This document shows positions 1 through 64,000 of a stretch of 64,000 nucleotides of DNA, piece after piece; the first letter of the stretch is position 1; each line of letters opens with the position of its first letter. A program made the translations under genes and the position numbers. The stretch comes from an uncultured Oscillospiraceae bacterium (GTDB lineage: Bacteria; Bacillota; Clostridia; Oscillospirales; Oscillospiraceae): contig CANROC010000005.1 in the NCBI GenBank assembly GCA_947632175.1, positions 1 through 64,000 on the forward strand, written 5' to 3'. A model generated the notes under the pieces. It did no database searches. It had not been told where the DNA came from and saw nothing but the letters and a program-made list of their open reading frames with translations.

Positions 1-2
1 AC

Positions 3-407
3 GCCTGGTTCGCCGCCAGCGCCAAGCTGGCCCTCCAGCACGGCCTCGTGGCCGCCAACAACGGCAAGTATGACCCCGCCGCCTCCCAGAACCTGTCCGA
101 CGTGGCCGCCACGCTGAAGGCCCTCGATCCGGACAGCACCGTGGAGCTCTACACCGGCGCTGACAAGGTCGCCACCCGTGAGGACATGGTCGTCATGTTC
201 TGGAAGCACGCCGGTTCCAAGGAGTCCACCTACTCCCTGTCCGCCTTCGCCGACGCCGATAAGGTCACGAACACCGCCGCCTGGGCCTGGGCAGTGGAGA
301 CCGGCCTCATCAACGGCACCGAGAAGGGCCTGGAGCCCACCGCGACCCTTCCCAAGTCCCACCTCGCCCAGCTCGCCGTCCGCTACATGGACCTCCTGAG
401 TAAATAA
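3..407 (+). CDS. SLH-domain surface protein, C-terminal end (5' truncated)
   Basis: The reading frame is open from the window edge (first full codon at base 3), so only about the last 134 residues are seen; the GTG at 48 is an internal codon, not a start. The fragment holds S-layer-homology-like sequence: a Trp-Ala-containing helix, a Gly-Leu-Ile-x-Gly turn (VETGLINGTEKG) and two TREDM/PKSHL-type motifs where SLH domains have TRAE. SLH domains anchor exported proteins to pyruvylated secondary cell-wall polymer in Firmicutes. The function of the missing N-terminal part cannot be judged. The gene ends in TAA and is followed at once by a strong terminator. Confidence 0.75.
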   Translation, partial: AWFAASAKLALQHGLVAANNGKYDPAASQNLSDVAATLKALDPDSTVELYTGADKVATREDMVVMFWKHAGSKESTYSLSAFADADKVTNTAAWAWAVETGLINGTEKGLEPTATLPKSHLAQLAVRYMDLLSK

Positions 408-421
408 AGTTCCGCTTTCCC

Positions 422-451
422 AAGGACGCCTCGAAAGGGGCGTCCTTTTTT
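422..451 (+). terminator. Rho-independent terminator of the SLH gene
   Basis: A perfect 9-bp stem (AAGGACGCC, 422-430, with GGCGTCCTT, 439-447) and an 8-nt loop run into a U-tract. It lies 15 nt after the stop codon. Confidence 0.9.
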
Positions 452-489
452 GCGTCCGTCCCGCCTGCCCGGGAAAATCGGTTCCCCTC

Positions 490-518
490 TTGAATTGTGC
501 GCCAGGATTTGCTATAAT
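490..518 (+). promoter_or_regulatory. Sigma-A promoter for glgA
   Basis: TTGAAT (490-495), a 17-nt spacer and TATAAT (513-518). The -35 box overlaps the furthest-upstream possible TTG start of the downstream frame, which rules that start out and supports the ATG at 574. Confidence 0.85.
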
Positions 519-573
519 GGGGCCATCAATGGAAGCAAATTGGCAAATCGGACGCGTACGCAGGAGGTGCCCC

Positions 574-2364
574 ATGGCTGTGAAGGAGAAAAAGCCGGCC
601 CCGGAGGCCGAAGAGACAAAGACCCCGGCCCCCAAGGCCGCGAAACCCGACCCCAAACCCGCAAAACCCGCCCCGAAAGCGGCGAAACCCGCCGCCGGGC
701 CCAAAACCGCCAAAACCGCCGCCAAACCCGCCCCCAAGGCGGCCAAACCCGCCGCCCCGGCGGAGGACAAGCCCAAGAAGCCCCGCGCGAAGAAGTCCCC
801 GGAGCCCCCCGTCGAGCCCGCCCCGGAGCCCGTCCCCGAAGCCCCCGTTGAAGCCGTCCCGGAGCCGACTCCCGAGCCCGCCCCGGAGGCCCCCCCGGAG
901 CCCGTCTACGACACTCCCCGCCGCAGCGTGGCCTTCATCGGCTCGGAGTGCTACCCCTTTGTGAAAACCGGCGGCCTCGGCGACGTGATGTACGCCCTGC
1001 CCAAGGCGCTGGTGAAGCAAAACTGCGACGTGAAGGTCATCCTCCCCCGCTACAAGTGCATCCCCTGGGAGTATCAGGAAAAGATGATCTACCGGGGCGC
1101 CTTCCAGATGGACCTTTGCGCCGACGGCCGGTCCTTCTACGTGGGCATCATGGAGTACGTCTGGGACGGCGTGGTCTACGACTTCATCGACAACGACGAG
1201 TTCTTCAGCTGGGGCAATCCCTACACCAACCTTGTGGACGACATCCCCAAGTTCTGCTACTTCGCCAAAGCCGCTCTCGCGGCCCTCAACTACATGGACT
1301 GGATCCCCAACATCATCCACTGCCACGACTGGCAGGCCGCCCTGGTACCCGTGTATCTCCGGACCATGTTTAACGAGACGCCCCTTTCCTCCGCCAAAAC
1401 CGTCCTCACCATCCACAACCTGAAATTCCAGGGCGTCTACAACATCCCTACCGTCCGGTACTGGTCGGGCCTCCCCGATTACGTCTTCAACAAGGACGCC
1501 CTCACCGTCAAGTGGCTGGACGCCAACATGCTCAAGGGCGGGCTCACCTACACCAACGCCATCACCACCGTCAGCCCCACCTACGCCTGGGAGATCCAGA
1601 CCCCCGAGTACGGCGAGGGCCTGGACGCCCATCTCCGGTACCACTCCGGCAAGCTCCGGGGCATCGTCAACGGCATCGACTACGACATCTGGAACCCCTG
1701 GACAGACAAAAATCTCGCCGTCAACTATGACATCACCAACGTCCTGCCCCGGAAAAAGGAGAATAAGCGCGCCCTCCAGGAGGAGCTGGGCCTGGAGCCG
1801 GACGACGGCAAGCTCGTCCTGGGCCTTATCTCGCGCCTCACGGACCAGAAAGGCCTGGACCTTGTCAACGCCATCCTGCCCCAGCTCATGGACGGCAACA
1901 CCCAGGTGGTCATCCTGGGCACCGGCGAGGCCCGCTACGAGGACTCCTTCCGCTGGTACGAGAACGCCTATCGCGGCAGTGTCTGCTCCTGCATCATGTA
2001 CGACGAGGCCCGCTCCCACCGGGTCTACGCCGGCGCGGACGCCCTGCTGGTCCCCTCCCGCTTCGAGCCCTGCGGCCTGACGCAGCTAAACGCCATGCGC
2101 TACGGCACCGTCCCCATCGTCCGGGAGACCGGCGGCCTTCGGGACACCGTGGAGCCCTACAACCAGTTTGCCAACACCGGCAACGGCTTCACCTTCGACC
2201 GCTACGACGCCGGCCTTCTGCTGGACGCCATCAACCGCGCCAAGACCCTCTATTTTGAGAATCGCTGGTGCTGGGACGAGATGGTCCAGCGCGACATGGC
2301 CAAAAACACCTCCTGGTCCCTCTCCGCCCAACAGTACAAGGACCTCTACCTCCAGCTCACCTGA
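574..2364 (+). CDS. glgA: Glycogen synthase (GT5) with long low-complexity N-terminal tail
   Basis: ADP-glucose:alpha-1,4-glucan glucosyltransferase, the elongating enzyme of glycogen synthesis. The ATG at 574 follows a clean AGGAGGT. The 596-residue product has two parts. Residues 1 to about 115 are low complexity: first Lys/Ala/Pro repeats (to about residue 76), then an acidic Pro/Glu stretch. From about residue 116 comes a normal GT5/GT-B enzyme: the ADP-glucose-binding KTGGLGD at 131-137, a VNGID core, and a C-terminal domain with SRLTDQKG and PSRFEPCGLTQ. Usual family length is about 480, so the tail is the oddity. No other glg genes are adjacent. Function of the catalytic part is secure; the role of the tail is unknown. 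Confidence 0.93.
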   Translation: MAVKEKKPAPEAEETKTPAPKAAKPDPKPAKPAPKAAKPAAGPKTAKTAAKPAPKAAKPAAPAEDKPKKPRAKKSPEPPVEPAPEPVPEAPVEAVPEPTPEPAPEAPPEPVYDTPRRSVAFIGSECYPFVKTGGLGDVMYALPKALVKQNCDVKVILPRYKCIPWEYQEKMIYRGAFQMDLCADGRSFYVGIMEYVWDGVVYDFIDNDEFFSWGNPYTNLVDDIPKFCYFAKAALAALNYMDWIPNIIHCHDWQAALVPVYLRTMFNETPLSSAKTVLTIHNLKFQGVYNIPTVRYWSGLPDYVFNKDALTVKWLDANMLKGGLTYTNAITTVSPTYAWEIQTPEYGEGLDAHLRYHSGKLRGIVNGIDYDIWNPWTDKNLAVNYDITNVLPRKKENKRALQEELGLEPDDGKLVLGLISRLTDQKGLDLVNAILPQLMDGNTQVVILGTGEARYEDSFRWYENAYRGSVCSCIMYDEARSHRVYAGADALLVPSRFEPCGLTQLNAMRYGTVPIVRETGGLRDTVEPYNQFANTGNGFTFDRYDAGLLLDAINRAKTLYFENRWCWDEMVQRDMAKNTSWSLSAQQYKDLYLQLT

Positions 2365-2369
2365 AAACA

Positions 2370-2407
2370 AAAACGCGGGAAAAGGCCCCAACCTTTTCCC
2401 GCGTTTT
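2370..2407. terminator. Bidirectional terminator between glgA and the PAP2 gene
   Basis: A 16-bp perfect stem (2370-2385 with 2392-2407) and a 6-nt loop, with A-rich and T-rich flanks. It sits between two convergent genes and can stop transcription from both sides. Confidence 0.9.
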
Positions 2408-2427
2408 CCGTCCCTGTTTTCGCGCCG

Positions 2428-2985
2428 TTACTCTCCGCTCTTTCCCCGGCGTTTTTGAATGACCTCCCCCGCCTTCCGGACGACCAGCGTGCCCAGGTAC
2501 CCGAACAGGAACCCCAGCACCGCGCCGCCCAGGACGTCGGTGGGATAGTGGACGTAGAGGTAGAGCCGCGAGAGGGAGACGATCACCGCCACGACGCAGG
2601 TGGGGATCCAGAGCTTGGATTTATTGAACGCCAGCGCCCCCACCGCCGTGAAAGACGCCGCCGCGTGGCCGGAGGGGAAGGAGTATTCCCCCGGCGGCGG
2701 GACCAGCAGGACCACGTCCGGGTTCACCACATAGGGCCGCGTCCGGGCGATGAGGTTTTTCAAAAGCCCGTTGCACAGCGCCAGATCGATGAGGAGGGAC
2801 ACGGCGCAGCACAGCCCCAGCTTCCGGGTCCTGGGGATCAGCAGCAGCGCCAGGGTCATGAGGATCCAGACGATCCCCCCGTCCCCCAGGACGGTGATCT
2901 TGGACATGAAGAAGTCCCCGAACCCCGTGCGCAGGTTGTTCTGGATCCAATCCAGGATCCCGATCTCAAAAAGATTCACGGCCAT
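2428..2985 (-). CDS. PAP2-family membrane phosphatase
   Basis: Predicted integral membrane lipid or undecaprenyl-diphosphate phosphatase of the PAP2 superfamily, 185 residues. The three catalytic motifs are visible in order: KNLIARTRP, then PSGHAA, then SRLYLYVHYPTDVLGG, with hydrophobic segments around them. Such enzymes dephosphorylate phosphatidic acid, PGP or C55-PP at the outer membrane face; which substrate applies here cannot be told. The ATG follows AAAGGGG on the minus strand. It stands alone, convergent with glgA and divergent from the next gene. Confidence 0.88.
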   Translation of the reverse strand: MAVNLFEIGILDWIQNNLRTGFGDFFMSKITVLGDGGIVWILMTLALLLIPRTRKLGLCCAVSLLIDLALCNGLLKNLIARTRPYVVNPDVVLLVPPPGEYSFPSGHAAASFTAVGALAFNKSKLWIPTCVVAVIVSLSRLYLYVHYPTDVLGGAVLGFLFGYLGTLVVRKAGEVIQKRRGKSGE

Positions 2986-3051
2986 ACCCCTTTCTTTCCG
3001 TCGGAAAAAGGTTTATACTTGCTATAAATTCCGTCCCAAGGCGGTGACACC

Positions 3052-3588
3052 ATGAAAAGGACCCTCTACACATTGGATATGAAACGCCCCCTTGGCCTGG
3101 CGGCCCTGGGCTTTTTCGCCCTCTCGGCCCTTTTGCGCCTTGCCTGGGCGCTGGCGTTTACGGACGCCGCCCGCGGACGCGGCCTCGTCCTCCACGTGCT
3201 CCTGCCGGAGCTTGCCTGCGCCGCCTTTGTGGTCCTGCTGGTGTGCGAGGGCAAAAAGCGCCTCTGGCCCACCTTCTTCCCCCTGCTCCTGGGCGTGGCC
3301 TTCTTTATTTTAAAGGCCACGGGCTTTACCCCGGTCCATCAAATCCTGTGTACCGCCCTGTATTTCGGTGTGGCGGTCCTCTACGGCGCGGCGGTGTGGG
3401 GACTGGCGCCTCTGCGGCCCCTGCTCATCCCCCTCTTCGGCCTGCCGCTCCTTTACCACATGTTCGTGGAGGACCTCGTCTTCAACCGCCCCGTCTACAC
3501 CATGAGCGAATGGCTCCAGGAGTGGTCCGTCCTTTGCATCATGGCCGGCTTTCTGTGCGTCAGCCTCGGGATGAAACGAAAATCTTAA
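3052..3588 (+). CDS. Multi-pass membrane protein of unknown function
   Basis: 178 residues with about five hydrophobic segments and short basic loops (EGKKRLW, MKRKS at the C-terminus). I do not recognise a family. The start ATG has an AAGGCGGTG ribosome site; a TATAAA at 3023-3028 could be the -10 element but I see no good -35. It is a single-gene unit between a divergent PAP2 gene and a convergent rpsT, closed by a strong terminator. Confidence 0.6.
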   Translation: MKRTLYTLDMKRPLGLAALGFFALSALLRLAWALAFTDAARGRGLVLHVLLPELACAAFVVLLVCEGKKRLWPTFFPLLLGVAFFILKATGFTPVHQILCTALYFGVAVLYGAAVWGLAPLRPLLIPLFGLPLLYHMFVEDLVFNRPVYTMSEWLQEWSVLCIMAGFLCVSLGMKRKS

Positions 3589-3590
3589 AG

Positions 3591-3617
3591 AAAAACGCCG
3601 GAGACCCCGGCGTTTTT
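3591..3617. terminator. Terminator between the membrane protein and rpsT
   Basis: An 11-bp stem (AAAAACGCCGG, 3591-3601, with CCGGCGTTTTT, 3607-3617) and a 5-nt loop. It is A-rich on one side and T-rich on the other, so it can serve both convergent genes. Confidence 0.88.
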
Positions 3618-3637
3618 ACTTTTTTCATTTGCGGCGG

Positions 3638-3898
3638 TTACATGCTGGCGAGCTTCGTGTCGATGCTGCTCTTCTTGTGCGCGGCGTTGTTCTTGTGGAT
3701 CAAGCCCTTCGCCGCCGCCTTGTCCACTGTCTTGACAGCAACTTTATAGGCGCTCTCGGCCTCTTTGCGGTCACCACCGGCCACCGCGGCGTCAAACTTC
3801 TTGAGGACTGTCTTGAGCTCGGACTTGTCAGCCTTGTTGCGGGCGTTGCGGACCTCGCCGACGAGGACGCGCTTCTTCGCGGATTTGATATTGGGCAT
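3638..3898 (-). CDS. rpsT: 30S ribosomal protein S20
   Basis: 86-residue basic protein starting PNIKSAKKRV, the standard S20 N-terminus, and binding 16S rRNA in the small subunit. A GTG 12 nt upstream is in frame but lies inside the AGGAGGAGG ribosome site, so the ATG at 3898 is preferred. The rpsT-gpr pair, here divergent, is a common neighbourhood in sporulating Firmicutes. Confidence 0.95.
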   Translation of the reverse strand: MPNIKSAKKRVLVGEVRNARNKADKSELKTVLKKFDAAVAGGDRKEAESAYKVAVKTVDKAAAKGLIHKNNAAHKKSSIDTKLASM

Positions 3899-3972
3899 TC
3901 TACTGGCCACCTCCTCCTATAAAGTCACGTGTTATTCACCGTAAAACCGTCTTGATAACCGTGCGGATAAAC

Positions 3973-4001
3973 ATTCTACCATTCTTCCTCGGAAATTTCA
4001 A
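3973..4001 (-). promoter_or_regulatory. Sigma-A promoter for rpsT
   Basis: Read on the minus strand: TTGAAA (4001-3996), a 17-nt spacer, TAGAAT (3978-3973). It lies about 75 nt upstream of the S20 start, leaving room for an S20-type leader. Confidence 0.82.
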
Positions 4002-4090
4002 GGGTTTTTTTAAATTTTTTGCGCCGGACCCGCACTTTTTTCGCTTTAGTGGGGATACTACCCTCAAACCACAAGATATGGGGGTAGACC

Positions 4091-4984
4091 ATGCTTTCAA
4101 GACGTTCGGATCTGGCCATGGAGGCCAAAAAAATCTGGAGTGAGGACCATCCCGACGCCCTCCCCGGCGTGGAGGAGGACGTCAGCACCCGCCGGGGCTT
4201 CGAGGTGGTGACGGTGGATGTCAAGTCCGAGGAGGCCGCCCGCGCCCTTGGCAAGCCTCGGGGCCGCTACGTCACCGTGGAGCTGGGCCGCTTCCTCCGC
4301 CGGGAGGACGACGCCTTCGCCGACGGCGTACAGGTCCTGGCGGAGGTCCTGCGGGACCTGCTGGGTACCGTCAACGGTCCCGTTTTGGTGGTGGGCCTGG
4401 GCAACCCGGCCATCACCCCGGACGCGGTGGGGCACCTGACGGTGAAGAACACCCTGATCACCCGCCACCTCAAGGACCGCAGTCCCGACCAGTTCCGGGC
4501 TTTCGGCAGTGTGGCCGCCCTGGAGCCGGGGGTCCTGGGCACCACCGGCGTGGAGAGCGTGGACACCGTGGGGGCCCTGGTGCACGAGATCCATCCGGAG
4601 GCCGTCATCGCCGTGGACGCCCTGGCCTCCCGGAGCATGGAGCGCCTTTGCCGCACCGTCCAGGTGTCCGACACCGGCATCGTCCCCGGTTCCGGCGTGG
4701 GCAACGCCCGGGCCGCCCTGTCCCGGGACACTCTGGGCGTCCCCGTCATCGCTCTGGGCGTCCCCACGGTGGTGGACGCCGCCACCCTCACTCTGGACCT
4801 GGCCCGGGAGGCCGGCGCGGACTTGGACGCCGACGCCCTGCATAAGGCCGCCGGCTCCATGATCGTCACCCCCCGCGAGATCGACTCCGCCGCCGCCTCC
4901 ATCTCGCGCCTGGCCGCCTACGCCCTCAACCTCGCCCTCCACCCGGGCCTCACCGTGGAGGACGTGGATATGCTGGTGGGGTAA
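4091..4984 (+). CDS. gpr: Spore germination protease GPR
   Basis: 297-residue endopeptidase that degrades small acid-soluble spore proteins (SASP) on germination, made as a zymogen in the forespore. Family features visible: the N-terminal RRSDLAMEA segment (usually RTDLAVEA), VVGLGNPAITPDAVG, a TTGVESVDTV stretch, VDALASRSMERLCRTVQVSDTGIVPGSGVGN and a late VTPREID. Length is a little shorter than the roughly 330-370 usual. Only a weak GGGGG ribosome site precedes the ATG. GATACTA at 4054-4060 resembles a sigma-G -10, but I could not find a convincing -35. Confidence 0.95.
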   Translation: MLSRRSDLAMEAKKIWSEDHPDALPGVEEDVSTRRGFEVVTVDVKSEEAARALGKPRGRYVTVELGRFLRREDDAFADGVQVLAEVLRDLLGTVNGPVLVVGLGNPAITPDAVGHLTVKNTLITRHLKDRSPDQFRAFGSVAALEPGVLGTTGVESVDTVGALVHEIHPEAVIAVDALASRSMERLCRTVQVSDTGIVPGSGVGNARAALSRDTLGVPVIALGVPTVVDAATLTLDLAREAGADLDADALHKAAGSMIVTPREIDSAAASISRLAAYALNLALHPGLTVEDVDMLVG

Positions 4985-5040
4985 GGCCGTGCCGCTGACG
5001 CGGCGGTCCCCGACCGGGGAGGGGAACCCTTCCGCCTCGC

Positions 5041-5100
5041 CGCGCTCGGCGCCTCCCCCAGGGGGGGAGATTGGCGGGCGGGTTTGGAACCCGCCCCTAC
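5041..5100. repeat. Short GC-rich hairpin repeats after gpr
   Basis: The stretch holds a GCGCCTCCCCCAGGGGG palindrome and, at 5073-5100, one hairpin of the GTAGGGG family (GCGGGTT..AACCCGC stem, ending CCCCTAC). The same stem recurs inverted at 17749-17773. Confidence 0.7.
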
Positions 5101-5115
5101 TTTAGCCAACGAAAA

Positions 5116-5131
5116 TGTTCCACGCGGAACA
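5116..5131. promoter_or_regulatory. parS-like site 1 (imperfect)
   Basis: TGTTCCACGCGGAACA differs from the perfect palindrome 40 bp downstream by one central base. It lies 170 bp upstream of parA. Confidence 0.8.
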
Positions 5132-5155
5132 TTTCAACACTTTAATTCATGAAAA

Positions 5156-5171
5156 TGTTCCACGTGGAACA
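5156..5171. promoter_or_regulatory. parS site 2 (perfect palindrome)
   Basis: TGTTCCACGTGGAACA is a 16-bp perfect palindrome matching the bacterial parS consensus TGTTNCACGTGNAACA, the ParB nucleation site. It lies immediately upstream of the parA promoter, so ParB spreading could also affect parAB transcription. Confidence 0.93.
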
Positions 5172-5225
5172 TTTTCGCACGCTAAAGCGCGCCGCGAATT
5201 TGGCGGAAAGATTTACAGATTGTTA

Positions 5226-5254
5226 TTGAAATCCGCCCGCCGGTCATGTATAAT
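5226..5254 (+). promoter_or_regulatory. Sigma-A promoter for parA-parB
   Basis: TTGAAA (5226-5231), a 17-nt spacer and TATAAT (5249-5254), 32 nt upstream of the parA start. Confidence 0.88.
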
Positions 5255-5285
5255 ATCCCCGTTGACTTCACAAACGGAGGCGGAC

Positions 5286-6056
5286 ATGGGAAAGATCATC
5301 GCGGTGGCGAATCAGAAGGGCGGCGTGGGGAAGACCACAACGTCCGTGAACGTTACCTGCGCCCTCCATAACGAGGGCAAAAAGGTCCTTCTGGTGGACG
5401 CCGACCCCCAGGGGAACGCCACATCCGCCATGGGCGTGGACAAAAACCGGGCGAAAGCCGGGACCTACGACGTGCTCATCGGCGGCGCCCCGGTGGACAA
5501 GTGCGCCGCCAGGACGAAGTACGGCGACCTCCTCCCCTCCAACAAGGCCCTCTCCGGGGCGCTCATTGAGCTGGTGGACATGCCGGAGCGGGAATACATA
5601 CTGAAAAAAGCCCTGGAGCCCGCCGCCGGGAGCTACGATTTCATCCTCATCGACTGCCCGCCCAGCCTGGAGCTGCTGACACTCAACGGCCTGGTGGCGG
5701 CGGACACGGTGCTGGTGCCGGTGCAGTGCGAGTATTTCGCCCTGGAGGGCCTTTCGGACCTTATGAACACCGTCCGGCTCATCAAGCGCAGGCTCAACCC
5801 CGCCCTGGAGATAGAGGGCGTGGTGCTGACCATGTTTGACGGGCGCACCAATCTCTCCATGCAGGTGGCGGCGGAGGTCAAAAAATATTTCCGGGAGAAG
5901 GTCCTGCGGACCGTGATCCCGCGCAACGTGCGCCTCTCGGAGGCGCCCAGCCACGGCAAGCCCGTGATGGCCTACGACCCGGCGTCCCGCGGGGCACTGG
6001 CGTACACGAATCTGGCCAGGGAGATCCTTGAGCGCAACGGCGGGAGGAGGAGCTGA
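5286..6056 (+). CDS. parA: ParA/Soj chromosome-partitioning ATPase
   Basis: 256-residue deviant-Walker ATPase that binds DNA non-specifically as an ATP dimer and, with ParB-parS, segregates or regulates the origin region. The N-terminus IIAVANQKGGVGKTTT carries the deviant Walker A with the signature lysine. LLVDADPQGN and ILIDCPPSLELLTLNGL are the Walker A' and B regions. Upstream in-frame codons overlap the promoter and parS sites, so the ATG at 5286, preceded by GGAGG, is the start. It is followed after one base by parB. Confidence 0.96.
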   Translation: MGKIIAVANQKGGVGKTTTSVNVTCALHNEGKKVLLVDADPQGNATSAMGVDKNRAKAGTYDVLIGGAPVDKCAARTKYGDLLPSNKALSGALIELVDMPEREYILKKALEPAAGSYDFILIDCPPSLELLTLNGLVAADTVLVPVQCEYFALEGLSDLMNTVRLIKRRLNPALEIEGVVLTMFDGRTNLSMQVAAEVKKYFREKVLRTVIPRNVRLSEAPSHGKPVMAYDPASRGALAYTNLAREILERNGGRRS

Positions 6057-6057
6057 C

Positions 6058-6942
6058 ATGGCAAAGGGATTGGGAAGCGGCCTCGGCGCCCTGTTCGGGG
6101 ACGAGACCATGGAGCAGGACGGGAGCCTCAAGCGGGTGTCCGTCACAAAGCTGGAGCCCCGGGCCGACCAGCCCCGGTCGCGCTTCGACCCGGAGAAGCT
6201 GGAGGAGCTGGCCCAGTCCATCCGGGACCACGGCGTCCTCCAGCCCATCACCGTCCGGGATCTGGACTTTGACCGCTACGAGATCGTCGCCGGGGAGCGC
6301 CGCTGGCGCGCCGCCCGGATGGCGGGGCTTGCGGAGGTCCCGGTGAATATCGTGGACGTCTCGGACCAGGAGGCGGCGGAGATCGCCCTCATCGAGAACC
6401 TCCAGCGGGAGGACCTGAATCCCGTGGAGGAGGCCCGGGGCTACGAGACGCTGATGGACCGCCATGGCCTTACCCAGGAGCAGGTGGCCGAACGGGTGGG
6501 CAAGAGCCGCCCGGTGGTGGCCAACTCCCTGCGCCTTTTGCGCCTGCCGCCCAAGGCCATCGCCCTGACGGAGGCGGGCAAGCTCTCCGTCAGCCAGGCC
6601 AAGGCACTGCTGGAGCTGGACAATGCCGACGCCCAGGACGAGCTGGCGGTCAAGGCCGCGGAGGGGGACCTGTCCGTCCGGGAGATCGCCGCCGCCGTGA
6701 AAAAGGTGAAAAGCGAGCGGGAGAAGCGCCCCCGCCCCAAGCGCAACTACCGTCTGGGCCCCGACGGCATCGACTACGCCGCGGAGCTGGAGCGGGACCT
6801 GAGCGGCGTCCTGGGCCGAAAGGTCACCATCCAGCCGGGCCGTGGCGCGGGCAAGCTGACCCTGGACTACTATAACGACCAGGACCTTGCCGATCTCGTC
6901 AAGTCCCTGAAGACAATGAAAACAAAGTGGGAGCTGTCATGA
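6058..6942 (+). CDS. parB: ParB/Spo0J centromere-binding CTPase
   Basis: 294 residues. The N-terminus MAKGLGSGLGALFG is typical of Spo0J. It is followed by the ParB/Srx nucleotide-binding domain (QPRSRF, IVAGERRWRAARMAGL, ALIENLQREDLNPVEEARGY) and the helix-turn-helix that reads parS (TQEQVAERVGKSRPVVANSLRLL). A C-terminal dimerisation region ends in a basic and hydrophobic stretch. ParB loads on parS, slides as a CTP clamp and recruits SMC. The ATG follows GAGGAGGAGC; the stop overlaps the next start (ATGA). The two parS sites upstream are its likely targets. Confidence 0.96.
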   Translation: MAKGLGSGLGALFGDETMEQDGSLKRVSVTKLEPRADQPRSRFDPEKLEELAQSIRDHGVLQPITVRDLDFDRYEIVAGERRWRAARMAGLAEVPVNIVDVSDQEAAEIALIENLQREDLNPVEEARGYETLMDRHGLTQEQVAERVGKSRPVVANSLRLLRLPPKAIALTEAGKLSVSQAKALLELDNADAQDELAVKAAEGDLSVREIAAAVKKVKSEREKRPRPKRNYRLGPDGIDYAAELERDLSGVLGRKVTIQPGRGAGKLTLDYYNDQDLADLVKSLKTMKTKWELS

Positions 6943-7226
6943 AGTTTAGAAAGAGAAGCGAGGGAGCCGATCTTCCCCCCGAGGGGGCGGAGGAGCAGAA
7001 GGAGCCCCCCAAGAATCCCCGGAAAACGGAGGCGTCGGTCCTCATCTATACGGTCGTCCTCTTTGTGGTGGCCCTGGCGCTCATCGCCCTGTCCTACGCG
7101 GTGATGCAGCGGGATATCGCCCCGCCGGAGACCGCCAACCTACTTGACGCGGACGGCCCGGAGACGTATAATATCCCTATGGACGACGACACAGTCGTCA
7201 ACTTGGACGGAGGCATCCTGCCGTGA
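6939..7226 (+). CDS. Small single-pass membrane protein
   Basis: 95 residues: a charged Pro/Glu/Lys N-terminus (1-34), one transmembrane helix (about 36-57, SVLIYTVVLFVVALALIALSY) and a short acidic extracytoplasmic tail. No family recognised. It overlaps parB (ATGA) and serS (GTGA), so it is cotranslated with both. The N-in topology and position suggest a small accessory protein, but no function can be assigned. Confidence 0.6.
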   Translation: MKFRKRSEGADLPPEGAEEQKEPPKNPRKTEASVLIYTVVLFVVALALIALSYAVMQRDIAPPETANLLDADGPETYNIPMDDDTVVNLDGGILP

Positions 7227-8533
7227 TCGATATCAAGCTCATCCGCGAGGTCCCGGACCTGGTCCGGGAGAACATCCGGAAGAAATTTCAGGACGAAAAG
7301 CTCCCCCTGGTGGACAGGGCCCTGGAGCTGGACCGTCAAAACCGCGCCGCCATCAACGAGGCCAGCGACCTGCGGGCAAAGCGCAACGCCCTCTCCAAGC
7401 AGGTGGGGATGCTCATGGGCCAGGCCAAAAAGGACCCGGCCAAGCTCGCCGAGGCCGAGGCCGTGAAGGAGGAGGTCAAGGCCGACGGCCAGCGCCTTGC
7501 CGAGCTCGAGGCCCTGGAGGCCCAATACGCCGCGGAGCTGCGGGCCGTGATGATGAAGATCCCCCAGATCATCGACCCCAGCGTCCCCATCGGCCCCGAC
7601 GACAGCCACAACGTGGAGGTCCAACGCTTCGGCGACCCGGTGGTCCCGGATTTTGAGATCCCCTACCACACCGAGATCATGGAGCGCTTCAACGGCATCG
7701 ACCTGGACGGCGCCCGGAGGGTCGCCGGCAACGGCTTTTACTACCTGGTGGGCGACATCGCCCGCCTCCACGAGGCGGTGTTGGCCTACGCCCGGGACTT
7801 CATGATCGGCAAGGGCTTCACCTACATGATCCCGCCCTACATGATGCACGGGGCCATCGTGGAGGGGGTCATGAGCCAGTCGGACATGGACGCCATGATG
7901 TACAAGATCGAGGGCGAGGACCTCTACCTCATCGGCACCAGCGAGCACTCCATGATCGGCCGGTACATCGACCAGCTCATCCCGGAGTCCTCCCTGCCCC
8001 ACACCCTCACCAGCTACTCCCCCTGCTTCCGCAAGGAAAAGGGCGCCCACGGCCTGGAGGAGCGGGGCGTCTACCGCATCCACCAGTTTGAAAAGCAGGA
8101 GATGATCGTGGTCTGCAAGCCCGAGGACTCCATGGACTGGTACGAAAAGCTCTGGCGCTACTCCGTGGAGCTCTTCCGGAGCCTCGACATCCCCGTGCGC
8201 CAGCTGGAGTGCTGCTCCGGGGACCTGGCGGACCTGAAGGTCAAGTCCTGCGACATCGAGGCCTGGAGCCCCCGCCAGCAGAAATATTTCGAGGTCTGCT
8301 CCTGCTCCAACCTGGGCGACGCCCAGGCCCGGCGGTTGAAAATACGGATTAAGGGCGAGGACGGGAAAATCTACCTGGCCCACACCCTGAACAACACCTG
8401 CGTGGCCCCGCCCCGGATGCTCATCGCCCTTTTGGAGAATAACCTCTCCACCGACGGCACGGTCCGCATCCCGGAGGCCCTGCGCCCCTATATGGGCGGC
8501 AAGGAAAAGCTGGAGCGGGCGAAAAAAGTGTAA
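7223..8533 (+). CDS. serS: Seryl-tRNA synthetase, motif-3 variant
   Basis: Class II synthetase, 436 residues, that charges tRNA-Ser. The N-terminal coiled-coil arm (about residues 30-105) is followed by the catalytic core. It has a TSEHSMIGRYID stretch in the TxE region, motif 2 (SPCFRKEKGAHGLEERGVYRIHQFEKQEM) and EVCSCSNLGDAQARRLKIR. Motif 3 reads LNNTCVAPPRMLIALLENN instead of the common LNGSGLAVGRTLxAILEN; the essential Arg is kept. GTG start overlapping the upstream stop by 4 nt. Presence beside parAB is unusual but fits a compact origin-region operon. Confidence 0.94.
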   Translation: MIDIKLIREVPDLVRENIRKKFQDEKLPLVDRALELDRQNRAAINEASDLRAKRNALSKQVGMLMGQAKKDPAKLAEAEAVKEEVKADGQRLAELEALEAQYAAELRAVMMKIPQIIDPSVPIGPDDSHNVEVQRFGDPVVPDFEIPYHTEIMERFNGIDLDGARRVAGNGFYYLVGDIARLHEAVLAYARDFMIGKGFTYMIPPYMMHGAIVEGVMSQSDMDAMMYKIEGEDLYLIGTSEHSMIGRYIDQLIPESSLPHTLTSYSPCFRKEKGAHGLEERGVYRIHQFEKQEMIVVCKPEDSMDWYEKLWRYSVELFRSLDIPVRQLECCSGDLADLKVKSCDIEAWSPRQQKYFEVCSCSNLGDAQARRLKIRIKGEDGKIYLAHTLNNTCVAPPRMLIALLENNLSTDGTVRIPEALRPYMGGKEKLERAKKV

Positions 8534-8578
8534 ACCCTTTTATCAAAAAAATTTATATTATATAAGGAGGACCTGACC

Positions 8579-8899
8579 ATGAAAGCAATCTGGAAAATTC
8601 TCATTAGCGCCGCGGCTGTGGCGGCGGTAGCGCCCTACAAGGTGGAGAAGGACGAGGAGACCGGCGCGGTGAAGCTCACCTCCGCCACCTGGAGCGCCAC
8701 CTACACCAAGGACGAGAACGGCCGCAACGTGGACGTGAAGCTCCTGCCCATCCTCAACAAGAAGTACGAGGAGTCCTGCGAGGACGAGGAGTGCTGCTGC
8801 TGCGGCGAGGAGACGGAGACGGACGAGGGCATCACCGTGGAGGAGCCCGAGACCGAGGCCGCGCCCGAGACCCCCGAGACCCCCGAGGCGGACGCGTAA
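8579..8899 (+). CDS. Small acidic protein with Cys cluster
   Basis: 106 residues. A hydrophobic N-terminus (KAIWKILISAAAVAAVAP) looks like a signal or membrane anchor. A middle part, VKLTSATWSATYTKDENGRNVDVKL, could be a small beta sheet. Then comes ESCEDEECCCCGEE with five Cys in nine residues, and an acidic Thr/Pro/Glu tail. The Cys cluster could bind metal or be lipid-modified; neither is shown. A very good ribosome site (AAGGAGG) precedes the ATG. I do not recognise a family. Confidence 0.6.
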   Translation: MKAIWKILISAAAVAAVAPYKVEKDEETGAVKLTSATWSATYTKDENGRNVDVKLLPILNKKYEESCEDEECCCCGEETETDEGITVEEPETEAAPETPETPEADA

Positions 8900-8923
8900 G
8901 GGACGCCCGGAAGGAGAACGAAC

Positions 8924-9319
8924 ATGAAAAAATTCTTTGAGGAGTTCAAGGCTTTCGCCATGCGCGGCAACGTGCTGGACCTGGCCGTCGGCGTGATCAT
9001 CGGCACCGCTTTCTCCGCCATCACCAACTCCCTCATCAACGACATCTTCATGCCCTTCATCGGCATCATCGTGGGCGAGGCCAGCTTCGCCAACCTGACC
9101 CTGGAGATCGGCGACGCGGTCATCCGTTACGGCGCGTTCATCCAGGCCGTCTTCAACTTCATCATCATGGCCTTCGCGGTTTTCTGCATCGTGAAGCTCT
9201 TCAACGCCATGCACAAGAAGAAGGACGAGGCCCCCGCCGCGCCTCCCGCCCCTCCCGAGCCCAGCAAGGAGGAGGTCCTGCTCACCGAGATCCGGGACCT
9301 GCTGGCCCAGAAAAAATAA
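8924..9319 (+). CDS. mscL: Large-conductance mechanosensitive channel MscL
   Basis: 131-residue MscL; homopentameric emergency valve against hypo-osmotic shock. The start [27 protein letters not shown] is canonical: amphipathic helix then pore-lining TM1 with small residues. TM2 ([21 protein letters not shown]) and the C-terminal cytoplasmic helix ([15 protein letters not shown]) are present. The ATG follows AAGGAGAACGAAC. Confidence 0.97.
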
Positions 9320-9320
9320 G

Positions 9321-10028
9321 ATGCTGGAAGAGATCGTTGCCGGGGGCGCCACCGCCCTCGGCATCTCCCTGCCCGAGGGGGCCTTGGCCCTCTACCGGGC
9401 GTATTTCGACGCATTGAGCGAGGCCAACCGGCGCTTCAACCTCACCGCCATCGAGGGGGAGGACCAGGCCGCGACGCTCCACTTTCTGGACAGCGCCGCC
9501 GTGCTCGCCTGCGCCGACCTCCATGAAAAAACCGTCATCGACGTGGGCGCCGGCGGCGGCCTTCCGGGCCTTGCGCTGAAAATCGCGGACCCCACCATCG
9601 ACTTGACGCTCCTGGACGCCACGGAGAAGAAGGTGGCGTTTTTGGCGTCCCTGACGGAGCGCCTGGGCCTCCCCTGCCGCGCCGTGGCCGCCCGGGCCGA
9701 GGAGCTGTCCCACGCGCCGGAGCACCGGGAGCGCTATGACGCGGCCGTGGCCCGCGCCGTGGCGGACCTGCGGGTCCTGGCGGAGCTGTGCCTGCCTTTC
9801 GTGCGCGTGGGCGGGCAGTTTTTAGCCATGAAGTCCGCCGACTCGGACCGGGAGATCGAGGAGGCCGCGCCGGCCATTGAAAAGCTGGGCGGGCGGCTTG
9901 CGGACGTGCGGGCGTACACCATCCCCGCCACGGACATCCTCCGCCGGGTGGTGGTCGTCGAAAAGGTCGCCCCAACCCCGGAGCGCTTCCCCAGACGCTG
10001 GGCGGCGATCCAGAAGCGGGCGCTGTGA
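9321..10028 (+). CDS. rsmG: 16S rRNA (guanine527-N7)-methyltransferase RsmG (GidB)
   Basis: 235-residue Rossmann-fold SAM methyltransferase modifying G527 of 16S rRNA. Visible: NRRFNLTAIEGEDQA near the N-terminus, the SAM loop VIDVGAGGGLPGLALKIADP, and YDAAVARAVADLRVLAELCLPFVRVGGQFLAMK. The ATG is one base after the mscL stop and has no clear ribosome site, so translation is probably coupled to mscL. In many Firmicutes gidB sits next to parA/parB; here it lies 3 kb further on. Confidence 0.95.
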   Translation: MLEEIVAGGATALGISLPEGALALYRAYFDALSEANRRFNLTAIEGEDQAATLHFLDSAAVLACADLHEKTVIDVGAGGGLPGLALKIADPTIDLTLLDATEKKVAFLASLTERLGLPCRAVAARAEELSHAPEHRERYDAAVARAVADLRVLAELCLPFVRVGGQFLAMKSADSDREIEEAAPAIEKLGGRLADVRAYTIPATDILRRVVVVEKVAPTPERFPRRWAAIQKRAL

Positions 10029-10041
10029 GGAGGAAAGCGTC

Positions 10042-10479
10042 ATGGGAGATTGGAAACGGATCGAAACGCGGGACGACATCAATGAGCTGATGGAGCGCGT
10101 AGGCGGCTTCCACGACTCCTGCCTTGTGTCGGCGAGCTTTCAAACGGGAAAATACGTGGACGCGTCCGGGGCGATGTTCTTAAGCTATGCGCCGGAGACA
10201 TACGAGGCGACGCTGATCGTCCACAACCAGTGGACGAAAAAGCCGCTGGAGCTGCGCTTTACAGGCGTATACAAGGTGAATCTCACGGGCTATCACGAGA
10301 AGGACGACGGCATCATCTACGACGCCCACCTGGCCTTCCACGAGGACGTCCCCCAGGCCCCGGGAAAGCGCCTCATCGTCTGGGCCGACTGGGAGCACTT
10401 CTCGCCGGGAGCGACCGACATAGACGATTTGACCAGCTACGTGTACGCCGAGACCCTCAGCTGGCGGGAGAGGGAATGA
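10042..10479 (+). CDS. Hypothetical protein (145 aa)
   Basis: Starts at the ATG following GAGGAGGAAAGCGTC, 13 nt after rsmG. The 145-residue product is soluble, rich in aromatic and acidic residues (GGFHDSCLVSASF, VWADWEHFSPG). Predicted beta-strands alternate along its length. I do not recognise the family; the overall look is that of small cytoplasmic DUF proteins such as immunity-like folds, but this is only an impression. Confidence 0.55.
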   Translation: MGDWKRIETRDDINELMERVGGFHDSCLVSASFQTGKYVDASGAMFLSYAPETYEATLIVHNQWTKKPLELRFTGVYKVNLTGYHEKDDGIIYDAHLAFHEDVPQAPGKRLIVWADWEHFSPGATDIDDLTSYVYAETLSWRERE

Positions 10480-11003
10480 AAAAGCAGCCCTCCCGGGGGT
10501 GGGGACGTAAATTATGACATAGGAAGTTGTCGAAACGCGGGCCGCCAAGAGAGGCGGCCCCTACAAAGCGCAACTGGGGCAGGTGCGTTTTTATGAAATC
10601 GTTCCGTCAACGTACCATGTAGGGGCCGCCTCTCTTGGCGGCCCGCACGTAGCACATCCAGTTTCCCGTAAGCCCCAGCGACGCCCAACGGGCTCGAATA
10701 CCCCGCCGCTGCGGCGGCACCCCTTTTTCCGAAAAAGGGGTCAGGGGAATATGGTTGCGGCTTCGCCGCCTTTATATTCAATGGCGCTTGCGGCGCAATC
10801 AAATCGAGATTGCGGCGTCAGCCGCTCCTTTTAAGCCCCCTCCTCGTAGGAGGGGGGCAGGGGGGTAGCGAGCGTGGGATGACAGCGCGGTTCCGATGAA
10901 CGCACCCACCTCATCCGCCGTTGCGCGCCGCCCCCCTCTACCGCACATTTCCTGACAATTTCCCCCCGGTACGCCGTATCGGGGGCTTTGGCGTGGTGAA
11001 AAA
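10480..11003. repeat. Intergenic repeat cluster upstream of mfd
   Basis: No credible gene. Two inverted copies of the GGGCCGCC-AAGAGA-GGCGGCCC hairpin (10536-10564 and 10619-10646) flank 54 nt. A composite block from about 10600 to 10890 follows: a GCCGCTGCGGCGG hairpin, CCCCTTTTTCCGAAAAAGGGG, a TTGCGGC hairpin and the CCCCCTCCTCGTAGGAGGGGGGCAGGGGGG module (10836-10866). The same modules recur in the same order at about 17034-17320. I see no promoter for mfd, which may be read from upstream. Confidence 0.8.
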
Positions 11004-14000
11004 ATGGAAAATCTTACTAGGGCGATTGAAAAGGAAGAATCCGTGCGGACGGTGCTGGGGGCGATCGACGCGGGGCGGTGTCCGGCGCTGTTGTCCGGGG
11101 CGGGGCAGCTGCCGCGGGCGCACGCGGCGGCGGCGGTGTATCTGGAGACGGGGCGGGCGCTTCTCTGCCTGTGCGCCGACGAGGGGGAGGCCGCCCGGAT
11201 GGCGGAAGACCTTTTCGCCTTCACCGGCGTGGAGCCGGCGCGGCTTTTCGGGCGGGACTTCGTCTTCTATAACGCCGAGGGCGTGTCCCGGGACGGGGAG
11301 CGGACGCGGATCGCGGCGCTCTATAAGCTCCTCACCGAGGAGCGCCCCATTGTGGTGGCCACGCCGGAGGGGCTGATGACCCGCACCATGCCGCCGGAGA
11401 CGCTGAAAGGCATGTCCGCCCGGCTCAAAACCGGCGAGAGCGCCGACCTCACGGAGCTCACGGGGAAGCTCGTCCGCGCCGGGTTCGAGCGGACGGAGCA
11501 GGTGGAGGGCGCGGGACAGTTTGCCCTGCGGGGCGGCATCCTGGACGTCTTCTCCCCCGCCGCCGACTACCCGGTGCGGTGCGAGTTCTGGGGCGACGAG
11601 GTGGACGGCATGGGGTACTTCGACGTCTCCTCCCAGCGGCGGGTGGAGAACGTGGACACGTGCCTCATCCTCCCGGCCCGGGAATCCGCCGTCACCGCCG
11701 CCGAGGGCGGCCCGGAGGGGCTTTGCCGGCGGTTGGAGGACTACGCCAAGGCCTTGGGGCGTAAACGGAGCATCAAAAAGGAGCTCATTGACGGCATCCT
11801 CGCGGATATCGAGCGCGTCCGGGAGGGGCGGGGCCTTCCCGCCTCGGATAAGTACCTGGACCTCCTCTACGCCCCGGCCTCCGCCGTGGACTACCTGCCG
11901 CCCGACGCGGTGGTGGTGCTGTGCGAGCCCACGCGCCTTACGGAGCGGGCGAAAAACGTGACCCTCCAGCTGGCCCAGGACCTCACCGGCCTCAAGGAGG
12001 CCAATGTCATGGAGGGGGAGCCGGAGCGGCTCCTGGAGCCCTGGGAGTCCGCCGTGGAGCGGCTTTCGGACTTCCCGGTGCTGATGATGGCGTCCTTCAC
12101 CGCCTCCCAGCTGCCCCTGCGGCCCCGGACGCTGGCAACCCTCACCGCCAAGCAGCTGCCCAGCTACGGCGGGAGTTTGGAGACGGCGGCCAGCGACATC
12201 GCCCACTACAAAAAGACCGGCAGCCGCGTGGTGGTCCTGGTCCGGGACCGGCGGCGGGCGGAAATTTTAAAGGAGTTTTTGGAAAATAAAGGCATCTCCA
12301 CGGCCTACGACTTCGACTTGGCACGTCTGCCCGAGCCGGGGACGTGCGTCATCGCCGTGGGGACGCTGTCGGCGGGGCTGGAGTACCCCGGCATGAAGCT
12401 GGCGGTGATCACCGAGGGCCAGCTGACCCAGGGCCTTTTCCGCCGAAAGGCGCGGCGGAAGCTTCCCTCCAACCGGCAGAAGCTGGACAGCTTCACGGAC
12501 CTCGGCGTCGGGGACCTGGTGGTCCACGAGGTCTACGGCATCGGGCGCTTTGCCGGGATGGTGAAGCGGGAGGTGGACGGCGTCCAGAAGGACTACGTGA
12601 AGATTGCCTACGCCGGCACCGACAGCCTCTACGTCCCCGCCACGCAGCTGGACGCGGTGAGCAAGTATATCGGCGCGGGGGAGGACGCGCCGGTGAAGCT
12701 CAGTAAGCTGGGCGGCACGGACTGGGCGCGGGCCAAGACGAAGGCCAAGGCCGCCGTGAAGGACCTGGCGGACGGGCTTTTGAAGCTCCAGGCCGAGCGG
12801 CAAAAGGCCACCGGCCACGCTTTCGCCCCGGACACGCCGTGGCAGAGGGAATTTGAGGACAACTTCGAGTACCAGGAGACGGACGACCAGCTCCGCGCCA
12901 TCCGGGAGATCAAAGCCGACATGGAAAACCCGGTGCCCATGGACCGGCTTCTCTGCGGGGACGTGGGCTACGGGAAGACGGAGGTGGCCCTCCGGGCGGT
13001 GATGAAGTGCGTCATGGACGGCAAGCAGGCGGCGATCTTAGTGCCCACCACGGTCCTGGCCCAACAGCACTACCAGACCGTGGCCCGCCGGTTCGACGGC
13101 TTTCCCGTGTCCGTGGAGGTCCTGAGCCGCTTCCGCACGCCGGCCCAGGTGAAAAAGGCCCTCCAGGGCATGGAGGACGGCACCGTGGACATCGTCATCG
13201 GCACCCACAAGCTGCTGCAGAAGGACGTGCGGTTTAAAAAGCTGGGGCTTTTGGTGGTGGACGAGGAACAGCGCTTCGGCGTCCAGCACAAGGAGCGGCT
13301 CAAGGAGCTTGCCCGCCAGGTGGACGTGCTGACGCTGTCCGCCACGCCCATCCCGCGCACGCTGAACATGGCCCTCTCCGGCGTGCGGGATATGTCCACC
13401 ATCGAGGAGCCGCCCTCCGACCGCCAGCCGGTGCAGACCTACGTGCTGGAGCACGACTGGGGGGTCCTCTGTGACGCCATGCGCCGGGAGCTCAGCCGGG
13501 GCGGGCAGGTCTACTACCTCCACAACCGGGTAGAGAACATCGAGCGCACGGCGCTGAAGATCCGGGAGCTTTTAGACGGCGCCACCGTGGCCGTGGCCCA
13601 CGGGCAGATGGACGAGGAGCACCTGGGGGCCGTCATGGAGGCCATGCAGACGGGGGATATCCAGATTCTCGTCTGCACCACCATCATCGAGACGGGCATC
13701 GACATCCCCAACGTCAACACCCTCATCATCGAGGACGCGGACAAGATGGGCCTTGCGCAGCTGCACCAGATCCGCGGCCGCGTGGGCCGGTCCAGCCGCC
13801 GCGCCTTCGCCTACTTCACCTTCAAGCGGGACAAGGTCCTCTCCGAGGTGGCGGAAAAGCGCCTCTCCGCCATCCGGGAGTTTGCGGAGTTCAATTCCGG
13901 CTTCAAGATCGCCATGCGGGACCTGGAGATCCGCGGCGCGGGGAACATTTTAGGCGCGGAGCAGTCCGGCCACATCGTCAGCGTGGGGTACGACATGTAC

Positions 14001-14489
14001 TTAAAGCTCCTGGACGAGGCCGTCCACGAGGAGAAGGGCGAGAAGGTCCCGGAAAAGCCGGAGTGCGCGGCGGACCTGGCCGTCTCCGCCAACATCCCGG
14101 AGAAGTACGTGAAGTCCGCCGAACAGCGCATGGACCTCTACCGGCGCATCGCCCGCATCCGCACCGAGGAGGACGCCGACGACATGACCGACGAGCTCAT
14201 CGACCGCTTCGGCGACCCCCCTCCGGAGGTCAACGCCCTCATCCACATCGCGCTTTTACGCGGCGAGGCCAGCGACACGGGCATCAGCGAGATCAGCCAG
14301 AAGTCCGGCAAGCTCATCTTCGCCATCAAGGACTTTGAGATGGACCGCGTCAGCCGCTTCTACGCCCTGCCCAAATATAAGGGCCGCGTGAAGATCGAGG
14401 CCGGCGTCAAGCCCGCCATCTCCCTGAAGCTCAACCCCGGCGAGCGCCCCCTGAACGCGGCCGTGGCGTTCGTGCGGGACTATAAGTGA
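11004..14489 (+). CDS. mfd: Transcription-repair coupling factor Mfd
   Basis: 1161-residue SF2 translocase that removes stalled RNA polymerase and recruits UvrA. Order of domains: UvrB-like N-terminal module (about 1-330), RNA-polymerase interaction domain with LGVGDLVVHEVYGIGRFAGM near residues 495-515, and a RecG-like motor. The motor has Walker A GDVGYGKTE at about 651 and DEEQRFG at about 752. RGRVGRSSRRAFAYF and the TRG region (GAGNILGAEQSGHI) follow, then the C-terminal D7 domain. The start ATG has only a weak ribosome site. Confidence 0.96.
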   Translation: MENLTRAIEKEESVRTVLGAIDAGRCPALLSGAGQLPRAHAAAAVYLETGRALLCLCADEGEAARMAEDLFAFTGVEPARLFGRDFVFYNAEGVSRDGERTRIAALYKLLTEERPIVVATPEGLMTRTMPPETLKGMSARLKTGESADLTELTGKLVRAGFERTEQVEGAGQFALRGGILDVFSPAADYPVRCEFWGDEVDGMGYFDVSSQRRVENVDTCLILPARESAVTAAEGGPEGLCRRLEDYAKALGRKRSIKKELIDGILADIERVREGRGLPASDKYLDLLYAPASAVDYLPPDAVVVLCEPTRLTERAKNVTLQLAQDLTGLKEANVMEGEPERLLEPWESAVERLSDFPVLMMASFTASQLPLRPRTLATLTAKQLPSYGGSLETAASDIAHYKKTGSRVVVLVRDRRRAEILKEFLENKGISTAYDFDLARLPEPGTCVIAVGTLSAGLEYPGMKLAVITEGQLTQGLFRRKARRKLPSNRQKLDSFTDLGVGDLVVHEVYGIGRFAGMVKREVDGVQKDYVKIAYAGTDSLYVPATQLDAVSKYIGAGEDAPVKLSKLGGTDWARAKTKAKAAVKDLADGLLKLQAERQKATGHAFAPDTPWQREFEDNFEYQETDDQLRAIREIKADMENPVPMDRLLCGDVGYGKTEVALRAVMKCVMDGKQAAILVPTTVLAQQHYQTVARRFDGFPVSVEVLSRFRTPAQVKKALQGMEDGTVDIVIGTHKLLQKDVRFKKLGLLVVDEEQRFGVQHKERLKELARQVDVLTLSATPIPRTLNMALSGVRDMSTIEEPPSDRQPVQTYVLEHDWGVLCDAMRRELSRGGQVYYLHNRVENIERTALKIRELLDGATVAVAHGQMDEEHLGAVMEAMQTGDIQILVCTTIIETGIDIPNVNTLIIEDADKMGLAQLHQIRGRVGRSSRRAFAYFTFKRDKVLSEVAEKRLSAIREFAEFNSGFKIAMRDLEIRGAGNILGAEQSGHIVSVGYDMYLKLLDEAVHEEKGEKVPEKPECAADLAVSANIPEKYVKSAEQRMDLYRRIARIRTEEDADDMTDELIDRFGDPPPEVNALIHIALLRGEASDTGISEISQKSGKLIFAIKDFEMDRVSRFYALPKYKGRVKIEAGVKPAISLKLNPGERPLNAAVAFVRDYK

Positions 14490-14574
14490 CCGGCCCGGAA
14501 GACCCAGGACATACGCGGCGGCGGGAAAAAGCGCGCGGATTTGGCATCCTCGCCCTCCCCGCCGCAAATTCCAC

Positions 14575-14603
14575 TTGCATCCTTTGCCGCGCTGTGGTAT
14601 AAC
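14575..14603 (+). promoter_or_regulatory. Sigma-A promoter for the plsY-like operon
   Basis: TTGCAT (14575-14580), a 17-nt spacer, TATAAC (14598-14603), 54 nt before the GTG start. Confidence 0.8.
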
Positions 14604-14657
14604 ATCATATGGCGAGCGAAAACGTCGGATCTCGACAGAAAGAAAGGAGTGAGGGCC

Positions 14658-15266
14658 GTGGCCCGGACGATTTTTGCCATCGCGCTCTCGTATCTCTCGG
14701 GGAGCGTCCTCTACGCCAACATCTTCGGCGACCTTTTCAAGGTCCGGGACAAATACGCCCTGACGCCGGACCGGAACCCCGGCGTGGCCAACGCCTACGC
14801 CTGCGGCGGCTTCTGGTGCGGGACCCTGACGCTGATCTTTGAGCTTTTAAAGGGCTTTTTGCCCGTATTCTTCTTAACGCGCCTGCCCGGCCTTCGTTCC
14901 TGGGGCCAGCCCATCATCCTGGCCGCGCCCCTGGTGGGCCACATCTTCCCGATCTTCTACGATTTTCACGGCGGAAAGGGCATCGCGGTGACCTTCGGAT
15001 GCCTCGTGGGCCTCTTCCCGTATACGCGCCCCTTTGCCTTTCTGGCGGCGGCGTTCATCTTCTTCTCCGTCATCGTGGTGGTGACGCCCCACTATTACCG
15101 CACCATCGTCTCCTACGTCGCGGCGGCGCTGGCAATGTGGCTCGGGCATATCCGCTTCGCCGTGCTGGGGGCGTTCCTCTTCATGGCGGCCCTGGGGTCC
15201 TGGCGGATGTACATGGCCCACGAGGAAAAAGAAAAGCTCGAGGTAAAGCTTCTATGGATGCGCTGA
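14658..15266 (+). CDS. PlsY-like glycerol-3-phosphate acyltransferase
   Basis: 202-residue multi-pass membrane protein of the PlsY type. PlsY uses acyl-phosphate to acylate glycerol-3-phosphate in the first step of phospholipid synthesis. The loop GHIFPIFYDFHGGKGIAVTFG is the PlsY GGKG motif, and ALSYLSGSVLYANIFG matches the N-terminal motif. The second motif, normally GSGNIGATN, reads RNPGVANAYACGG here, so substrate handling may differ. GTG start at 14658 behind AGAAAGGAG; a second in-frame GTG at 14649 lies inside the ribosome site. It overlaps the following glycosyltransferase, which suggests a joint role in membrane lipid synthesis. Confidence 0.82.
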   Translation: MARTIFAIALSYLSGSVLYANIFGDLFKVRDKYALTPDRNPGVANAYACGGFWCGTLTLIFELLKGFLPVFFLTRLPGLRSWGQPIILAAPLVGHIFPIFYDFHGGKGIAVTFGCLVGLFPYTRPFAFLAAAFIFFSVIVVVTPHYYRTIVSYVAAALAMWLGHIRFAVLGAFLFMAALGSWRMYMAHEEKEKLEVKLLWMR

Positions 15267-16360
15267 TACTTTCCTGCGGCACCGGCGGCGGCCACAACGC
15301 GGCGGGCCGGGCGGTGGAGCAGGAGCTTCGCGCCCGGGGCCACCGGGTGACTTTCATGAACCCCTACGACCTCCAGGGCCCCCACGCCGCCCACGCCGTC
15401 AACAGCGCCTACGTGAAGCTGGCCCAGCGGGTCCCCGGCGCCTTCGGGGCCGTCTACGGCCTGGGGAACGCCTACCGGCGTCTGCCCTTCCGCTCCCCCG
15501 TCTACCACTTCAACGGCGCCTCCGCCACCGCCCTGCAAAAATACCTGGACACCCACCCCTGCGACGCCATCGTCATGCCCCACCTCTTCCCGGCGGAGAT
15601 GGTCACCCGCCTAAAGCGCCGGGGCGTCGCCGTCCCGCGCACCTACTTCGTGGCCACGGACTACACTTGCATCCCCTTCACCGAGGAGACGGACTGCGAC
15701 CGGTACATCATTCCCTCCCCGGACCTTGCCGAGGATTTCCTGGGCCGCGGCCTGCCGGAAGAGCGCCTGGCGCCCCTGGGTATCCCCGTCCGCCGGGAGT
15801 TTCTGAGCCCCGACCGGGCCGCCGCCCGCGCCCGATTGGGCTACGAGGACGGCCGGCGCTGCGCCCTCTTGGCCGGGGGCAGCATCGGCGCGGGGAGCCT
15901 GGAGGAATCGGTGCGGACCCTGGCCGCCGAGGCCCACGACCTCCAAATCACCGTCGTCTGCGGCAGCAACCGCCGGGTCTATGAGCGTCTCGCCCGGGAG
16001 TTCGGCTGGCGGGCCACGGTCATCGACCACACCGACGACTTCGCCGACTACGTGGCGGCCTCGGACCTCTTCATCTCCAAACCCGGCGGCCTCTCCTCCG
16101 CCGAAGCCGCCGCCGCGGGCACGGCCCTCATCCACGTCACTCCCATCCCCGGCTGTGAGACGAAAAACATGGCCTTCTTCGCCGCCCGCGGCATGAGCCT
16201 GCCCGTGGAGTCCCCCAAAAAGGAGCTCTTAGACGCCTGCCGCACCCTCCTGGACCCCTCGGAGCGGACCAAAATGCTCCAAGCCCAGCGCACCCACCTC
16301 CCCCAAAACGCCTCCTCCGCGTTATGCGACCTCATCGAGTCCGACCTGGCGGAAAAATAA
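15254..16360 (+). CDS. UgtP/MGD-like diacylglycerol glycosyltransferase
   Basis: 368-residue GT28-family (GT-B) enzyme of the MGDG-synthase/UgtP group, which transfers sugar to diacylglycerol to make glycolipids. Diagnostic features: N-terminal LILSCGTGGGHNAAGRAV, the central FVATDYTCIPFTEETDCDRYIIPS, SIGAGSLEESV and the nucleotide-binding SKPGGLSSAEAAAAGTALIHVTPIPGCETKN near the C-terminus. It overlaps the plsY-like gene by 13 nt. Both act at the membrane on glycerolipids, so they form a sensible two-gene unit. The sugar donor and anomer cannot be told from the sequence. Confidence 0.88.
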   Translation: MDALILSCGTGGGHNAAGRAVEQELRARGHRVTFMNPYDLQGPHAAHAVNSAYVKLAQRVPGAFGAVYGLGNAYRRLPFRSPVYHFNGASATALQKYLDTHPCDAIVMPHLFPAEMVTRLKRRGVAVPRTYFVATDYTCIPFTEETDCDRYIIPSPDLAEDFLGRGLPEERLAPLGIPVRREFLSPDRAAARARLGYEDGRRCALLAGGSIGAGSLEESVRTLAAEAHDLQITVVCGSNRRVYERLAREFGWRATVIDHTDDFADYVAASDLFISKPGGLSSAEAAAAGTALIHVTPIPGCETKNMAFFAARGMSLPVESPKKELLDACRTLLDPSERTKMLQAQRTHLPQNASSALCDLIESDLAEK

Positions 16361-16366
16361 CCCCTC

Positions 16367-16395
16367 CCGGCATGGCCCCAGGCCATGCCGGTTTT
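16367..16395 (+). terminator. Terminator of the glycolipid operon
   Basis: An 11-bp perfect stem (CCGGCATGGCC, 16367-16377, with GGCCATGCCGG, 16381-16391), a 3-nt loop and TTTT, six bases after the stop codon. Confidence 0.88.
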
Positions 16396-18104
16396 GCATA
16401 CGCGGCGGGAAAAGGTTTGCGGCTTGCGCCGCCTTCTTTGATTCCCCCACCCGCCCCAGCCTCCCCTCCTGGGGGAGGTGGCGCGAAGCGCCGGAAGGGT
16501 CCGCGCGGCGGCGGGAAAAGGTTTGCGCCTGCGGCGCATTCTTATATTCCCCACCCGCCCGCCCCCGCCGCCGCGCCACCGGCCTGCAATCACCGCCGTA
16601 GGGGTCGCCGTCCCCGGCGACCCGCCTATCGATAATCGACCCGCCCCAATCACCGCCGTACGGGCCGCCGCCCACGGCGGCCCATGCCCCCGTTGACCGA
16701 CATTCCCCGTTTTATCGAACCCGTTCCCGTCCCACCACGTGCCACGGGCGGACACATGGGTCCGCCCCTACGGTGGATTTGGGAGGTTATCCCATTGAAC
16801 CGGCATCGGAGGTTATCGCAACGCGGGCCGCCAAGAGTGGCGGCCCCTACGGCGTTCATCGGAGACGGTCCGAAACCTGCAACCTGGGCCGCTGTGGGCA
16901 GCGGCCCGTACGGCGTTGATTGGGGCGGCTTCATTTTACCGGAACCGCTCTGTCATCCAACGCTCGCTGCCCCCCTGCCCCCCTCCTACGAGGAGGGGGC
17001 TCCGTGTCGGAGGCTGGCGCGAATTTCCGGAACCGTTCCGACAACAAACCTTGTAGGGGCCGCCACTCTTGGCGGCCCGCACGCAACACATCCAGTTTAT
17101 CGGCAGCCCCAGTTACGCTCCACGGGCTCGAATACCCCGCCGCTGCGGCGGCACCCCTTTTTCCGAAAAAGGGGTCAAGGGGAATAAGGCTGCGGCTTCG
17201 CCGCGCTTGAATGAATTGCGCCTCCGGCGCAAGAAAATCGAGAATGCGCCGCAGGCGCAAACCTTTTTAAGCCCCCTCCTCGTAGGAGGGGGGCAGGGGG
17301 GAAGCGAGCGTCGGATAACAGAACAGCCCGCGTTATCCGCCGTAGGGGTCGCCCTCCCGGGCGACCCGCCCATCGATAATTGACCCGTCCTGAACAACGC
17401 CGTACGGGCCGCATCTCCGCGCCAAGAGCCGCCGCTTCGCGGCGGTTGCGCTCCGAAACGCGCCTGCGGGCGCAGGCCCACGGCGGCCCATGGCCCCCGA
17501 TAACCACCATTTCCCGTTTTATCGGAACCGTTCCCGTCCCGCAACCGCGCACGGGCGGACACATGGGTCCGCCCCTACGGGGAATAGGGAATGTTATCCC
17601 ATTCAACCAACATCGGATGTCATCGCAACGCGGGTCGCCGAGGACGGCGACCCGTACGGCGTTCATCGGGGGCAATCCGAACCCTGCAACGGGGGGCCGC
17701 TGTGGGCAGCGGCCCGTACGGCGTGAATGGAAACGTATCCCAAAAACTGTAGGGGCGGGTTCCAAACCCGCCCGACCCCCGTCCCCGCCGCGCGGGCAAA
17801 TCCAATAATGCGCCCGCAGGCGCAACCCTTTTAAAAGCCCCCTCCTCGTAGGAGGGGGGCAGGGGGGCAGCGAACGTCGGATAACAGAACGGCCTGCGTT
17901 ATCCGCCGTAGGGGTCGCCGTCCTCGGCGACCCGCCTACCGACAATCGACCCGCCCCAATCAACGCCGTACGGGCCGCCGCCCACAGTGCCACGGTCGGG
18001 CCCATGTGTCCGCCCATCCCCCCTCCCCGCCGCCCACCGGGCGCCGCCCTCTTTCACCCCCGCCGGGTCCAGGCGCCCCCCGGAGCTCTTCAAGAGCCCT
18101 CCTC
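16396..18104. repeat. 1.7-kb hairpin-repeat island without genes
   Basis: No reading frame here has both a ribosome site and protein-like composition; long open frames exist only because the sequence is very GC-rich. Hairpins with GTAGGGG or GTACGGG ends lie at 16598-16626, 16658-16684, 16746-16771, 16824-16850, 16886-16911, 17053-17080, 17342-17370, 17553-17578, 17632-17657, 17694-17719, 17749-17773 and 17908-17936. G-rich CCTCCTCGTAGGAGGGGGGCAGG modules lie at 16970-17000 (inverted), 17272-17301 and 17838-17867. Copies occur in both orientations. Confidence 0.85.
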
Positions 18105-18133
18105 TTGAAATCCCCTCCCAAGTCTGGTATACT
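18105..18133 (+). promoter_or_regulatory. Sigma-A promoter for the ABC exporter operon
   Basis: TTGAAA (18105-18110), a 17-nt spacer, TATACT (18128-18133), 23 nt upstream of the first start codon. It lies directly at the edge of the repeat island. Confidence 0.85.
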
Positions 18134-18156
18134 GGTTCCCCAAAGGAGCTGTCGTC

Positions 18157-19365
18157 ATGAAAAAATCCGCGTCCCGATACTGCCCCCGCTGTGCCGAGCG
18201 CCTCGCGCCCGGCGCGGAGGCGTGCCCCATGTGCGGCGCGGCCGTGCCGGCGGAGCGCGTTCTGAGCGCCGGGGCGCGGTGGGCGCGGGTCCTGCCGTTG
18301 CTGTTTGCCCTGGCGCTCATCTTCACCCTCTGGCCCCTCCCCGCCCTCACGCGCACGCCGGAGGAAAAATTCATCGCCTACAACCTCTCCCTCCTGCCGG
18401 AGCTCGCCCCCGCCGGGTCCTTTACCCTCACCGCCGACTCCGACGACCCGGACCTCCGGACCTATCTCCGGGGTTCCGCCGTCGCTCTCCGGTACAGCGC
18501 CGGACCGGAGGGCCTCGTCCTGGACGCCGGCCTCACCCTGATGGCAAGCCCCGTCCTCTCCGCCGGCCTTACGCTGGAGGGCACGCGGCTGGGCGTGTAC
18601 GCGCCGCAGCTCAAGGACGTCTACTACACCGTGGACCTTCCCGTCTTCCTGGACCGCATGGGCCTCCTCCCCCAAACGAACCCCGCGGTGGACGCCCCCG
18701 ATCCGGAGCGCTGGATCGCGGTCATCGACCGGGTCTGGTCGCTTTTTACGTCCCTCGTGGATGAGGAGGACCTGGACGTGGCCGAGGACGTCCCCGTGAC
18801 CCTCTCCGCCGGGGAGACGGTCACCGCCGACGTCTACACCTTCACCCCCTCCCCCCGGGCCCTCCGCCGGGTCCTGCGGGAGGCGGCGGACGCGGTGGAA
18901 ACGGATGAGGACCTCCTGGCGATCCTGGCTTACTCCTCTCAGAGCCGTGACCCCGCCGAGGACGCCCGCCGTAAGCTGAGCGACCTTTCGGACGCCCTTG
19001 AGGAGAAAGCGGACGCCCTGCCCGAGACCTTTCGCGAGCCCCTCACCTGGACGCTGGCCGTCCGCCGCGGCGAGGTCGCGGCGGTGACCGTCACGCGCGG
19101 GGACTTCGCCCTGACGCTGGAGCCCCGGGACGGCGCGCTGGACATCCTTATCCGCCACCCGGACCTGCCCTTTTTGGAGGGGACCGCCCTCCGCCTGCGC
19201 TATACCCCCGGCGACGGCCCCGCCGCGTGGGAGCCCGCCGATACGGAGGACATCACCCGCTATTCCCTCCCGCGCCTTCTGGCCCTGGCGCGGGAACTCA
19301 TGGACAGCGTGGGCGCCGACGCCGCCTACGCCTTCGGCGACATATTGGAAATTCTCGGACTTTAA
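18157..19365 (+). CDS. Zinc-ribbon membrane protein with large external domain
   Basis: 402 residues. Residues 9-26 carry two CPxC knuckles (YCPRC and CPMC), a zinc ribbon on the cytoplasmic side. One transmembrane helix follows (about 47-66, VLPLLFALALIFTLWPLPA). The remaining 330 residues are extracytoplasmic, rich in beta-strand and acidic residues, without a recognised domain. The start ATG follows AAGGAGCTGTCGTC. It is first in an operon with an ABC ATPase and an ABC-2 permease, so it may be an accessory or substrate-contacting subunit of that exporter; this is inference from position only. Confidence 0.7.
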   Translation: MKKSASRYCPRCAERLAPGAEACPMCGAAVPAERVLSAGARWARVLPLLFALALIFTLWPLPALTRTPEEKFIAYNLSLLPELAPAGSFTLTADSDDPDLRTYLRGSAVALRYSAGPEGLVLDAGLTLMASPVLSAGLTLEGTRLGVYAPQLKDVYYTVDLPVFLDRMGLLPQTNPAVDAPDPERWIAVIDRVWSLFTSLVDEEDLDVAEDVPVTLSAGETVTADVYTFTPSPRALRRVLREAADAVETDEDLLAILAYSSQSRDPAEDARRKLSDLSDALEEKADALPETFREPLTWTLAVRRGEVAAVTVTRGDFALTLEPRDGALDILIRHPDLPFLEGTALRLRYTPGDGPAAWEPADTEDITRYSLPRLLALARELMDSVGADAAYAFGDILEILGL

Positions 19366-19378
19366 GGAGGGATCCCGG

Positions 19379-20020
19379 TTGGAACAGGAGATCTTGTGTA
19401 CCCTCACGGACGCCGTCCGCCATTATGGCCGGACAAAAGCCCTGGGGCCGCTGTCCCTCACGGTGAAAAGCGGCGAGCTCGTGGGCGTGCGCGGCCCTAA
19501 CGGCGCGGGCAAATCCACGCTCCTGTCGCTTCTGGCCGGGGACGCCAAGCCCGACGCGGGCCAGTGCGTCCGCTCGGACCGCGCAAAAGCCTCCACCTCC
19601 TGGGTCCCCCAGGAGCTCAGCCTTTATGAGACGCTGTCCGGTTATGACAACCTGAAATTCTGGGCCATGGCCTCCGGCCTGCCCCGCCGGGTTATCCCCG
19701 TCCGGGCGCGGTACCTCCTGGAGCGCCTGGGCCTTGCCGACAAGGCCGGGGCCCGGGTCAGCACCTACTCCGGCGGCATGAAGCGCCGGCTGCATCTGGC
19801 CTCCGCGCTCATGGTCACCCCGGCGCTTTTGCTGCTGGACGAGCCCACCGTGGGCGCGGACGCCGAATCGGCCCGGCTCATCCTGGACCTTACCGCCCAC
19901 CTGCGGGACATGGGCGTGGGCGTCGTCCTCATCAGCCACCGGGCCGGGGAGCTGGAGCAGGTCGCCGACCGGATCGTCGCCATGGACGGCGGCCTCATCA
20001 CCGAGGAGGTCACGCTATGA
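19379..20020 (+). CDS. ABC transporter ATP-binding protein (ABC-2 exporter)
   Basis: 213-residue nucleotide-binding subunit. Walker A GPNGAGKST (39-47), Q-loop VPQE (about 76-79), signature YSGGMKRR (130-137), Walker B LLLLDEPTVG (150-159) and switch His in LISHR are all present, so it should hydrolyse ATP. TTG start at 19379, chosen because it sits 7 nt after AAGGAGGG. The stop overlaps the permease start (ATGA), implying a 1:1 complex with it. Confidence 0.93.
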   Translation: MEQEILCTLTDAVRHYGRTKALGPLSLTVKSGELVGVRGPNGAGKSTLLSLLAGDAKPDAGQCVRSDRAKASTSWVPQELSLYETLSGYDNLKFWAMASGLPRRVIPVRARYLLERLGLADKAGARVSTYSGGMKRRLHLASALMVTPALLLLDEPTVGADAESARLILDLTAHLRDMGVGVVLISHRAGELEQVADRIVAMDGGLITEEVTL

Positions 20021-22353
20021 GGTCCCTCCTGTCCGCTCTCTGGAAGGACCTGCGCCTCTTCCTCTCCGGCGCGGGCCTTTTGGCGCTGATCCTGCCCGTG
20101 GCGCTCCTGCCGGCCCTGAAGCTGGGCATGGCGGACCTGAGCGCGGGGGAGTACGTCCAAAGCTTCCCCATCGCCGTCCGGGACGAGGACGGCACCGTCA
20201 TGTCCCGGTCCCTCATCTCCCAGCTTCGCAACATCGAGCTTTTTTCCGAGGTCCGCGTTTTGGAGGACGGCGTCACCGACGAGGAGGCCCTGGCCAGTGG
20301 CGCGGTGGCGGTGGCCACCGTCCCCAAGGATTTTTTCTATGAGATCTACCGCATGGCCGACTGCCCGGTGGACGTCACCCTCAACGCCGATACCCCCACA
20401 CAGAGCGCCCTCTTTGAGGCCATCTTCCGGTCCGTCATGGGCCTCATCCGCGCAAACCACGCCTCGGCCCTGGGGACCTACACCTACGCCTACGGGGAGC
20501 TCACCGACGACCTCGTCCGCCAGATGCGCGCCGAGACCGGGGACCGGCTGGTGGTGGACGCCCTGGGCCGCCAGCGGGTCTTCGAGACGGTGTACGGTAC
20601 CGCCGACCTCGCCGGGGCGCTGACGCGGCGGCTGGCCGCCTGCGTCCTGGGGGTCCTGGCCCTCTTTTTCGCCGTCTGCTCGGCCAAGACCGTCCCGGAG
20701 GAGCGCAGGCTTGGCGTCCTGCCGCGCTTTAGGACGCTGGGACGAGGGACCTGGGGCTTTGCCGCCTCCAAGCTCCTCTCCGCGCTTTTGCTGTCCCTTC
20801 CGGCGGTGGCGCTTGTCGCCATCCTCACCGGCCTTTCTTTCCTGACGGTCCTGGGCCTCTACGCCCTGCTCCTGCTGGCGGCCTTCGGCGTCTGCCTCCT
20901 CATTTGTGCCCTCACCGCCTCCCCGGCCAACGCCCAGCGGTGGGCCAACCTCCTGCTCCTCCTGTCCCTGGCCCTGGGCGGCACCCTCTGGCCCGTCAGC
21001 GGCCTGCCCGCGCCTTTGCGGGCGCTTCGGTACCTGTCCCTGCCCTACTATGCCCAACTGGGCCTGGAGGCGTCGGCCGCCGGGCTCGACCTCTCCGCCC
21101 GGTTCACCCTCCTGTGGCCCGTGGGGGCGGCGGCGGTCCTGTTTCTGCCCCTTTCGGTGGCCCTTGTGACACGTCCCGGGCACCGGTCCGAGGGGGGTCG
21201 GAGGGGGGTCCGAGGGGCCTCCGAGGGGTCCCGCGACCCCCTGTCAGAGGGGGTTACAACGGCCAAATTCACCAGGTTCTGGAATATCTCCGCCTTTCGG
21301 GCCGGCCAGCTGGCGGGGCGCGGGGGCGTCTTTCTCCTGTCCGCCGCCGTGACGGCGGCGCTGTGCGGCATGTCCGCATCGTCCATCGGCGCCAATTCCC
21401 CCACTACCCTGCGCCTGGCGGCGGTGGACCTGGACGGCACCGGGCTTTCCGAGGAGCTCATCGCCCAAATCGCCTCCGCCCCGGGGGTTTCCCTGGAGAC
21501 GGTCACGCAGCGGGAGGCGCAGCTTGCCCTGGTCACCGGCGCTTACGAGGGCGTCCTCACCGTGGGGGAGGGCTACGGAGAGGCTGTATCGTCCATGTCC
21601 GACACGCCCCTCCGGTTCGACGCCCCCGCCTCCTCCCTCACAAGCCAGGGGGCGCGGGAGATCGTGGCCGGGGCGGTTTTGACCCAGGAGCGCGCCGTAT
21701 CGTCCATCTCGGACGCGGAGCGGTTGACCGGGAAAACCCTTACGGAATCGGACATTTCGGACCTCCGGCGGTGCATCGGGGAGGCGGAAAAAGGTCTGCC
21801 CCGTCTATACAACATCACTGCGTCCTCCGGGTCCGCCCTGGCCGATCCCTTTGCCCCCACGCCCATGGCCTTCGCCGCGCTGGCGTGCCTCTTCACGCTC
21901 CTCACCGCCGCCTCCACTTTTGAGGTCAAAACAGCCAGAAAACGGCTCAAAACCGTCAAATCCGGTCACTTTTTGGCCGTTTTTCCGGACCTCCTGTCCC
22001 TGTCGGCCCTGGGCCTTTTGACCGTCCTCCCCGTCCTCCTCCCCTCCGGCCTCAAATGGCCCGACCTCCTTACGGCCCTGGGCATTTCTCTGACTTTCGC
22101 GGCCCTGGCGCTGCTCATTACCCGCGCCTCCTCCGCCGCCGGCCGGGTGGACGCCCTGGCCCCTCTGCTGGCGCTGCTCATCTGCCTTTTGGGCGGGTGC
22201 TTTTTGAACCCCGCGGCCCTGCCGCCGCTTTTCCAAAGGCTCACTCTCCTCTCCCCCGCCGGCCTCGCCCTCGCCGCCGCCTCGTCCCTCCCCGCCGCGC
22301 TGGCGCTTTTGGCGGAAACCGCCGTTTTTACCGCGTTGGCGGCGCGGAAATGA
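20017..22353 (+). CDS. Fused twin ABC-2 permease (778 aa)
   Basis: Two ABC-2-type permease units appear joined head to tail. The first (about 1-385) has an N-terminal TM, an external domain (about 45-200) and a C-terminal membrane bundle. The linker (about 388-415, Gly/Arg/Ser-rich) is encoded by a run of near-identical GGGGTC-type units at 21180-21240. The second unit (about 425-778) repeats the plan: TM, external domain, six or so TM helices. Together with one ATPase gene this gives a pseudo-dimeric exporter. The resemblance is to the ABC-2/YhgE-like class that exports drugs, lipids or polysaccharide; the substrate is unknown. Confidence 0.82.
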   Translation: MRSLLSALWKDLRLFLSGAGLLALILPVALLPALKLGMADLSAGEYVQSFPIAVRDEDGTVMSRSLISQLRNIELFSEVRVLEDGVTDEEALASGAVAVATVPKDFFYEIYRMADCPVDVTLNADTPTQSALFEAIFRSVMGLIRANHASALGTYTYAYGELTDDLVRQMRAETGDRLVVDALGRQRVFETVYGTADLAGALTRRLAACVLGVLALFFAVCSAKTVPEERRLGVLPRFRTLGRGTWGFAASKLLSALLLSLPAVALVAILTGLSFLTVLGLYALLLLAAFGVCLLICALTASPANAQRWANLLLLLSLALGGTLWPVSGLPAPLRALRYLSLPYYAQLGLEASAAGLDLSARFTLLWPVGAAAVLFLPLSVALVTRPGHRSEGGRRGVRGASEGSRDPLSEGVTTAKFTRFWNISAFRAGQLAGRGGVFLLSAAVTAALCGMSASSIGANSPTTLRLAAVDLDGTGLSEELIAQIASAPGVSLETVTQREAQLALVTGAYEGVLTVGEGYGEAVSSMSDTPLRFDAPASSLTSQGAREIVAGAVLTQERAVSSISDAERLTGKTLTESDISDLRRCIGEAEKGLPRLYNITASSGSALADPFAPTPMAFAALACLFTLLTAASTFEVKTARKRLKTVKSGHFLAVFPDLLSLSALGLLTVLPVLLPSGLKWPDLLTALGISLTFAALALLITRASSAAGRVDALAPLLALLICLLGGCFLNPAALPPLFQRLTLLSPAGLALAAASSLPAALALLAETAVFTALAARK

Positions 22354-22716
22354 CCCGGGAGGCCGTGGGGGACGGGCCGCCAAGAGAGGCGGCCCCTACG
22401 GCGGTTGTTGTCGGATACGCAAAATTTCATAATTGCATATAGGTTGCTATGTAGGGGCGGACCCATGTGTCCGCCCCAGGTTGTCAAAAAACTCAAATCG
22501 AGCATTTTTTCCGGCGGCATGTACGTCGGAAAAAATACCTTTTGTTTTGCGGAGTGTGCGGCCCCAAAGGGGCCGTGCGCGGAGCAAAACGGCAGGGAAA
22601 TTTCGCGTGAATTTCGCAAAATTCACGGGGAATTTCCCGCACGTTCCCCTTTGGCGGAAAAGGCCGCAGGCCTTTTTCGACAGGCTGGGGCGGACCCATG
22701 GGTCCGCCCTTTTTGG
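22354..22716. repeat. Repeats between the permease and the sleB-like gene
   Basis: No gene. It contains a GGCCGCC-AAGAGA hairpin (22374-22399), an inverted GGCGGACCCATGTGTCC hairpin (22451-22477), copy 1 of a 200-nt four-hairpin element (22482-22684) and another GGCGGACCCATGGGTCC hairpin (22687-22709). The last doubles as a possible terminator. Confidence 0.85.
22482..22684 (+). repeat. 200-nt four-hairpin element, copy 1
   Basis: Four hairpins in series on the plus strand. H1: ATTTTTTCCG..CGGAAAAAAT. H2: GTTTTGC (22544-22550) pairing with GCAAAAC (22584-22590), with an inner GGCCCC/GGGGCC stem. H3: GGGAAATT..AATTTCCC with inner GTGAATTT/AAATTCAC. H4: AAAAGGCCGCAGGCCTTTTT, terminator-like. 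Copy 2 (23426-23621) is nearly identical outside H2. Confidence 0.85.
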
Positions 22717-23391
22717 TTATTTGCAGAAGCGGTGCTTGCCGATGGTGACGATGAGGGGGCGGGACCAGATCCAGGAGCTGGTGGCGGTGGCGGGGTTGAA
22801 GTAGTAGATGGCGCCGCCGGAGGGGTCGTGGCCGGAGAGGGCCTCGCGGGCGGCGCGGTAGGCGCTCTCACTGACGGGCTGGTCCCACTGGCCGTCGGAG
22901 AGGCAGGAGAACGCGCCCTTCTGGTAGATGACCCCGGCCATGGTGGAGGGGAAGGAGGGGTGCTCCATGCGGTTGAGGACCACCGCCCCCACCGCCACCT
23001 GGCCGGCGTAGGGCTCGCCCCGGGCCTCGGCGGAGATGAGCCGCGCCAGGAGATTTACGTCCCCCGACCCGGACCCGCCGCCGGAGGAGCCGGAGGGCAG
23101 GCCGATGGCGGCCAGGGTGGCGGGGCCGGCCACGCCGTCCACGGTGAGGCCGTTTTTGCGCTGGAACTTCTTGACGGCCTCCTCGGTGCGGGAGCCGTAG
23201 ACGCCGTCCACCGCGCCGTCGTAGTAGCCCCAATCGGAAAGGCGCTGCTGGAGCTTCTTCACCGTCTCGCCGGAGGAGCCGCGCTTATAGCTCTGGGCGT
23301 GGGCCTCCGGGATGGTCTGGGCCAGGGCGATGAGGGCGATGTTGACGGCGAAGACCACCGCCAGCGCCGCCGTAAGCTTTCTTTTATCCAT
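22717..23391 (-). CDS. SleB-like spore cortex-lytic enzyme
   Basis: 224 residues: signal peptide (to about AHA, residue 35), a PG_binding_1 domain (KKLQQRLSDWGYYDGAVDG..VKKFQRKNGL, about 43-98), a Gly/Ser linker and a Hydrolase_2 domain. The latter carries the catalytic Glu in LISAEARGEPYAGQVAVGAVVLNR. SleB is a lytic transglycosylase acting on muramic-delta-lactam cortex during germination. The ATG at 23391 follows GAGGTG; the GTG three codons earlier overlaps that site. It lies downstream of the gerK genes, separated by the second copy of the 200-nt repeat. It may equally be a vegetative SleB/CwlJ-family hydrolase. Confidence 0.87.
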   Translation of the reverse strand: MDKRKLTAALAVVFAVNIALIALAQTIPEAHAQSYKRGSSGETVKKLQQRLSDWGYYDGAVDGVYGSRTEEAVKKFQRKNGLTVDGVAGPATLAAIGLPSGSSGGGSGSGDVNLLARLISAEARGEPYAGQVAVGAVVLNRMEHPSFPSTMAGVIYQKGAFSCLSDGQWDQPVSESAYRAAREALSGHDPSGGAIYYFNPATATSSWIWSRPLIVTIGKHRFCK

Positions 23392-23425
23392 ATTCCACAC
23401 CTCAGTATTTCCAGTCTGTTCAGTC

Positions 23426-23621
23426 TGTCAAAAAACTCAAATCGAGCATTTTTTCCGGCGGCATGTACGTCGGAAAAAATACCTTTTGTCACGCAAGTGT
23501 GCCCCGCAGGGGCGCGCGCGGCGTGACGGCAGGGAAATTTCGCGTGAATTTCGCAAAATTCACGGGGAATTTCCCGCACGTTCCCCTTTGGCGGAAAAGG
23601 CCGCAGGCCTTTTTCGCCAGG
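23426..23621 (+). repeat. 200-nt four-hairpin element, copy 2
   Basis: Same four hairpins and orientation as copy 1. H2 differs: GTCACGC (23488-23494) pairs with GCGTGAC (23521-23527) in place of GTTTTGC/GCAAAAC, so three base pairs have changed on both sides. The inner stem is GCCCC/GGGGC. Confidence 0.85.
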
Positions 23622-23626
23622 TCGCC

Positions 23627-24715
23627 TCAGTATTTTTTTCTCAGCTTCCCCACGGCGCACATGAGGGGGATGAGGACTAGGGCGAAGGTCAGGTTGATGG
23701 CTGGGATGAGGACGTCCGACCATTTTTGGAAATCGAAGACGCCCTGGGCGATGAAAAAGGCCGCGACGCCGGCCAGGACGCCTGTGGGGGCCACGAAGGC
23801 GGCGCACTTTTTCGCGCCGGTGACGGTCCGCCAGATCTCCGCGACGATCATCAAAAGCGCCGCCACGAAGATGAAGTCCGTGACTACCCAGACGGCCACC
23901 ACCACCGCCTCTACCCGCTCCACCACGCCGAAGACCTTGATGTTGCGGATGACGATGAAGAAGGCGTTCTCCATGCTGACGGCCAGATGCTCGCCGATGG
24001 TGCCCAAGGTGAAGAAGGTCACGCCCAGGGCCACCGCCGTCAGGCCCGCCAGCCACGGAAAGCGGCGGGGGCGGGCCCCCGGCTTTTTCCGGACCCGGCC
24101 GCCCAGATAGAGGAAGTAGACAAACACGGTGAGCACGTTGAAAACCGGCAGGGAGCCGTATAAAACCCGCTTGCCGTCTTGGAGCGTCACCGGCAGGAGC
24201 CTTTCCGCCGACACGTCGGGGAGGGCGGAGAGGAGCACCGCCGCCAGCACGCCCACCAGAATGGGCATCAGCACCTCGGCGGTGCGGCTCAGGGCCTTGG
24301 TGGACCCGGCGCCCACCGCCGCCGCCACCAAAAGCATGACGACGATGAAGACGGCGGGGCTTCCGTTGGGGTAGACCGTGGCTAAAAGCCGCTCGGCGGC
24401 GCTGCGGCAGACGAAGCCCGCGTAAAAGGTGAGCCACAGGGCCGTAAGGACGTTGAAGGCCCGCCCCAATCCGCCCCCCAGGGCCGTTTGCGCCATATCC
24501 GCCAGCCCCGCGCCCTCCGGGACATTTTTCCCGAAGGCGTCCATGACCGCCAGCAGCAGCCGGCCCAGCAAAAACGCCGGGAGGGGGGCCAGCCACGCCG
24601 CCCGGCCGGCGAAGACCACGGCGGAGGTGGGCAGGATGCGGATCATGGGGGAGAGGAGGCTTACGAAGATGAGGACGGTCAGTTGTCTTTGAGTGATTCC
24701 GTCAGCTTTTCCCAC
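23627..24715 (-). CDS. gerKB: Spore germination receptor permease subunit (GerAB/GerKB family)
   Basis: 362-residue, ten-helix amino-acid-permease-like protein of the endospore germination (GerAB) family, the germinant-binding B subunit in the spore inner membrane. The N-terminus ITQRQLTVLIFVSLLSPMIRILP is typical. GTG start behind GGAGATGACGCC. It overlaps the end of the upstream C subunit by 37 nt, so the operon order is KA-KC-KB. Confidence 0.92.
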   Translation of the reverse strand: MGKADGITQRQLTVLIFVSLLSPMIRILPTSAVVFAGRAAWLAPLPAFLLGRLLLAVMDAFGKNVPEGAGLADMAQTALGGGLGRAFNVLTALWLTFYAGFVCRSAAERLLATVYPNGSPAVFIVVMLLVAAAVGAGSTKALSRTAEVLMPILVGVLAAVLLSALPDVSAERLLPVTLQDGKRVLYGSLPVFNVLTVFVYFLYLGGRVRKKPGARPRRFPWLAGLTAVALGVTFFTLGTIGEHLAVSMENAFFIVIRNIKVFGVVERVEAVVVAVWVVTDFIFVAALLMIVAEIWRTVTGAKKCAAFVAPTGVLAGVAAFFIAQGVFDFQKWSDVLIPAINLTFALVLIPLMCAVGKLRKKY

Positions 24716-25884
24716 GGCGTCATCTCCTCCTTTTCCGCGATCTCGGGCGAATCCATGATGTCAAAGGTCCGCCGCAGGGCGCCCTCGACCTCCACCTCCA
24801 CCGGCAGGGCGGGGAAAATCTCGGACCAGTCCCGGCCCAGGGCCGCCAGCTTCCCGGGGTGCTTTCGGGCCGTGACGCCGTGGAGGTCCAGGAAGTCAAG
24901 ACCCAGCGCCTGACTTCTGGCTACGGCGGCCTGGGCGGCGGCTTTCAGTCTCTCCGACAGCGCCCGCTCGACGGCCTCCCGGCAGGCCTTTTCCGTCACG
25001 TCCGCCACGCCCCGGAGGCTGACGAGCTTGGCCCCGGCGGCGATACGGACTTTCATTTTTGTGAGGGCCCCGTCCCCGTCGAAGACCGGCTCATAGGCCG
25101 TTTTCAGCTCCTCCAGGGAGACGGTGAAGACCGCGTCCTCCACGGTGAGGTCCAGATTTTTGGACCGGAGCCGGGAGAGGAGCAGGAGGGACCCCAGCGT
25201 CTCCTCCCCGGTGAGAAATTCGAGGGTCTGTCCGTCCTCGGTGACCACGGCGAAGCCGGCGGGCTCGATGTTCAGGTCGCCCCGGGCGTCGAAAAGCTTC
25301 TCCTCCTCCACGCCCCGGACGCACTGGACGAGGGCCACGCCGTTTTCCAGCAGGGAGACCGCCACCTCCCGGCAGGTGAAGACCGTGCCCTCCCCCACAC
25401 GGTCAAGGTGGTTGGCAAGCCCCGCGATCACGTCGGCGGCGGAGGGGTCGGACCCGGAGAGGCCCTTTAAGAGGTCCCGGGCGGAGCTTCCCCGGACGAT
25501 GAGCAGGCCGATGTCCAGGCGCGTCTCCGAATACCGCTCCACGTAGTCCAGGCACTCGTTGAGGCGAGAGCGGGCCATGTCCTCGCCGATGAGCATATTT
25601 TCCGTGTGGGACAAGATGGCCTCCCGGCCCAGAGGCATCATGAGGAGCTCCCCCATGGCCGTGCCCAGGGAGGGGCCGCTTTTTTCCACCATCCGGGCGT
25701 CGTTCTCTTCCCCGGCGGTGCCGTAGATGGAGACGAGGACCCCGTCCTCCCGGGCGTCCGCCGTGAAGGCCCGCACAAGCTCGATATTTTCGATGCGGCG
25801 GTAGTTGGAGAAGATGGTGAGGCCCTTGGAACAGCCCGTGAGGGCCAGCGCCAGGGCCAGCGTCAGCAAGATCGCCTTTTTCAC
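24679..25884 (-). CDS. gerKC: Ger(x)C-family germination lipoprotein
   Basis: 401 residues. Signal peptide with lipobox LALTGCS (Cys18), then the Ger(x)C fold (about 25-395) with RRIENIELVRAFTADA and VVTEDGQTLEFLTGEE. GerC proteins are lipoproteins on the outer face of the spore inner membrane, needed for receptor function. GTG start at 25884 chosen because it follows GGGGAGG, overlaps the gerKA stop by 4 nt and opens the signal peptide; longer in-frame starts give a non-protein-like arginine-rich lead. Confidence 0.92.
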   Translation of the reverse strand: MKKAILLTLALALALTGCSKGLTIFSNYRRIENIELVRAFTADAREDGVLVSIYGTAGEENDARMVEKSGPSLGTAMGELLMMPLGREAILSHTENMLIGEDMARSRLNECLDYVERYSETRLDIGLLIVRGSSARDLLKGLSGSDPSAADVIAGLANHLDRVGEGTVFTCREVAVSLLENGVALVQCVRGVEEEKLFDARGDLNIEPAGFAVVTEDGQTLEFLTGEETLGSLLLLSRLRSKNLDLTVEDAVFTVSLEELKTAYEPVFDGDGALTKMKVRIAAGAKLVSLRGVADVTEKACREAVERALSERLKAAAQAAVARSQALGLDFLDLHGVTARKHPGKLAALGRDWSEIFPALPVEVEVEGALRRTFDIMDSPEIAEKEEMTPWEKLTESLKDN

Positions 25885-27398
25885 AGCTTCGCCTCCCCGC
25901 CGTCCCCGGTCTTCAGCTCCGGCTCCCGGTCGCGCTTGACGGTCATGCTCTTTCGCAAAAGGGCGCGGCTCTGGTGCCGGCCCTCGCTCCCGGCGAAGGG
26001 GGACATGTAGGGCACGCCGAAGCTCTCGAGGCTGGAGAGATGGTAGACGATGAGGGCGCAGCCCATGGCCACGCCGAACATCCCCAGGAAGATGGCCGCC
26101 AGCACCAGCAAAAACCGGCACAGCCGCAGGGCCGAGCCCATGTCGATGTTGGGCATGGTGTACCCGGCGATGCCCGCCAGGGCTACCACGACCACCACCA
26201 CCGGGGAGACGACGCTGGCCTCCACCGCCGACTGGCCCACGATGAGGGCGCCGATGATGCTCACCGTCTCGCCGATGGGGCTGGGCAGGCGGATGCCGGC
26301 CTCCTGCAGAAGCTCGAAGGCCAGGAGCATCAGCACCACCTCCACCGCCGTGGGGAAGGGCACCGAGGCGTGGGCCTCGATCATGGACTGGAGAAGCCGG
26401 GTGGGGATCATCTCCTGGTGGTACATGGCCACCGCCACGTAGAAGGCCGGGGCCAGGAGCGTCAGCGCCACGGAGAGATACCGCAAAAGCGTCAGCGCCG
26501 AGGCCACGATGAAGTGGCCGGAGTGGTCCTCCGGGACCTTCATGAACTGGGAGAAGGTGCCGGGGACCAGGAAGCCCAGGGGCAGGCCGTCCACCAGCAT
26601 CCCCACGCGCCCCTCCAGGAGGTTCATGCAGAACTTGTCCGTCCGCTCCGTGGAGATGACCTGGGGGAAAGGGGAGCGGTGGCGGTCCACGATGTTCTCC
26701 TCGATGACGGCGCTGGTCAGCGCGCCCTCCACGTCGATCTTCTCAAGCCGCCGGGACGCCTCCGCCACCAGCTCCGGGTTGGTGAAGCCGTCGATATAGA
26801 CGAGGACGGCGGAGGTCCTGGCGCGCTGGCCCAGGGGGAACTCTCTGATTTTCAAATGGGGGTTGCGCAGCTTGCGGCGGACCAGGGTGGTGTTGATCTT
26901 CATCGTCTCCACGAAGGCGTCCTTGGCGCCCTTGACCACCTTCTCCTCCTTGGGGGCGTCCACGCCCCGGCGCTGGGGGCTTTTGACCTCAAAGGTCACG
27001 GCGCGGCGCTCCGCGTCGAAGATGAGGGCGCAAAAGCCGTTGAGGAGGTCGGCGCTGAGGTCCCCCAGGGTCTCCCGGCACTTGGCGGTGTAGACGTACA
27101 CCGATCCGCCCAGAAGCCGCGCGATGGCCTGGGACCCCCGGACGCCGGCGAAGCGATCGGGGTCGGTGAGGGGGCGGATGACCTGCTCGGCCACGTCGGA
27201 CCCGGACACCAGCCCGTCCAGGAAGCAAAGACGCGCCTTATTGGACGCATCGCCGCCGATGTGCAGGTCGCGGCTTTCAAAATCGTAGCACGTTTCGAAG
27301 ACCGCCTCCAGCGCCGCCACGGTGACGGGGGCGTTCTCGGCGACCTCGGGGGGCGCTTTTTCCTTTTTCAACATAGGCTCCACCACGCTTTTTTCCAT
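25881..27398 (-). CDS. gerKA: Spore germination receptor subunit A (GerA/GerKA)
   Basis: 505 residues. A cytosolic N-terminal domain (about 25-290) is followed by about five membrane helices (about 290-460) and a short C-terminal cytosolic tail. Landmarks: DLHIGGDASNKARLCFLDGLV, INTTLVRRKLRNPHLKI, VYIDGFTNPELV, and the proline-rich turn GIRLPSPIGETVSIIGALIVGQSAVEA. GerA subunits oligomerise into the germinant-gated ion channel with B and C subunits. No clear ribosome site precedes the ATG at 27398; a second ATG eight codons in is possible. Expression is probably from sigma-G, but I found no convincing match. Confidence 0.93.
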   Translation of the reverse strand: MEKSVVEPMLKKEKAPPEVAENAPVTVAALEAVFETCYDFESRDLHIGGDASNKARLCFLDGLVSGSDVAEQVIRPLTDPDRFAGVRGSQAIARLLGGSVYVYTAKCRETLGDLSADLLNGFCALIFDAERRAVTFEVKSPQRRGVDAPKEEKVVKGAKDAFVETMKINTTLVRRKLRNPHLKIREFPLGQRARTSAVLVYIDGFTNPELVAEASRRLEKIDVEGALTSAVIEENIVDRHRSPFPQVISTERTDKFCMNLLEGRVGMLVDGLPLGFLVPGTFSQFMKVPEDHSGHFIVASALTLLRYLSVALTLLAPAFYVAVAMYHQEMIPTRLLQSMIEAHASVPFPTAVEVVLMLLAFELLQEAGIRLPSPIGETVSIIGALIVGQSAVEASVVSPVVVVVVALAGIAGYTMPNIDMGSALRLCRFLLVLAAIFLGMFGVAMGCALIVYHLSSLESFGVPYMSPFAGSEGRHQSRALLRKSMTVKRDREPELKTGDGGEAKL

Positions 27399-27467
27399 GT
27401 GGCATTTATTGTGCCCGCCGCGACGGAAAATAGTTTTGAAATATTTACAAATTTAACTTGTATCCGC

Positions 27468-27496
27468 TTGACGTGGGCGCGACCGGCTGATATAAT
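27468..27496 (+). promoter_or_regulatory. Sigma-A promoter for the GNAT gene
   Basis: TTGACG (27468-27473), a 17-nt spacer, TATAAT (27491-27496), 36 nt before the start. Confidence 0.88.
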
Positions 27497-27532
27497 GATA
27501 CAAAAATCGCAACAATCGGAGGAGGTGAGGGG

Positions 27533-28114
27533 ATGTATCTGGAGACGGAGCGCCTGACGGTGCGGCGCATGGAGGAGGCCGATTTCCCGGACTATCTGGC
27601 TTACGCCACGGATGAGGAGACCTGCCGGATGCTGGGCACCTGGCGTCCCGAGAACGAGGCGGAGGCCCGGGAATCTTTCGAGTGGCTGATGGTCCACGAA
27701 AAGCGCTTTTACGCCGTGGTCCTCCGGGAGGAGGGGCGGTGCGTGGGGCACATCATCGTCCAGAATTTCCCGGACATAGGGGATCTGCCGGAGCTCGCGG
27801 GCCTGGAGGGGCGGGCCCTCACTTTCTGCGTGGCGCCCGCTTACCGCCGCCGGGGGTACGCCGCCGAGGCCGTGAGGGCGGTGGTGGACTATCTTTTTGA
27901 AAAGCGCGGCGTGGATTACGTCAATTCCGGCTATTTCACCTTCAACGAGCCCTCCCGCCGCCTCCACGAAAAGCTGGGCTTCCGCCCCATCTCCCACCCC
28001 ACCGTCCCCCTCCCCGACGGCGGCAAGGCCGAGGGGGTGGAGACGATCAGGTTCAGGGACCCCTCAGTCGCGGCGCGACAGCTCCCCCACGGGGGAGCTA
28101 AAGGGCGGGGGTAG
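27533..28114 (+). CDS. GNAT N-acetyltransferase (RimJ/RimL-like)
   Basis: 193-residue acetyl-CoA-dependent acyltransferase of the GNAT_3 (RimJ/RimL) type. Visible: LETERLTVRRMEEADF at the N-terminus, the acetyl-CoA pyrophosphate-binding segment FCVAPAYRRRGYAAEAV (about 102-118), and FNEPSRRLHEKLGFRP near the C-terminus. Substrate unknown (ribosomal protein N-terminus, amino acid or antibiotic). The ATG follows GGAGGAGG. The last 18 or so residues are read out of a dispersed repeat (CTCAGTCGCGGCGCGACAGC type), so the native C-terminus was probably nearer residue 175. Confidence 0.88.
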   Translation: MYLETERLTVRRMEEADFPDYLAYATDEETCRMLGTWRPENEAEARESFEWLMVHEKRFYAVVLREEGRCVGHIIVQNFPDIGDLPELAGLEGRALTFCVAPAYRRRGYAAEAVRAVVDYLFEKRGVDYVNSGYFTFNEPSRRLHEKLGFRPISHPTVPLPDGGKAEGVETIRFRDPSVAARQLPHGGAKGRG

Positions 28115-28373
28115 AACCTGGCGGTGCGCGGTTGCGGGACGGAACGGTTCCGATAAAACGGCAAATGGCGGTTATCGGGGGGGATGGGCCGCCGTGGGCG
28201 GCGGCCCGTACGGCGGATAACGCAAGCCGGTCTGGTATCCCACGCTCGCTTCCCCCCTGCCCCCCTCCTACGAGGAGGGGGCGAAAAAGGTTGCGCCGCT
28301 TTGCGGCGCAATTTTTTATAAAGGCGGCGCTTAGCGCCGCAACCTTTTAGCCGGAGGCGGAAGACGCAAAAAA
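28115..28373. repeat. Repeat cluster after the GNAT gene
   Basis: No gene. It holds a GGGCCGCCGTGGGCGGCGGCCCGTAC hairpin (28186-28211), an inverted G-rich module (28251-28281), the terminator-like hairpin at 28291-28317 and a second hairpin with the same GCGGCG core at about 28323-28347. Confidence 0.78.
28291..28317 (+). terminator. Terminator downstream of the GNAT gene
   Basis: TTGCGCCGC (28291-28299) pairs with GCGGCGCAA (28303-28311) over a 3-nt loop, followed by six T. Confidence 0.8.
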
Positions 28374-28397
28374 ACGCCCCTCTTTTGGGAGGGGCGT
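28374..28397 (-). terminator. Terminator of mutL-miaA-hfq
   Basis: On the minus strand a 9-bp stem (28397-28389 with 28382-28374) and a 6-nt loop run into seven U. It is 49 nt past the hfq stop. Confidence 0.87.
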
Positions 28398-28409
28398 ACT
28401 TAAAAATAC

Positions 28410-28438
28410 TTGACAAATTGCTTAATTTGTGTTATAAT
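28410..28438 (+). promoter_or_regulatory. Solo promoter with spacer palindrome, site 1 (antisense to hfq)
   Basis: TTGACA (28410-28415), a 17-nt spacer, TATAAT (28433-28438): a near-perfect sigma-A promoter. The spacer contains ACAAATTGCTTAATTTGT, a perfect 7-bp inverted repeat that looks like an operator. It points into the 3' end of hfq on the opposite strand; no plus-strand gene follows. Confidence 0.8.
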
Positions 28439-28445
28439 GGGGGTA

Positions 28446-28718
28446 TCAGGCGAGGGTGGCCAGGTCGCGGGGCTCCTGGGGGGAGAGGGTGTCGTCGAAG
28501 TCCGGGAGGGTGAGGGCGCGGGCGGGGGCGATGGTGGAGATGGCGTGCTTGTAGACCATCTGCTGCTTGCCGTCGCTCTCCAAAAGGACGGTGAAGCTGT
28601 CGTAGCCCAGGACGGTGCCGCGCATCTGGAAGCCGTTTACGAGGAAGACCGTCAGGGGGGAGCGGCGCTTTCTCGCCTCGTTCAAAAAGGAATCCTGCAA
28701 ATTGAGTGGTTTTATCAT
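28446..28718 (-). CDS. hfq: RNA chaperone Hfq
   Basis: 90 residues. The Sm1 motif ([40 protein letters not shown]) and the Sm2 motif ([13 protein letters not shown], matching YKHAISTI) are intact; a short variable tail follows. Forms a hexameric ring that binds sRNA and mRNA. The ATG follows AAAGGCGG. It is last in mutL-miaA-hfq; the miaA-hfq pairing is widespread in bacteria. Confidence 0.96.
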
Positions 28719-28768
28719 ATGTAAGCCGCCTTTCTTTCGGGGCTGGGCCCCGTGTTTAGGCTTACAGT

Positions 28769-29704
28769 TTATACCAGCCCCCGCGCGAAATCCGTCGAAA
28801 GAGCGACGGCCTTTTGAAAATCCGGGGGATTTTTAAAGTCGATCCACAGGGCGTCCGCATAGCGGCGGCACCAGCTCAGCTGGCGCTTGGCGTAGCGGCG
28901 GGATTCGCGCTTGATGAGCTCCACGGCCTCCGGGACGGTACAGCGCCCCTCCAGGGCGGCGGTGAGCTCCTTGTAGCCGATGGCCTGCATGGCGGTGTGC
29001 TGGGCGGTGAGGCCCCGGGCCAGGAGGGAGCGGACCTCCTCCAGAAGGCCCCGGTCCATCATGTCGTCTACCCGGCGGTCGATGCGGGCGTAGAGCTCCG
29101 CGCGGTCGGCAAAATTGAGGACGACGGTGCGGGCGGCAAAGCGCGGGGGGAGGGTTTGCGTACGGGCGTCGTGGCGGGTGATGCTGTCGCCGGCGTTCGC
29201 GATCTCCAGGGCGCGGACAATACGCTTTTTATCATTGGGGTGGAGCTTTTGGGCGCGGTCGGGGTCGGTTTGGGCAAGCTCCGCAAGGAGCGCCTCGCCG
29301 CCCTCGGCGTCGAAGCGGGCGGAAAGGGCCTCCCGCAGGGCGGTATCCTCCGGGCGGGGGGCGAAATCCCGGCCGGAGACGAGAGATTCGATGTAAAGGC
29401 CCGTGCCGCCCACGATGACGGGGAGCCTGCCGCGGGCGAGGATGTCCTCGCAGGCCCGGGCGGCGGCCTCCACGTAGAGGGAGACGGAGTAGGGCTCAAA
29501 GGGGCTGGCCACGCCGATCATGTGGTGGGGGACGCCCCGGGTCTCCTCCGGAGTGGGCTTGGCGGTGCCGATGTCCATGTATTGGTAGACCTGCATGGAG
29601 TCGGCGGAGACCACCTCGCCGTTCAGCTTTTCGCAGAGCTCCACGCCCAGACGGGTCTTGCCGGTGGCGGTGGGGCCGGTGATGACAAGTACGGAAGGCG
29701 TCAT
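28769..29704 (-). CDS. miaA: tRNA dimethylallyltransferase MiaA
   Basis: 311 residues; transfers dimethylallyl to N6 of A37 in tRNAs reading UNN codons. Walker A GPTATGKT (9-16), the [17 protein letters not shown] substrate loop, [13 protein letters not shown] and [15 protein letters not shown] near the C-terminus are diagnostic. It overlaps mutL by 4 nt. MiaB, which acts next on the same base, is encoded 4 kb away on the other strand. Confidence 0.96.
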
Positions 29705-31584
29705 GCGCGTTTAAAGCTCCTGTCCAGTTGGGATCGGGTGAGCTCCAGGCTCACGGGGCGGCCGTGGGGGCAGTAGCGGACCTCGCCGGAGAGGACCTTG
29801 TCCACGAGGGACGTGAGCTCTTGGGGGTCGGAGCGCTTGCCGGCCTTGATGGCGGCCTTGCAGGCCACGGTGTGGAGGACGTCGTCCCGCATGGCCTCCA
29901 CGTCCCGCTTGCCGCCGGTTTTGAGCTTGCCGGCGATCTCCTCCAGTGTCCCGGCGGGGTCCGTGAGGTCCATGTCCAGGGGGACGGCGCGGATGGCGAT
30001 GGAGCCGTCGCCGAAGTCGTCCAGCTCGAAGCCCAGGTCCGCGAGGAGGTTGGCGTTTTCTAAAAGGATGCCGGCGGTCTCGCCGTCCACGTCGCAGAGG
30101 ACGGGGCTCAAAAGCAGCTGGCCGGTGGGCTCGTGGGGACGGGACTTGAGCTTGTCAAAGAGCATCCGCTCATGGGCGGCGTGCTTGTCGATGAGGAAGA
30201 GGCTCTCGCCGCGCTCCACTAAGATGTAGGTGTTCAGCGCCTCCCCCACGTAGCGCCAGTCCCGCTGGGGGGCGGGGTCCGGGTCCGGCGCGGGGGCCGG
30301 AGCGGGTTCGGGGGCTTTGGACGGGATGGGGCGGGTCGGGCCCGGGAGGGGGATGGAGGACTGGTCCGGCATCCGGACGCTCTCGCGAAGCTCAAACTCC
30401 GGCAGGGAGGGCCTGGGCGGCTTGCTTTGGCCCTGGGCCGGGACGTGGCGGAAGAAATTGCCCGAGGGGGCGGATTTGGCGGAGGAGAAGCCCGCTTTTT
30501 CCGGCGCGAAGAGGGACGCGCCGGGGAGCTTTTTGGGGTCAAGCGCGCCGGCGGCACGGAGGGTGCTCCGGGAGATGGGCAGCTCGGCGGGGCCGTCCTC
30601 CCGCTCCAGCGCGCCCCGGACGGCCCAGTAGACGGCGTCGAAGACGGCGCGCTCGTCGGCGAAGCGGACCTCCAGCTTCGTGGGGTGGACGTTCACGTCC
30701 ACCGCGCCCAGGGGCAGCTCCACGTTGAGCAGGCACACGGGGAAGCGGCCTGTGAAGAGGGAATTTTTGTACGCCTGCTCCACGGCGGCCTGGAGAAGCT
30801 TGGATTTGATGAAGCGGCCGTTGATGAAGAAAAACTGCCAGGAGCGGTTGCCCCGGGCGGCGGCGGGGGTGGAGACGTAGCCGGAGACGGCGATGGCGTC
30901 CATCTTGTTCTGCGCCTCCAGAAGGCCCCGGGCGAAGTCCCGGCCCAGGGCGCAGTAGGCGGCGGACTGGAGGCGGCCGTCGCCGGGGGTGTGGAGCTCC
31001 TCCCTGCCGTCCCGGACGTAGCGGACGGAGATCTCGGGGTGGGAGAGGGCCAGGCGCGTCACGGCGGAGGCCACGGCGGCGCTCTCCGCCCGGTCGTTTT
31101 TCATGAATTTCTGGCGGGCCGGGGTGTTGTAAAAAAGGTCCCGGACCGCGATGGTGGTGCCCTCCGGGGTCCCCACGGGGGCTTTGTCCCGCTTGACGCC
31201 GGCCTCCAGCGTCAGGCACACGCCCTCCGCCGCGCCCCGCTCGCGGGTGCGCAGCTCGATTTTCGAGACGCTTGCGATGGCCGCCAAAGCCTCGCCCCGG
31301 AAGCCCAGGGTGCCGATGGCCGCCAGCTCCTCCTCCCGGCGCAGCTTGGAGGTGGCGTGGCGGAGAAAGGCCGTCTCCACGTCCTCGGGGGCGATGCCGC
31401 AGCCGTCGTCGGTGACGCGCACCAGGGCCATGCCGCCGGCGGCGATCTCCACGGTGATGAAGCGGGCGCCGGCGTCCACGCTGTTTTCCGTCAGCTCCTT
31501 GACCACGGAGGCGGGGCGCTCCACCACCTCGCCGGCGGCGATGAGGTCGGCAAGGTGCGGGGACATTTCATAAATTCTCGGCAT
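29701..31584 (-). CDS. mutL: DNA mismatch repair protein MutL
   Basis: 627 residues. GHKL ATPase domain with IAAGEVVERPASVVKELTENSVDAGA, DDGCGI and TLGFRGEALAAI; a Pro-rich linker (about 345-430); and the C-terminal dimerisation/endonuclease domain. The latter has DKHAAHERMLFDKL (usual DQHAxxERxxYE), CKAAIKAGK and the C-terminal CPHGRP, so it is a nicking MutL as expected where MutH is absent. The ATG follows AGGTGAG. First gene of mutL-miaA-hfq; mutS lies 3 kb away in a divergent unit. Confidence 0.95.
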   Translation of the reverse strand: MPRIYEMSPHLADLIAAGEVVERPASVVKELTENSVDAGARFITVEIAAGGMALVRVTDDGCGIAPEDVETAFLRHATSKLRREEELAAIGTLGFRGEALAAIASVSKIELRTRERGAAEGVCLTLEAGVKRDKAPVGTPEGTTIAVRDLFYNTPARQKFMKNDRAESAAVASAVTRLALSHPEISVRYVRDGREELHTPGDGRLQSAAYCALGRDFARGLLEAQNKMDAIAVSGYVSTPAAARGNRSWQFFFINGRFIKSKLLQAAVEQAYKNSLFTGRFPVCLLNVELPLGAVDVNVHPTKLEVRFADERAVFDAVYWAVRGALEREDGPAELPISRSTLRAAGALDPKKLPGASLFAPEKAGFSSAKSAPSGNFFRHVPAQGQSKPPRPSLPEFELRESVRMPDQSSIPLPGPTRPIPSKAPEPAPAPAPDPDPAPQRDWRYVGEALNTYILVERGESLFLIDKHAAHERMLFDKLKSRPHEPTGQLLLSPVLCDVDGETAGILLENANLLADLGFELDDFGDGSIAIRAVPLDMDLTDPAGTLEEIAGKLKTGGKRDVEAMRDDVLHTVACKAAIKAGKRSDPQELTSLVDKVLSGEVRYCPHGRPVSLELTRSQLDRSFKRA

Positions 31585-31671
31585 CGGTTCTCACCTGACT
31601 TTCCATTCTCTTTTGGTTTTCCGAAGGCTCAAAGCTGTGACAGCGGCGCATGTTCGCTGATAAACGGGAAT

Positions 31672-32199
31672 TTATCGAATAAACCCACGCAGCGCCGTTT
31701 TGATCGGCTCAATATCGAGTACGCTGTCCTTCATTGTTTGCTGATACAAGTGGCGTTCGATTCCCAGAACATGATTTGGATAAGGAGTACCCTCAAACCA
31801 TTTTTCAAAACACCTTATGAAATCCGGTGATTCTTTCTTGCTTCCATAGACGCCGATGATAAAAAGTCTCTCCACAAAGGAGCTGTATTCATGTTCATGG
31901 CGCTTGAAAAAGTCTTGGCCTCTTTCGTTAAAGCCGAAATAGAGGGAGGAAGGGTTTCCACAATACATCGGAACAAGTAGAATGACTTTTTCAAAGCTCT
32001 CAAAACCGCTGTAAAGGCGGTAAACATCATCGTCCCGATATATGCACTGTGTTTCAAAACACTCATAACCGCAATGACCGCACCCATGTGTGTTCAAATC
32101 CGCATAATAAACGACCTTATCCTGCGGCGCCTTTATAAAATCAATGATCTGAGCGCAGTTGCCGGTTTTTCTTGCCGAGAAAGAAACGAACAGCTTCAT
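31672..32199 (-). CDS. Flavodoxin/NADPH-FMN-reductase-like protein, low GC
   Basis: About 175 residues. The N-terminus MKLFVSFSARKTGNCAQIIDFI is a flavodoxin-like FMN phosphate loop. A C-x-x-C pair (HGCGHCGYECFETQC) follows around residues 37-50, then VILLVPMYCGNPSS, as in flavin-dependent iron-sulfur or reductase proteins. FMN or redox function is inference. In-frame starts at 32211 and 32229 are possible; 32199 is preceded by AGGG at 5 nt. The gene is clearly richer in A+T than everything around it, pointing to recent acquisition. Confidence 0.7.
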   Translation of the reverse strand: MKLFVSFSARKTGNCAQIIDFIKAPQDKVVYYADLNTHGCGHCGYECFETQCIYRDDDVYRLYSGFESFEKVILLVPMYCGNPSSLYFGFNERGQDFFKRHEHEYSSFVERLFIIGVYGSKKESPDFIRCFEKWFEGTPYPNHVLGIERHLYQQTMKDSVLDIEPIKTALRGFIR

Positions 32200-32260
32200 A
32201 TCAACCCTCATGAAATCCAGGTCTTCCAATCTCCCGTTGCTATACCAAAAGCAAGGGGAC

Positions 32261-33316
32261 TCACCTATAAAGCCGGGACAGGCCCTTGACGTTTACGGGG
32301 TCTACGTCCATGGTGACCACGTCGCCCACCTGGCACTTGACGTCGGTGACGTCCAGGATGGTGTGCATCATGCCCACCTCGCCCACGATGCGGAGCTTCT
32401 GGTCGCCCAGCTTCACGGTGGGGCGGCGGCGACGGGAGCGGATGAGGTCTATAAGGCTCTGGCCCTGCTCGTGGCGGGTGATATTGAAGCCGTGGTAGTA
32501 GCCAACGGACACCACCGCCAGCCGCGCGGGGTGCTTCAGGGCGACGCCGCCGATGCGGTGGCCCTTGGGGAACCAGCCCACCTCCTCAAGGCCCGCCTCG
32601 ATGCGGCCCACCTTCACAAGGCCGGGGGCGGCCCCGCCGGCCACGCGGCCGGAGAAGGCGGTGCCCACACGCACGGCGTCCATGAGGTCGAAGTCGTATT
32701 TGAAGAGGGCGGCGGAGTCGCAGATGGAGGCCGCGCCCGTCTCATAGCCCAGGGCGTGGAGGCTGTCCAGTACGGACTTGAAGGCGTCCAGCTGATTGAG
32801 GGTCTGCTTGCGGCTCTTCCAGGACTGGGCGTAGGTGGAGAAGACGCCCACCACCGCCAGATTGGACATGTAGCGGTAAATGGCGGTGATCTTGTCCGTC
32901 TCCGTAGGGATGAAGCCGTAGCGGCCAAGGCCGGTGTCGATTTTGATCTGGACCTCGCAGACGGTCTTGCGCTCCTCGGCGATGGCGTTGAGGACCACGG
33001 CGGCCTCGTAGGAGCCCACGGTGCAGATGACGTTCAGGTCCACCAGCTGCCGCAGCTCCTTTTCGTCGGCGGTGGAGCGGAGCATCATCAGCTGCTCCTC
33101 GATGAACCCTGCGGCCCGGAGGGCGTCGGCGTCCTTGGGGTCGGACACGGCGAAGGCGCGGATGCCCTCCTCCCGCAGGAGCTTGGCGGTGGTCACAAGG
33201 CCCAGGCCGAAGGCGTCCCCGGTGAGGTCGGCCCAGATCTGGGCGCCGCGGGCGCGGGCCTTCACGGCGGCGGCGTTTTGCTTGATGGCGGCTTTATCGA
33301 TGATGAGGTTTTTCAT
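32261..33316 (-). CDS. Alanine-racemase-like protein lacking the PLP lysine
   Basis: 351 residues with the alanine racemase fold type III layout: TIM-barrel-like N-domain (KIDTGLGRYGF, SICDSAALFKYDFDLMDAVRVGTAFSG) and beta C-domain (VVSVGYYHGF, RIVGEVGMMHTILDVTD, VGDVVTMD). The N-terminal signature normally reading VKANAYGHG is DLTGDAFGLG here, so the Schiff-base lysine position is Thr (about residue 32). The C-domain catalytic Tyr region (GYYHG) remains. Racemase activity is therefore doubtful; it may be a PLP-free homologue with another role. The ATG at 33316 follows AGGAGGG. Confidence 0.85.
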   Translation of the reverse strand: MKNLIIDKAAIKQNAAAVKARARGAQIWADLTGDAFGLGLVTTAKLLREEGIRAFAVSDPKDADALRAAGFIEEQLMMLRSTADEKELRQLVDLNVICTVGSYEAAVVLNAIAEERKTVCEVQIKIDTGLGRYGFIPTETDKITAIYRYMSNLAVVGVFSTYAQSWKSRKQTLNQLDAFKSVLDSLHALGYETGAASICDSAALFKYDFDLMDAVRVGTAFSGRVAGGAAPGLVKVGRIEAGLEEVGWFPKGHRIGGVALKHPARLAVVSVGYYHGFNITRHEQGQSLIDLIRSRRRRPTVKLGDQKLRIVGEVGMMHTILDVTDVKCQVGDVVTMDVDPVNVKGLSRLYR

Positions 33317-33388
33317 GTCGTTCCCTCCTCTTTGCCCCACGGGGAAAGCAAAATCAAAAAAGGATACCTTTATTATACAATATGCGTC

Positions 33389-33417
33389 TTGTAAATTCCA
33401 TAGGAATTTGTTAAAAT
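33389..33417 (+). promoter_or_regulatory. Sigma-A promoter for miaB-mutS
   Basis: TTGTAA (33389-33394), a 17-nt spacer, TAAAAT (33412-33417), 33 nt before miaB. A TATAAT for the divergent racemase-like gene lies nearby on the minus strand. Confidence 0.75.
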
Positions 33418-33450
33418 ACGAGTAGTTTTTGAAAATGGAGACATTTTGCC

Positions 33451-34863
33451 GTGAAAACTCAAAGAAACGTGATATCCGCCGGGGAGCTTGCCCGGCAGGA
33501 GGCGTATATGGAGGAGGCCGCCGAGCTCAACGCCGCCCGTGGGGAGCCGGTGTACGCGCTGGTGGACACCTACGGCTGTCAGCAAAACGAGGCCGACAGC
33601 GAAAAGCTCCGGGGGATGCTCCGGCGCATGGGGTATACCATGACGGGGGACGAGGCGCAGGCGGACGTCATCGTCATCAACACCTGCGCCGTCCGGGAGC
33701 ACGCGGAACAGCGGGTGCTGGGGAACGTGGGGCACCTCACCCACACCAAGAAAAATAAGCCCTCCCAGATCATCTGCCTGTGCGGGTGCATGATGCAGGA
33801 GCCGGGGATGGCGGAGAGGATCCGGGAGTCCTACCGGCACGTCTCCCTGGTGTTCGGGCCCCATGTGCTGTGGCGGTTCCCGGAGTATCTGCTGGGGCTT
33901 TTGCGGGGCGGAAAGCGGGTCTTCGCCGTGGAGCCCTCCGACGGGGTCATCGCCGAGGGCCTGCCCTCCCAGCGCGACAGCGCCGTGAAGGCGTGGCTGC
34001 CCATTATGTACGGATGCAACAACTTCTGCTCCTACTGCATCGTCCCCTATGTGCGCGGGCGCGAGCGGTCGAGGGTCCCGGAGGAGGTCCTGGCCGAGGC
34101 GCGGGACCTGGCGGCGCGGGGGTATAAGGACTTAACGCTTCTGGGGCAGAACGTCAACTCCTACGGCAAGGACCTGGACGCGGGAGTGGATTTCGCGGAC
34201 CTCATCGAGCGCATCAACGACATCCCCGGCGATTTTCTCATCCGCTTCATGACCAGCCACCCCAAGGACGCCGGGGAGAAGCTCTTTTCCACCATGGCAA
34301 AATGCGAAAAATGCGCCCGGCACATCCATCTGCCCTTCCAGTCCGGCTCAAACCGGGTCCTGGCGGCCATGAACCGGCGGTATACCCGGGAGAGCTATCT
34401 GGAGCTTGTGCGCCTGGCGAGAAGCTACATGCCTGACGTGGTGCTGACCAGCGACGTCATCGTGGGCTTCCCCGGCGAGACGGAGGCGGAGTTTGAGGAG
34501 ACGCTTTCCTTAGTGCGGGAGGCGGAATTTGACGCCCTCTTCACCTTCATCTTCTCCCCCCGGACGGGCACGCCGGCGGCGTCCATGCCGGACCCCTTTA
34601 CAAGGGCCCAGAAGCAGGCGCGGTTTGATAGGCTGGTGGAGCTCCAGAACAGCATTTCGGAGAAAAAGCACTTATCCTACGTGGGCACGACCCAGCGGGT
34701 ACTGGTGGACGGCAGGGACGGGGAATTTCTCACAAGCCGGACCTCCGGCGGGCGGCTGGTGCGGCTGCGCGGCGGGGACGAGCTTATCGGCACGTTCCAA
34801 AAGGCCGCCATTACCGGGAGCAACACCTGGGCGCTCTACGGGGAGCTTTGTCAGGAGGTGTGA
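33451..34863 (+). CDS. miaB: tRNA-2-methylthio-N6-dimethylallyladenosine synthase MiaB
   Basis: 470-residue radical-SAM methylthiotransferase acting on i6A37 made by MiaA. The UPF0004 domain (DTYGCQQNEADSE, VINTCAVREHAE, CGCM) supplies the auxiliary cluster cysteines. The radical-SAM site GCNNFCSYC (Cys at about 188, 192, 195) and a C-terminal TRAM domain (YVGTTQRVLVDG..LIGTFQKAAI) follow. GTG start; GGAG lies about 12 nt upstream. Three bases before mutS. Confidence 0.95.
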   Translation: MKTQRNVISAGELARQEAYMEEAAELNAARGEPVYALVDTYGCQQNEADSEKLRGMLRRMGYTMTGDEAQADVIVINTCAVREHAEQRVLGNVGHLTHTKKNKPSQIICLCGCMMQEPGMAERIRESYRHVSLVFGPHVLWRFPEYLLGLLRGGKRVFAVEPSDGVIAEGLPSQRDSAVKAWLPIMYGCNNFCSYCIVPYVRGRERSRVPEEVLAEARDLAARGYKDLTLLGQNVNSYGKDLDAGVDFADLIERINDIPGDFLIRFMTSHPKDAGEKLFSTMAKCEKCARHIHLPFQSGSNRVLAAMNRRYTRESYLELVRLARSYMPDVVLTSDVIVGFPGETEAEFEETLSLVREAEFDALFTFIFSPRTGTPAASMPDPFTRAQKQARFDRLVELQNSISEKKHLSYVGTTQRVLVDGRDGEFLTSRTSGGRLVRLRGGDELIGTFQKAAITGSNTWALYGELCQEV

Positions 34864-34866
34864 GCC

Positions 34867-37563
34867 ATGGCGAGGAAGGATAAGGACGCCGCTTCCGTCC
34901 AAAAGGACGGGAACGAAAAGGACCTTTACGTCATCCGCAACGACAAAAAATTCGAGGACATGACCCCCATGATGCGCCAGTATTACGACATCAAGACGGG
35001 GCACCAGGACTGCATCCTCTTTTTCCGGCTGGGGGATTTTTACGAGATGTTCGGCGCGGACGCCCGGACGGTGGCCAAGGAGCTGGACCTGGCCCTCACC
35101 AGCCGCGACCGGTCCGCCGCCAATCCGGAGGACCGGGAGCCCATGTGCGGCATCCCCTACCACTCCTCGGTGGCGTACATAGGCCGGCTCATCCAAAAGG
35201 GGTATAAGGTGGCCATCTGCGAGCAGATGGAGGACCCGGCCACGGCCAAGGGCTTAGTCCAGCGGGGCGTGGTGCGGATCATCACGCCGGGGACGGTGAC
35301 GGACGCGGAGATGCTCTACACCGACCAGGCCAACTACATCTGCGCCATTTACCGGGACGCAAACGGCGCGGCCATCTGCTTCTGCGACGTGTCCACCGGG
35401 CAGATGATCGCCCGGGCCCTGCCGCCGGGGGACGACCAGAGCATCTACAACGAGGTCGCCCGGTATCTGCCGGCGGAGACGATCCTGCCGCCGGAGCTCA
35501 TCCGGGACAAGGAGCTGGTGTACCGCCTCAGCTCCACCTACGAGTGCCTGGTGGCGGAGGGGAAGGAGCGGTTCGTCTACCCCAACTGCGTGTCCCTGGT
35601 CTTAAAGCAGTTCAACGCCTCGCGTCTGGAGGAGCTGGGGCTGGAGGGGGAGCCGCAGACGGTGCTGGCCGTGGGCGGACTGCTCTCCTACATCCTGGAG
35701 ACCCAGCGCACGGACATGTCCTACATCCGCAAGCTGGAGCTATACTCCGACGGGCGGTATATGGAGCTGGACCCCCAGACCTTCCGGAACCTGGAGCTCA
35801 TGCGGTCGTTGAAGACCCGGGAGAAGCGGGGGAGCCTCCTGTGGACCATGGACTATACCCGCACGCCCATGGGCACCAGGACCCTCCGGGGCTGGGTGGC
35901 AAGGCCCCTCCTGTCCCCCGCCGGCATCACAAGACGCCTGGACGCGGTGGAGGAGCTGGTCAACGATAATGTGACGCGGCCGGAGATCGCCGAGGCCCTG
36001 CGGCCCGTGGGGGACATGGAGCGCATCGTGGGCAAGGCCGTCTACGGCACGGCGAGCCCCCGGGACCTGCTGTCCCTGTCCGTCTCCATCGCCGCCATTC
36101 CGGAGGTGAAGGCGCTTCTCGCCGGGAAGACCTCGGCGATGCTCACGCTTTTGCGGGACATGGACGCCCTCACCGATCTTAAATCCGCCATCGACACCAC
36201 GCTGTGCGACGACCCGCCCATCTCCGTCCACGACGGCGGGATTTTGCGCCCCGGCTTCAACGCCGAGGTGGACCGGCTGCGCTCGCTTCTCGGCGGGAGC
36301 AAGCAGGCGCTGGCGGACATCGAGGCCCGGGAGAAGGCCCGGACGGGGAAGAAGCTGCGGCTGGGGTACAACAAGGTCTTCGGCTACTACATCGAGATCC
36401 CCCGGTCCCAGTCCGAGGACGTGCCGGAGGACTACATCCGCAAGCAGACGCTGGTCAACTGCGAGCGGTTCATCACCGAGGAGCTCAAGAACCTGGAGAC
36501 GGAGCTTCTCTCCGCCCGGGAGCGGGTCAACGACCTGGAGGAGCGGCTTTTCGGGGAGCTGAGAAATACCGTGGCCGCCGCCGTGTCGAGAGTGCAGGAG
36601 ACGGCCTCCGCCATCGGGGCGCTGGATACGCTGTGCTCCCTGGCCAAGGCCGCCGTGGACGGCGGCTGGTGCCGGCCGGAGATCACCGCCGACGGGCGGC
36701 TCGACATCGTGGACGGGCGGCATCCGGTGGTGGAGCAGATGCAAAAGGACACGCTCTTCGTGCCCAACGACACGCACCTCGACTGCCAGGACGCCACCAC
36801 GGCCATCATCACCGGGCCCAACATGGCGGGCAAGTCCACCTACATGCGGCAGACGGCGCTCATCGTGCTCATGGCGCAGATGGGGTCCTTCGTGCCGGCC
36901 AAGTCCGCGCGCGTCGGCATCGTGGACCGGGTCTTCACACGCATCGGGGCATCCGACGACCTGGCGGGGGGCATGTCCACCTTCATGGTGGAGATGAGCG
37001 AGGTGGCGGAGATCCTGAAGCACGCCACGGCCCGGTCGCTCCTCATCCTCGACGAGATCGGGCGCGGCACCTCCACCTACGACGGCATGGCGGTGGCCAG
37101 GGCGGTGCTGGAGCACTGCGCCGACAAGCGCAAGCTGGGGGCCAAGACCATGTTCGCCACGCATTACCATGAGCTGACGGAGCTGGAGGGGGCCATCCCC
37201 GGCGTGCGCAACTACAACATCTCCGCCAAAAAGCGGGGGGACGACATCATCTTCCTCCGGAAGATCGTCCCCGGCGGGGCGGACGACAGCTACGGCGTGG
37301 AGGTGGCGAAGCTGGCGGGACTGCCGGACAACGTGATCCGCCGGGCGCGGGCCATTCTCTCCGAGCTCATCGCCGCCGCGCCGGAGGGGGCCGCGAAGCC
37401 CCGGAAGGCCGGGGAGGAGCCGGAGGAGACGAGCCAGGTGTCCCTGGAGTCCATGGCCGGCGACGAGGTCACCAGGGCCCTGCGGGAGCTGGACCTCAAC
37501 ACCGTGACGCCCATCGAGGCGCTGAATCTGCTCTATGAGCTGAAAAGGAAGGTCACATCATGA
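34867..37563 (+). CDS. mutS: DNA mismatch recognition protein MutS
   Basis: 898 residues. Mismatch-binding domain with LGDFYEMFGADA (the FxE wedge), connector, lever/clamp (about 260-600), and the ABC-type ATPase with Walker A GPNMAGKST at about 650, STFMVEMSE, LLILDEIGRGTSTYDG and ATHYHELTELE. A C-terminal extension ends in the helical region that binds the clamp or tetramerises. The ATG follows CAGGAGGTGTGAGCC. Overlaps the next gene by 4 nt. Confidence 0.97.
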   Translation: MARKDKDAASVQKDGNEKDLYVIRNDKKFEDMTPMMRQYYDIKTGHQDCILFFRLGDFYEMFGADARTVAKELDLALTSRDRSAANPEDREPMCGIPYHSSVAYIGRLIQKGYKVAICEQMEDPATAKGLVQRGVVRIITPGTVTDAEMLYTDQANYICAIYRDANGAAICFCDVSTGQMIARALPPGDDQSIYNEVARYLPAETILPPELIRDKELVYRLSSTYECLVAEGKERFVYPNCVSLVLKQFNASRLEELGLEGEPQTVLAVGGLLSYILETQRTDMSYIRKLELYSDGRYMELDPQTFRNLELMRSLKTREKRGSLLWTMDYTRTPMGTRTLRGWVARPLLSPAGITRRLDAVEELVNDNVTRPEIAEALRPVGDMERIVGKAVYGTASPRDLLSLSVSIAAIPEVKALLAGKTSAMLTLLRDMDALTDLKSAIDTTLCDDPPISVHDGGILRPGFNAEVDRLRSLLGGSKQALADIEAREKARTGKKLRLGYNKVFGYYIEIPRSQSEDVPEDYIRKQTLVNCERFITEELKNLETELLSARERVNDLEERLFGELRNTVAAAVSRVQETASAIGALDTLCSLAKAAVDGGWCRPEITADGRLDIVDGRHPVVEQMQKDTLFVPNDTHLDCQDATTAIITGPNMAGKSTYMRQTALIVLMAQMGSFVPAKSARVGIVDRVFTRIGASDDLAGGMSTFMVEMSEVAEILKHATARSLLILDEIGRGTSTYDGMAVARAVLEHCADKRKLGAKTMFATHYHELTELEGAIPGVRNYNISAKKRGDDIIFLRKIVPGGADDSYGVEVAKLAGLPDNVIRRARAILSELIAAAPEGAAKPRKAGEEPEETSQVSLESMAGDEVTRALRELDLNTVTPIEALNLLYELKRKVTS

Positions 37564-38279
37564 GCGCAAGAAAAAGCGGCGGGGTCCGCCTCCCCATGAC
37601 GGACGTGGAGCGGGCCATCGGATGGATGTACGTGTTCGTCCACATGTTCGCCATGCGGTACGTGCTCTCCGCCCTCAATAAGCACGTGTTCCCCGGCCTC
37701 GGCTTCACTCTCGGCGCGAGGTGGCTGGAGTTCCTCTATTACGCCGTGGGGTTTGTGTTCCTGGCCGGGTTCCTGTTCCACTATTTAAAGGAATCCTTCG
37801 CGGACATGTGCCGGCGCGCGACGGATACGCTCATGGCCGTGCTGGTGGGGTTCGTGGTGTATGAGCTCTTCTCCGGGCTCATCAACTACGTGCTGGCGCT
37901 CCTCTTTACCCGCGCCGACGCGGCGGCCGCGGCGGCGGACCACGCCCAGCGGCTCAATCCGGGCCAGAACATCCTGGTGGGTCTGCTGCTGGCGCCGGTG
38001 GTGGAGGAGACGCTGTTCCGCGGCGTGGTCTTCGGGACCCTGCGGGGGAAGAGCGCGGTGCTGGCCACGGTGGCGTCTGTCTTCTTCTTCGCCTTCTACT
38101 TCGTGTGGCAGGACATGGTCTTCGCCTTCACGCCCGGCGTGTTCCTGACCCTCCTGCGCTACGTCCCGGCGGGCCTGGTGCTGGCCTGGGCGTACAACCA
38201 CTCCAACACCGTCTGGGCCCCCATCCTCCTCCACATCCTCATCAACTGCGTGACGGTGACGGTGAGGGTCGGGTACTGA
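37560..38279 (+). CDS. CPBP-family intramembrane metalloprotease
   Basis: 239 residues with about six membrane helices. APVVEETLFRG (the EExxxR motif, about residues 142-152) and a C-terminal HILINC supply metal-binding residues of the CAAX-protease/Abi (CPBP) family; the middle FxxxH motif is less clear (FFFAFYFVW). Members process prenylated proteins or self-immunity targets; the target here is unknown. ATGA overlap with mutS is probably only transcriptional convenience. Confidence 0.85.
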   Translation: MSARKSGGVRLPMTDVERAIGWMYVFVHMFAMRYVLSALNKHVFPGLGFTLGARWLEFLYYAVGFVFLAGFLFHYLKESFADMCRRATDTLMAVLVGFVVYELFSGLINYVLALLFTRADAAAAAADHAQRLNPGQNILVGLLLAPVVEETLFRGVVFGTLRGKSAVLATVASVFFFAFYFVWQDMVFAFTPGVFLTLLRYVPAGLVLAWAYNHSNTVWAPILLHILINCVTVTVRVGY

Positions 38280-38298
38280 ACCCTTATTAAACTATGTA

Positions 38299-38327
38299 GA
38301 CCTCCAAAAGCCTGGCTTTTGGAGGTC
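38299..38327. terminator. Bidirectional terminator after the CPBP gene
   Basis: A 13-bp perfect stem (38299-38311 with 38315-38327) and a 3-nt loop, between convergent genes. A T-rich stretch follows on the plus side. Confidence 0.85.
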
Positions 38328-38331
38328 GGGT

Positions 38332-39144
38332 TTATTTTTGGGGGAGGTATTTGGCGGGATCCACGCTCTTGCCGTTCACGGTGAGGGAGAAGTGGAGGTG
38401 GGGGGATTGGGCGGTCTCGGCCAGGGCTGTGTCGCCCACGGAGCCGATGGGGTCGGCCAGGGAGACGCGGTCGCCCACCTTGACGGCGGGGGCGGCGGCG
38501 AGATTGGACGAGACGCTGACCACGCCCGCGCCGTGGTCGATGACGACGGTGGCGCCCAGCAGGTCGTCGGTGTAGACGGCGGTGACGGTGCCGGCGGCGG
38601 GGGCCAGGACGGTGGCGCCGCGGGCGGCCTCGATGTCGATGCCGTCATGGGTCCGCCAGTCGTCCATGGTGGCGTTGTAGACAAGCTCGTCCGGGGAATA
38701 CGGGGCGGCGACGGCGCCGCTGACGGGCCAGGCGAAGATGAGGTCCTCCGGCTTCACCTCCGCGTCCGTGGCGGAGGGCTCAGTGGGCTTGGTTTCCGGC
38801 GGATTTGTGGGCTTGGTGGTGTCCTGGACGGCCAGCGCGCCGCCGCTTTGGGGCGGGGGCGTCACCGCGGGCTTGGTGTCCTCGGGCACAGTGTGCTCGG
38901 GCTGGGTGCTCCCCGGCGTCGTGACGGGCGCGGTGGGCTTGCCCGGGGCGGTTTGCGGGGGCAGGTCCCCCATGGCATCGACATAGTCCCCCACATCGTC
39001 CGGGACCAGCGGCGAGAAGCGCGAAAACAGCAGCAGCCACGCCGACACGCCGATCACGGCGATGCAGGCGAAAAGGACTATGTAGAAGCCCTTTCCGCCG
39101 AGGAACTCGTCAACACGCGCAGAAAGGCTTTTCTTCTCGTGCAT
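38332..39144 (-). CDS. M23 (LytM) peptidase, SpoIIQ-like
   Basis: 270 residues: short cytosolic N-terminus, one TM helix (about 21-40), a Pro/Thr-rich spacer (about 60-135) and a LytM/M23 domain (about 145-265). The zinc ligands HDGID (HxxxD) and SPHLHF (HxH) are present, so catalysis is possible. This architecture matches SpoIIQ, the forespore membrane partner of SpoIIIAH, which in Clostridia keeps an intact LytM site. A vegetative M23 endopeptidase is the alternative. The ATG follows GGAGGATCGT; a TATAAT-type -10 lies on the minus strand at 39216-39211. Confidence 0.8.
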   Translation of the reverse strand: MHEKKSLSARVDEFLGGKGFYIVLFACIAVIGVSAWLLLFSRFSPLVPDDVGDYVDAMGDLPPQTAPGKPTAPVTTPGSTQPEHTVPEDTKPAVTPPPQSGGALAVQDTTKPTNPPETKPTEPSATDAEVKPEDLIFAWPVSGAVAAPYSPDELVYNATMDDWRTHDGIDIEAARGATVLAPAAGTVTAVYTDDLLGATVVIDHGAGVVSVSSNLAAAPAVKVGDRVSLADPIGSVGDTALAETAQSPHLHFSLTVNGKSVDPAKYLPQK

Positions 39145-39366
39145 ACGATCCTCCGATCCGCGGGTCGCCCCGCGTTTTGTTCGTCCCTATCATGCCCCGG
39201 GGAGAAGAAGATTATACGCGGGGAGGCAAAATTTTCACGCTCCAAGGGGCAAAATCGGGGCGCGGGGGCGTTTTGCAGGCATTTTTGTGGACTTACACAA
39301 AGGTCTGGGGCGAGGAGCGGGCGGGTTTGGTTACCCTGTCGGTTTTCACGGGGAACGGAGGTGAAA

Positions 39367-39498
39367 ATGGAGGGGATTTGCAAGTTAAACGAGGGAAAAA
39401 TGCAAAAAATTTTGTCAATTTTATGCATAGTGCAAAAAAACCCGGCTCATTCCGGGCCATTTTTAGCAAAAAAAAGCTTGCAGTTGCAGGATTTGTAG
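39367..39498 (+). CDS. Candidate leader peptide upstream of oppA (43 aa)
   Basis: The ATG at 39367 is preceded by GGAGGTGAAA, an excellent ribosome site, and 43 codons follow to TAG. The peptide begins MEGICKLNEGKMQKILSILC. It has no family match that I know, and no clear promoter of its own. The CCCGG hairpin lies inside it and the oppA promoter overlaps its last codons. It may be a leader peptide, a degraded gene, or chance. Confidence 0.35.
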   Translation: MEGICKLNEGKMQKILSILCIVQKNPAHSGPFLAKKSLQLQDL

Positions 39499-39506
39499 AT
39501 TATAAT
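39478..39506 (+). promoter_or_regulatory. Sigma-A promoter for the Opp operon
   Basis: TTGCAG (39478-39483), a 17-nt spacer, TATAAT (39501-39506), 96 nt before the oppA start. Confidence 0.85.
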
Positions 39507-39601
39507 GTAAGCCACAGTTGTGTCAAAGGGTTTATACATATTCCGCGAGGAAGCGGGATGCATGAAACACCGCGACGCGGCAAATTTAAGGAGGTATAAA
39601 A

Positions 39602-42196
39602 ATGAGCACCATGAAAAAGCTGCTTGCTGTTCTTCTCGCGCTCGCTATGATCGTCGCTATGGCGGCGGCCTGCAACAACGGAGACAGCGGCACGACCACC
39701 GGGCCCAACAGCACCGGCGGCGGAGAAGGCACTACGCCCCCCGCCACCGAGCCCGCCGGCCCCACCTACACCATCACCGAGTTTGATCCCAACGCGAAGT
39801 ACACCTACAACGACTGGACCACATCCATCGCGGGTTCCTGGAACGTTCACAACTACCAGTCCGAGAACTCCAACGAGATCTTCCAGTACCTTGTGGACAG
39901 CTTCTACACTTTCGCCTTCAACGACGAGCTCCACCCCATGAAGGATCCCACCCGCACCCCCTTTGACGGCTATGTGATCATCCCCTCCATGGCTTCCGGT
40001 ATGCCCGTGGACGTGACCGCCGAGGTCGCCGCCGAGCATCCCGACTGGGTCCCTGAGGGCGCCACCTCCGGTTACGCCTGGGCCATCCCCATGCGTGAGG
40101 ACCTCTACTTCGACACCGGCTACCACATCACCGCCAACTCCTATGTGGAGGGCATGAAGCGCATCCTGGACCAGAGGCTCCAGAACTACCGCTCCACCGA
40201 CGTCTACAAGAATACATACGGCATCGTGGGCGCCGAGGATTACTTCTTCCAGGGCCAAGAGAACTTCCAGTCTTTCACCGACATGGGCACCACCTATGAA
40301 GAGTACATCGCGAACGGCGGTTCCGTTGACGATGTCTTCATGGACATCGGCGAATTCTGGGGTATCGAGACTGCTGAGGGCAAGACTTACGAGAGCATCA
40401 CGAGCGAAGTCGAGATTCGCGATCCCGCAGTCCCCGAAGGCGCGGATGAGGACTATGTTTCCACTAAGTATCTGTGGGACAACTACCTCGGCCCGGATTC
40501 CGTTTCCGGTTACTATCAGGCAGGCTACGTCAACCAGTATGCAGGTACTGTCAAGTCCTATCCTGCCGACGTCAACTATGACGACGTTGTCGGTTTCTAC
40601 GCCAAGGATGAGTACACCCTGGTCGAGGTCTTCAAGGCCTCCTGCGCCGACTTCACCCTGTTCTACAACGCCATTCAGGACAGCCTGATCCTTGTTGAGC
40701 CCGACGTCTATGACAGCTGCATCAAGCAGAACGCCGACGGCACCTGGTCCAGCACCTACATGACCAGCAAGGAGACCAGCCCCTCCTACGGTCCTTTCTC
40801 CATGACCGAATATCAGACCGACAAGCTCGTCCACTATTCCCGCAACGAGAGCTGGTACGGCTATCATGACGATGTGAACAACGTCTATAAGGATCCCGAG
40901 GACGGCAACGTCTACCGTCTCTATCAGACCACCGACATCGACCTCCAGAAGCTGGACGGCGTGGCCACCGCCAAGAACATGTTCCTCTCCGGTGAGCTCA
41001 TCGGCTACGGCCTCCAGGCTGCTGATATGGCCGAGTATCAGCACAGCGAGCGTGTGTTTGACACCCCGGCTCCTACCGTCTTCTTCTCCCTGCTGACCGG
41101 CAACAAGGACGGCCTTGACGCCCGTGAGGCTGCCGAGGGCTTCGACACCACCAAGGAGGACATCCAGACCATCCTCTGCCCCAGCTTCCGCAAAGCTTTC
41201 GCCGTCAGCTTCGACCGTCAGGCCTACTGCGACGAGACCAGCCCCTCTCTGACCCCCGCTTTCGGCATCTTCGGCAGGACCATCATCTATGATCCCGAGA
41301 CCGCCGCTTACTATCGCGACACCGACGTGGCCAAGCAGGCCCTGTGCGACTTCTACTCCATCGACGTGAGCAAGTACGCCTCTCTTGACGAGGCCGTGGA
41401 CTCCATCACCGGCTTCGACCCCGCCGCCGCCAAGGAGCTGTACACTGCCGCTTTCCAGGAGTCCCTGGCCGCCGGTTATATCACCGACGCTGACAACGAC
41501 GGCAAGTGCGATCAGACCATCAACATCAAGTACGCCGTCAGCAACACCAGCATCAACGACGCCACGCAGCTCCGTCTGGACTGGTACGACGCCTCTCTCG
41601 TTGAGGCCACCAAGGGCACTCCCTTTGAGGACAAGGTCCACGTCGTCGGTGAGTGCGTGGGCAACACCACCGGCGAAGAGTTCGCCGACGCCATCAAGGC
41701 CGGCACCTGCGACCTGTGCCTTGCCGGTTGGAACGGCTCCGCCATGGATCCCTACAACCTGCTCCAGGCCTACACCTGGGATTCCTACTCCTACGCTGCC
41801 GAATGGTATCATCCCAAGCAGGATATGCTCACACTGACCCTCAACGGCGAGACGGTGACCATGAGCGTCTATGACTGGGCCGAGTGCGTCAACGGCAACG
41901 ATGTGACTGTGGACGGCAAGACCTACAACTACGGCACCAACAACGCCGATCAGGAGACCCGTATGCTGATTCTCGCCGGCATCGAGGGCAAGCTCCTCCA
42001 GACCTTTACCTACATCCCCTTCGCCAACAACGGCGGCAAGAGCCTGCTGAGCTGGAAGGTCTACTATGTGACCGACGAGTACAACGCGGTCATGGGCCGC
42101 GGCGGCATCGCCTACATGAAGTACAACTACAGCGACGCCGAGTGGGCCGACTTCTGCGCCGAGCAGATCAACGCCAACGGCAAGCTCACCTACTAA
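39602..42196 (+). CDS. oppA: Oligopeptide ABC transporter substrate-binding lipoprotein, enlarged
   Basis: 864 residues, against about 520-600 for usual family-5 solute-binding proteins. Signal peptide with lipobox ending at Cys24, a Gly/Thr-rich linker (about 25-50), then an SBP_bac_5-like body with ITANSYVEGMKRILDQR, RKAFAVSFDRQAYCDE and a long C-terminal lobe. DTDVAKQALCDFYSID and TDADNDGKCDQTINIKY are extra acidic stretches. Synonymous choice is more mixed (TCT, GTT) than in its neighbours, as in strongly expressed genes. A perfect AAGGAGG precedes the ATG. The ligand is presumably a peptide, unproven. Confidence 0.88.
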   Translation: MSTMKKLLAVLLALAMIVAMAAACNNGDSGTTTGPNSTGGGEGTTPPATEPAGPTYTITEFDPNAKYTYNDWTTSIAGSWNVHNYQSENSNEIFQYLVDSFYTFAFNDELHPMKDPTRTPFDGYVIIPSMASGMPVDVTAEVAAEHPDWVPEGATSGYAWAIPMREDLYFDTGYHITANSYVEGMKRILDQRLQNYRSTDVYKNTYGIVGAEDYFFQGQENFQSFTDMGTTYEEYIANGGSVDDVFMDIGEFWGIETAEGKTYESITSEVEIRDPAVPEGADEDYVSTKYLWDNYLGPDSVSGYYQAGYVNQYAGTVKSYPADVNYDDVVGFYAKDEYTLVEVFKASCADFTLFYNAIQDSLILVEPDVYDSCIKQNADGTWSSTYMTSKETSPSYGPFSMTEYQTDKLVHYSRNESWYGYHDDVNNVYKDPEDGNVYRLYQTTDIDLQKLDGVATAKNMFLSGELIGYGLQAADMAEYQHSERVFDTPAPTVFFSLLTGNKDGLDAREAAEGFDTTKEDIQTILCPSFRKAFAVSFDRQAYCDETSPSLTPAFGIFGRTIIYDPETAAYYRDTDVAKQALCDFYSIDVSKYASLDEAVDSITGFDPAAAKELYTAAFQESLAAGYITDADNDGKCDQTINIKYAVSNTSINDATQLRLDWYDASLVEATKGTPFEDKVHVVGECVGNTTGEEFADAIKAGTCDLCLAGWNGSAMDPYNLLQAYTWDSYSYAAEWYHPKQDMLTLTLNGETVTMSVYDWAECVNGNDVTVDGKTYNYGTNNADQETRMLILAGIEGKLLQTFTYIPFANNGGKSLLSWKVYYVTDEYNAVMGRGGIAYMKYNYSDAEWADFCAEQINANGKLTY

Positions 42197-42241
42197 TTTC
42201 CCTATCGCAAGTGAATTATCCCGTTCCCTGAGGCAATGACG

Positions 42242-42268
42242 CGGGAGGGGGCCATAAGCCCCCTCCCG
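42242..42268 (+). terminator. Partial terminator/attenuator between oppA and oppB
   Basis: An 11-bp stem (CGGGAGGGGGC, 42242-42252, with GCCCCCTCCCG, 42258-42268), a 5-nt loop and only three T before mixed sequence. It probably lowers expression of the permease and ATPase genes relative to the binding protein. Confidence 0.7.
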
Positions 42269-42365
42269 TTTCACCGTACTTTCACTTTTTAGCGCACTAA
42301 ACATCCATGCGGGCTCTGCCTGGGAGGGGCGCCACGGCAAAATCCCAAAGAATGGAGGTCAATTT

Positions 42366-43319
42366 ATGATAAAATATGTCTTACAAAGAATATTATACAT
42401 GTTTTTTGTATTTATGATCATCATGTTCATGTCCTTTGTCCTCATAAGGATGCTCCCCCTGCCCGCGCTGGCTCCAAACGATCCCCACACGGAGATCTTG
42501 GAGATCCGCCGGGAGGCCCTGGGCTACAACAAGCCGTATCTGGAGCAGTTCTGGATCTTCATCAAGGGGATCGTCACCAAATGGGACTGGGGGACAAGTG
42601 AAAAGCTCTACATAGGGCGGGACGTCTGGAGCGTCTTCATGGAAAAGCTCCCGGCGACCATGATCGTGAACCTCTACTCCATTCTTTGGACCATCCCCGT
42701 GGGCATCGCCTTGGGCGTTTGGGCGGCCCTTAAAAAGAACACCTGGGTAGACTACACCATCTCCACCCTCACCATGGTGGTCATTTCGGTGCCCTCCTTC
42801 GTGTATGCTTTTATCATCCAGTATCTGCTGTGCTTCAAGCTTCGCTGGTTCCCGTTCGTGATGAAGGCCGGCACGGACTATTTCAGCTGGGCCATGTTCA
42901 AGTCCATCATCCCGCCGATTCTGGCGCTGAGCTTCGGCGTCATCGCCGGCTTCTGCCGCACGACCCGCGCGGAGCTGACGGAGGTTTTGACCTCCGAGTT
43001 CATGCTCTTAGCCCGGACCAAGGGCCTCACCAAGACCCAGGCCACGGTGCGCCACGCCCTCCGGAACTGTTTCGTGGTGGTGGTCCCCGGCATCTTCGGC
43101 GAGTTCATCGGCATCATCGGAGGCTCGCTGATTATCGAGAACATTTTCTCCATCCCCGGCGTGGGCGGACTGACACTGGCGGCCATTACGAATCTGGACT
43201 ACAATATCTTCATGCTGTCCACGTGCTTCTACACGGCCATCGGATTGGCGGCGGGGCTCGTGGTGGACATCAGCTACGGGTTTATCGATCCGCGCATCCG
43301 CATGGGCTCCAAGAAGTAA
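42366..43319 (+). CDS. oppB: Peptide ABC transporter permease OppB
   Basis: 317 residues, six membrane helices, BPD_transp_1 fold. It has the N-terminal YVLQRILYMFFVFMIIMFMSFVL and the EAA loop (EVLTSEFMLLARTKGLTKTQATVRHALRN) that docks to an ATPase. The C-terminal IENIFSIPGVGGLTLAAITNLDY is typical of DppB/OppB. Of normal family size, unlike the rest of the operon. The ATG follows TGGAGGTC. Confidence 0.95.
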   Translation: MIKYVLQRILYMFFVFMIIMFMSFVLIRMLPLPALAPNDPHTEILEIRREALGYNKPYLEQFWIFIKGIVTKWDWGTSEKLYIGRDVWSVFMEKLPATMIVNLYSILWTIPVGIALGVWAALKKNTWVDYTISTLTMVVISVPSFVYAFIIQYLLCFKLRWFPFVMKAGTDYFSWAMFKSIIPPILALSFGVIAGFCRTTRAELTEVLTSEFMLLARTKGLTKTQATVRHALRNCFVVVVPGIFGEFIGIIGGSLIIENIFSIPGVGGLTLAAITNLDYNIFMLSTCFYTAIGLAAGLVVDISYGFIDPRIRMGSKK

Positions 43320-43335
43320 GAAAGGGGGAGAAAAC

Positions 43336-44859
43336 ATGGAATACGAAAAAATTCCCGCCGAAAAATTCCGCTTCGTGCAGGAAAACGAAAAGCTCCACGA
43401 TACGGAGCTCCAGACCAAGGCCCGGGGCTTCTTCGCCGACGCCATGATCCGCTTCAGCAAAAACAAGTCCTCGGTCATCGCCACGTGGATCCTGCTGGGG
43501 CTGATGCTCTTCTCCATCCTGTCGCCCATCATCTCGTCTTACAGCATCTGGGAACGGGACCGTATCTACCTGAACTACGAGCCCTATGTGCCCAGTATCG
43601 CGAAAAAAGGGTTGGGCTTTTTGGACGGCGCCAGGACTTTCAGCAACCAGAACGAGGCGTCCATGAACTATTGGAAAGGCATCGCCCAGGAGACGGGCCT
43701 GGACCCCGTGATCCGGCAGGTCAACCAGTACGCGTACACCGTAAAGGAGCGCGGCAAGGAAGTCACAAAATACTCCTATGATCTGGAGGTCAATAACTAC
43801 TACGCGCTGGGTATTCTCTACCGTACCCTGACTTATGAGGAGTACGAGAAGATCCAGAACTGGCAAAATGAGACCGGCATTCAGGTCATCTTCCCCTATG
43901 TGGAGCAAAAGGACATCAACGGCATCACCGACAAGCCCAATATCTGGTACGCAGTGGACTCCAAGGGCGCGGCCAAGCCCGACAAGGAGGGGAATCTTGT
44001 CCCAGTGTACTCTACCCGTCAGGAGATCGCGGGGCCGGAGTACCACTCCATCCGCATCCCCAGCGACCCCGGCAATTACATCTACGCCTACCAGAAGTCC
44101 GGCTCTCTGCAGTGCCGCATCCTCTACTACAACTACTATATCTACATGAACGGGCATGAGCCCAGCTATATCTTCGGCACCAACTCCGGCGGGCAGGACA
44201 TCTTCTGCGGCATCGGCGTGGGCGCCCGGTTCTCCATCCTCTTCGCCATTCTGGTCTCCGCCATCAACCTGACCATCGGCGCGTTCTACGGCGCTGTGGA
44301 GGGCTATTACGGCGGATGGGTCGATATGCTCCTGGAGCGTATCTCCGATATCCTCTCCGGCGTGCCCTTCGTGGTGGTCACGACCCTCTTCCAGCTGCAT
44401 CTGGCCAAGAAGGTGGGCATCGTGCCATCGTTCCTGTTCGCTTTCGTCCTAACGGGGTGGATCGGCATGGCCGCGCTGACGCGGCGGCAGTTCTACCGCT
44501 TCAAGGGCCAGGAGTTCATCCTGGCGGCCAGGACGTTGGGCGCTTCGGATAAGCGGCTCATGTTCAAGCACATCTTCCCCAACGGCATCGGCTCCATCAT
44601 CACCAGCTGCGCCCTGGTCATCCCCGGCGTCATCAGCTCCGAGACGAGCATGACGTACCTGGGCATCGTGGACCTGAGCTCCTTCGCCGGCACCACCATC
44701 GGCACGCTCTTAAGCCAGGGCAACGCAGTGGTGACTACCGCGCCCCACGCCGTCCTGTTCCCCAGCATCTTCCTGGGACTGCTGATGATTTGCTTCAACC
44801 TCTTCGGCAACGGCCTGAGAGACGCCTTTAACCCGACGACAAGGGGGATCGATGACTGA
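43336..44859 (+). CDS. oppC: Peptide ABC transporter permease OppC with large external insert
   Basis: 507 residues, against about 290-310 usual. TM1 (about 46-68) is followed by roughly 210 residues outside the membrane (about 70-275, Tyr/Asn/Lys-rich). The standard OppC core then begins with IFGTNSGGQDIFCGIGVGARFS. The EAA loop (RRQFYRFKGQEFILAARTLGASDKRLMFKHIFPN) is intact. In ordinary OppC the segment between TM1 and this motif is about 40 residues. The ATG follows AAAGGGGGAG; the stop overlaps oppD by one base. Confidence 0.9.
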   Translation: MEYEKIPAEKFRFVQENEKLHDTELQTKARGFFADAMIRFSKNKSSVIATWILLGLMLFSILSPIISSYSIWERDRIYLNYEPYVPSIAKKGLGFLDGARTFSNQNEASMNYWKGIAQETGLDPVIRQVNQYAYTVKERGKEVTKYSYDLEVNNYYALGILYRTLTYEEYEKIQNWQNETGIQVIFPYVEQKDINGITDKPNIWYAVDSKGAAKPDKEGNLVPVYSTRQEIAGPEYHSIRIPSDPGNYIYAYQKSGSLQCRILYYNYYIYMNGHEPSYIFGTNSGGQDIFCGIGVGARFSILFAILVSAINLTIGAFYGAVEGYYGGWVDMLLERISDILSGVPFVVVTTLFQLHLAKKVGIVPSFLFAFVLTGWIGMAALTRRQFYRFKGQEFILAARTLGASDKRLMFKHIFPNGIGSIITSCALVIPGVISSETSMTYLGIVDLSSFAGTTIGTLLSQGNAVVTTAPHAVLFPSIFLGLLMICFNLFGNGLRDAFNPTTRGIDD

Positions 44860-47009
44860 TGGAAAACAAATTACAGGTAAGAAATCTTCGGATCTCCTTC
44901 CGCACCTCCAACGGCAAGGTCCAGGCCGTCCGGGGCATCGACTTTGACCTGGCCAAGGGCGAGACGCTGGCCATCGTGGGCGAGTCCGGCTCCGGCAAGT
45001 CCGTCACCAGCCGCGCCATTCTCGGCATCCTGGCGGGCAACGCCATCGTCGAGTCCGGCGAGATCATCTACGACGGGCAGGACCTGCTGAAAATCAGCGA
45101 GGAGGACTTCCACAAGATCCGCGGCGACAAAATCGCCATGATCTTCCAGGACCCCATGTCCAGCCTCAACCCCATCGTCCGCATCGGCCGGCAGCTGACG
45201 GAGGCCATGCTCCTCAAGGGCAAGATCCGCCAGAGGGAGAGCCGGAAGGCCTTCAACACATACCTGGAGCACCTCTCCAAGGCCATGGCGGAGTCCGCCG
45301 GGACCCCCGAGGAGGCCGCCCGGGCGCCGGTGAGCTGCAAGAATTTCGACAGGTTCGAGTTCAAGCACATCGAGCTGGAGGCCGCCTACAACGCCGCCCA
45401 CGAGGCCGCCCAGGAGGCCGCCGAGGACATCGACAAGATCGCCTTTGAGCTGGAGAAAAACTCCGTGGGCAAGGACGCCGGCGACCGCATCGGCGACATC
45501 GCCCGCCAGGCCAGGGAGTCCGTGAACACCTACGTGGTGCCCGAGGCCAAAAAGGCCGAGATCGACGGCCTTGCCGGGAAGCTCACGTCGGATTTCCGCC
45601 GCAAGGACTATAAGGCGGTTTTGGAGGATCTCTACGCCATCCGCGCCATTCTCGGCGAGGCCATCGGCAAGCCGGTGCCCAATTTCTTCCGCATGGGCTA
45701 CTACGTGACCTACTCCGACAAGCCCCTGCCGGACATGCCGGTGGACGAGCTCAACGACTTCCTCAAGAAGTATCTGGACGACAACTTCATGCTGGCGTTC
45801 ATCAAGGACGCGGAGCGGGCGCTGAAATACTCCGCCAAGCGCAGTCAGGACAACATGCGCGCGGCGGTGGAGGCCCTGCGCGCCGCCGCGCCGGTGTACG
45901 CCAAGGAGGAGCTGGACAGCCGCGAGTGCCATGACACCATGAAGAAGCTGGACGCGGCCATCAAGGCCACCATCGATCCCCTGGCGATCACCAAGGATTC
46001 GCTGAGCTACACCTTCACCTCCAGCCTCAAGTCCGAGATCGACAACTACTTCCACGGCAAGAAGGCCAACGTGAGGGTCATGCGCAAATACAACAGCGAA
46101 AAGCGCAAGTACGACGCCAAGGTCGCCCGGGGCAAGAAGCCCGGCTTCGAGCTGGCGGACGCGGCGGTGACGGATCTGGAGCTCATCAAGTCCAACATCG
46201 CCCACCTCATCGACCGGCTGGTGGAGCACTACCAGGACATCCTCAAGGCCGGCGACACCAGGGATTACGACGCGGAGACCGTGGGCGTCATCGACTACCT
46301 CAAGGCCTGCGCCTCCGGCGTGGTGGCCAAGGTCACCCGCCAGATCGCCAAGCACCGGGCCATCAAGCTCATGGAGGAGGTGGGCATCGCCGAGCCGCAC
46401 AAGCGCTACCGGCAGTACCCCTTCGAGTTCTCCGGCGGTATGCGGCAGAGGATCGTCATCGCCATTGCCCTGGCCGCCAACCCCGACATCCTCATCTGCG
46501 ACGAGCCCACCACGGCCCTGGACGTGACCATCCAGAGCCAGATCCTGGAGCTCATCAACGAGCTCAAGGAGGAGCGCAAGCTCTCCGTCATCTTCATCAC
46601 CCACGACCTGGGCGTGGTGGCCAATATGGCCGACCGCGTGGCCGTCATGTACGCCGGGAAGATCGTGGAGTACGGCACCAGCGAGGACATCTTCTACCAC
46701 TCCGCGCACCCGTACACCTGGGCGCTCCTCAGCTCCATGCCGGACCTCGACACCAACGAGAAGCTGGCCGCCATCCCCGGCACGCCGCCCAACATGATCT
46801 ATCCGCCCAAGGGCGACGCCTTCGCGCCCCGGAACCAGTACGCCATGGCCATCGACTTCGAGCGCCAGCCGCCCATGTTCAAGATCACCGATACGCACTA
46901 CGCCGCCACGTGGCTCCTGCATCCCGATGCGCCCAAGGTGGATCCGCCCAAGGCCGTCACGGACAGGATCGCCAGAATGAACGCAAGGAGGGCAAGCAAG
47001 GATGAATAA
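44859..47009 (+). CDS. oppD: Peptide ABC transporter ATPase OppD with 370-residue helical insert
   Basis: 716 residues, against about 330 usual. Walker A GESGSGKS (41-48) and Q-loop [12 protein letters not shown] (about 94-105) are in place. The signature FSGGMRQRI is at about 524-532, about 430 residues after the Q-loop glutamine instead of about 65. The intervening segment (about 125-495) is charged and Ala/Lys/Glu-rich, probably all helical. Walker [13 protein letters not shown], switch His FITHDLG and the Opp C-terminal region ([30 protein letters not shown]) follow. All catalytic motifs are intact. Confidence 0.92.
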
Positions 47010-48156
47010 TCAGGAGACATTGCTTCGGGTCGAGCATCTTTGCCAATACTTCAAGGCGGGGAGCTTCGTGACCAAGGCCGTGGACGATGTGAGCTTCGAC
47101 ATCAAGAAAGGCGAGGTCTTCGGCCTCGTGGGCGAGTCCGGCTGCGGCAAGACCACCACCGGGCGGTCCATCATCAAGCTCTACAACATCACCTCCGGCG
47201 ACGTCTACTTCAAGGGCGTGCGCATCTGCGCCGGCACCCAGAAGCTCAAGGAGGAGCTGAAGGCCTGCAAGGACCCGGCCCGGGCCCAGGAGCTGAGAAA
47301 GCAGATCGCGGACGCGAAAAACGACCAGAAAAACTGCGACAAGATGTACTCCCAGAAGCTTCAGGAGGAGACCCGCGCCAAGTACGAGCCCCTGATTGAG
47401 AAAGCCTCCGGCGAGGAGAAAGCCAAGCTCCAGGCGGAGTACAAGGACGCCATGCGCAAGGCCAGGAACACCCGTCTTGTCACACAGATCCAGATGATCT
47501 TCCAGGACCCCATCGCCTCTCTGGACCCCCGTATGACCGTCCGGGAGACCATTTCCGAGGGGCTTGTCATCCAGGGCGAGCGCAACAAGAAGGTCCTGGA
47601 CGAGAAGGTCTATGAGATGCTGGAGCTGGTGGGCCTGGTGCGGGAGCACGCCTCCCGGTATCCCCACGAGTTCTCCGGCGGCCAGCGCCAGAGGATCGGC
47701 GTGGCCCGGGCCATCATCATGAATCCGGACCTCATCATCGCCGACGAGCCCGTGTCCGCCCTGGACGTGTCCGTCCAGGCCCAGGTCATCAACCTTTTGA
47801 ACGAGCTGCGGGAGAAGTTTGGGCTCACCATCCTCTTCATCGCCCACGACCTTTCCGTGGTCAAGTACTTCTCCGACCGCATCGGCGTCATGTACTTCGG
47901 CAAGATGGTGGAGCTGGCGGACTCCGATGAGCTCTTCGCCCATCCCCTCCATCCCTACACGCGCTCCCTGCTGTCGGCCATCCCGTTGCCTGACCCCATC
48001 TACGAAAAGGCCCGGAAGCGCATCACGTATAACCCCCTGGCCGAGCATGATTACACCGAGGATAAGCCCAGCTTCCGGGAGGTCCGCCCCGGCCACTTCG
48101 TCCAGTGCAACGAGGCGGAGTACCGGAAGATCATGGAGAGCCTGAAGAGCGAATGA
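47002..48156 (+). CDS. oppF: Peptide ABC transporter ATPase OppF with coiled-coil insert
   Basis: 384 residues. Walker [11 protein letters not shown] (44-53). About 80 extra residues (about 76-156), highly charged and coiled-coil-like ([39 protein letters not shown]), sit between the first sheet and the Q-loop [12 protein letters not shown]. The signature [10 protein letters not shown], Walker [13 protein letters not shown] and FIAHDLSVV are normal. The start overlaps oppD by 8 nt behind AAGGAGGG. The insert is at nearly the same topological place as in OppD. Confidence 0.93.
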
Positions 48157-48539
48157 GCGAGAAGAAAAAGGACCTCCTTGCGAATCTCCTTTTCGGCGCC
48201 GTCATCGCCGCCGCCGTGTTCGCCCTGAACATGAGCCGCGACTACGAGGTGACCCGGTGCGTCTGCGACGGGCTCTTCGTGGCGGCCGTCATGCTCCTGG
48301 GCATCGGCGGCATCAGGGCCGTCCGCAACAAGGGCGCCTTCGACGTCATGGGCTACGGTGTGAAAAACGCGCTGGAGACAGCCATTCCCCTGCTGCGTCA
48401 CGGCAATGAAAAGGAGACGATCGACGACTACCGGGAGCGCAAGACCGAGGCCCGCAAGGGCTCCCGCGGCATCCTCCTGGCCGGCGCCGTCTACTTTGTC
48501 CTCTCCCTCGCCGCGCTGGCGCTCTACTACATCCTCTGA
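48153..48539 (+). CDS. Small membrane protein at the end of the Opp operon
   Basis: 128 residues with three hydrophobic segments (about 9-24, 37-53 and 107-127) and a charged cytosolic loop with [22 protein letters not shown]. It overlaps the oppF stop (ATGA), so it is cotranslated with the transporter. It resembles the DUF3899-type membrane proteins found after opp genes in other Clostridia, from memory and unconfirmed. A role in the transporter is inferred from position only. Confidence 0.7.
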
Positions 48540-48550
48540 CCCATTCCAAT

Positions 48551-48589
48551 AAACACCGCCCTGGCGCCAAAAGCGCTCGGGCGGTGTTT
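48551..48589 (+). terminator. Terminator of the Opp operon
   Basis: AAACACCGCCC (48551-48561) pairs with GGGCGGTGTTT (48579-48589), with an inner GGCGC/GCGCT partial stem, followed by TTTGCG. Confidence 0.85.
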
Positions 48590-48614
48590 TGCGTTAATTC
48601 TACTTAAAAAGTAC

Positions 48615-48643
48615 TTGACAAATCGTTTGATTTGTGGTATAAT
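48615..48643 (+). promoter_or_regulatory. Solo promoter with spacer palindrome, site 2
   Basis: TTGACA (48615-48620), a 17-nt spacer, TATAAT (48638-48643). The spacer palindrome reads ACAAATCGTTTGATTTGT. It leads straight into the MITE-like element; the next gene is on the opposite strand. Confidence 0.8.
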
Positions 48644-48902
48644 ACTAATATCTATTTAAAAGGAGACACCGAGCGGCGAGGATTTTTCGCGAAAGGCTTG
48701 GAAGACGCCGCAGGGAATACCCTTTGGTATTTCCAAGGCGACTGACGCACCGGGGGTCCCCGGCGGGCAAAGCCCGCTGGGGAGAGGAGGAGCCGAGCCA
48801 GCGCCTGAGGGCGACCAAAGGGAGCCCGAGGTAAAGCGGCTCGAGCGACGACGATGCGAAAAAGACCGTCGCGAATGGCTTCTTTTAATTAGATATTAGT
48901 AT
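48642..48902. mobile_element. MITE-like element, copy 1 (261 nt)
   Basis: Ends are inverted repeats (ATACTAATATCTA and TAGATATTAGTAT, continuing imperfectly inward to about 30 nt), with TA at both junctions. It shares its ends and the ACCGAGCGGCGAGGATTTTTCGCG and GGAATACCCTTTGGTATTTCC blocks with copy 2, in opposite orientation. It has about 100 extra GC-rich nucleotides. No coding capacity. Confidence 0.82.
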
Positions 48903-48929
48903 AATCGCTTATCCGGGGCGGCGAGGGAT

Positions 48930-50381
48930 TCAGGACCGGGTTTTCCAGGTGGTGCCGGTGGGGGTGTCGGTGAGCTCGATGCCTCGGGCGCGGAGGTCAT
49001 CGCGGATGCGGTCGGCCTCGGCGAAGTTTTTGGCCTTCTTGGCCTCGGCGCGGCGGAGGACCAGAGCGTCGATGGCGGGGTCGCCCTCGCCGGTGACGGT
49101 GAAGCCGGAGGCGTCCGTGGAGGCGGCGGCTTTGGCGTCCTCGGCGCGCTTGGCGGCGGCCTTTTTGGTGAGGTCCAGGCCCAGGACACGGTCGAAATCG
49201 TCCAGGACGGCCAGCTTCGTGGCGTCGTTTGCGGGGAGCTTCAGGGCGTCGTAGACGGCGGTGATGCCCAGGGACGTGTTGAGGTCGTTGCCCACGGCTT
49301 GCAGGAATTTCTCCCGCTGGGCCTTGAGAACCGCCTCGTCCACCGGGCCGTCGCCGGGTTTGAGGGCCGCCGCGCGGGCGATGAGCTTGCGGTAAGCGCC
49401 CTGGGCGTTGTCCAGGTTCTCCCAGGTGAACACCAGGGCCTTGCGGTAGTGGCTCTGGAGGCAGAAGAAGCGGTAGCTCAGGGGGTCGTAGCCCTCCTCC
49501 TCCAGGGTGGTGAGGATCAGGGCCTTGCCCTTGGACTTGCTCATCTTCCCCTCCGGCGTCACCAGATGGTGGACGTGGAACCACTGGGGGCACCAGGGGT
49601 GGCCCAGGTAGCTCTCGGACTGGGCGATCTCGTTGGTGTGGTGGGGGAAAGCGTTGTCGATGCCGCCGCAGTGGAGGTCCAGGTACTCGCCGTTATATTT
49701 GAGGGAGATGGCGCTGCACTCGATGTGCCAGCCGGGGTAGCCCACGCCCCAGGGGGAGTCCCACTTGAGGGCCTGGTCCTCGAATTTGGATTTGGTGAAC
49801 CAGAGGACGAAGTCGTTTTTGTTCCGCTTGTTCCCGTCCTCCTCCACGCCCTCCCGGACGCCCACCTGAAGGTCGGATTCGTCGTGGTCGAAGAAGATGT
49901 GGTAACGCCGGAGCTTGGAGGTGTCGAAGTAGACGTTGCCGCCGGCCACATAGGCGTACCCCTTGTCCAGAAGGCCCTGGACCATCTCGATGAACTCCGG
50001 GATGAGGCCCGTGGCGGGCTGGACCGTGTCCGGGGTCTTGATGTTCAGCTTCCGGCAGTCGGCAAAAAAGGCGTCGGTATAAAATTGCGCGATCTCCATG
50101 ACGGACTTGTGCTCGCGTTTGGCGCCCATGAGCATCTTGTCCTCGCCGGTGTCGGCGTCGGAGCTCAAATGACCCACGTCGGTGATGTTCATGACGCGGT
50201 TGACCTCCAAGCCCTCGTAGCGGAGGAGCTTTTCCAGCACGTCCTCCATGATGTAGCTGCGGAGGTTCCCGATGTGGGCGAAGTGGTAGACCGTGGGGCC
50301 GCAGGTGTACATCTCCACGCGGCCGGGAGTGTGGGTCACGAAGGGGGCCTTTTTGTGGGTGGCGGAATTGTAGAGGTACAT
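48930..50381 (-). CDS. cysS: Cysteinyl-tRNA synthetase
   Basis: 483-residue class I synthetase. Zinc and signature residues: [19 protein letters not shown] (HIGH variant HIGN), [36 protein letters not shown], and KMSKS in EGKMSKSKG. The C-terminal anticodon-binding region holds an Ala/Lys-rich insert ([21 protein letters not shown]). The ATG follows AAGGAGAACTGAC one base after cysE. Cotranscribed with cysE behind a T-box. Confidence 0.96.
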
Positions 50382-50382
50382 G

Positions 50383-51024
50383 TCAGTTCTCCTTCTCTTT
50401 CAGCTTTTGTTCCAGCTCATAAACGCGGTCGCGCAGGGCGCACAGCTCGGCCTTCACCGGGTCCGTGACGCTGACCTGGTCCACGTCTCCGGCGAAGTTC
50501 ACGCGCTCGCCGGCGATGCGCACCACACGGGCGGGGACGCCCACGGCGGTGGAGTCCGGCGGCACGGCGGAGAGGACCACCGCGCCGGCGGCGACGCGGG
50601 CGTTGTCTCCCACGGTGAAAGGGCCCAGGACCTTGGCCCCCGCGCCGATGAGGACGTTGTTGCCGATGGTGGGGTGGCGCTTGCCCTGCTCCTTGCCGGT
50701 GCCGCCCAGGGTGACGCCCTGGTAGAGGAGCACGTCGTCGCCGATCTCGGTAGTCTCGCCGATGACGATGCCGGAGCCGTGGTCGATGACGAGCCGGCGG
50801 CCGATGACGGCGCCGGGGTGGATCTCGATGCCGGTGCGGCGCTTGGCATGCTCAGAGATCATCCGCGCCAGAAGCGTGTGGCCGTGGGTCCACCAGAAGT
50901 GAGCGCGGCGGTAGGCCCGCTCGGCCCGGGGGCCGGGGTAGACCAGCAGGATCTCAAGGGCGGACCGGGCCGCCGGGTCCCGGGCCTTGTAGGCCCGGAC
51001 CGTCTCGCGGGTTTTGTCAAACAT
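50383..51024 (-). CDS. cysE: Serine O-acetyltransferase
   Basis: 213 residues; makes O-acetylserine, the carbon skeleton for cysteine. Left-handed beta-helix hexapeptide repeats (IHPGAVIGRRLVIDHGSGIVIGETTEIGDDVLLYQGVTLGGTG) and the catalytic HG-x-G loop are present, with a coiled-coil C-terminus (RDRVYELEQKLKEKE). The start at 51024 (AAAGGA upstream) is the first after the T-box terminator; longer in-frame options lie inside the riboswitch. Pairing with cysS puts cysteine synthesis and charging under one signal. Confidence 0.95.
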   Translation of the reverse strand: MFDKTRETVRAYKARDPAARSALEILLVYPGPRAERAYRRAHFWWTHGHTLLARMISEHAKRRTGIEIHPGAVIGRRLVIDHGSGIVIGETTEIGDDVLLYQGVTLGGTGKEQGKRHPTIGNNVLIGAGAKVLGPFTVGDNARVAAGAVVLSAVPPDSTAVGVPARVVRIAGERVNFAGDVDQVSVTDPVKAELCALRDRVYELEQKLKEKEN

Positions 51025-51049
51025 AGATGGTTCCTTTCCGGGAGAAATA

Positions 51050-51298
51050 AAAACGCCTCCCACAGGCTTATGCCCATAGGAGGCGCGAAAGCGCGGTTCC
51101 ACTCCCGTTTATCGCTCGCCGGTGGCGGTCCACCGGTCCTCGCCTTAACGCGGCGCACGGAGGGCCATTTCCTGCCCTCCCGCTCCCGGGCGCACTTCCC
51201 GCCGGTTCCCGTGAGGCGCGCTCTCAGCCATGGCGCGCCCTCTCTGGCACTTCCCCGCCGGTACTCTTCCCGTTCAACGCGGTATTTCATCGTATGAC
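51050..51298 (-). ncRNA. T-box riboswitch, cysteine type
   Basis: The T-box core GTGGAACCGCG lies on the minus strand at 51102-51092. The downstream terminator stem GCCTCC..GGAGGC (51084-51055) runs into GTTTTTATTT. Upstream is a GC-rich stem I with an AGTA bulge and, in a GGCGGGAAG-TGC context, a TGC triplet at 51194-51192 that fits a Cys specifier. Uncharged tRNA-Cys should stabilise the antiterminator and switch on cysE-cysS. Confidence 0.92.
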
Positions 51299-51327
51299 AG
51301 TGTAGCAGATGAGGTGACGTTCGTCAA
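51299..51327 (-). promoter_or_regulatory. Sigma-A promoter for the T-box cysE-cysS unit
   Basis: Minus strand: TTGACG (51327-51322), a 17-nt spacer, TACACT (51304-51299), directly before the T-box stem I. Confidence 0.83.
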
Positions 51328-51370
51328 GAGGTTTTCTGAGGCGTTCGCCCGTGTGGATTGCGGGGAGCTG

Positions 51371-51715
51371 TCAACAGCCTGGAAACTCGCTGATCACACG
51401 GATTTTCCCAACGATATGCCGGTTAAATTCCTCCAATCGTTCCGCCGGGATCCAGAGCTCCTTATGACGCGCATCGCCGGCCTGATGGATCTCAAATTGC
51501 CCGCAATAAGGCTCATCCACCTCGAAGCTTGTCACATACCCCTTATGGTCGTCGTTATACTTTACATTCCACCCCAACGCGATCTCCTCCGCGTATTGCC
51601 GGGTAAGAACGGGATAAAAGATGGGCTGCTCAGGCAATCTGGGCGGAAATCTGCTGAAACCGCTTTCCTCTATGAGCTTTAATTCTTTTGTGCCAACAGG
51701 TCTATATAAAACCAT
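51371..51715 (-). CDS. Conserved small protein (possible ADP-ribosylation/crystallin J1-like)
   Basis: 114 residues starting MVLYRPVGTKELKLIEESGF, followed by FPPRLPEQPIFYPVLTRQYAEEIALGWNVKY and ELWIPAERLEEFNRHIVGKIRV. I have seen this pattern annotated as ADP-ribosylation/crystallin J1-like, from memory; no catalytic residues can be named. The ATG follows GGAGGAGCTGGCGGA, 37 nt after pgsA, so it is likely the last gene of rimO-pgsA. It is slightly more A+T-rich than its neighbours. Confidence 0.6.
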   Translation of the reverse strand: MVLYRPVGTKELKLIEESGFSRFPPRLPEQPIFYPVLTRQYAEEIALGWNVKYNDDHKGYVTSFEVDEPYCGQFEIHQAGDARHKELWIPAERLEEFNRHIVGKIRVISEFPGC

Positions 51716-51752
51716 TCCGCCAGCTCCTCCAAAAATCCCGGCAAGCGCCCCT

Positions 51753-52295
51753 TTATATCTTCTCCTTCACCAGCACCGAGCCGTTTTTGGCGAAGTATTC
51801 GACGCCTGAGACGACGGTGGTGACGAGGATGACGATCCACATGAGGGTGTTGACGGTGAAGGAGCCGATGAGGGCGAAGTCGGCGACCTTCGGGACCATC
51901 ATGACGCACAGGCCCACCATGGTGCAGGCGGTCTTGATCTTGCCGCTCCAGCCGGCGGCCATGACGATGCCCTCGGAGGCGGCCACCATGCGAAGACCGG
52001 AGACGGCCAGCTCACGGGCGATGACCACCATGCAGACCCAGGCGGGCATCCGCCCCTCCTGCACGTAGATCACCATGGCGGAGAGGACCAGGAGCTTGTC
52101 GGCCAGGGGGTCCATGAACTTGCCGAAGTTGGTGACGAGGCCCTTGGAGCGGGCGATCCTGCCGTCCACAAAATCGGTGAGGGAGGCCACGATGAAGATG
52201 GCCAGCGCCGCGTACCTGTTCCACAGCAGGAGCACCGCCATGAAGACGGGGACTAAAAGCATCCGCAGGACAGTGAGTTTGTTGGGTAGATTCAT
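51753..52295 (-). CDS. pgsA: CDP-diacylglycerol-glycerol-3-phosphate 3-phosphatidyltransferase
   Basis: 180-residue CDP-alcohol phosphatidyltransferase with the family motif DGRIARSKGLVTNFGKFMDPLADK (D-G-x2-A-R-x8-G-x3-D-x3-D). It makes phosphatidylglycerol phosphate, the first committed step to PG and cardiolipin. Three bases after rimO. The rimO-pgsA-(cinA)-recA neighbourhood is common in Firmicutes; here recX-recA lie just upstream and cinA is missing. Confidence 0.95.
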   Translation of the reverse strand: MNLPNKLTVLRMLLVPVFMAVLLLWNRYAALAIFIVASLTDFVDGRIARSKGLVTNFGKFMDPLADKLLVLSAMVIYVQEGRMPAWVCMVVIARELAVSGLRMVAASEGIVMAAGWSGKIKTACTMVGLCVMMVPKVADFALIGSFTVNTLMWIVILVTTVVSGVEYFAKNGSVLVKEKI

Positions 52296-52298
52296 AGT

Positions 52299-53618
52299 TC
52301 AGATCCTCTCTCCGGCGAGATCGCCGTCCAAATCGCCGCGTATCACCACGTCGTAAAATTCCCCCGCCGCGGCCTCGTCGGGGCTGCCGAAATAGATGAC
52401 CCCGTCCACGTCCGGGCTCTCGGCGAAGCTCCGGCCCACGTAGAGGCCCACGTCCGGGTCGAAGCCCTCGCACAGGACCCGGACGGTGGAGCCGAGGCGC
52501 GAGGCGTTATACTCCTCCATAATCCGCTCCTGGAGCTCGGAGATGAGCTCCGCGCGGCGCTGGGCCTCGGCGGCGTCCACGTGGGGCATGTCATAGGCCG
52601 GCGTGCCCTCCTCCGGGGAGAACGGGAAGACCCCGGCGCGCTCGATTTTCGCCTCCCGCAGAAAATCGCAAAGCTCCTCAAACTCCGCCTCCCCCTCGCC
52701 GGGAAGGCCGGTGATGAGGCTGGTGCGCAGGACAAGGCCGGGGATACGCGCGCGCAGCTTGGGAAGGAGCGCCCGGATGTCGTCTCCGGTGCCGCGGCGC
52801 TTCATATCCTTCAAAATCTTGTTGTTGATGTGCTGGATGGGGATGTCCAGGTACTTGAGGACCTTGGGTTCATTGGCGATGGTGTCGATGAGCTCGTCGG
52901 CGAGGCCGTCGGGGTAGAGGTAGTGGAGGCGGATCCACTCTACGCCGTCGATTTTGGCAAGCTCCCGGATAAGCTCCGCCAGCGCCCGCTTACGGTAGAG
53001 GTCCATGCCGTACATAGTGGGGTCCTGGGCCACGACGATGAGCTCCTTTATCCCCGTTTCCGCCAGGGCCCGGGCCTCGGAGAGGATGTTCTCCATGGGC
53101 CGCGAGCGAAAGCGCCCCCGGATGGAGGGGATGACGCAGTAGGCGCAGTTGTTGGAGCACCCCTCGGCGATCTTGATGTACGCCCAGCCCGGGCCGGTGG
53201 AGACGACGCGGCCGGCCTCGTCCAGGGCGGCGTTGATGTCGCCGTAGAGCTGGGGCTTTTTGCCGGCGAAAGCGTCCCGGAGGACCGCCACGATGTCCCG
53301 GACGCTGCCGGTGCCGAGAAGCGCGTCGATCTCCGGCATTTCCGTAAGGAGCTCCTCCCGGTAGCGCTGGGCCAGGCATCCGGTGACGATGAGCTTGCGA
53401 AGCTTCCCGGTTTTTTTGAGCTCCCCCATGGCCAGAATGTTCTCGATGGCCTCGGATTTGGCGCTTTCGATAAAGGCGCAGGTGTTCACAATGGCCGCGT
53501 CGGCCTCCTCCGGGTCGCCGGTGAGCTCGAAGCCGGCCTCGTCCAGGAGCGAGAGCATCTGCTCCGAGTCGATGAGGTTTTTGGCACAGCCCAGGGAAAT
53601 GAGACAGACCTTATTCAT
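52299..53618 (-). CDS. rimO: Ribosomal protein S12 methylthiotransferase RimO
   Basis: 439-residue radical-SAM methylthiotransferase acting on Asp of S12. N-terminal cluster cysteines C11, C47 and C81 (SLGCAKN, VNTCAF, TGCLAQ); radical-SAM C154/C158/C161 (GCSNNCAYC); C-terminal TRAM domain. The SLGCAKNLVDSE-type start separates RimO from MiaB, its paralogue at 33451. It overlaps recX by 8 nt. Confidence 0.95.
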   Translation of the reverse strand: MNKVCLISLGCAKNLIDSEQMLSLLDEAGFELTGDPEEADAAIVNTCAFIESAKSEAIENILAMGELKKTGKLRKLIVTGCLAQRYREELLTEMPEIDALLGTGSVRDIVAVLRDAFAGKKPQLYGDINAALDEAGRVVSTGPGWAYIKIAEGCSNNCAYCVIPSIRGRFRSRPMENILSEARALAETGIKELIVVAQDPTMYGMDLYRKRALAELIRELAKIDGVEWIRLHYLYPDGLADELIDTIANEPKVLKYLDIPIQHINNKILKDMKRRGTGDDIRALLPKLRARIPGLVLRTSLITGLPGEGEAEFEELCDFLREAKIERAGVFPFSPEEGTPAYDMPHVDAAEAQRRAELISELQERIMEEYNASRLGSTVRVLCEGFDPDVGLYVGRSFAESPDVDGVIYFGSPDEAAAGEFYDVVIRGDLDGDLAGERI

Positions 53619-54243
53619 CCTCCGTCACCTCCGTCAGTGAAAATCTATGGAGCGCGGCCTTGATGTCCGACCAGGAAAAGCCCCGCCGCAAAAGCATGTC
53701 CGTCAGGCGCTTGAGCTCCTTTTCGTCCGCCTCCCGGCCCCGCAGGCGGCGCCGGATGAGGGCGTCCAGCGTGTCCGTGTCCTCGGGAAGCTCCTCCAGG
53801 GCCTCCTCCCAGAGCTCGCGGGGCACGCCGCGGCGAAATAGCTCCTGGCGCACACGCCCGGGGCCGTAGCCCCGCCCGGTATAGTGGCGCACCAGGCTCG
53901 CGGCGTACTGGGCGTCGTTTAGATACCCCACGGCCTCCAGGTAATCCGCCGCCTCGGCGGCGTCCTCCGGCGTCTCGCCCTTTTCCAGGAGCTTGTCCAC
54001 GAGCTCCCGGCGGGACATGGCCCGCGCGCCCAGCATCCGCAGAGCCCGGGCCTTGGCGTTCATTTTGGACGCGGCGGCGCGGAGGGCCTCAAACTCCTCC
54101 TCCTCAAAGCGCCGGCCGGTGTAGACCGAAAAGTCGGCGATGAGGGCCAGGGAGAGCTTTACCGACTCCCCGGTGTCGAAGTCCGCGTACCAGCGGTCCT
54201 TGACGTTCTTCGATTCCGTCAGCTTTGTGACGATGTGCTCCAT
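53611..54243 (-). CDS. recX: RecA regulator RecX
   Basis: 210 residues composed of three-helix RecX repeats (ARALRMLGARAMSRRELVDKLLEKG, YLNDAQYAASLVRHYTGRGYGPGRVRQELFRRGV, LIRRRLRGREADEKELKRLTDMLLRRGFSWSDIKAAL). It caps or destabilises RecA filaments. Its start overlaps the recA stop (TGATG), so it is translationally coupled to its partner. Confidence 0.93.
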   Translation of the reverse strand: MEHIVTKLTESKNVKDRWYADFDTGESVKLSLALIADFSVYTGRRFEEEEFEALRAAASKMNAKARALRMLGARAMSRRELVDKLLEKGETPEDAAEAADYLEAVGYLNDAQYAASLVRHYTGRGYGPGRVRQELFRRGVPRELWEEALEELPEDTDTLDALIRRRLRGREADEKELKRLTDMLLRRGFSWSDIKAALHRFSLTEVTEDE

Positions 54244-55349
54244 CAGCCCTCAAAATCCTCGGCGGACACGTCCACCGCGCGGCCCGCCGCGCGCGCCGCC
54301 GCCTGGGCCTGGGGGGAGAGGAGCTTGAAGGAGTTGGCGCGAATGGCGGCCTCCAGCTTCTCGGCCTCGTCGGGGTTGTCCATGAGGTACTGCTTCATGC
54401 CGTCCTTGCCCTGGATGCGCGCGTCGCCGTAGGTGAACCACGCGCCGCCCTTTTCGATGAGCTCCAGCTTCACGCCCAGGTCCACCAGCTCGCTATACCG
54501 GCTGATGCCCTCGCCGTACATGATGTCAAATTCCGCCTCCCGGAACGGGGGCGCCACCTTGTTCTTCACGATCTTGGCGCGGGTGCGGTTGCCGATGACC
54601 TCGGAGCCGTTTTTCAGCGTCTCGACCCGGCGCATGTCGATGCGCACGGAGGCGAAATATTTAAGCGCCCGCCCGCCGGGGGTGGTCTCGGGGTTGCCGT
54701 ACATGACGCCGATCTTCTCGCGGAGCTGGTTGATGAAGATGACGATGCAGTTGGTCTTGGAGATGACGCCGGCCAGCTTCCGGAGGGCCTGACTCATGAG
54801 CCGCGCTACCACGCCCACGGAGCTGTCGCCCATCTCGCCCTCGATCTCCGTCCGGGGCACGAGAGCCGCCACGGAGTCCACCACCACCACGTCCACCGCG
54901 CCGGAACGGACCAGCGTCTCGGTGATGGCCAGGGCGTCCTCGCCGGTGTCCGGCTGGGAGATGAGGAGGTTTTCGATGTTCACGCCCAGCGCCCGGGCGT
55001 AGGCCGGCTCCAGGGCGTGCTCCACGTCGATGTACGCCGCCTCGCCGCCGCGCTTCTGGGCCTGGCCCACGATGTGCAGGGCTAAAGTGGTCTTGCCGCA
55101 GGACTCGGGGCCGTAGATCTCGATGATGCGCCCTTTCGGCACGCCGCCGATGCCCAGGGCGAAGTCCAACGACAGCGAGCCCGTGGGCAGGGCCTCCACG
55201 TTCACCTGCATCCCGTCGCCGAGGCGCATGATGGAGCCCTTGCCGTAGCTGCGCTCGATCTGGGAGATGGCCGTCTCCAGGGCTTTCTTCTTCGCTTCCT
55301 TATCCGCCGGGATCTCCAGGGACACCGGCGCGGCCTTTTTCGTTGCCAT
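54243..55349 (-). CDS. recA: Recombinase RecA
   Basis: 368 residues. Walker [10 protein letters not shown] (80-88), [17 protein letters not shown], Walker [14 protein letters not shown], the L2 region and [20 protein letters not shown] are canonical. The ATG follows AAGGAGG. TATAAC at about 55385 on the minus strand could be its -10. I saw no GAAC-N4-GTTC SOS box, so LexA control is not evident from the sequence. Confidence 0.97.
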
Positions 55350-55403
55350 AGTAGTGGTTCCTCCTTATTTCTTCGGTTAGGTTATACGGAAAAACGCGAT
55401 TTC

Positions 55404-56258
55404 TCAAAGCGCCCCGACGACGACCCGCTCGGTGCCGCCCAAGTCCCGCACGGCGGCGGTTTTGGAAAAGCCCTCGCCTTTGAGCAGGTCCAAAATGGCC
55501 GGGGCCTGGCCCTCGCCGCACTCGAAGAGCATGACGCCGTTTTCCTTGAGGATGCCCTTCCAGCCGGGGATGACAGCGCGGTAGAAGTCCAGCCCGTCCG
55601 CGCCGCCGTCCAGGGCCGCGCGGGGCTCAAAGTCCCGCACGCCCGGGTCCAGCGTGTCGATCTCGGCGCTGGGGACGTAGGGCGGGTTGCAGACGATGAT
55701 GTCGAATTTGCCCAGGAGCACCGGCGGGGCCTTTTTGGCGTCGGCCTCGATGCACACGGCGTTGCGGGCCACGCTGTTGCGGGCCACGTTCTCCCGGGCC
55801 ACCCGCAGGGCCGCCATAGAGTTGTCCACCAGCACTACCCGGCAGGTCTGGACGGTCTTGGCCAGGGCGATGCCCACGCATCCCGTGCCGCAGCACAGGT
55901 CCAGCACACGGCACCCCTCGGTGGACTGGCGGGCGCGCTTGATGGCAAGCTCACATAGAAGCTCCGTATCCGACCGGGGGATCAGCGTCTGGCGGTCCAC
56001 GGTGAAAGGAAGGCCCATAAACTCCCACTCCCCCAGGACGTAGGCGATGGGCTCGCCATTGAGCCGCCGCTTCACCATGGCGTTCACCCGCTCCTCGGTG
56101 CTGTCCAGGGCGTAGAGGCTCATGTCCCGCATGAGCTCCTCCCGGCGCTTTCCGGCGGCGGCCCCCAGGATGAGCCTGGCCTCCAGGTTGTGATCCTCCA
56201 CCCCGCCGGCCTTCAGCGTCCGGCGCAGGTCCAGGTAAATATCGTTGTATGTCTTTAT
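55404..56258 (-). CDS. prmC: Release factor glutamine methyltransferase PrmC, probable AUA start
   Basis: SAM methyltransferase that modifies the GGQ glutamine of release factors. SAM loop VLDLCCGTGCVGIALAK and the catalytic NPPYVPS are present. The first ordinary start (GTG at 56201) would cut off the first helix. Extending upstream, the frame reads IKTYNDIYLDLRRTLKAGG, the expected PrmC N-terminus, and begins at an ATA codon (56258) with AAAGGGG 8 nt before it. No ATG, GTG or TTG lies in frame there. With that start it is 284 residues, normal for PrmC. DUF1385-prmC is a familiar Firmicute pair. Confidence 0.88.
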   Translation of the reverse strand: MKTYNDIYLDLRRTLKAGGVEDHNLEARLILGAAAGKRREELMRDMSLYALDSTEERVNAMVKRRLNGEPIAYVLGEWEFMGLPFTVDRQTLIPRSDTELLCELAIKRARQSTEGCRVLDLCCGTGCVGIALAKTVQTCRVVLVDNSMAALRVARENVARNSVARNAVCIEADAKKAPPVLLGKFDIIVCNPPYVPSAEIDTLDPGVRDFEPRAALDGGADGLDFYRAVIPGWKGILKENGVMLFECGEGQAPAILDLLKGEGFSKTAAVRDLGGTERVVVGAL

Positions 56259-56274
56259 CCCACTCGCCCCTTTC

Positions 56275-57219
56275 TTACCATTTGTCCCGGCCCGTCTCCT
56301 CCGGGATGACCTCTTTGAGGGCGGCGATGGCCACCTCCAGCATACTCTCGTCGGGCTCGGCGGTGGTGACGCGCTGGAGCGCCTTGCCCGGGGCGGAGAG
56401 GACGGCGGTGAGCGCGTTGTCGTGCCGCCCGGCGTACTTGATGAGCTCGTAGCTGATGCCCACGATGACGGGCAGAAGGGCGATGCGCAGGATGAGCCGG
56501 ATCCACACGTTGGTCCAGCTCACCACGCTGGTGACGAGGATGGAGACGATCATCACGAGGAAGAGGAAGCTCGTCCCGCACCTGGGGTGGAACCGGGACT
56601 GGGCCATGGCGTTCTCCGGCGTCAGGGGCAGACCCTTTTCGTAGCAGAAGATGGTCTTGTGCTCCGCCCCGTGGTACATCCAGACGCGCTTGATCTCCTT
56701 CATCTTCGAGGCGAGGATGATGTACGCAAGGAAGATGACGATGCGGATGACGCCCTCGATGAGGTTGCGCAAGATGCGGCTTTTCACGAATTTGGCGAAG
56801 AGCCCCGCCAGCACCGTGGGCAGGAGGAAGAAGAGCCCCACCGCCAACAGGATGCCGAGAAAGACGGAGACGCCGATGACGGCCTTTTCCCCTTTTTCGC
56901 CGCCCAGGTGCTTTTCCAGCCACAGGTCAAGCTTGGAGGGGTCCTCCGTCTCCTCCTCCGGGAGGAAGGACGCGGAGTAGGTGAGGGCCTTCACGCCGTT
57001 GACCATCGTCTCTATAAAGTTCACCGTGCCCCGGATAAAGGGCCAGCCCAGAATGGGGATCTTCTGCCGGATGGCCTTCACGGGCTCGACCTTCGTCTCC
57101 AGCTCCCCGTCGGGCTTGCGCACCACAATGGCCTGCTTGTCCGGCCCGCGCATCAGGATCCCCTCCATCAGCGCCTGTCCGCCGATGGAGGTGCGGAATT
57201 TTACGTTGTCCTTTGACAA
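56275..57219 (-). CDS. DUF1385 membrane protein
   Basis: 314 residues. TSIGGQALMEGILMRGP at the N-terminus, three or four membrane helices in the middle and C-terminal half, and the conserved MYHGAEHKTIFCYEKGLPLTPENA..RFHPRCGTSFLFLVM block define DUF1385. The His/Cys-rich block could bind metal; function is unknown although the family is widespread. TTG start, preceded by AGGAGG at 8 nt. Usually found beside prmC/prfA, as here. Confidence 0.9.
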   Translation of the reverse strand: MSKDNVKFRTSIGGQALMEGILMRGPDKQAIVVRKPDGELETKVEPVKAIRQKIPILGWPFIRGTVNFIETMVNGVKALTYSASFLPEEETEDPSKLDLWLEKHLGGEKGEKAVIGVSVFLGILLAVGLFFLLPTVLAGLFAKFVKSRILRNLIEGVIRIVIFLAYIILASKMKEIKRVWMYHGAEHKTIFCYEKGLPLTPENAMAQSRFHPRCGTSFLFLVMIVSILVTSVVSWTNVWIRLILRIALLPVIVGISYELIKYAGRHDNALTAVLSAPGKALQRVTTAEPDESMLEVAIAALKEVIPEETGRDKW

Positions 57220-57244
57220 TTTATGTGCCTCCTATGTCGTTCGG

Positions 57245-58681
57245 TCATTCAAAGGTTGGCTCCACGGGGATGCGGATGGTCACCAGCGTGCCGCCGCCCT
57301 CTGCGTTGGAGAGGGTGAGGTCGCCGCCGTGGAACTTGATGATCTCGTCGCAGACGGCGAGTCCGATGCCGCTGCCCCGGGCCTTGGAGCTGCCCTTGTA
57401 GAACTTGAGCTTTACCCACTCCAGCTCGTCCTCCGGGATGCCGGGGCCGTAGTCCCGGAAGGTGAGGAAGACGTTCTCCCCGTCGGTGCGGGTGGCCACG
57501 GTGATGCGCCCGCCCTCCCGGGCGTATTTGGCGGCGTTGTCGAAGATGTTGTAGAAGACCTGCCGGAGCCGCGCCGGGTCGGCGCTCACCAGGGGCAGCT
57601 CCTCGTCGCAGGGCTCGTACTCCACGGTCATGTCGTCCTGGCGCAGGAGCTCCCGGTAGGCGAAGATGGTGTCCTCCAGCTCCGCGGCGATGTCGCAGGG
57701 CTGGGCGTTCAGGGTAAAGCGCCCGTCCTGGATCCTGGTGAACTCCAAAAGCTCCTCCACCATTTTGGTGAGCCGCCGCGCCTCCTGGAGGATGATGCCC
57801 ATGCCGCGCTTCGTCTCCTCGTCCAGGCCCTCCTCGTAGATGATCGTCTCCGCCCAGCCGGTGATGGCGGTGAGGGGGGTGCGCAGCTCGTGGGAGACGG
57901 AGGAGATGAACTCCGACTGGGCCTTCTCGGACTGGCTGATCTTCAACGACATCTCGTTGATGGCTTTCACCATGTCGCCCATCTCGTCCCGGTAGTGCTT
58001 ACCGATCTGGATGCCGTAGCTGCCGCCGGAGATCTGCTTGGCGGCGGCGGTGATCTCCCGCACCGGCTCCACCACACTGCGCAAAAAGACCATGCTGATG
58101 ATGGCCACCAGCAGCAGCACCGCAAAGCCCATGCCAACGGCCACCAGGACGTTGGTGCGCACCAGACGGTCGGCCACCTTCAGGCTCGTCACGTAGCGCA
58201 TGACGCCGATGATCTGGCCGTTTGCGTACACCATAGGCGCGGAGACGCTCATCAGGTGCTCCCCGGTGGAGTCGGAGTATCCGTCCCAGGGAGAGATCTC
58301 CCCGGTGGTCAGGGCCGCCCGGATGTCCTCCGTCCCCGGGGCGGACCCGGCGGTCATGGAGTGGGAGCTGAGCTCGATCTGCCCGGAGGTGTTGATGAAC
58401 TGGAGCTCCAGACGGTTGACGTCGTCAAAGTTGGCGATGTACATGTAGGCGCTGTCGTAATATTCGGCATACGTGCGGGTGATGTAATTTTCAAAGAAGT
58501 CCGACGCCGTCCGGGCCTTGGCGTAGAGCCCCTCGCGCATGTTGAGATAGATGGAGCTGGCCATGGACACCGAGTACGCCGCCACCGCCACCACCACCAC
58601 AAGGACCATGACGAGCATGGTGGTCAGCATATACCGTTTGCTCAGCCCCCCGATCCTCAGGGAGTGCCGTTTCCCCGCCAC
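57245..58681 (-). CDS. Sensor histidine kinase
   Basis: 478 residues: TM1 (about 17-42), an external sensor domain (about 43-175, PAS/Cache-like with DFFENYITRTYAEYYDSAYMY), TM2 (about 178-200), HAMP, HisKA with the phospho-acceptor His in SSVSHELRTPLTAITGW, and HATPase_c with NIFDNAAKYA and GSGIGLAVCDEI. GTG start behind AAAGGAG. It follows its response regulator by 36 nt. Confidence 0.94.
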   Translation of the reverse strand: MAGKRHSLRIGGLSKRYMLTTMLVMVLVVVVAVAAYSVSMASSIYLNMREGLYAKARTASDFFENYITRTYAEYYDSAYMYIANFDDVNRLELQFINTSGQIELSSHSMTAGSAPGTEDIRAALTTGEISPWDGYSDSTGEHLMSVSAPMVYANGQIIGVMRYVTSLKVADRLVRTNVLVAVGMGFAVLLLVAIISMVFLRSVVEPVREITAAAKQISGGSYGIQIGKHYRDEMGDMVKAINEMSLKISQSEKAQSEFISSVSHELRTPLTAITGWAETIIYEEGLDEETKRGMGIILQEARRLTKMVEELLEFTRIQDGRFTLNAQPCDIAAELEDTIFAYRELLRQDDMTVEYEPCDEELPLVSADPARLRQVFYNIFDNAAKYAREGGRITVATRTDGENVFLTFRDYGPGIPEDELEWVKLKFYKGSSKARGSGIGLAVCDEIIKFHGGDLTLSNAEGGGTLVTIRIPVEPTFE

Positions 58682-58717
58682 GCCGTCATCTCCTTTCTCA
58701 CGGGCTTGCGAAACTGC

Positions 58718-59404
58718 TTAAAAGCCCCACTTGTACCCGTAACCCCAAACGGTGGTGATGTACGTGGGGTTGGTGGGGTCGTCCTCGATCTTGATGCGAA
58801 GCCTACGGATGTTCACGTCCACGATCTTCAGCTCTCCAAAATAGTCCCGCCCCCAGACGGCGTTGAGGATGTCCTCCCGGGAGAGGGCGCGGCCGGGGTT
58901 GTCCATGAAAAGCTTGATGATGGAGTACTCCACCTGCGTCAGGCGCACACGCTCGCCGTTTTTCTCCACGGTCCTGTTGCGGGCGTTGAGCCGAAAGGGG
59001 CCCTGGATGATGAGGTCGGAGGGGGCGTCGTCCCCGCCGCCTACCCGGCGGAAGAGGGCGTCGATGCGGGCCGTCAGCTCCGCCGGGGAGAAGGGCTTGG
59101 TCACATAGTCGTCGGCGCCGGTCATGAGGCCCGTGACCTTGTCCATCTCCTGAGTGCGGGCGGTGAGCATGATGATGCCCATCTTGGAGTTGACAGCCCT
59201 GATTTGCCGGCAGACCTCGAAGCCGTCCATATCCGGGAGCATGATATCGAGAAGCGCCACCTTGATATCCGGGTTCTCCTCCAGCGCCTTCAGCGCCTCG
59301 GCGCCGGTGCCGGCCTCCACCGGGTCGTAGCCGGAGCGTTTTAAGTTGATGACCACGAAGCTGCGGATGCTGGTCTCGTCTTCAAGTACAAGGATCTTTT
59401 TCAT
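58718..59404 (-). CDS. OmpR/PhoB-type response regulator
   Basis: 228 residues. Receiver domain: acidic pair in LVLEDETS, phospho-acceptor Asp in ALLDIMLPDMDG, Lys in VTKPFS. Winged-helix DNA-binding domain: RTVEKNGERVRLTQVEYSIIKLF..IVDVNIRRLRIKIEDDPTNPTYITTVWGYGYKW. The start at 59404 follows AGGAGGAACAGAGGAGAC. It lies between a lipoprotein gene and its kinase; the targets are unknown. Confidence 0.94.
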   Translation of the reverse strand: MKKILVLEDETSIRSFVVINLKRSGYDPVEAGTGAEALKALEENPDIKVALLDIMLPDMDGFEVCRQIRAVNSKMGIIMLTARTQEMDKVTGLMTGADDYVTKPFSPAELTARIDALFRRVGGGDDAPSDLIIQGPFRLNARNRTVEKNGERVRLTQVEYSIIKLFMDNPGRALSREDILNAVWGRDYFGELKIVDVNIRRLRIKIEDDPTNPTYITTVWGYGYKWGF

Positions 59405-59421
59405 GTCTCCTCTGTTCCTCC

Positions 59422-60750
59422 TTATGTCTCGCCGGTGACCCACTCGGAGTAGAGGTACCGGAAGTTCTCCCGCAGAAGCTGGGCGCTCACCGGGAGGGGA
59501 AAGTCCTGACCGCTTGCCAATATCTTGGCGGCGTAGACCGTCTCCTCCTCCTCGTGGAGGATAAACCGCCCGCCGGTGGAGCCCCGCTCCCGCCGGTTGG
59601 CGCCGGTGAGAGTGTAGACCGCCAGGAAATCCTGGCCGCGCTCGCCCTCCGCGCCCAATGTGGAGAAGACGACGGTGCGCTCTCCCGCCTGGCCGTCCTC
59701 CCGGGAGACGCAGATATTGCCGATCCACTCCCGCGGCAGGACAAGATACCAGGAGTCGGCGTAGTTGTGGTAGGTGGCGGCCATGAGCCGCCGGCCGCCG
59801 TAGCTGTAGTAGGCGTACCACTCCAGCATGTAGTAGGCGGTGTCCGAGGCGGAGGGGAGCGCCACGGGATTGGGCACGTCCAGGATGCCGTCGCCGTTGA
59901 TGTCCCGGCAATAGGGCTTGTAGGTCCGCACCGTGGCGGTGCTCTGGCCCACCGAGTCGTCCAGAGTGATGTTCACCAGCCTCTCGCCCCGGTAGGTGAG
60001 GATGTCCGTCACCAGGCCGCTGCCGTTGAAGGTGTTCTCCAGCAGCACCGCGTTGGCCCCGCCCAGGAGGGGCGTACTGCGTACCCGCTCGATGGCCTCG
60101 CTGCCCGCGGACAGCCGCGCCGTGGTGCTGACGATCTCCCCGTCGGCGGTGAGGATGTAGTGCTCCGCCTCCCCGGTGAGGTCCGAGGAACTCAGGCGCA
60201 GGGCCAAAATCTCGCTTTGCCCGTCTCCGGTGAGCTCGCAGACGGTGTAGGCGGTGTAGTTGGTGTTGATGAGGCGGTTGACCTGCCAGCTCTTCACGGA
60301 GTAGACAGAGAGCATATTGAGCCCCGCGCCCATCTGCCAGCCCACGGCCACCTCCCGGACGCCGTCGCCGTCCATGTCGAGGTAGGATACGCTGTCGATG
60401 CCCGTGCCCTCGCCCTCGATGCGGGCGATCTCGGCGTAGCCGTCCTCAAAGGCGCCGAAGATTACCACCTTCATGGGCTTCTCCGCCCCCGCCACGTTGA
60501 AAAAGGCCAGCACCTCCGGGCGTCCGTCCCCGTCCAGGTCCTCCCGCTGGATGGACTGGCGGTTGGCCCCGGAGGTAGGGGCGGCGTACTCCGCCCCGGC
60601 GGACAGGAACGCGTCCACCGCGCCCTGGAGCTTCAGATACTGCTCGGACAGCTCCGGCAGGGCGTAGAGGTCGTCCGCTGCCGTCTCCATACAGCCGGCG
60701 AGCGTCAGCGTCAGCGCCGCGGTCAGCAGCCAAATCGTGATTCTTTTCAT
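59422..60750 (-). CDS. VCBS/FG-GAP-like lipoprotein upstream of a two-component system
   Basis: 442 residues. Lipobox LAGC (Cys20). Three acidic calcium-loop-like motifs, DLDGDGRPE, DMDGDGVRE and DINGDGILD, plus ELTGDGQSE, resemble FG-GAP/VCBS or dockerin-type loops spaced along a probable beta-propeller. First gene of the set with the response regulator and kinase, 17 nt before the former. An extracytoplasmic ligand or calcium-sensing partner of the kinase is a reasonable guess, not shown. The ATG follows AAGGAGG. Confidence 0.78.
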   Translation of the reverse strand: MKRITIWLLTAALTLTLAGCMETAADDLYALPELSEQYLKLQGAVDAFLSAGAEYAAPTSGANRQSIQREDLDGDGRPEVLAFFNVAGAEKPMKVVIFGAFEDGYAEIARIEGEGTGIDSVSYLDMDGDGVREVAVGWQMGAGLNMLSVYSVKSWQVNRLINTNYTAYTVCELTGDGQSEILALRLSSSDLTGEAEHYILTADGEIVSTTARLSAGSEAIERVRSTPLLGGANAVLLENTFNGSGLVTDILTYRGERLVNITLDDSVGQSTATVRTYKPYCRDINGDGILDVPNPVALPSASDTAYYMLEWYAYYSYGGRRLMAATYHNYADSWYLVLPREWIGNICVSREDGQAGERTVVFSTLGAEGERGQDFLAVYTLTGANRRERGSTGGRFILHEEEETVYAAKILASGQDFPLPVSAQLLRENFRYLYSEWVTGET

Positions 60751-60783
60751 CGCGGCGCCTCCTTGACATATTCATTCATGATA

Positions 60784-60789
60784 AGTATA
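60784..60789 (-). promoter_or_regulatory. Extended -10 promoter for the lipoprotein/two-component operon
   Basis: TGATATACT on the minus strand, an extended -10 box with no good -35, 34 nt upstream of the lipoprotein start. Confidence 0.6.
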
Positions 60790-60834
60790 TCACAAAGAAA
60801 GCGATTTGGGTAGTGTTTTATTTCCGAAATGTGC

Positions 60835-60840
60835 TATAAT
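60835..60840 (+). promoter_or_regulatory. Extended -10 promoter for the PPTase gene
   Basis: TGCTATAAT (TATAAT at 60835-60840) is an extended -10 box with a poor -35, 34 nt before the start; divergent from the lipoprotein promoter. Confidence 0.65.
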
Positions 60841-60874
60841 CATATAAAGTTCACAATTGAAAGGAGGCGCGGAC

Positions 60875-61393
60875 ATGATCGAGGCGTTTATTGCCGATAT
60901 CGGCGGGAAGAAGCCGGCCCACGCCCTGCTGGCCGCCGCCGTCCAAAGGGTCTACGGCATCCCCTGCCCGGCCCTGGCCTACGCCGACAGCGGCAAGCCC
61001 TTTTTCCCCGCCCGGCCGGACATCTGCTTCTCTCTCAGCCACACGAAAAGCCGCGTCATGGTCTGCGTCAGCGACCGCCCCTGCGGCTGCGACGTGGAGG
61101 ACATCCGCCCCCTGCGCCCGTCGGTGGTGGAGCGGGTCTGCGCCCCGGAGGAGCTGGCGTCCTTCTCCTTTTTCGAGCTGTGGACGCTGAAAGAGAGCTT
61201 TCTGAAGCTCCACGGCGCCCTGCCCCATCCCTTCTGGACCGCCCGCTTCACCCGCGAGGGCGGGGCCGTCCTGACCCCGGACAAGTCCGTCCGCGCCGCC
61301 CTCTACCCCCTGGACAATGCCTTCGCCGCCCTCTGCACCCCCCTCCAACCCCCCGCCACGCTCACAACCATTAACGCAAATTTTCTCATTTGA
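60875..61393 (+). CDS. 4'-phosphopantetheinyl transferase (Sfp-like)
   Basis: 172 residues; transfers phosphopantetheine from CoA to a carrier-protein Ser. Core motifs: FSLSHTKSRVMVCVS, GCDVEDIRP (Mg-binding Asp73 and Glu75) and FELWTLKESFLKLHG (WxxKES, Lys106/Glu107). Shorter than the 220-230 of typical Sfp; the N-terminal half is compact. The ATG at 60875 follows AAAGGAGG. No carrier-protein or NRPS gene is nearby, so its substrate is unknown. Confidence 0.88.
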   Translation: MIEAFIADIGGKKPAHALLAAAVQRVYGIPCPALAYADSGKPFFPARPDICFSLSHTKSRVMVCVSDRPCGCDVEDIRPLRPSVVERVCAPEELASFSFFELWTLKESFLKLHGALPHPFWTARFTREGGAVLTPDKSVRAALYPLDNAFAALCTPLQPPATLTTINANFLI

Positions 61394-61396
61394 CCC

Positions 61397-61425
61397 TTGC
61401 ATTTCCCCATAAAACAGGTTATAAT
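61397..61425 (+). promoter_or_regulatory. Sigma-A promoter for tRNA-Leu
   Basis: TTGCAT (61397-61402), a 17-nt spacer, TATAAT (61420-61425), 12 nt before the mature 5' end. Confidence 0.88.
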
Positions 61426-61437
61426 ACCCCTACACCC

Positions 61438-61522
61438 GCCGGTGTGATGGAATTGGTAGACGTGCTTGACTCAAAATCAAGTGCCGCAAGGCGTGCCGGT
61501 TCGAGTCCGGCCACCGGCACCA
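61438..61522 (+). tRNA. tRNA-Leu(CAA)
   Basis: Acceptor GCCGGTG (61438-61444) pairs with CACCGGC (61512-61518), followed by A and an encoded CCA. The anticodon arm CTTGA-CTCAAAA-TCAAG gives anticodon CAA (61472-61474). The long class II variable arm and GGTTCGAGTCC T-loop are present. Confidence 0.97.
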
Positions 61523-61574
61523 GAATGGCAGGTTAAAACTACTATATGTGGTGAAAACGCCTGCGCCGCAAGGG

Positions 61575-61618
61575 TTTTGAGGTCGTTCCAGTTCGCTCTG
61601 GAACGACCTCAAAATTTT
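61575..61618 (+). terminator. Terminator after tRNA-Leu
   Basis: A 17-bp perfect stem (61575-61591 with 61598-61614) and a TTCGCT loop, followed by TTTT. Confidence 0.88.
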
Positions 61619-61785
61619 CCTATTTTTCCTCGTTTCCTCCAAACTGGAGGGATCCGAACTGGCGAGATCAACAATTGAATAGACACTTCACAAATGCCGG
61701 GTCACATGATTCGGCTTATTTTTTGCCCTGACCGGATGGCTTCAACAGTTATTTTCGTTGACTCAAAACAGGTGGAAATGGAATA
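61619..61785. other. Non-coding stretch between tRNA-Leu and the MITE-like copy 2
   Basis: No gene seen. Lower GC than the genes around it. It includes GTTGACTCAAAACAGG, a weak -35-like sequence just before the repeat element. No integrase or direct repeat of the tRNA end was found. Confidence 0.5.
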
Positions 61786-61947
61786 ATACTAATATCTATT
61801 TAAAAGAAGCCATTCGCGGCGGTCTTTTTCGCGTCATGCGGCGTCAGCCGCCTTGGAAATACCAAAGGGTATTCCCTGCGGCGTCTTCCTTGCCTGACGC
61901 GAAAAATCCTCGCCGCTCGGTGTCTCCTTTTAAATAGATATTAGTAT
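61786..61947. mobile_element. MITE-like element, copy 2 (162 nt)
   Basis: Ends ATACTAATATCTATTTAAAAG and its complement, TA at both junctions, orientation opposite to copy 1. The two ends continue differently (AAGCCATTCGCGGCGG and GAGACACCGAGCGGCGAGG), exactly as the two ends of copy 1. Internal GGAAATACCAAAGGGTATTCC palindrome. It lacks the 100-nt GC-rich insert of copy 1. Confidence 0.82.
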
Positions 61948-62007
61948 AAGGCCGATAGTAGGACTTACCCATAAAAAGGAGCGGCCCCGTGACAGACCGC
62001 TTCAAAT

Positions 62008-62331
62008 TCACATGAGCTTCTGAAGAGCTTCCAGAAGCGGCGGGATATCTCCGATGATGATCTCCCAAACGAGACGGAGATTTACGCCCTCATAGTCATG
62101 AACGATCCGGTTGCGCAGGCCATAGATGTCCTGCCAGGGGATTTCGGGATGGGCTGAGGAGAAGCTTTTGTCCACGATGTGGCAAAGCTCGCCGATTTGA
62201 CTGAGGTTGAATACACACGCCTCAACGGTTTTGGAGTCCGCCTTAAAGGCTTCATATGTGTATCCATCACAGTAATCCAGGAGCTTTTGTGAGTACGCGA
62301 TCATCTTCCGTACAACGATCTCATTTCTCAT
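62008..62331 (-). CDS. hepT: HepT-like HEPN toxin (DUF86)
   Basis: 107-residue all-helical HEPN protein. LRNRIVHDY (Arg73, His78, Tyr80) is the R-x4-H RNase motif with the downstream Tyr that MntA AMPylates in characterised MntA/HepT pairs. It overlaps the nucleotidyltransferase gene by 11 nt. RNase toxin of a type VII toxin-antitoxin module by family knowledge. Lower GC than the core genes. Confidence 0.9.
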   Translation of the reverse strand: MRNEIVVRKMIAYSQKLLDYCDGYTYEAFKADSKTVEACVFNLSQIGELCHIVDKSFSSAHPEIPWQDIYGLRNRIVHDYEGVNLRLVWEIIIGDIPPLLEALQKLM

Positions 62332-62614
62332 AGATGGTCACCCCGGTGGAACGTATCTCATGGTCGATCCTCGACCCCGGTTCTATATGGGACACATCGA
62401 AAATGTCCACCGGCATCTGGACGGCTTGGTGGACCGCCTCCATGAAGCCCACAAATTTAAGCCCGTGGAGCTTGCTGTCAACAAGAAGATCGAGATCGCT
62501 CTTTTCGTCAGCGGTACCTTTCGCCATGGAACCAAACAGAATGGCACGGGATATGTTGTAATCGGCAAAGACCGGCGTCAGGGTTTTCGTGATCTCCTGT
62601 ACGCTTGCGGGCAT
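62321..62614 (-). CDS. mntA: MntA-like minimal nucleotidyltransferase antitoxin
   Basis: 97 residues. AILFGSMAKGTADEKSDLDLLVD has the GS-x10-DxD motif (Ser29, Asp40, Asp42) of minimal nucleotidyltransferases, which AMPylate and silence their HEPN partner. The ATG at 62614 is chosen because the earlier in-frame GTG is part of the AGGTG ribosome site. First gene of the mntA-hepT operon. Confidence 0.9.
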   Translation of the reverse strand: MPASVQEITKTLTPVFADYNISRAILFGSMAKGTADEKSDLDLLVDSKLHGLKFVGFMEAVHQAVQMPVDIFDVSHIEPGSRIDHEIRSTGVTIYEK

Positions 62615-62637
62615 AAAAATCACCTCATTTCAACTGC

Positions 62638-62666
62638 ATTATACACCATTGGGGAGAAAGATACAA
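62638..62666 (-). promoter_or_regulatory. Sigma-A promoter for mntA-hepT
   Basis: Minus strand: TTGTAT (62666-62661), a 17-nt spacer, TATAAT (62643-62638), 24 nt before mntA. Confidence 0.83.
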
Positions 62667-62701
62667 CAAATATCTCAAATCCATTCAAGGAGGAAAACGA
62701 C

Positions 62702-62920
62702 ATGAATAAACCCAAGCAGAAACAGAGATTCCCCCTGCTGCAACCTCTTCGAAAAAAAGCGCTTTTAACCGCTTATTCCAAAGCTGGCTTTGAAAGCGCT
62801 TCGCGCCTTCAGATGCCAAGGGGAAACGTACGGTGTTTTTCCCGACGTACACCGCCGGACAAATGCTCGATGAGGGATTTGTCCGCTTTCTTCAGATATG
62901 CGTATTATACCACAAAATAG
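62702..62920 (+). pseudogene. Broken gene start running into a decayed repeat
   Basis: The ATG at 62702 has a perfect AAGGAGG (62687-62693), and the first codons (MNKPKQKQRFPLLQPL) look like a real basic N-terminus. From about codon 17 the frame enters sequence matching an inverted, decayed copy of the 200-nt element and loses protein character; it ends at 62920 (72 codons). Probably the 5' remnant of a gene cut by that repeat. Confidence 0.45.
62755..62895 (-). repeat. 200-nt element, decayed inverted copy 3
   Basis: The H1 region is recognisable in reverse orientation (CCCGACGTACACCGCCGG, then AATGCTCGAT). So are CCAAGGGGAAACGTACGG, next to H4 in the full copies, and an altered H4 with AAAGCGC arms. 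H2 and H3 are deleted. Confidence 0.65.
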
Positions 62921-62932
62921 ATGATTTGTCAA
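62904..62932 (-). promoter_or_regulatory. Solo promoter with spacer palindrome, site 3
   Basis: Minus strand: TTGACA (62932-62927), a 17-nt spacer, TATAAT (62909-62904). The spacer has ACAAAT..ATTTTGT, a slightly imperfect version of the palindrome in sites 1 and 2. It reads into the decayed repeat copy 3 and then toward mntA. Confidence 0.78.
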
Positions 62933-63079
62933 GTATTTTTAAGCAAAAATACGTAGGGGGAGCGGGGCCTGAACACGCCGGAGTTGTTTTTGAATTGTTC
63001 ACAAAATTTGGCTGGCGTTTTGCGGGGGAGAGAGGTATAATAAGAAAGCGGAAAAAACGCGAAAAAAGGAGGAGCAGAA
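62933..63079. other. Upstream region of the terminal lipoprotein gene
   Basis: Holds a TATAAT (63036-63041) 39 nt before the start codon, with no strong -35. The rest is featureless, A+T-richer sequence. Confidence 0.5.
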
Positions 63080-63985
63080 ATGAGAAAAAAATCCTTCCTT
63101 GCCTTGGCGCTGGCTTTGGCTGTCCTGCTGTGCGGCTGTGTGGCCGCCGGGGGCGGGGCGGAGACGACGGGCGGCGGCACGACTCAGGGCGGCGAGACCA
63201 CGGCGGGCCCGAATCCCACGGATCCGCCGGCGCATGACAAGCGGGACGCCATCCCCTTTGCCGAGGGACAGCTGTACGCCGCGGCGTACCTGGGCTACCA
63301 AGAGATGGACGATTTTGACTACTACGCCGAGAAGTACCTGGACACGGCGGACGTGCCCACCTACACCGTCTCGGACGGGGACTTCTACCTCATCATCCCC
63401 CGGTATGACGGGATGACCATGACCCTCTCCGTCATCGACCTGGAGACGTCCCAGGCCTCGGTGCGGCAGGAGGTCGCTGACGTGGGGCCCTTCATCGTCC
63501 AGTGCAACGTCAGCGACGTGGTCTCCGACGCCCTCATCGCCCTGGCGTACAACGGCGACAGGACGGAGTTCACGCCCTTTATCTCCCTGGAAAACGGCAC
63601 GCCGCAGATTGGCGAGCGGGGGCTTGACATCACGAAGACCGACGCTCAGCCCGCCGGAGAGGCCGATTTTGTGGGCGAGTACACGGACGCCGAGAGCGGC
63701 GAGCCAGGGCTGGAAATCGCCGATAACGGCGACGGTACCTACGCCGTCCAGATCAGCATCCTCCACCTGGCCCAGTTCACCGACGGCACAGGCCGCCCGG
63801 AGGGCGAGGGCCTTGCCTTCACCGCCACGGACCCCGACGGGAACCCCATCGCCGGCACGGTGACCCTCTCCGGGACCACCGCCACGGTGACCTTCACGGA
63901 CAGCACCTGGAACTATCTCCCCAACGGCGAGAGCTTCACCTACGAGAAGACCTCCGACACGCCCAACCTCTGGGCGCGGGACTGA
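63080..63985 (+). CDS. Secreted lipoprotein of unknown function
   Basis: 301 residues: signal peptide with lipobox LCGC (Cys20), a Gly/Thr-rich linker (about 22-50), then two apparent beta-rich regions. The second (about 190-295) has ADFVGEYTDAESGEPGLEIADNGDGTYAVQISI and ends in TVTFTDSTWNYLPNGESFTYEK, resembling small lipocalin-like or DUF beta-sandwich lipoproteins. No family named. The ATG follows AAGGAGGAGCAGAA. The linker style is the same as in the OppA-like protein. Confidence 0.7.
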   Translation: MRKKSFLALALALAVLLCGCVAAGGGAETTGGGTTQGGETTAGPNPTDPPAHDKRDAIPFAEGQLYAAAYLGYQEMDDFDYYAEKYLDTADVPTYTVSDGDFYLIIPRYDGMTMTLSVIDLETSQASVRQEVADVGPFIVQCNVSDVVSDALIALAYNGDRTEFTPFISLENGTPQIGERGLDITKTDAQPAGEADFVGEYTDAESGEPGLEIADNGDGTYAVQISILHLAQFTDGTGRPEGEGLAFTATDPDGNPIAGTVTLSGTTATVTFTDSTWNYLPNGESFTYEKTSDTPNLWARD

Positions 63986-64000
63986 GAGGGGAGGACGGCC

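Follow-up and report, generated by a model that had tools for sequence, protein, structure and literature searches.

A dispersed four-hairpin element on both sides of a sleB-like gene in an Oscillospiraceae genome, probably a MITE moved by an IS1182-type transposase

The window, that is the whole stretch of 64,000 nucleotides that was analyzed, contains two repeats of like orientation that flank a SleB-type gene; together with their terminal repeats they span positions 22,477-23,624. The earlier note had described this pair at 22482-22684 and 23426-23621; both copies are present, and their terminal repeats extend slightly past these limits. The gene lies outside the element. It was called at 22717..23391 on the minus strand as a sleB-like spore cortex hydrolase gene, and its product contains PF07486 (Hydrolase_2) and PF01471 (PG_binding_1). 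The adjacent genes encode an ABC-2 permease and a GerAB/GerAC/GerA spore-germination set. Several entries of the ORF list overlap the repeats, but the fast-changing stems argue against a conserved protein in the element.

Copy 1 occupies 22477..22687 on the plus strand, with the left terminal repeat at 22477-22490 and the right one at 22674-22687. Four plus-strand hairpins are predicted in it: hairpin 1 (22504..22536, also called by a terminator scan), hairpin 2 (22543..22591, with outer arms GTTTTGC/GCAAAAC and an inner stem with conserved U·G pairs), hairpin 3 (22592..22640, a near-perfect palindrome whose stem varies most among the copies of this genome) and hairpin 4 (22653..22682, built on the right terminal repeat). 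The target terminator hairpin stands on both sides. Its left copy (22454..22477) is not followed by a T-tract, matches 22687-22709 and has its last base in common with the element end. Its right copy (22687..22709, plus strand) is followed by a T-tract at 22710-22714. The empty site of the closest relative, G015, has this hairpin once.

Copy 2 occupies 23412..23624 on the plus strand and opens with a nine-base repeat of the beginning of the terminal repeat. The predicted hairpins are, again on the plus strand, hairpin 1 (23448..23480, also called by the terminator scan), hairpin 2 of the GTCACGC/GCGTGAC type (23487..23528), hairpin 3 (23529..23577) and hairpin 4 (23590..23618). Flank comparison places the target duplication, 11 identical bases CCTCAGTATTT, at 23400..23410 on the left and 23625..23635 on the right. 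On the minus strand at 23404-23431 the left terminal repeat, read outward, gives TTGACA, and AATACT stands 16 nt further on; this is a 10/12 promoter-like match aimed at sleB. Copy 2 may thus both split the gerAB-sleB pair and supply a hybrid promoter. Dispersed palindromes of the form GGGCCGCC...GGCGGCCCCTACGG adjoin copies at window positions 22370-22402 and in several other flanks, and are probably a separate repeat family.

All four hairpins proposed earlier for each copy are predicted, in folds far more stable than those of shuffled sequences. The predicted minimum free energies are -100.3 kcal/mol for copy 1 and -103.8 kcal/mol for copy 2 (z -7.6 and -9.4), and 0 of 200 shuffles was as stable as the native sequence for either copy. 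The opposite strand of copy 1 folds more weakly, at -81 versus -100.3 kcal/mol. The last hairpin, taken earlier to resemble a terminator, does so by its fold, but hairpin 4 is not called by the terminator scan; its calls are hairpin 1 in both copies and the target hairpin beside copy 1, at about 22687-22710.

The window's own genome is a draft of 82 contigs, in which a whole-genome search with copy 1 as query gave 50 matches. A search of the genome and its relatives with a covariance model had been suggested in the earlier note. Such a model, R1, was built from 34 own copies; at E 0.001 it gave 119 matches in the own genome. These fall at 85 distinct places, of which 75 reach E 1.8e-12 or better. 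R1 matches were found in 31 of the 34 genomes of the genus, with 1 to at least 43 per genome. A pattern scan of GTDB representatives, a set possibly not including the window's own record, gave 82 stretches. All 80 that were listed come from MAGs with names beginning Lapin, 79 from Oscillospiraceae and one from Lachnospiraceae. The name suggests a rabbit gut source.

Beyond the genus, R1 at 1e-5 matches 42 of 394 genomes of the order (four in the genus, 21 in the rest of the family and 17 in other families). Twenty copies from these genomes were read together with L102. Sixteen of the 21 could be aligned, since they have in common the loop of hairpin 1, the inner stem of hairpin 2 and a linker resembling ACnUCUCAG; nine of the 21 have GCCTCGCAGAGTT and one more hairpin on the 5' side of hairpin 1, and others have variants of it. 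Both terminal repeats and a flanking repeat were recognized in six copies from outside the genus (L291, weakly, L292, L293, L297, L300 and L304). A class-wide search with a model of the core matched 8 of 391 genomes: three of this family, with at least 11 matches each, and five outside the order with one weak match each, of 39-53 bits, which may be chance. As these last matches are single and weak, the multi-copy family is known here only within the order. One viral contig (IMGVR_UViG_2788500303_000007, L320 1841-1861) also has the pattern of linker and hairpin 2 that is seen in copies outside the genus. A subfamily with about 60-105 extra structured bases at the hairpin-2 tip occurs in several species; in the own genome it is found at C4:19683, C11:40639, C1:243094, C9:80395 and C1:5609 (L033-L035, L037, L038), and in relatives it gives matches of about 245-290 nt.

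An Rfam scan of the window found tRNA only, and Rfam E-value scans of 26 loci (6 + 20) gave no match at gathering. The best hit, ylbH-leader-like at L030:2283-2408 (E 8.4e-6), falls beyond the limits of the element; the remaining hits were taken for chance. No description of the element was found in the literature titles and abstracts searched, a scope that takes in few of the subscription papers.

Base pairing was followed in three alignments. Alignment A1 holds 34 own copies aligned with MAFFT and no structure fitting; it omits six of the first 40 copies, five with the long hairpin-2 tip and L014. Alignment A3 holds 89 of 109 relative loci (L081-L109, L144-L223) and, being aligned to R1, leans to the R1 structure. 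Alignment A5 covers the core of hairpins 1 and 2 in 15 genus copies and 16 copies from three families outside; L291-L293, L307 and L308, which have a second hairpin of another form, are omitted, and family f19 is therefore absent. Two-sided changes affect 36 of 73 pairs in A1 (20.5 in shuffles and at most 21 in slid structures) and 233 cells (62 and at most 59), and in A3 57 of 72 pairs (32 and at most 37) and 721 cells (162 and at most 155), counts that are not to be read as probabilities because related copies are not independent and the controls model relatedness incompletely. In A5, 27 of 31 pairs changed on both sides. Cells remain paired in 97.8% of 6022 cases in A3; pairing of hairpin 4 is 82.9% with all A1 copies included. 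Covariation over the controls, as in a structured RNA family, was thus found in A1, A3 and A5, and the selection on a folded form that the earlier note had proposed stands well above both shuffled and slid controls.

The window pair itself is a different matter. The two copies are nearly identical except in hairpin 2, as had been stated: of the 24 A1 columns that differ, 23 belong to hairpin 2 (columns 48-90) and the other is column 187, and a few terminal-repeat bases outside A1 differ as well. The arms GTTTTGC/GCAAAAC and GTCACGC/GCGTGAC are exact and pairing is kept. This difference had been taken to suggest selection on a folded form; as evidence of compensation in place it is poor, as the exchange of a module is simpler. 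Among the 34 own copies the outer arms of hairpin 2 fall into five types (24 GTTTTGC, 4 GTCACGC, 4 GTCGCCC and two single ones), and the first 12 bases of hairpin 3 into 18 types, in 21 combinations; the hairpin-3 type that both window copies share occurs with three hairpin-2 types. Recombination between subfamilies, with hairpin 2 exchanged as a unit, is therefore the somewhat better supported account of the window pair. It does not cover the whole family: 12 copy pairs differ in the hairpin-3 stem by exactly one two-sided pair change, and A·C or C·A intermediates are present in four of the 34 copies, which shows that true compensatory steps also occur. Across the family, compensatory change is real.

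The mobility of the element had been overlooked in the earlier note, with its terminal inverted repeats, target duplication and IS1182-family partner. Many copies have imperfect terminal inverted repeats that start with CAG-N-Y-TGTC-R-AAAA and end with the inverted form, and the common form of the element is about 200-210 bp long. Both window sites are empty in G015, in which sleB is 97% identical, and site 2 is also empty in the relative G017. At site 1, G015 has one terminator hairpin and the window has two, flanking the element; upstream of it the window has about 95 bp of other sequence versus 17 bp in G015. At site 2 the window has two copies of a stretch of 11 bp (12 with one mismatch) that links the gerAB stop with the sequence preceding the sleB start; G015 has this stretch once, as does G017, where it differs at one place.

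Flanks were surveyed for 165 copies with usable flanks from the own genome, the relatives and outside. By a simple pattern, both terminal repeats are present in 63. A direct flanking repeat above the 99% point of 630 mismatched flank pairs accompanies 47 of these 63 (12/15 own, 29/42 from relatives, 6/6 from outside), and 37 top all 630 mismatched pairs. The flanking repeats are 11-37 nt long, and 43 of the 47 contain a stem of at least six pairs, versus 346 of 940 random window pieces of the same length. The orientation of the target terminator relative to the element appears mixed by eye. Among the 102 copies that miss one or both terminal repeats, 19 pass the same threshold. At C13:82153, C9:80395 and, by eye, L209 the duplicated target hairpin has its loop inverted between the flanks, which would fit a cruciform route.

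A partner for these ends was met in G015. When the end pattern was searched in four relatives, an inverted pair 1.5 kb apart was found in that genome, enclosing one transposase gene of 473 codons and flanked by identical 31-bp hairpins. The transposase belongs to the IS1182 family (NF033551, 385 bits versus a cut-off of 270) and has the domains PF05598 and PF13751 (DUF772, DDE_Tnp_1_6). The small element and the IS1182-family element have the same ends and the same duplication of a whole target hairpin. Relatives of the transposase are present in 18 of 34 genus genomes: near full length and open in G015, G030, G001 and G013, in two pieces in G011, and more distant or fragmentary in the others. 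Of ten IS loci looked at, seven have both ends, and the palindrome is directly duplicated around all seven. A more distant IS1182 group (L276 in G032, L289 in G020) has ends CAGTCTGTCGACAAAC or CAGACTGTAGACAAAC, and whole palindromes are duplicated there too. Two IS1182-like genes or fragments of the own genome (C48, C39) were rejected as partners, their end matches, with up to two mismatches, being single and inside other genes. End-matches that stand alone elsewhere belong to copies that are truncated or cut by a contig end (L043, L046, L047), or are probably due to chance (L044, L045).

Shared ends, shared target behaviour and empty sites point, on sequence evidence, to mobility by an IS1182 transposase. 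The element is accordingly read as a MITE that is probably moved by an IS1182-type transposase and carries a conserved four-hairpin RNA, with a rough probability of 0.75. Several results count against this reading. An intact partner IS was not found in the 82 contigs of the window's own assembly (best E 1.9e-4), the 102 copies without both terminal repeats form the larger part of the survey, 16 of the 63 two-ended copies have no flanking repeat over the threshold, 10 of the 47 that do fall inside the range of the mismatched pairs, and the 11-bp duplication of copy 2 is not palindromic.

Many copies lie close to the ends of genes, judged with genes from a small purpose-made gene finder. In 28 of 61 own copies the right end falls between -22 and +14 nt relative to the stop codon of a gene that opposes the element. 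The left repeat is missing in 35 of 59 own copies by a crude test that misjudges some (e.g., C11:40639); the downstream gene is an opposing one at 33 of these 35 versus 16 of the 24 with the repeat. Twenty-five of the 28 stop-abutted genes, plus the window's spore permease, were scanned for protein families. They include, as a descriptive list, tuf, tsf, rplL, rplT, rpsR, hpf, gdhA, rubrerythrin, spo0A, an HSP90, a phosphopantetheine-carrier protein and rpoC, the last assigned by its C-terminal part under the whole-protein cut-off; several of the genes scanned have no family match. At 27 tuf 3' ends of the genus, the element directly follows the stop in nine (one of these copies is cut or interrupted near a contig end and one is reduced), a terminator and the element follow in five, and an ordinary terminator with an element-free stretch is present in 13. 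Several orthologous tuf copies have, by eye, quite different stems that still pair. In G006 an element-like insert with an extra 5' hairpin lies between two copies of a tuf terminator (L257).

A broader view is put forward tentatively, as a less likely possibility. The family may be a line of mobile RNA genes in several families of the order. Its RNA would have four or five hairpins, conserved linkers and an invariant U·G pair, IS1182-type transposition would have carried it into terminators, and copies would have been taken over as 3'-end or antisense modules directly after the stops of core genes (tuf, tsf, rplL, rpoC). It is doubtful that the copies are true regulatory RNA genes, often trans-acting, that acquired transposon ends and spread as a mobile gene, the working copies being those that abut stops and have no left repeat, some with a promoter. 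The position of 28 copies at opposing stops, including those of core genes, and the nine stop-abutting copies at tuf, two of them incomplete, would agree with such genes, as would pair 59-92, which is U·G in 31 of 31 A5 cores. So would the 10 of 61 own copies in which a perfect TTGACA-N17-TATAAT precedes the R1 match by 34-37 nt; it is missing in the other 51, however, the upstream sequences are mosaic, and the whole 64-kb window has four matches of the TTGACA-N17-TATAAT type, so similar promoters also stand elsewhere.

Strand bias helps to choose between RNA and DNA as the folded form. Where one strand has a G·U pair the other has an A·C mismatch, and such a bias therefore separates an RNA from symmetric DNA palindromes. 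G·U exceeds A·C in wobble cells by 216 to 7 in A1 (distinct states 16 versus 5), a count that for hairpin 4 excludes 10 of the 34 copies, in which this hairpin aligned differently, and by 596 to 31 in A3 (47 versus 23), a bias in cells much of which comes from a few sites with at least 15% wobble. At these sites the ratios are 8:0 in A1, 9:0 in A3 and 5:0 in A5. As the common wobble sites have G·U and never A·C, the plus-strand RNA is the constrained form. The earlier note had left it at a folded DNA or RNA; the asymmetry favours the RNA of the plus strand and speaks against symmetric DNA palindromes. That DNA alone is at work, with palindromes kept by hairpin-templated repair or transposase recognition and no selection on RNA, is accordingly unlikely. 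The stems are near-perfect inverted repeats, hairpin 3 above all, which by itself is nearly strand-symmetric with a weaker bias of 10:4 and 59:14, and the inverted loops of a few target hairpins hint at DNA hairpin processing; such an account leaves the wobble ratios and the conservation of unpaired positions across families without a place. REP/BIME-type palindromes moved by RAYT, or guide RNAs of the IS605/IS110 type, are also small dispersed hairpin elements, but are a very improbable identity for an element with terminal inverted repeats, long target duplications, a DDE transposase of the IS1182 family with the same ends and, in the loci scanned, no Rfam match at gathering.

For the MITE reading the following course of events is proposed. 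A non-autonomous DNA transposon would be moved by an IS1182-family transposase encoded elsewhere. The usual target would be the palindrome that forms an intrinsic terminator, probably extruded as a cruciform in the way of the published IS1272 model, and joining at the 5' feet of the stem-loop would leave the whole hairpin on both sides, the duplication seen in the sequence. The interior would act as a plus-strand RNA made up of hairpin 1, a short linker, hairpin 2 with the invariant U·G, and hairpins 3 and 4. Covariation and wobble bias show the constraint on the RNA strand, and transcription of the element is putative. At copy 1 the left terminator copy appears to have lost its T-tract at the junction, which would permit read-through; transcripts of an upstream gene on the same strand would then continue into the element and stop at its hairpins or at the right terminator copy. 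In a subset of copies the sigma-70-type promoter 34-37 nt upstream of the conserved part may start transcription. The most likely immediate role of the fold would be to give a benign or useful transcript 3' end, by which insertion into a terminator is tolerated. The conservation of linkers and wobble pairs hints at a binding partner as well.

ERIC, Correia and REPIN are likewise small mobile sequences with folded forms, a likeness by description and not by sequence. Among known transposons, IS1272 and TnSha1 of the IS1182 family insert in stem-loops that are often transcription terminators, and passages in PMC4923244 and PMC5678879 describe insertions in which the stem-loop is partly or wholly removed without target duplication. 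They resemble the present case in the IS1182-family transposase and the stem-loop or terminator targets. They differ in that the hairpin is removed, whereas the window family duplicates the whole hairpin, a difference that also counts against the MITE reading, and in that what moves here is for the most part a non-coding MITE whose RNA fold is conserved. Replacement of the IS1272 type, with deletion of the stem-loop, was not seen where the outcome could be judged; the stem-loop was duplicated. Such a duplication is listed as an alternative outcome in the model of PMC5678879.

The pneumococcal repeats BOX, RUP and SPRITE, as presented in PMC3049150, are small and dispersed with strong secondary structure, and SPRITE is terminator-like and enriched near gene 3' ends. 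The likeness is again one of description; compared with that account the window family has four hairpins, extensive compensatory change and an identified IS partner, lies inside terminators and occurs in several families of one order. Bacterial MITEs in general, as characterized in PMC10969869, are also short and non-coding with terminal inverted repeats, target duplication and a partner IS. Compared with them the window family usually duplicates a whole hairpin (repeats of 11-37 nt), and has inside it a constrained RNA in which one wobble pair is invariant.

The element joins two fields that are usually apart, that of hairpin-recognizing DDE transposases and that of non-coding RNAs whose fold is conserved over many species. 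The hairpin-duplicating outcome, drawn as an alternative in the IS1272 model, occurs here at dozens of natural sites. The abundance of the family makes it a natural experiment on the replacement of core-gene terminators, and the RNA, which has no Rfam match, is conserved in gut bacteria. A promoter-like segment of the type TTGACAAAT...TTTGTG is recurrent in the genome, with window occurrences at 28410-28438 (+), 48615-48643 (+) and 62904-62932 (-), and similar segments lie downstream of sleB in three element-free relatives (L117-L119).
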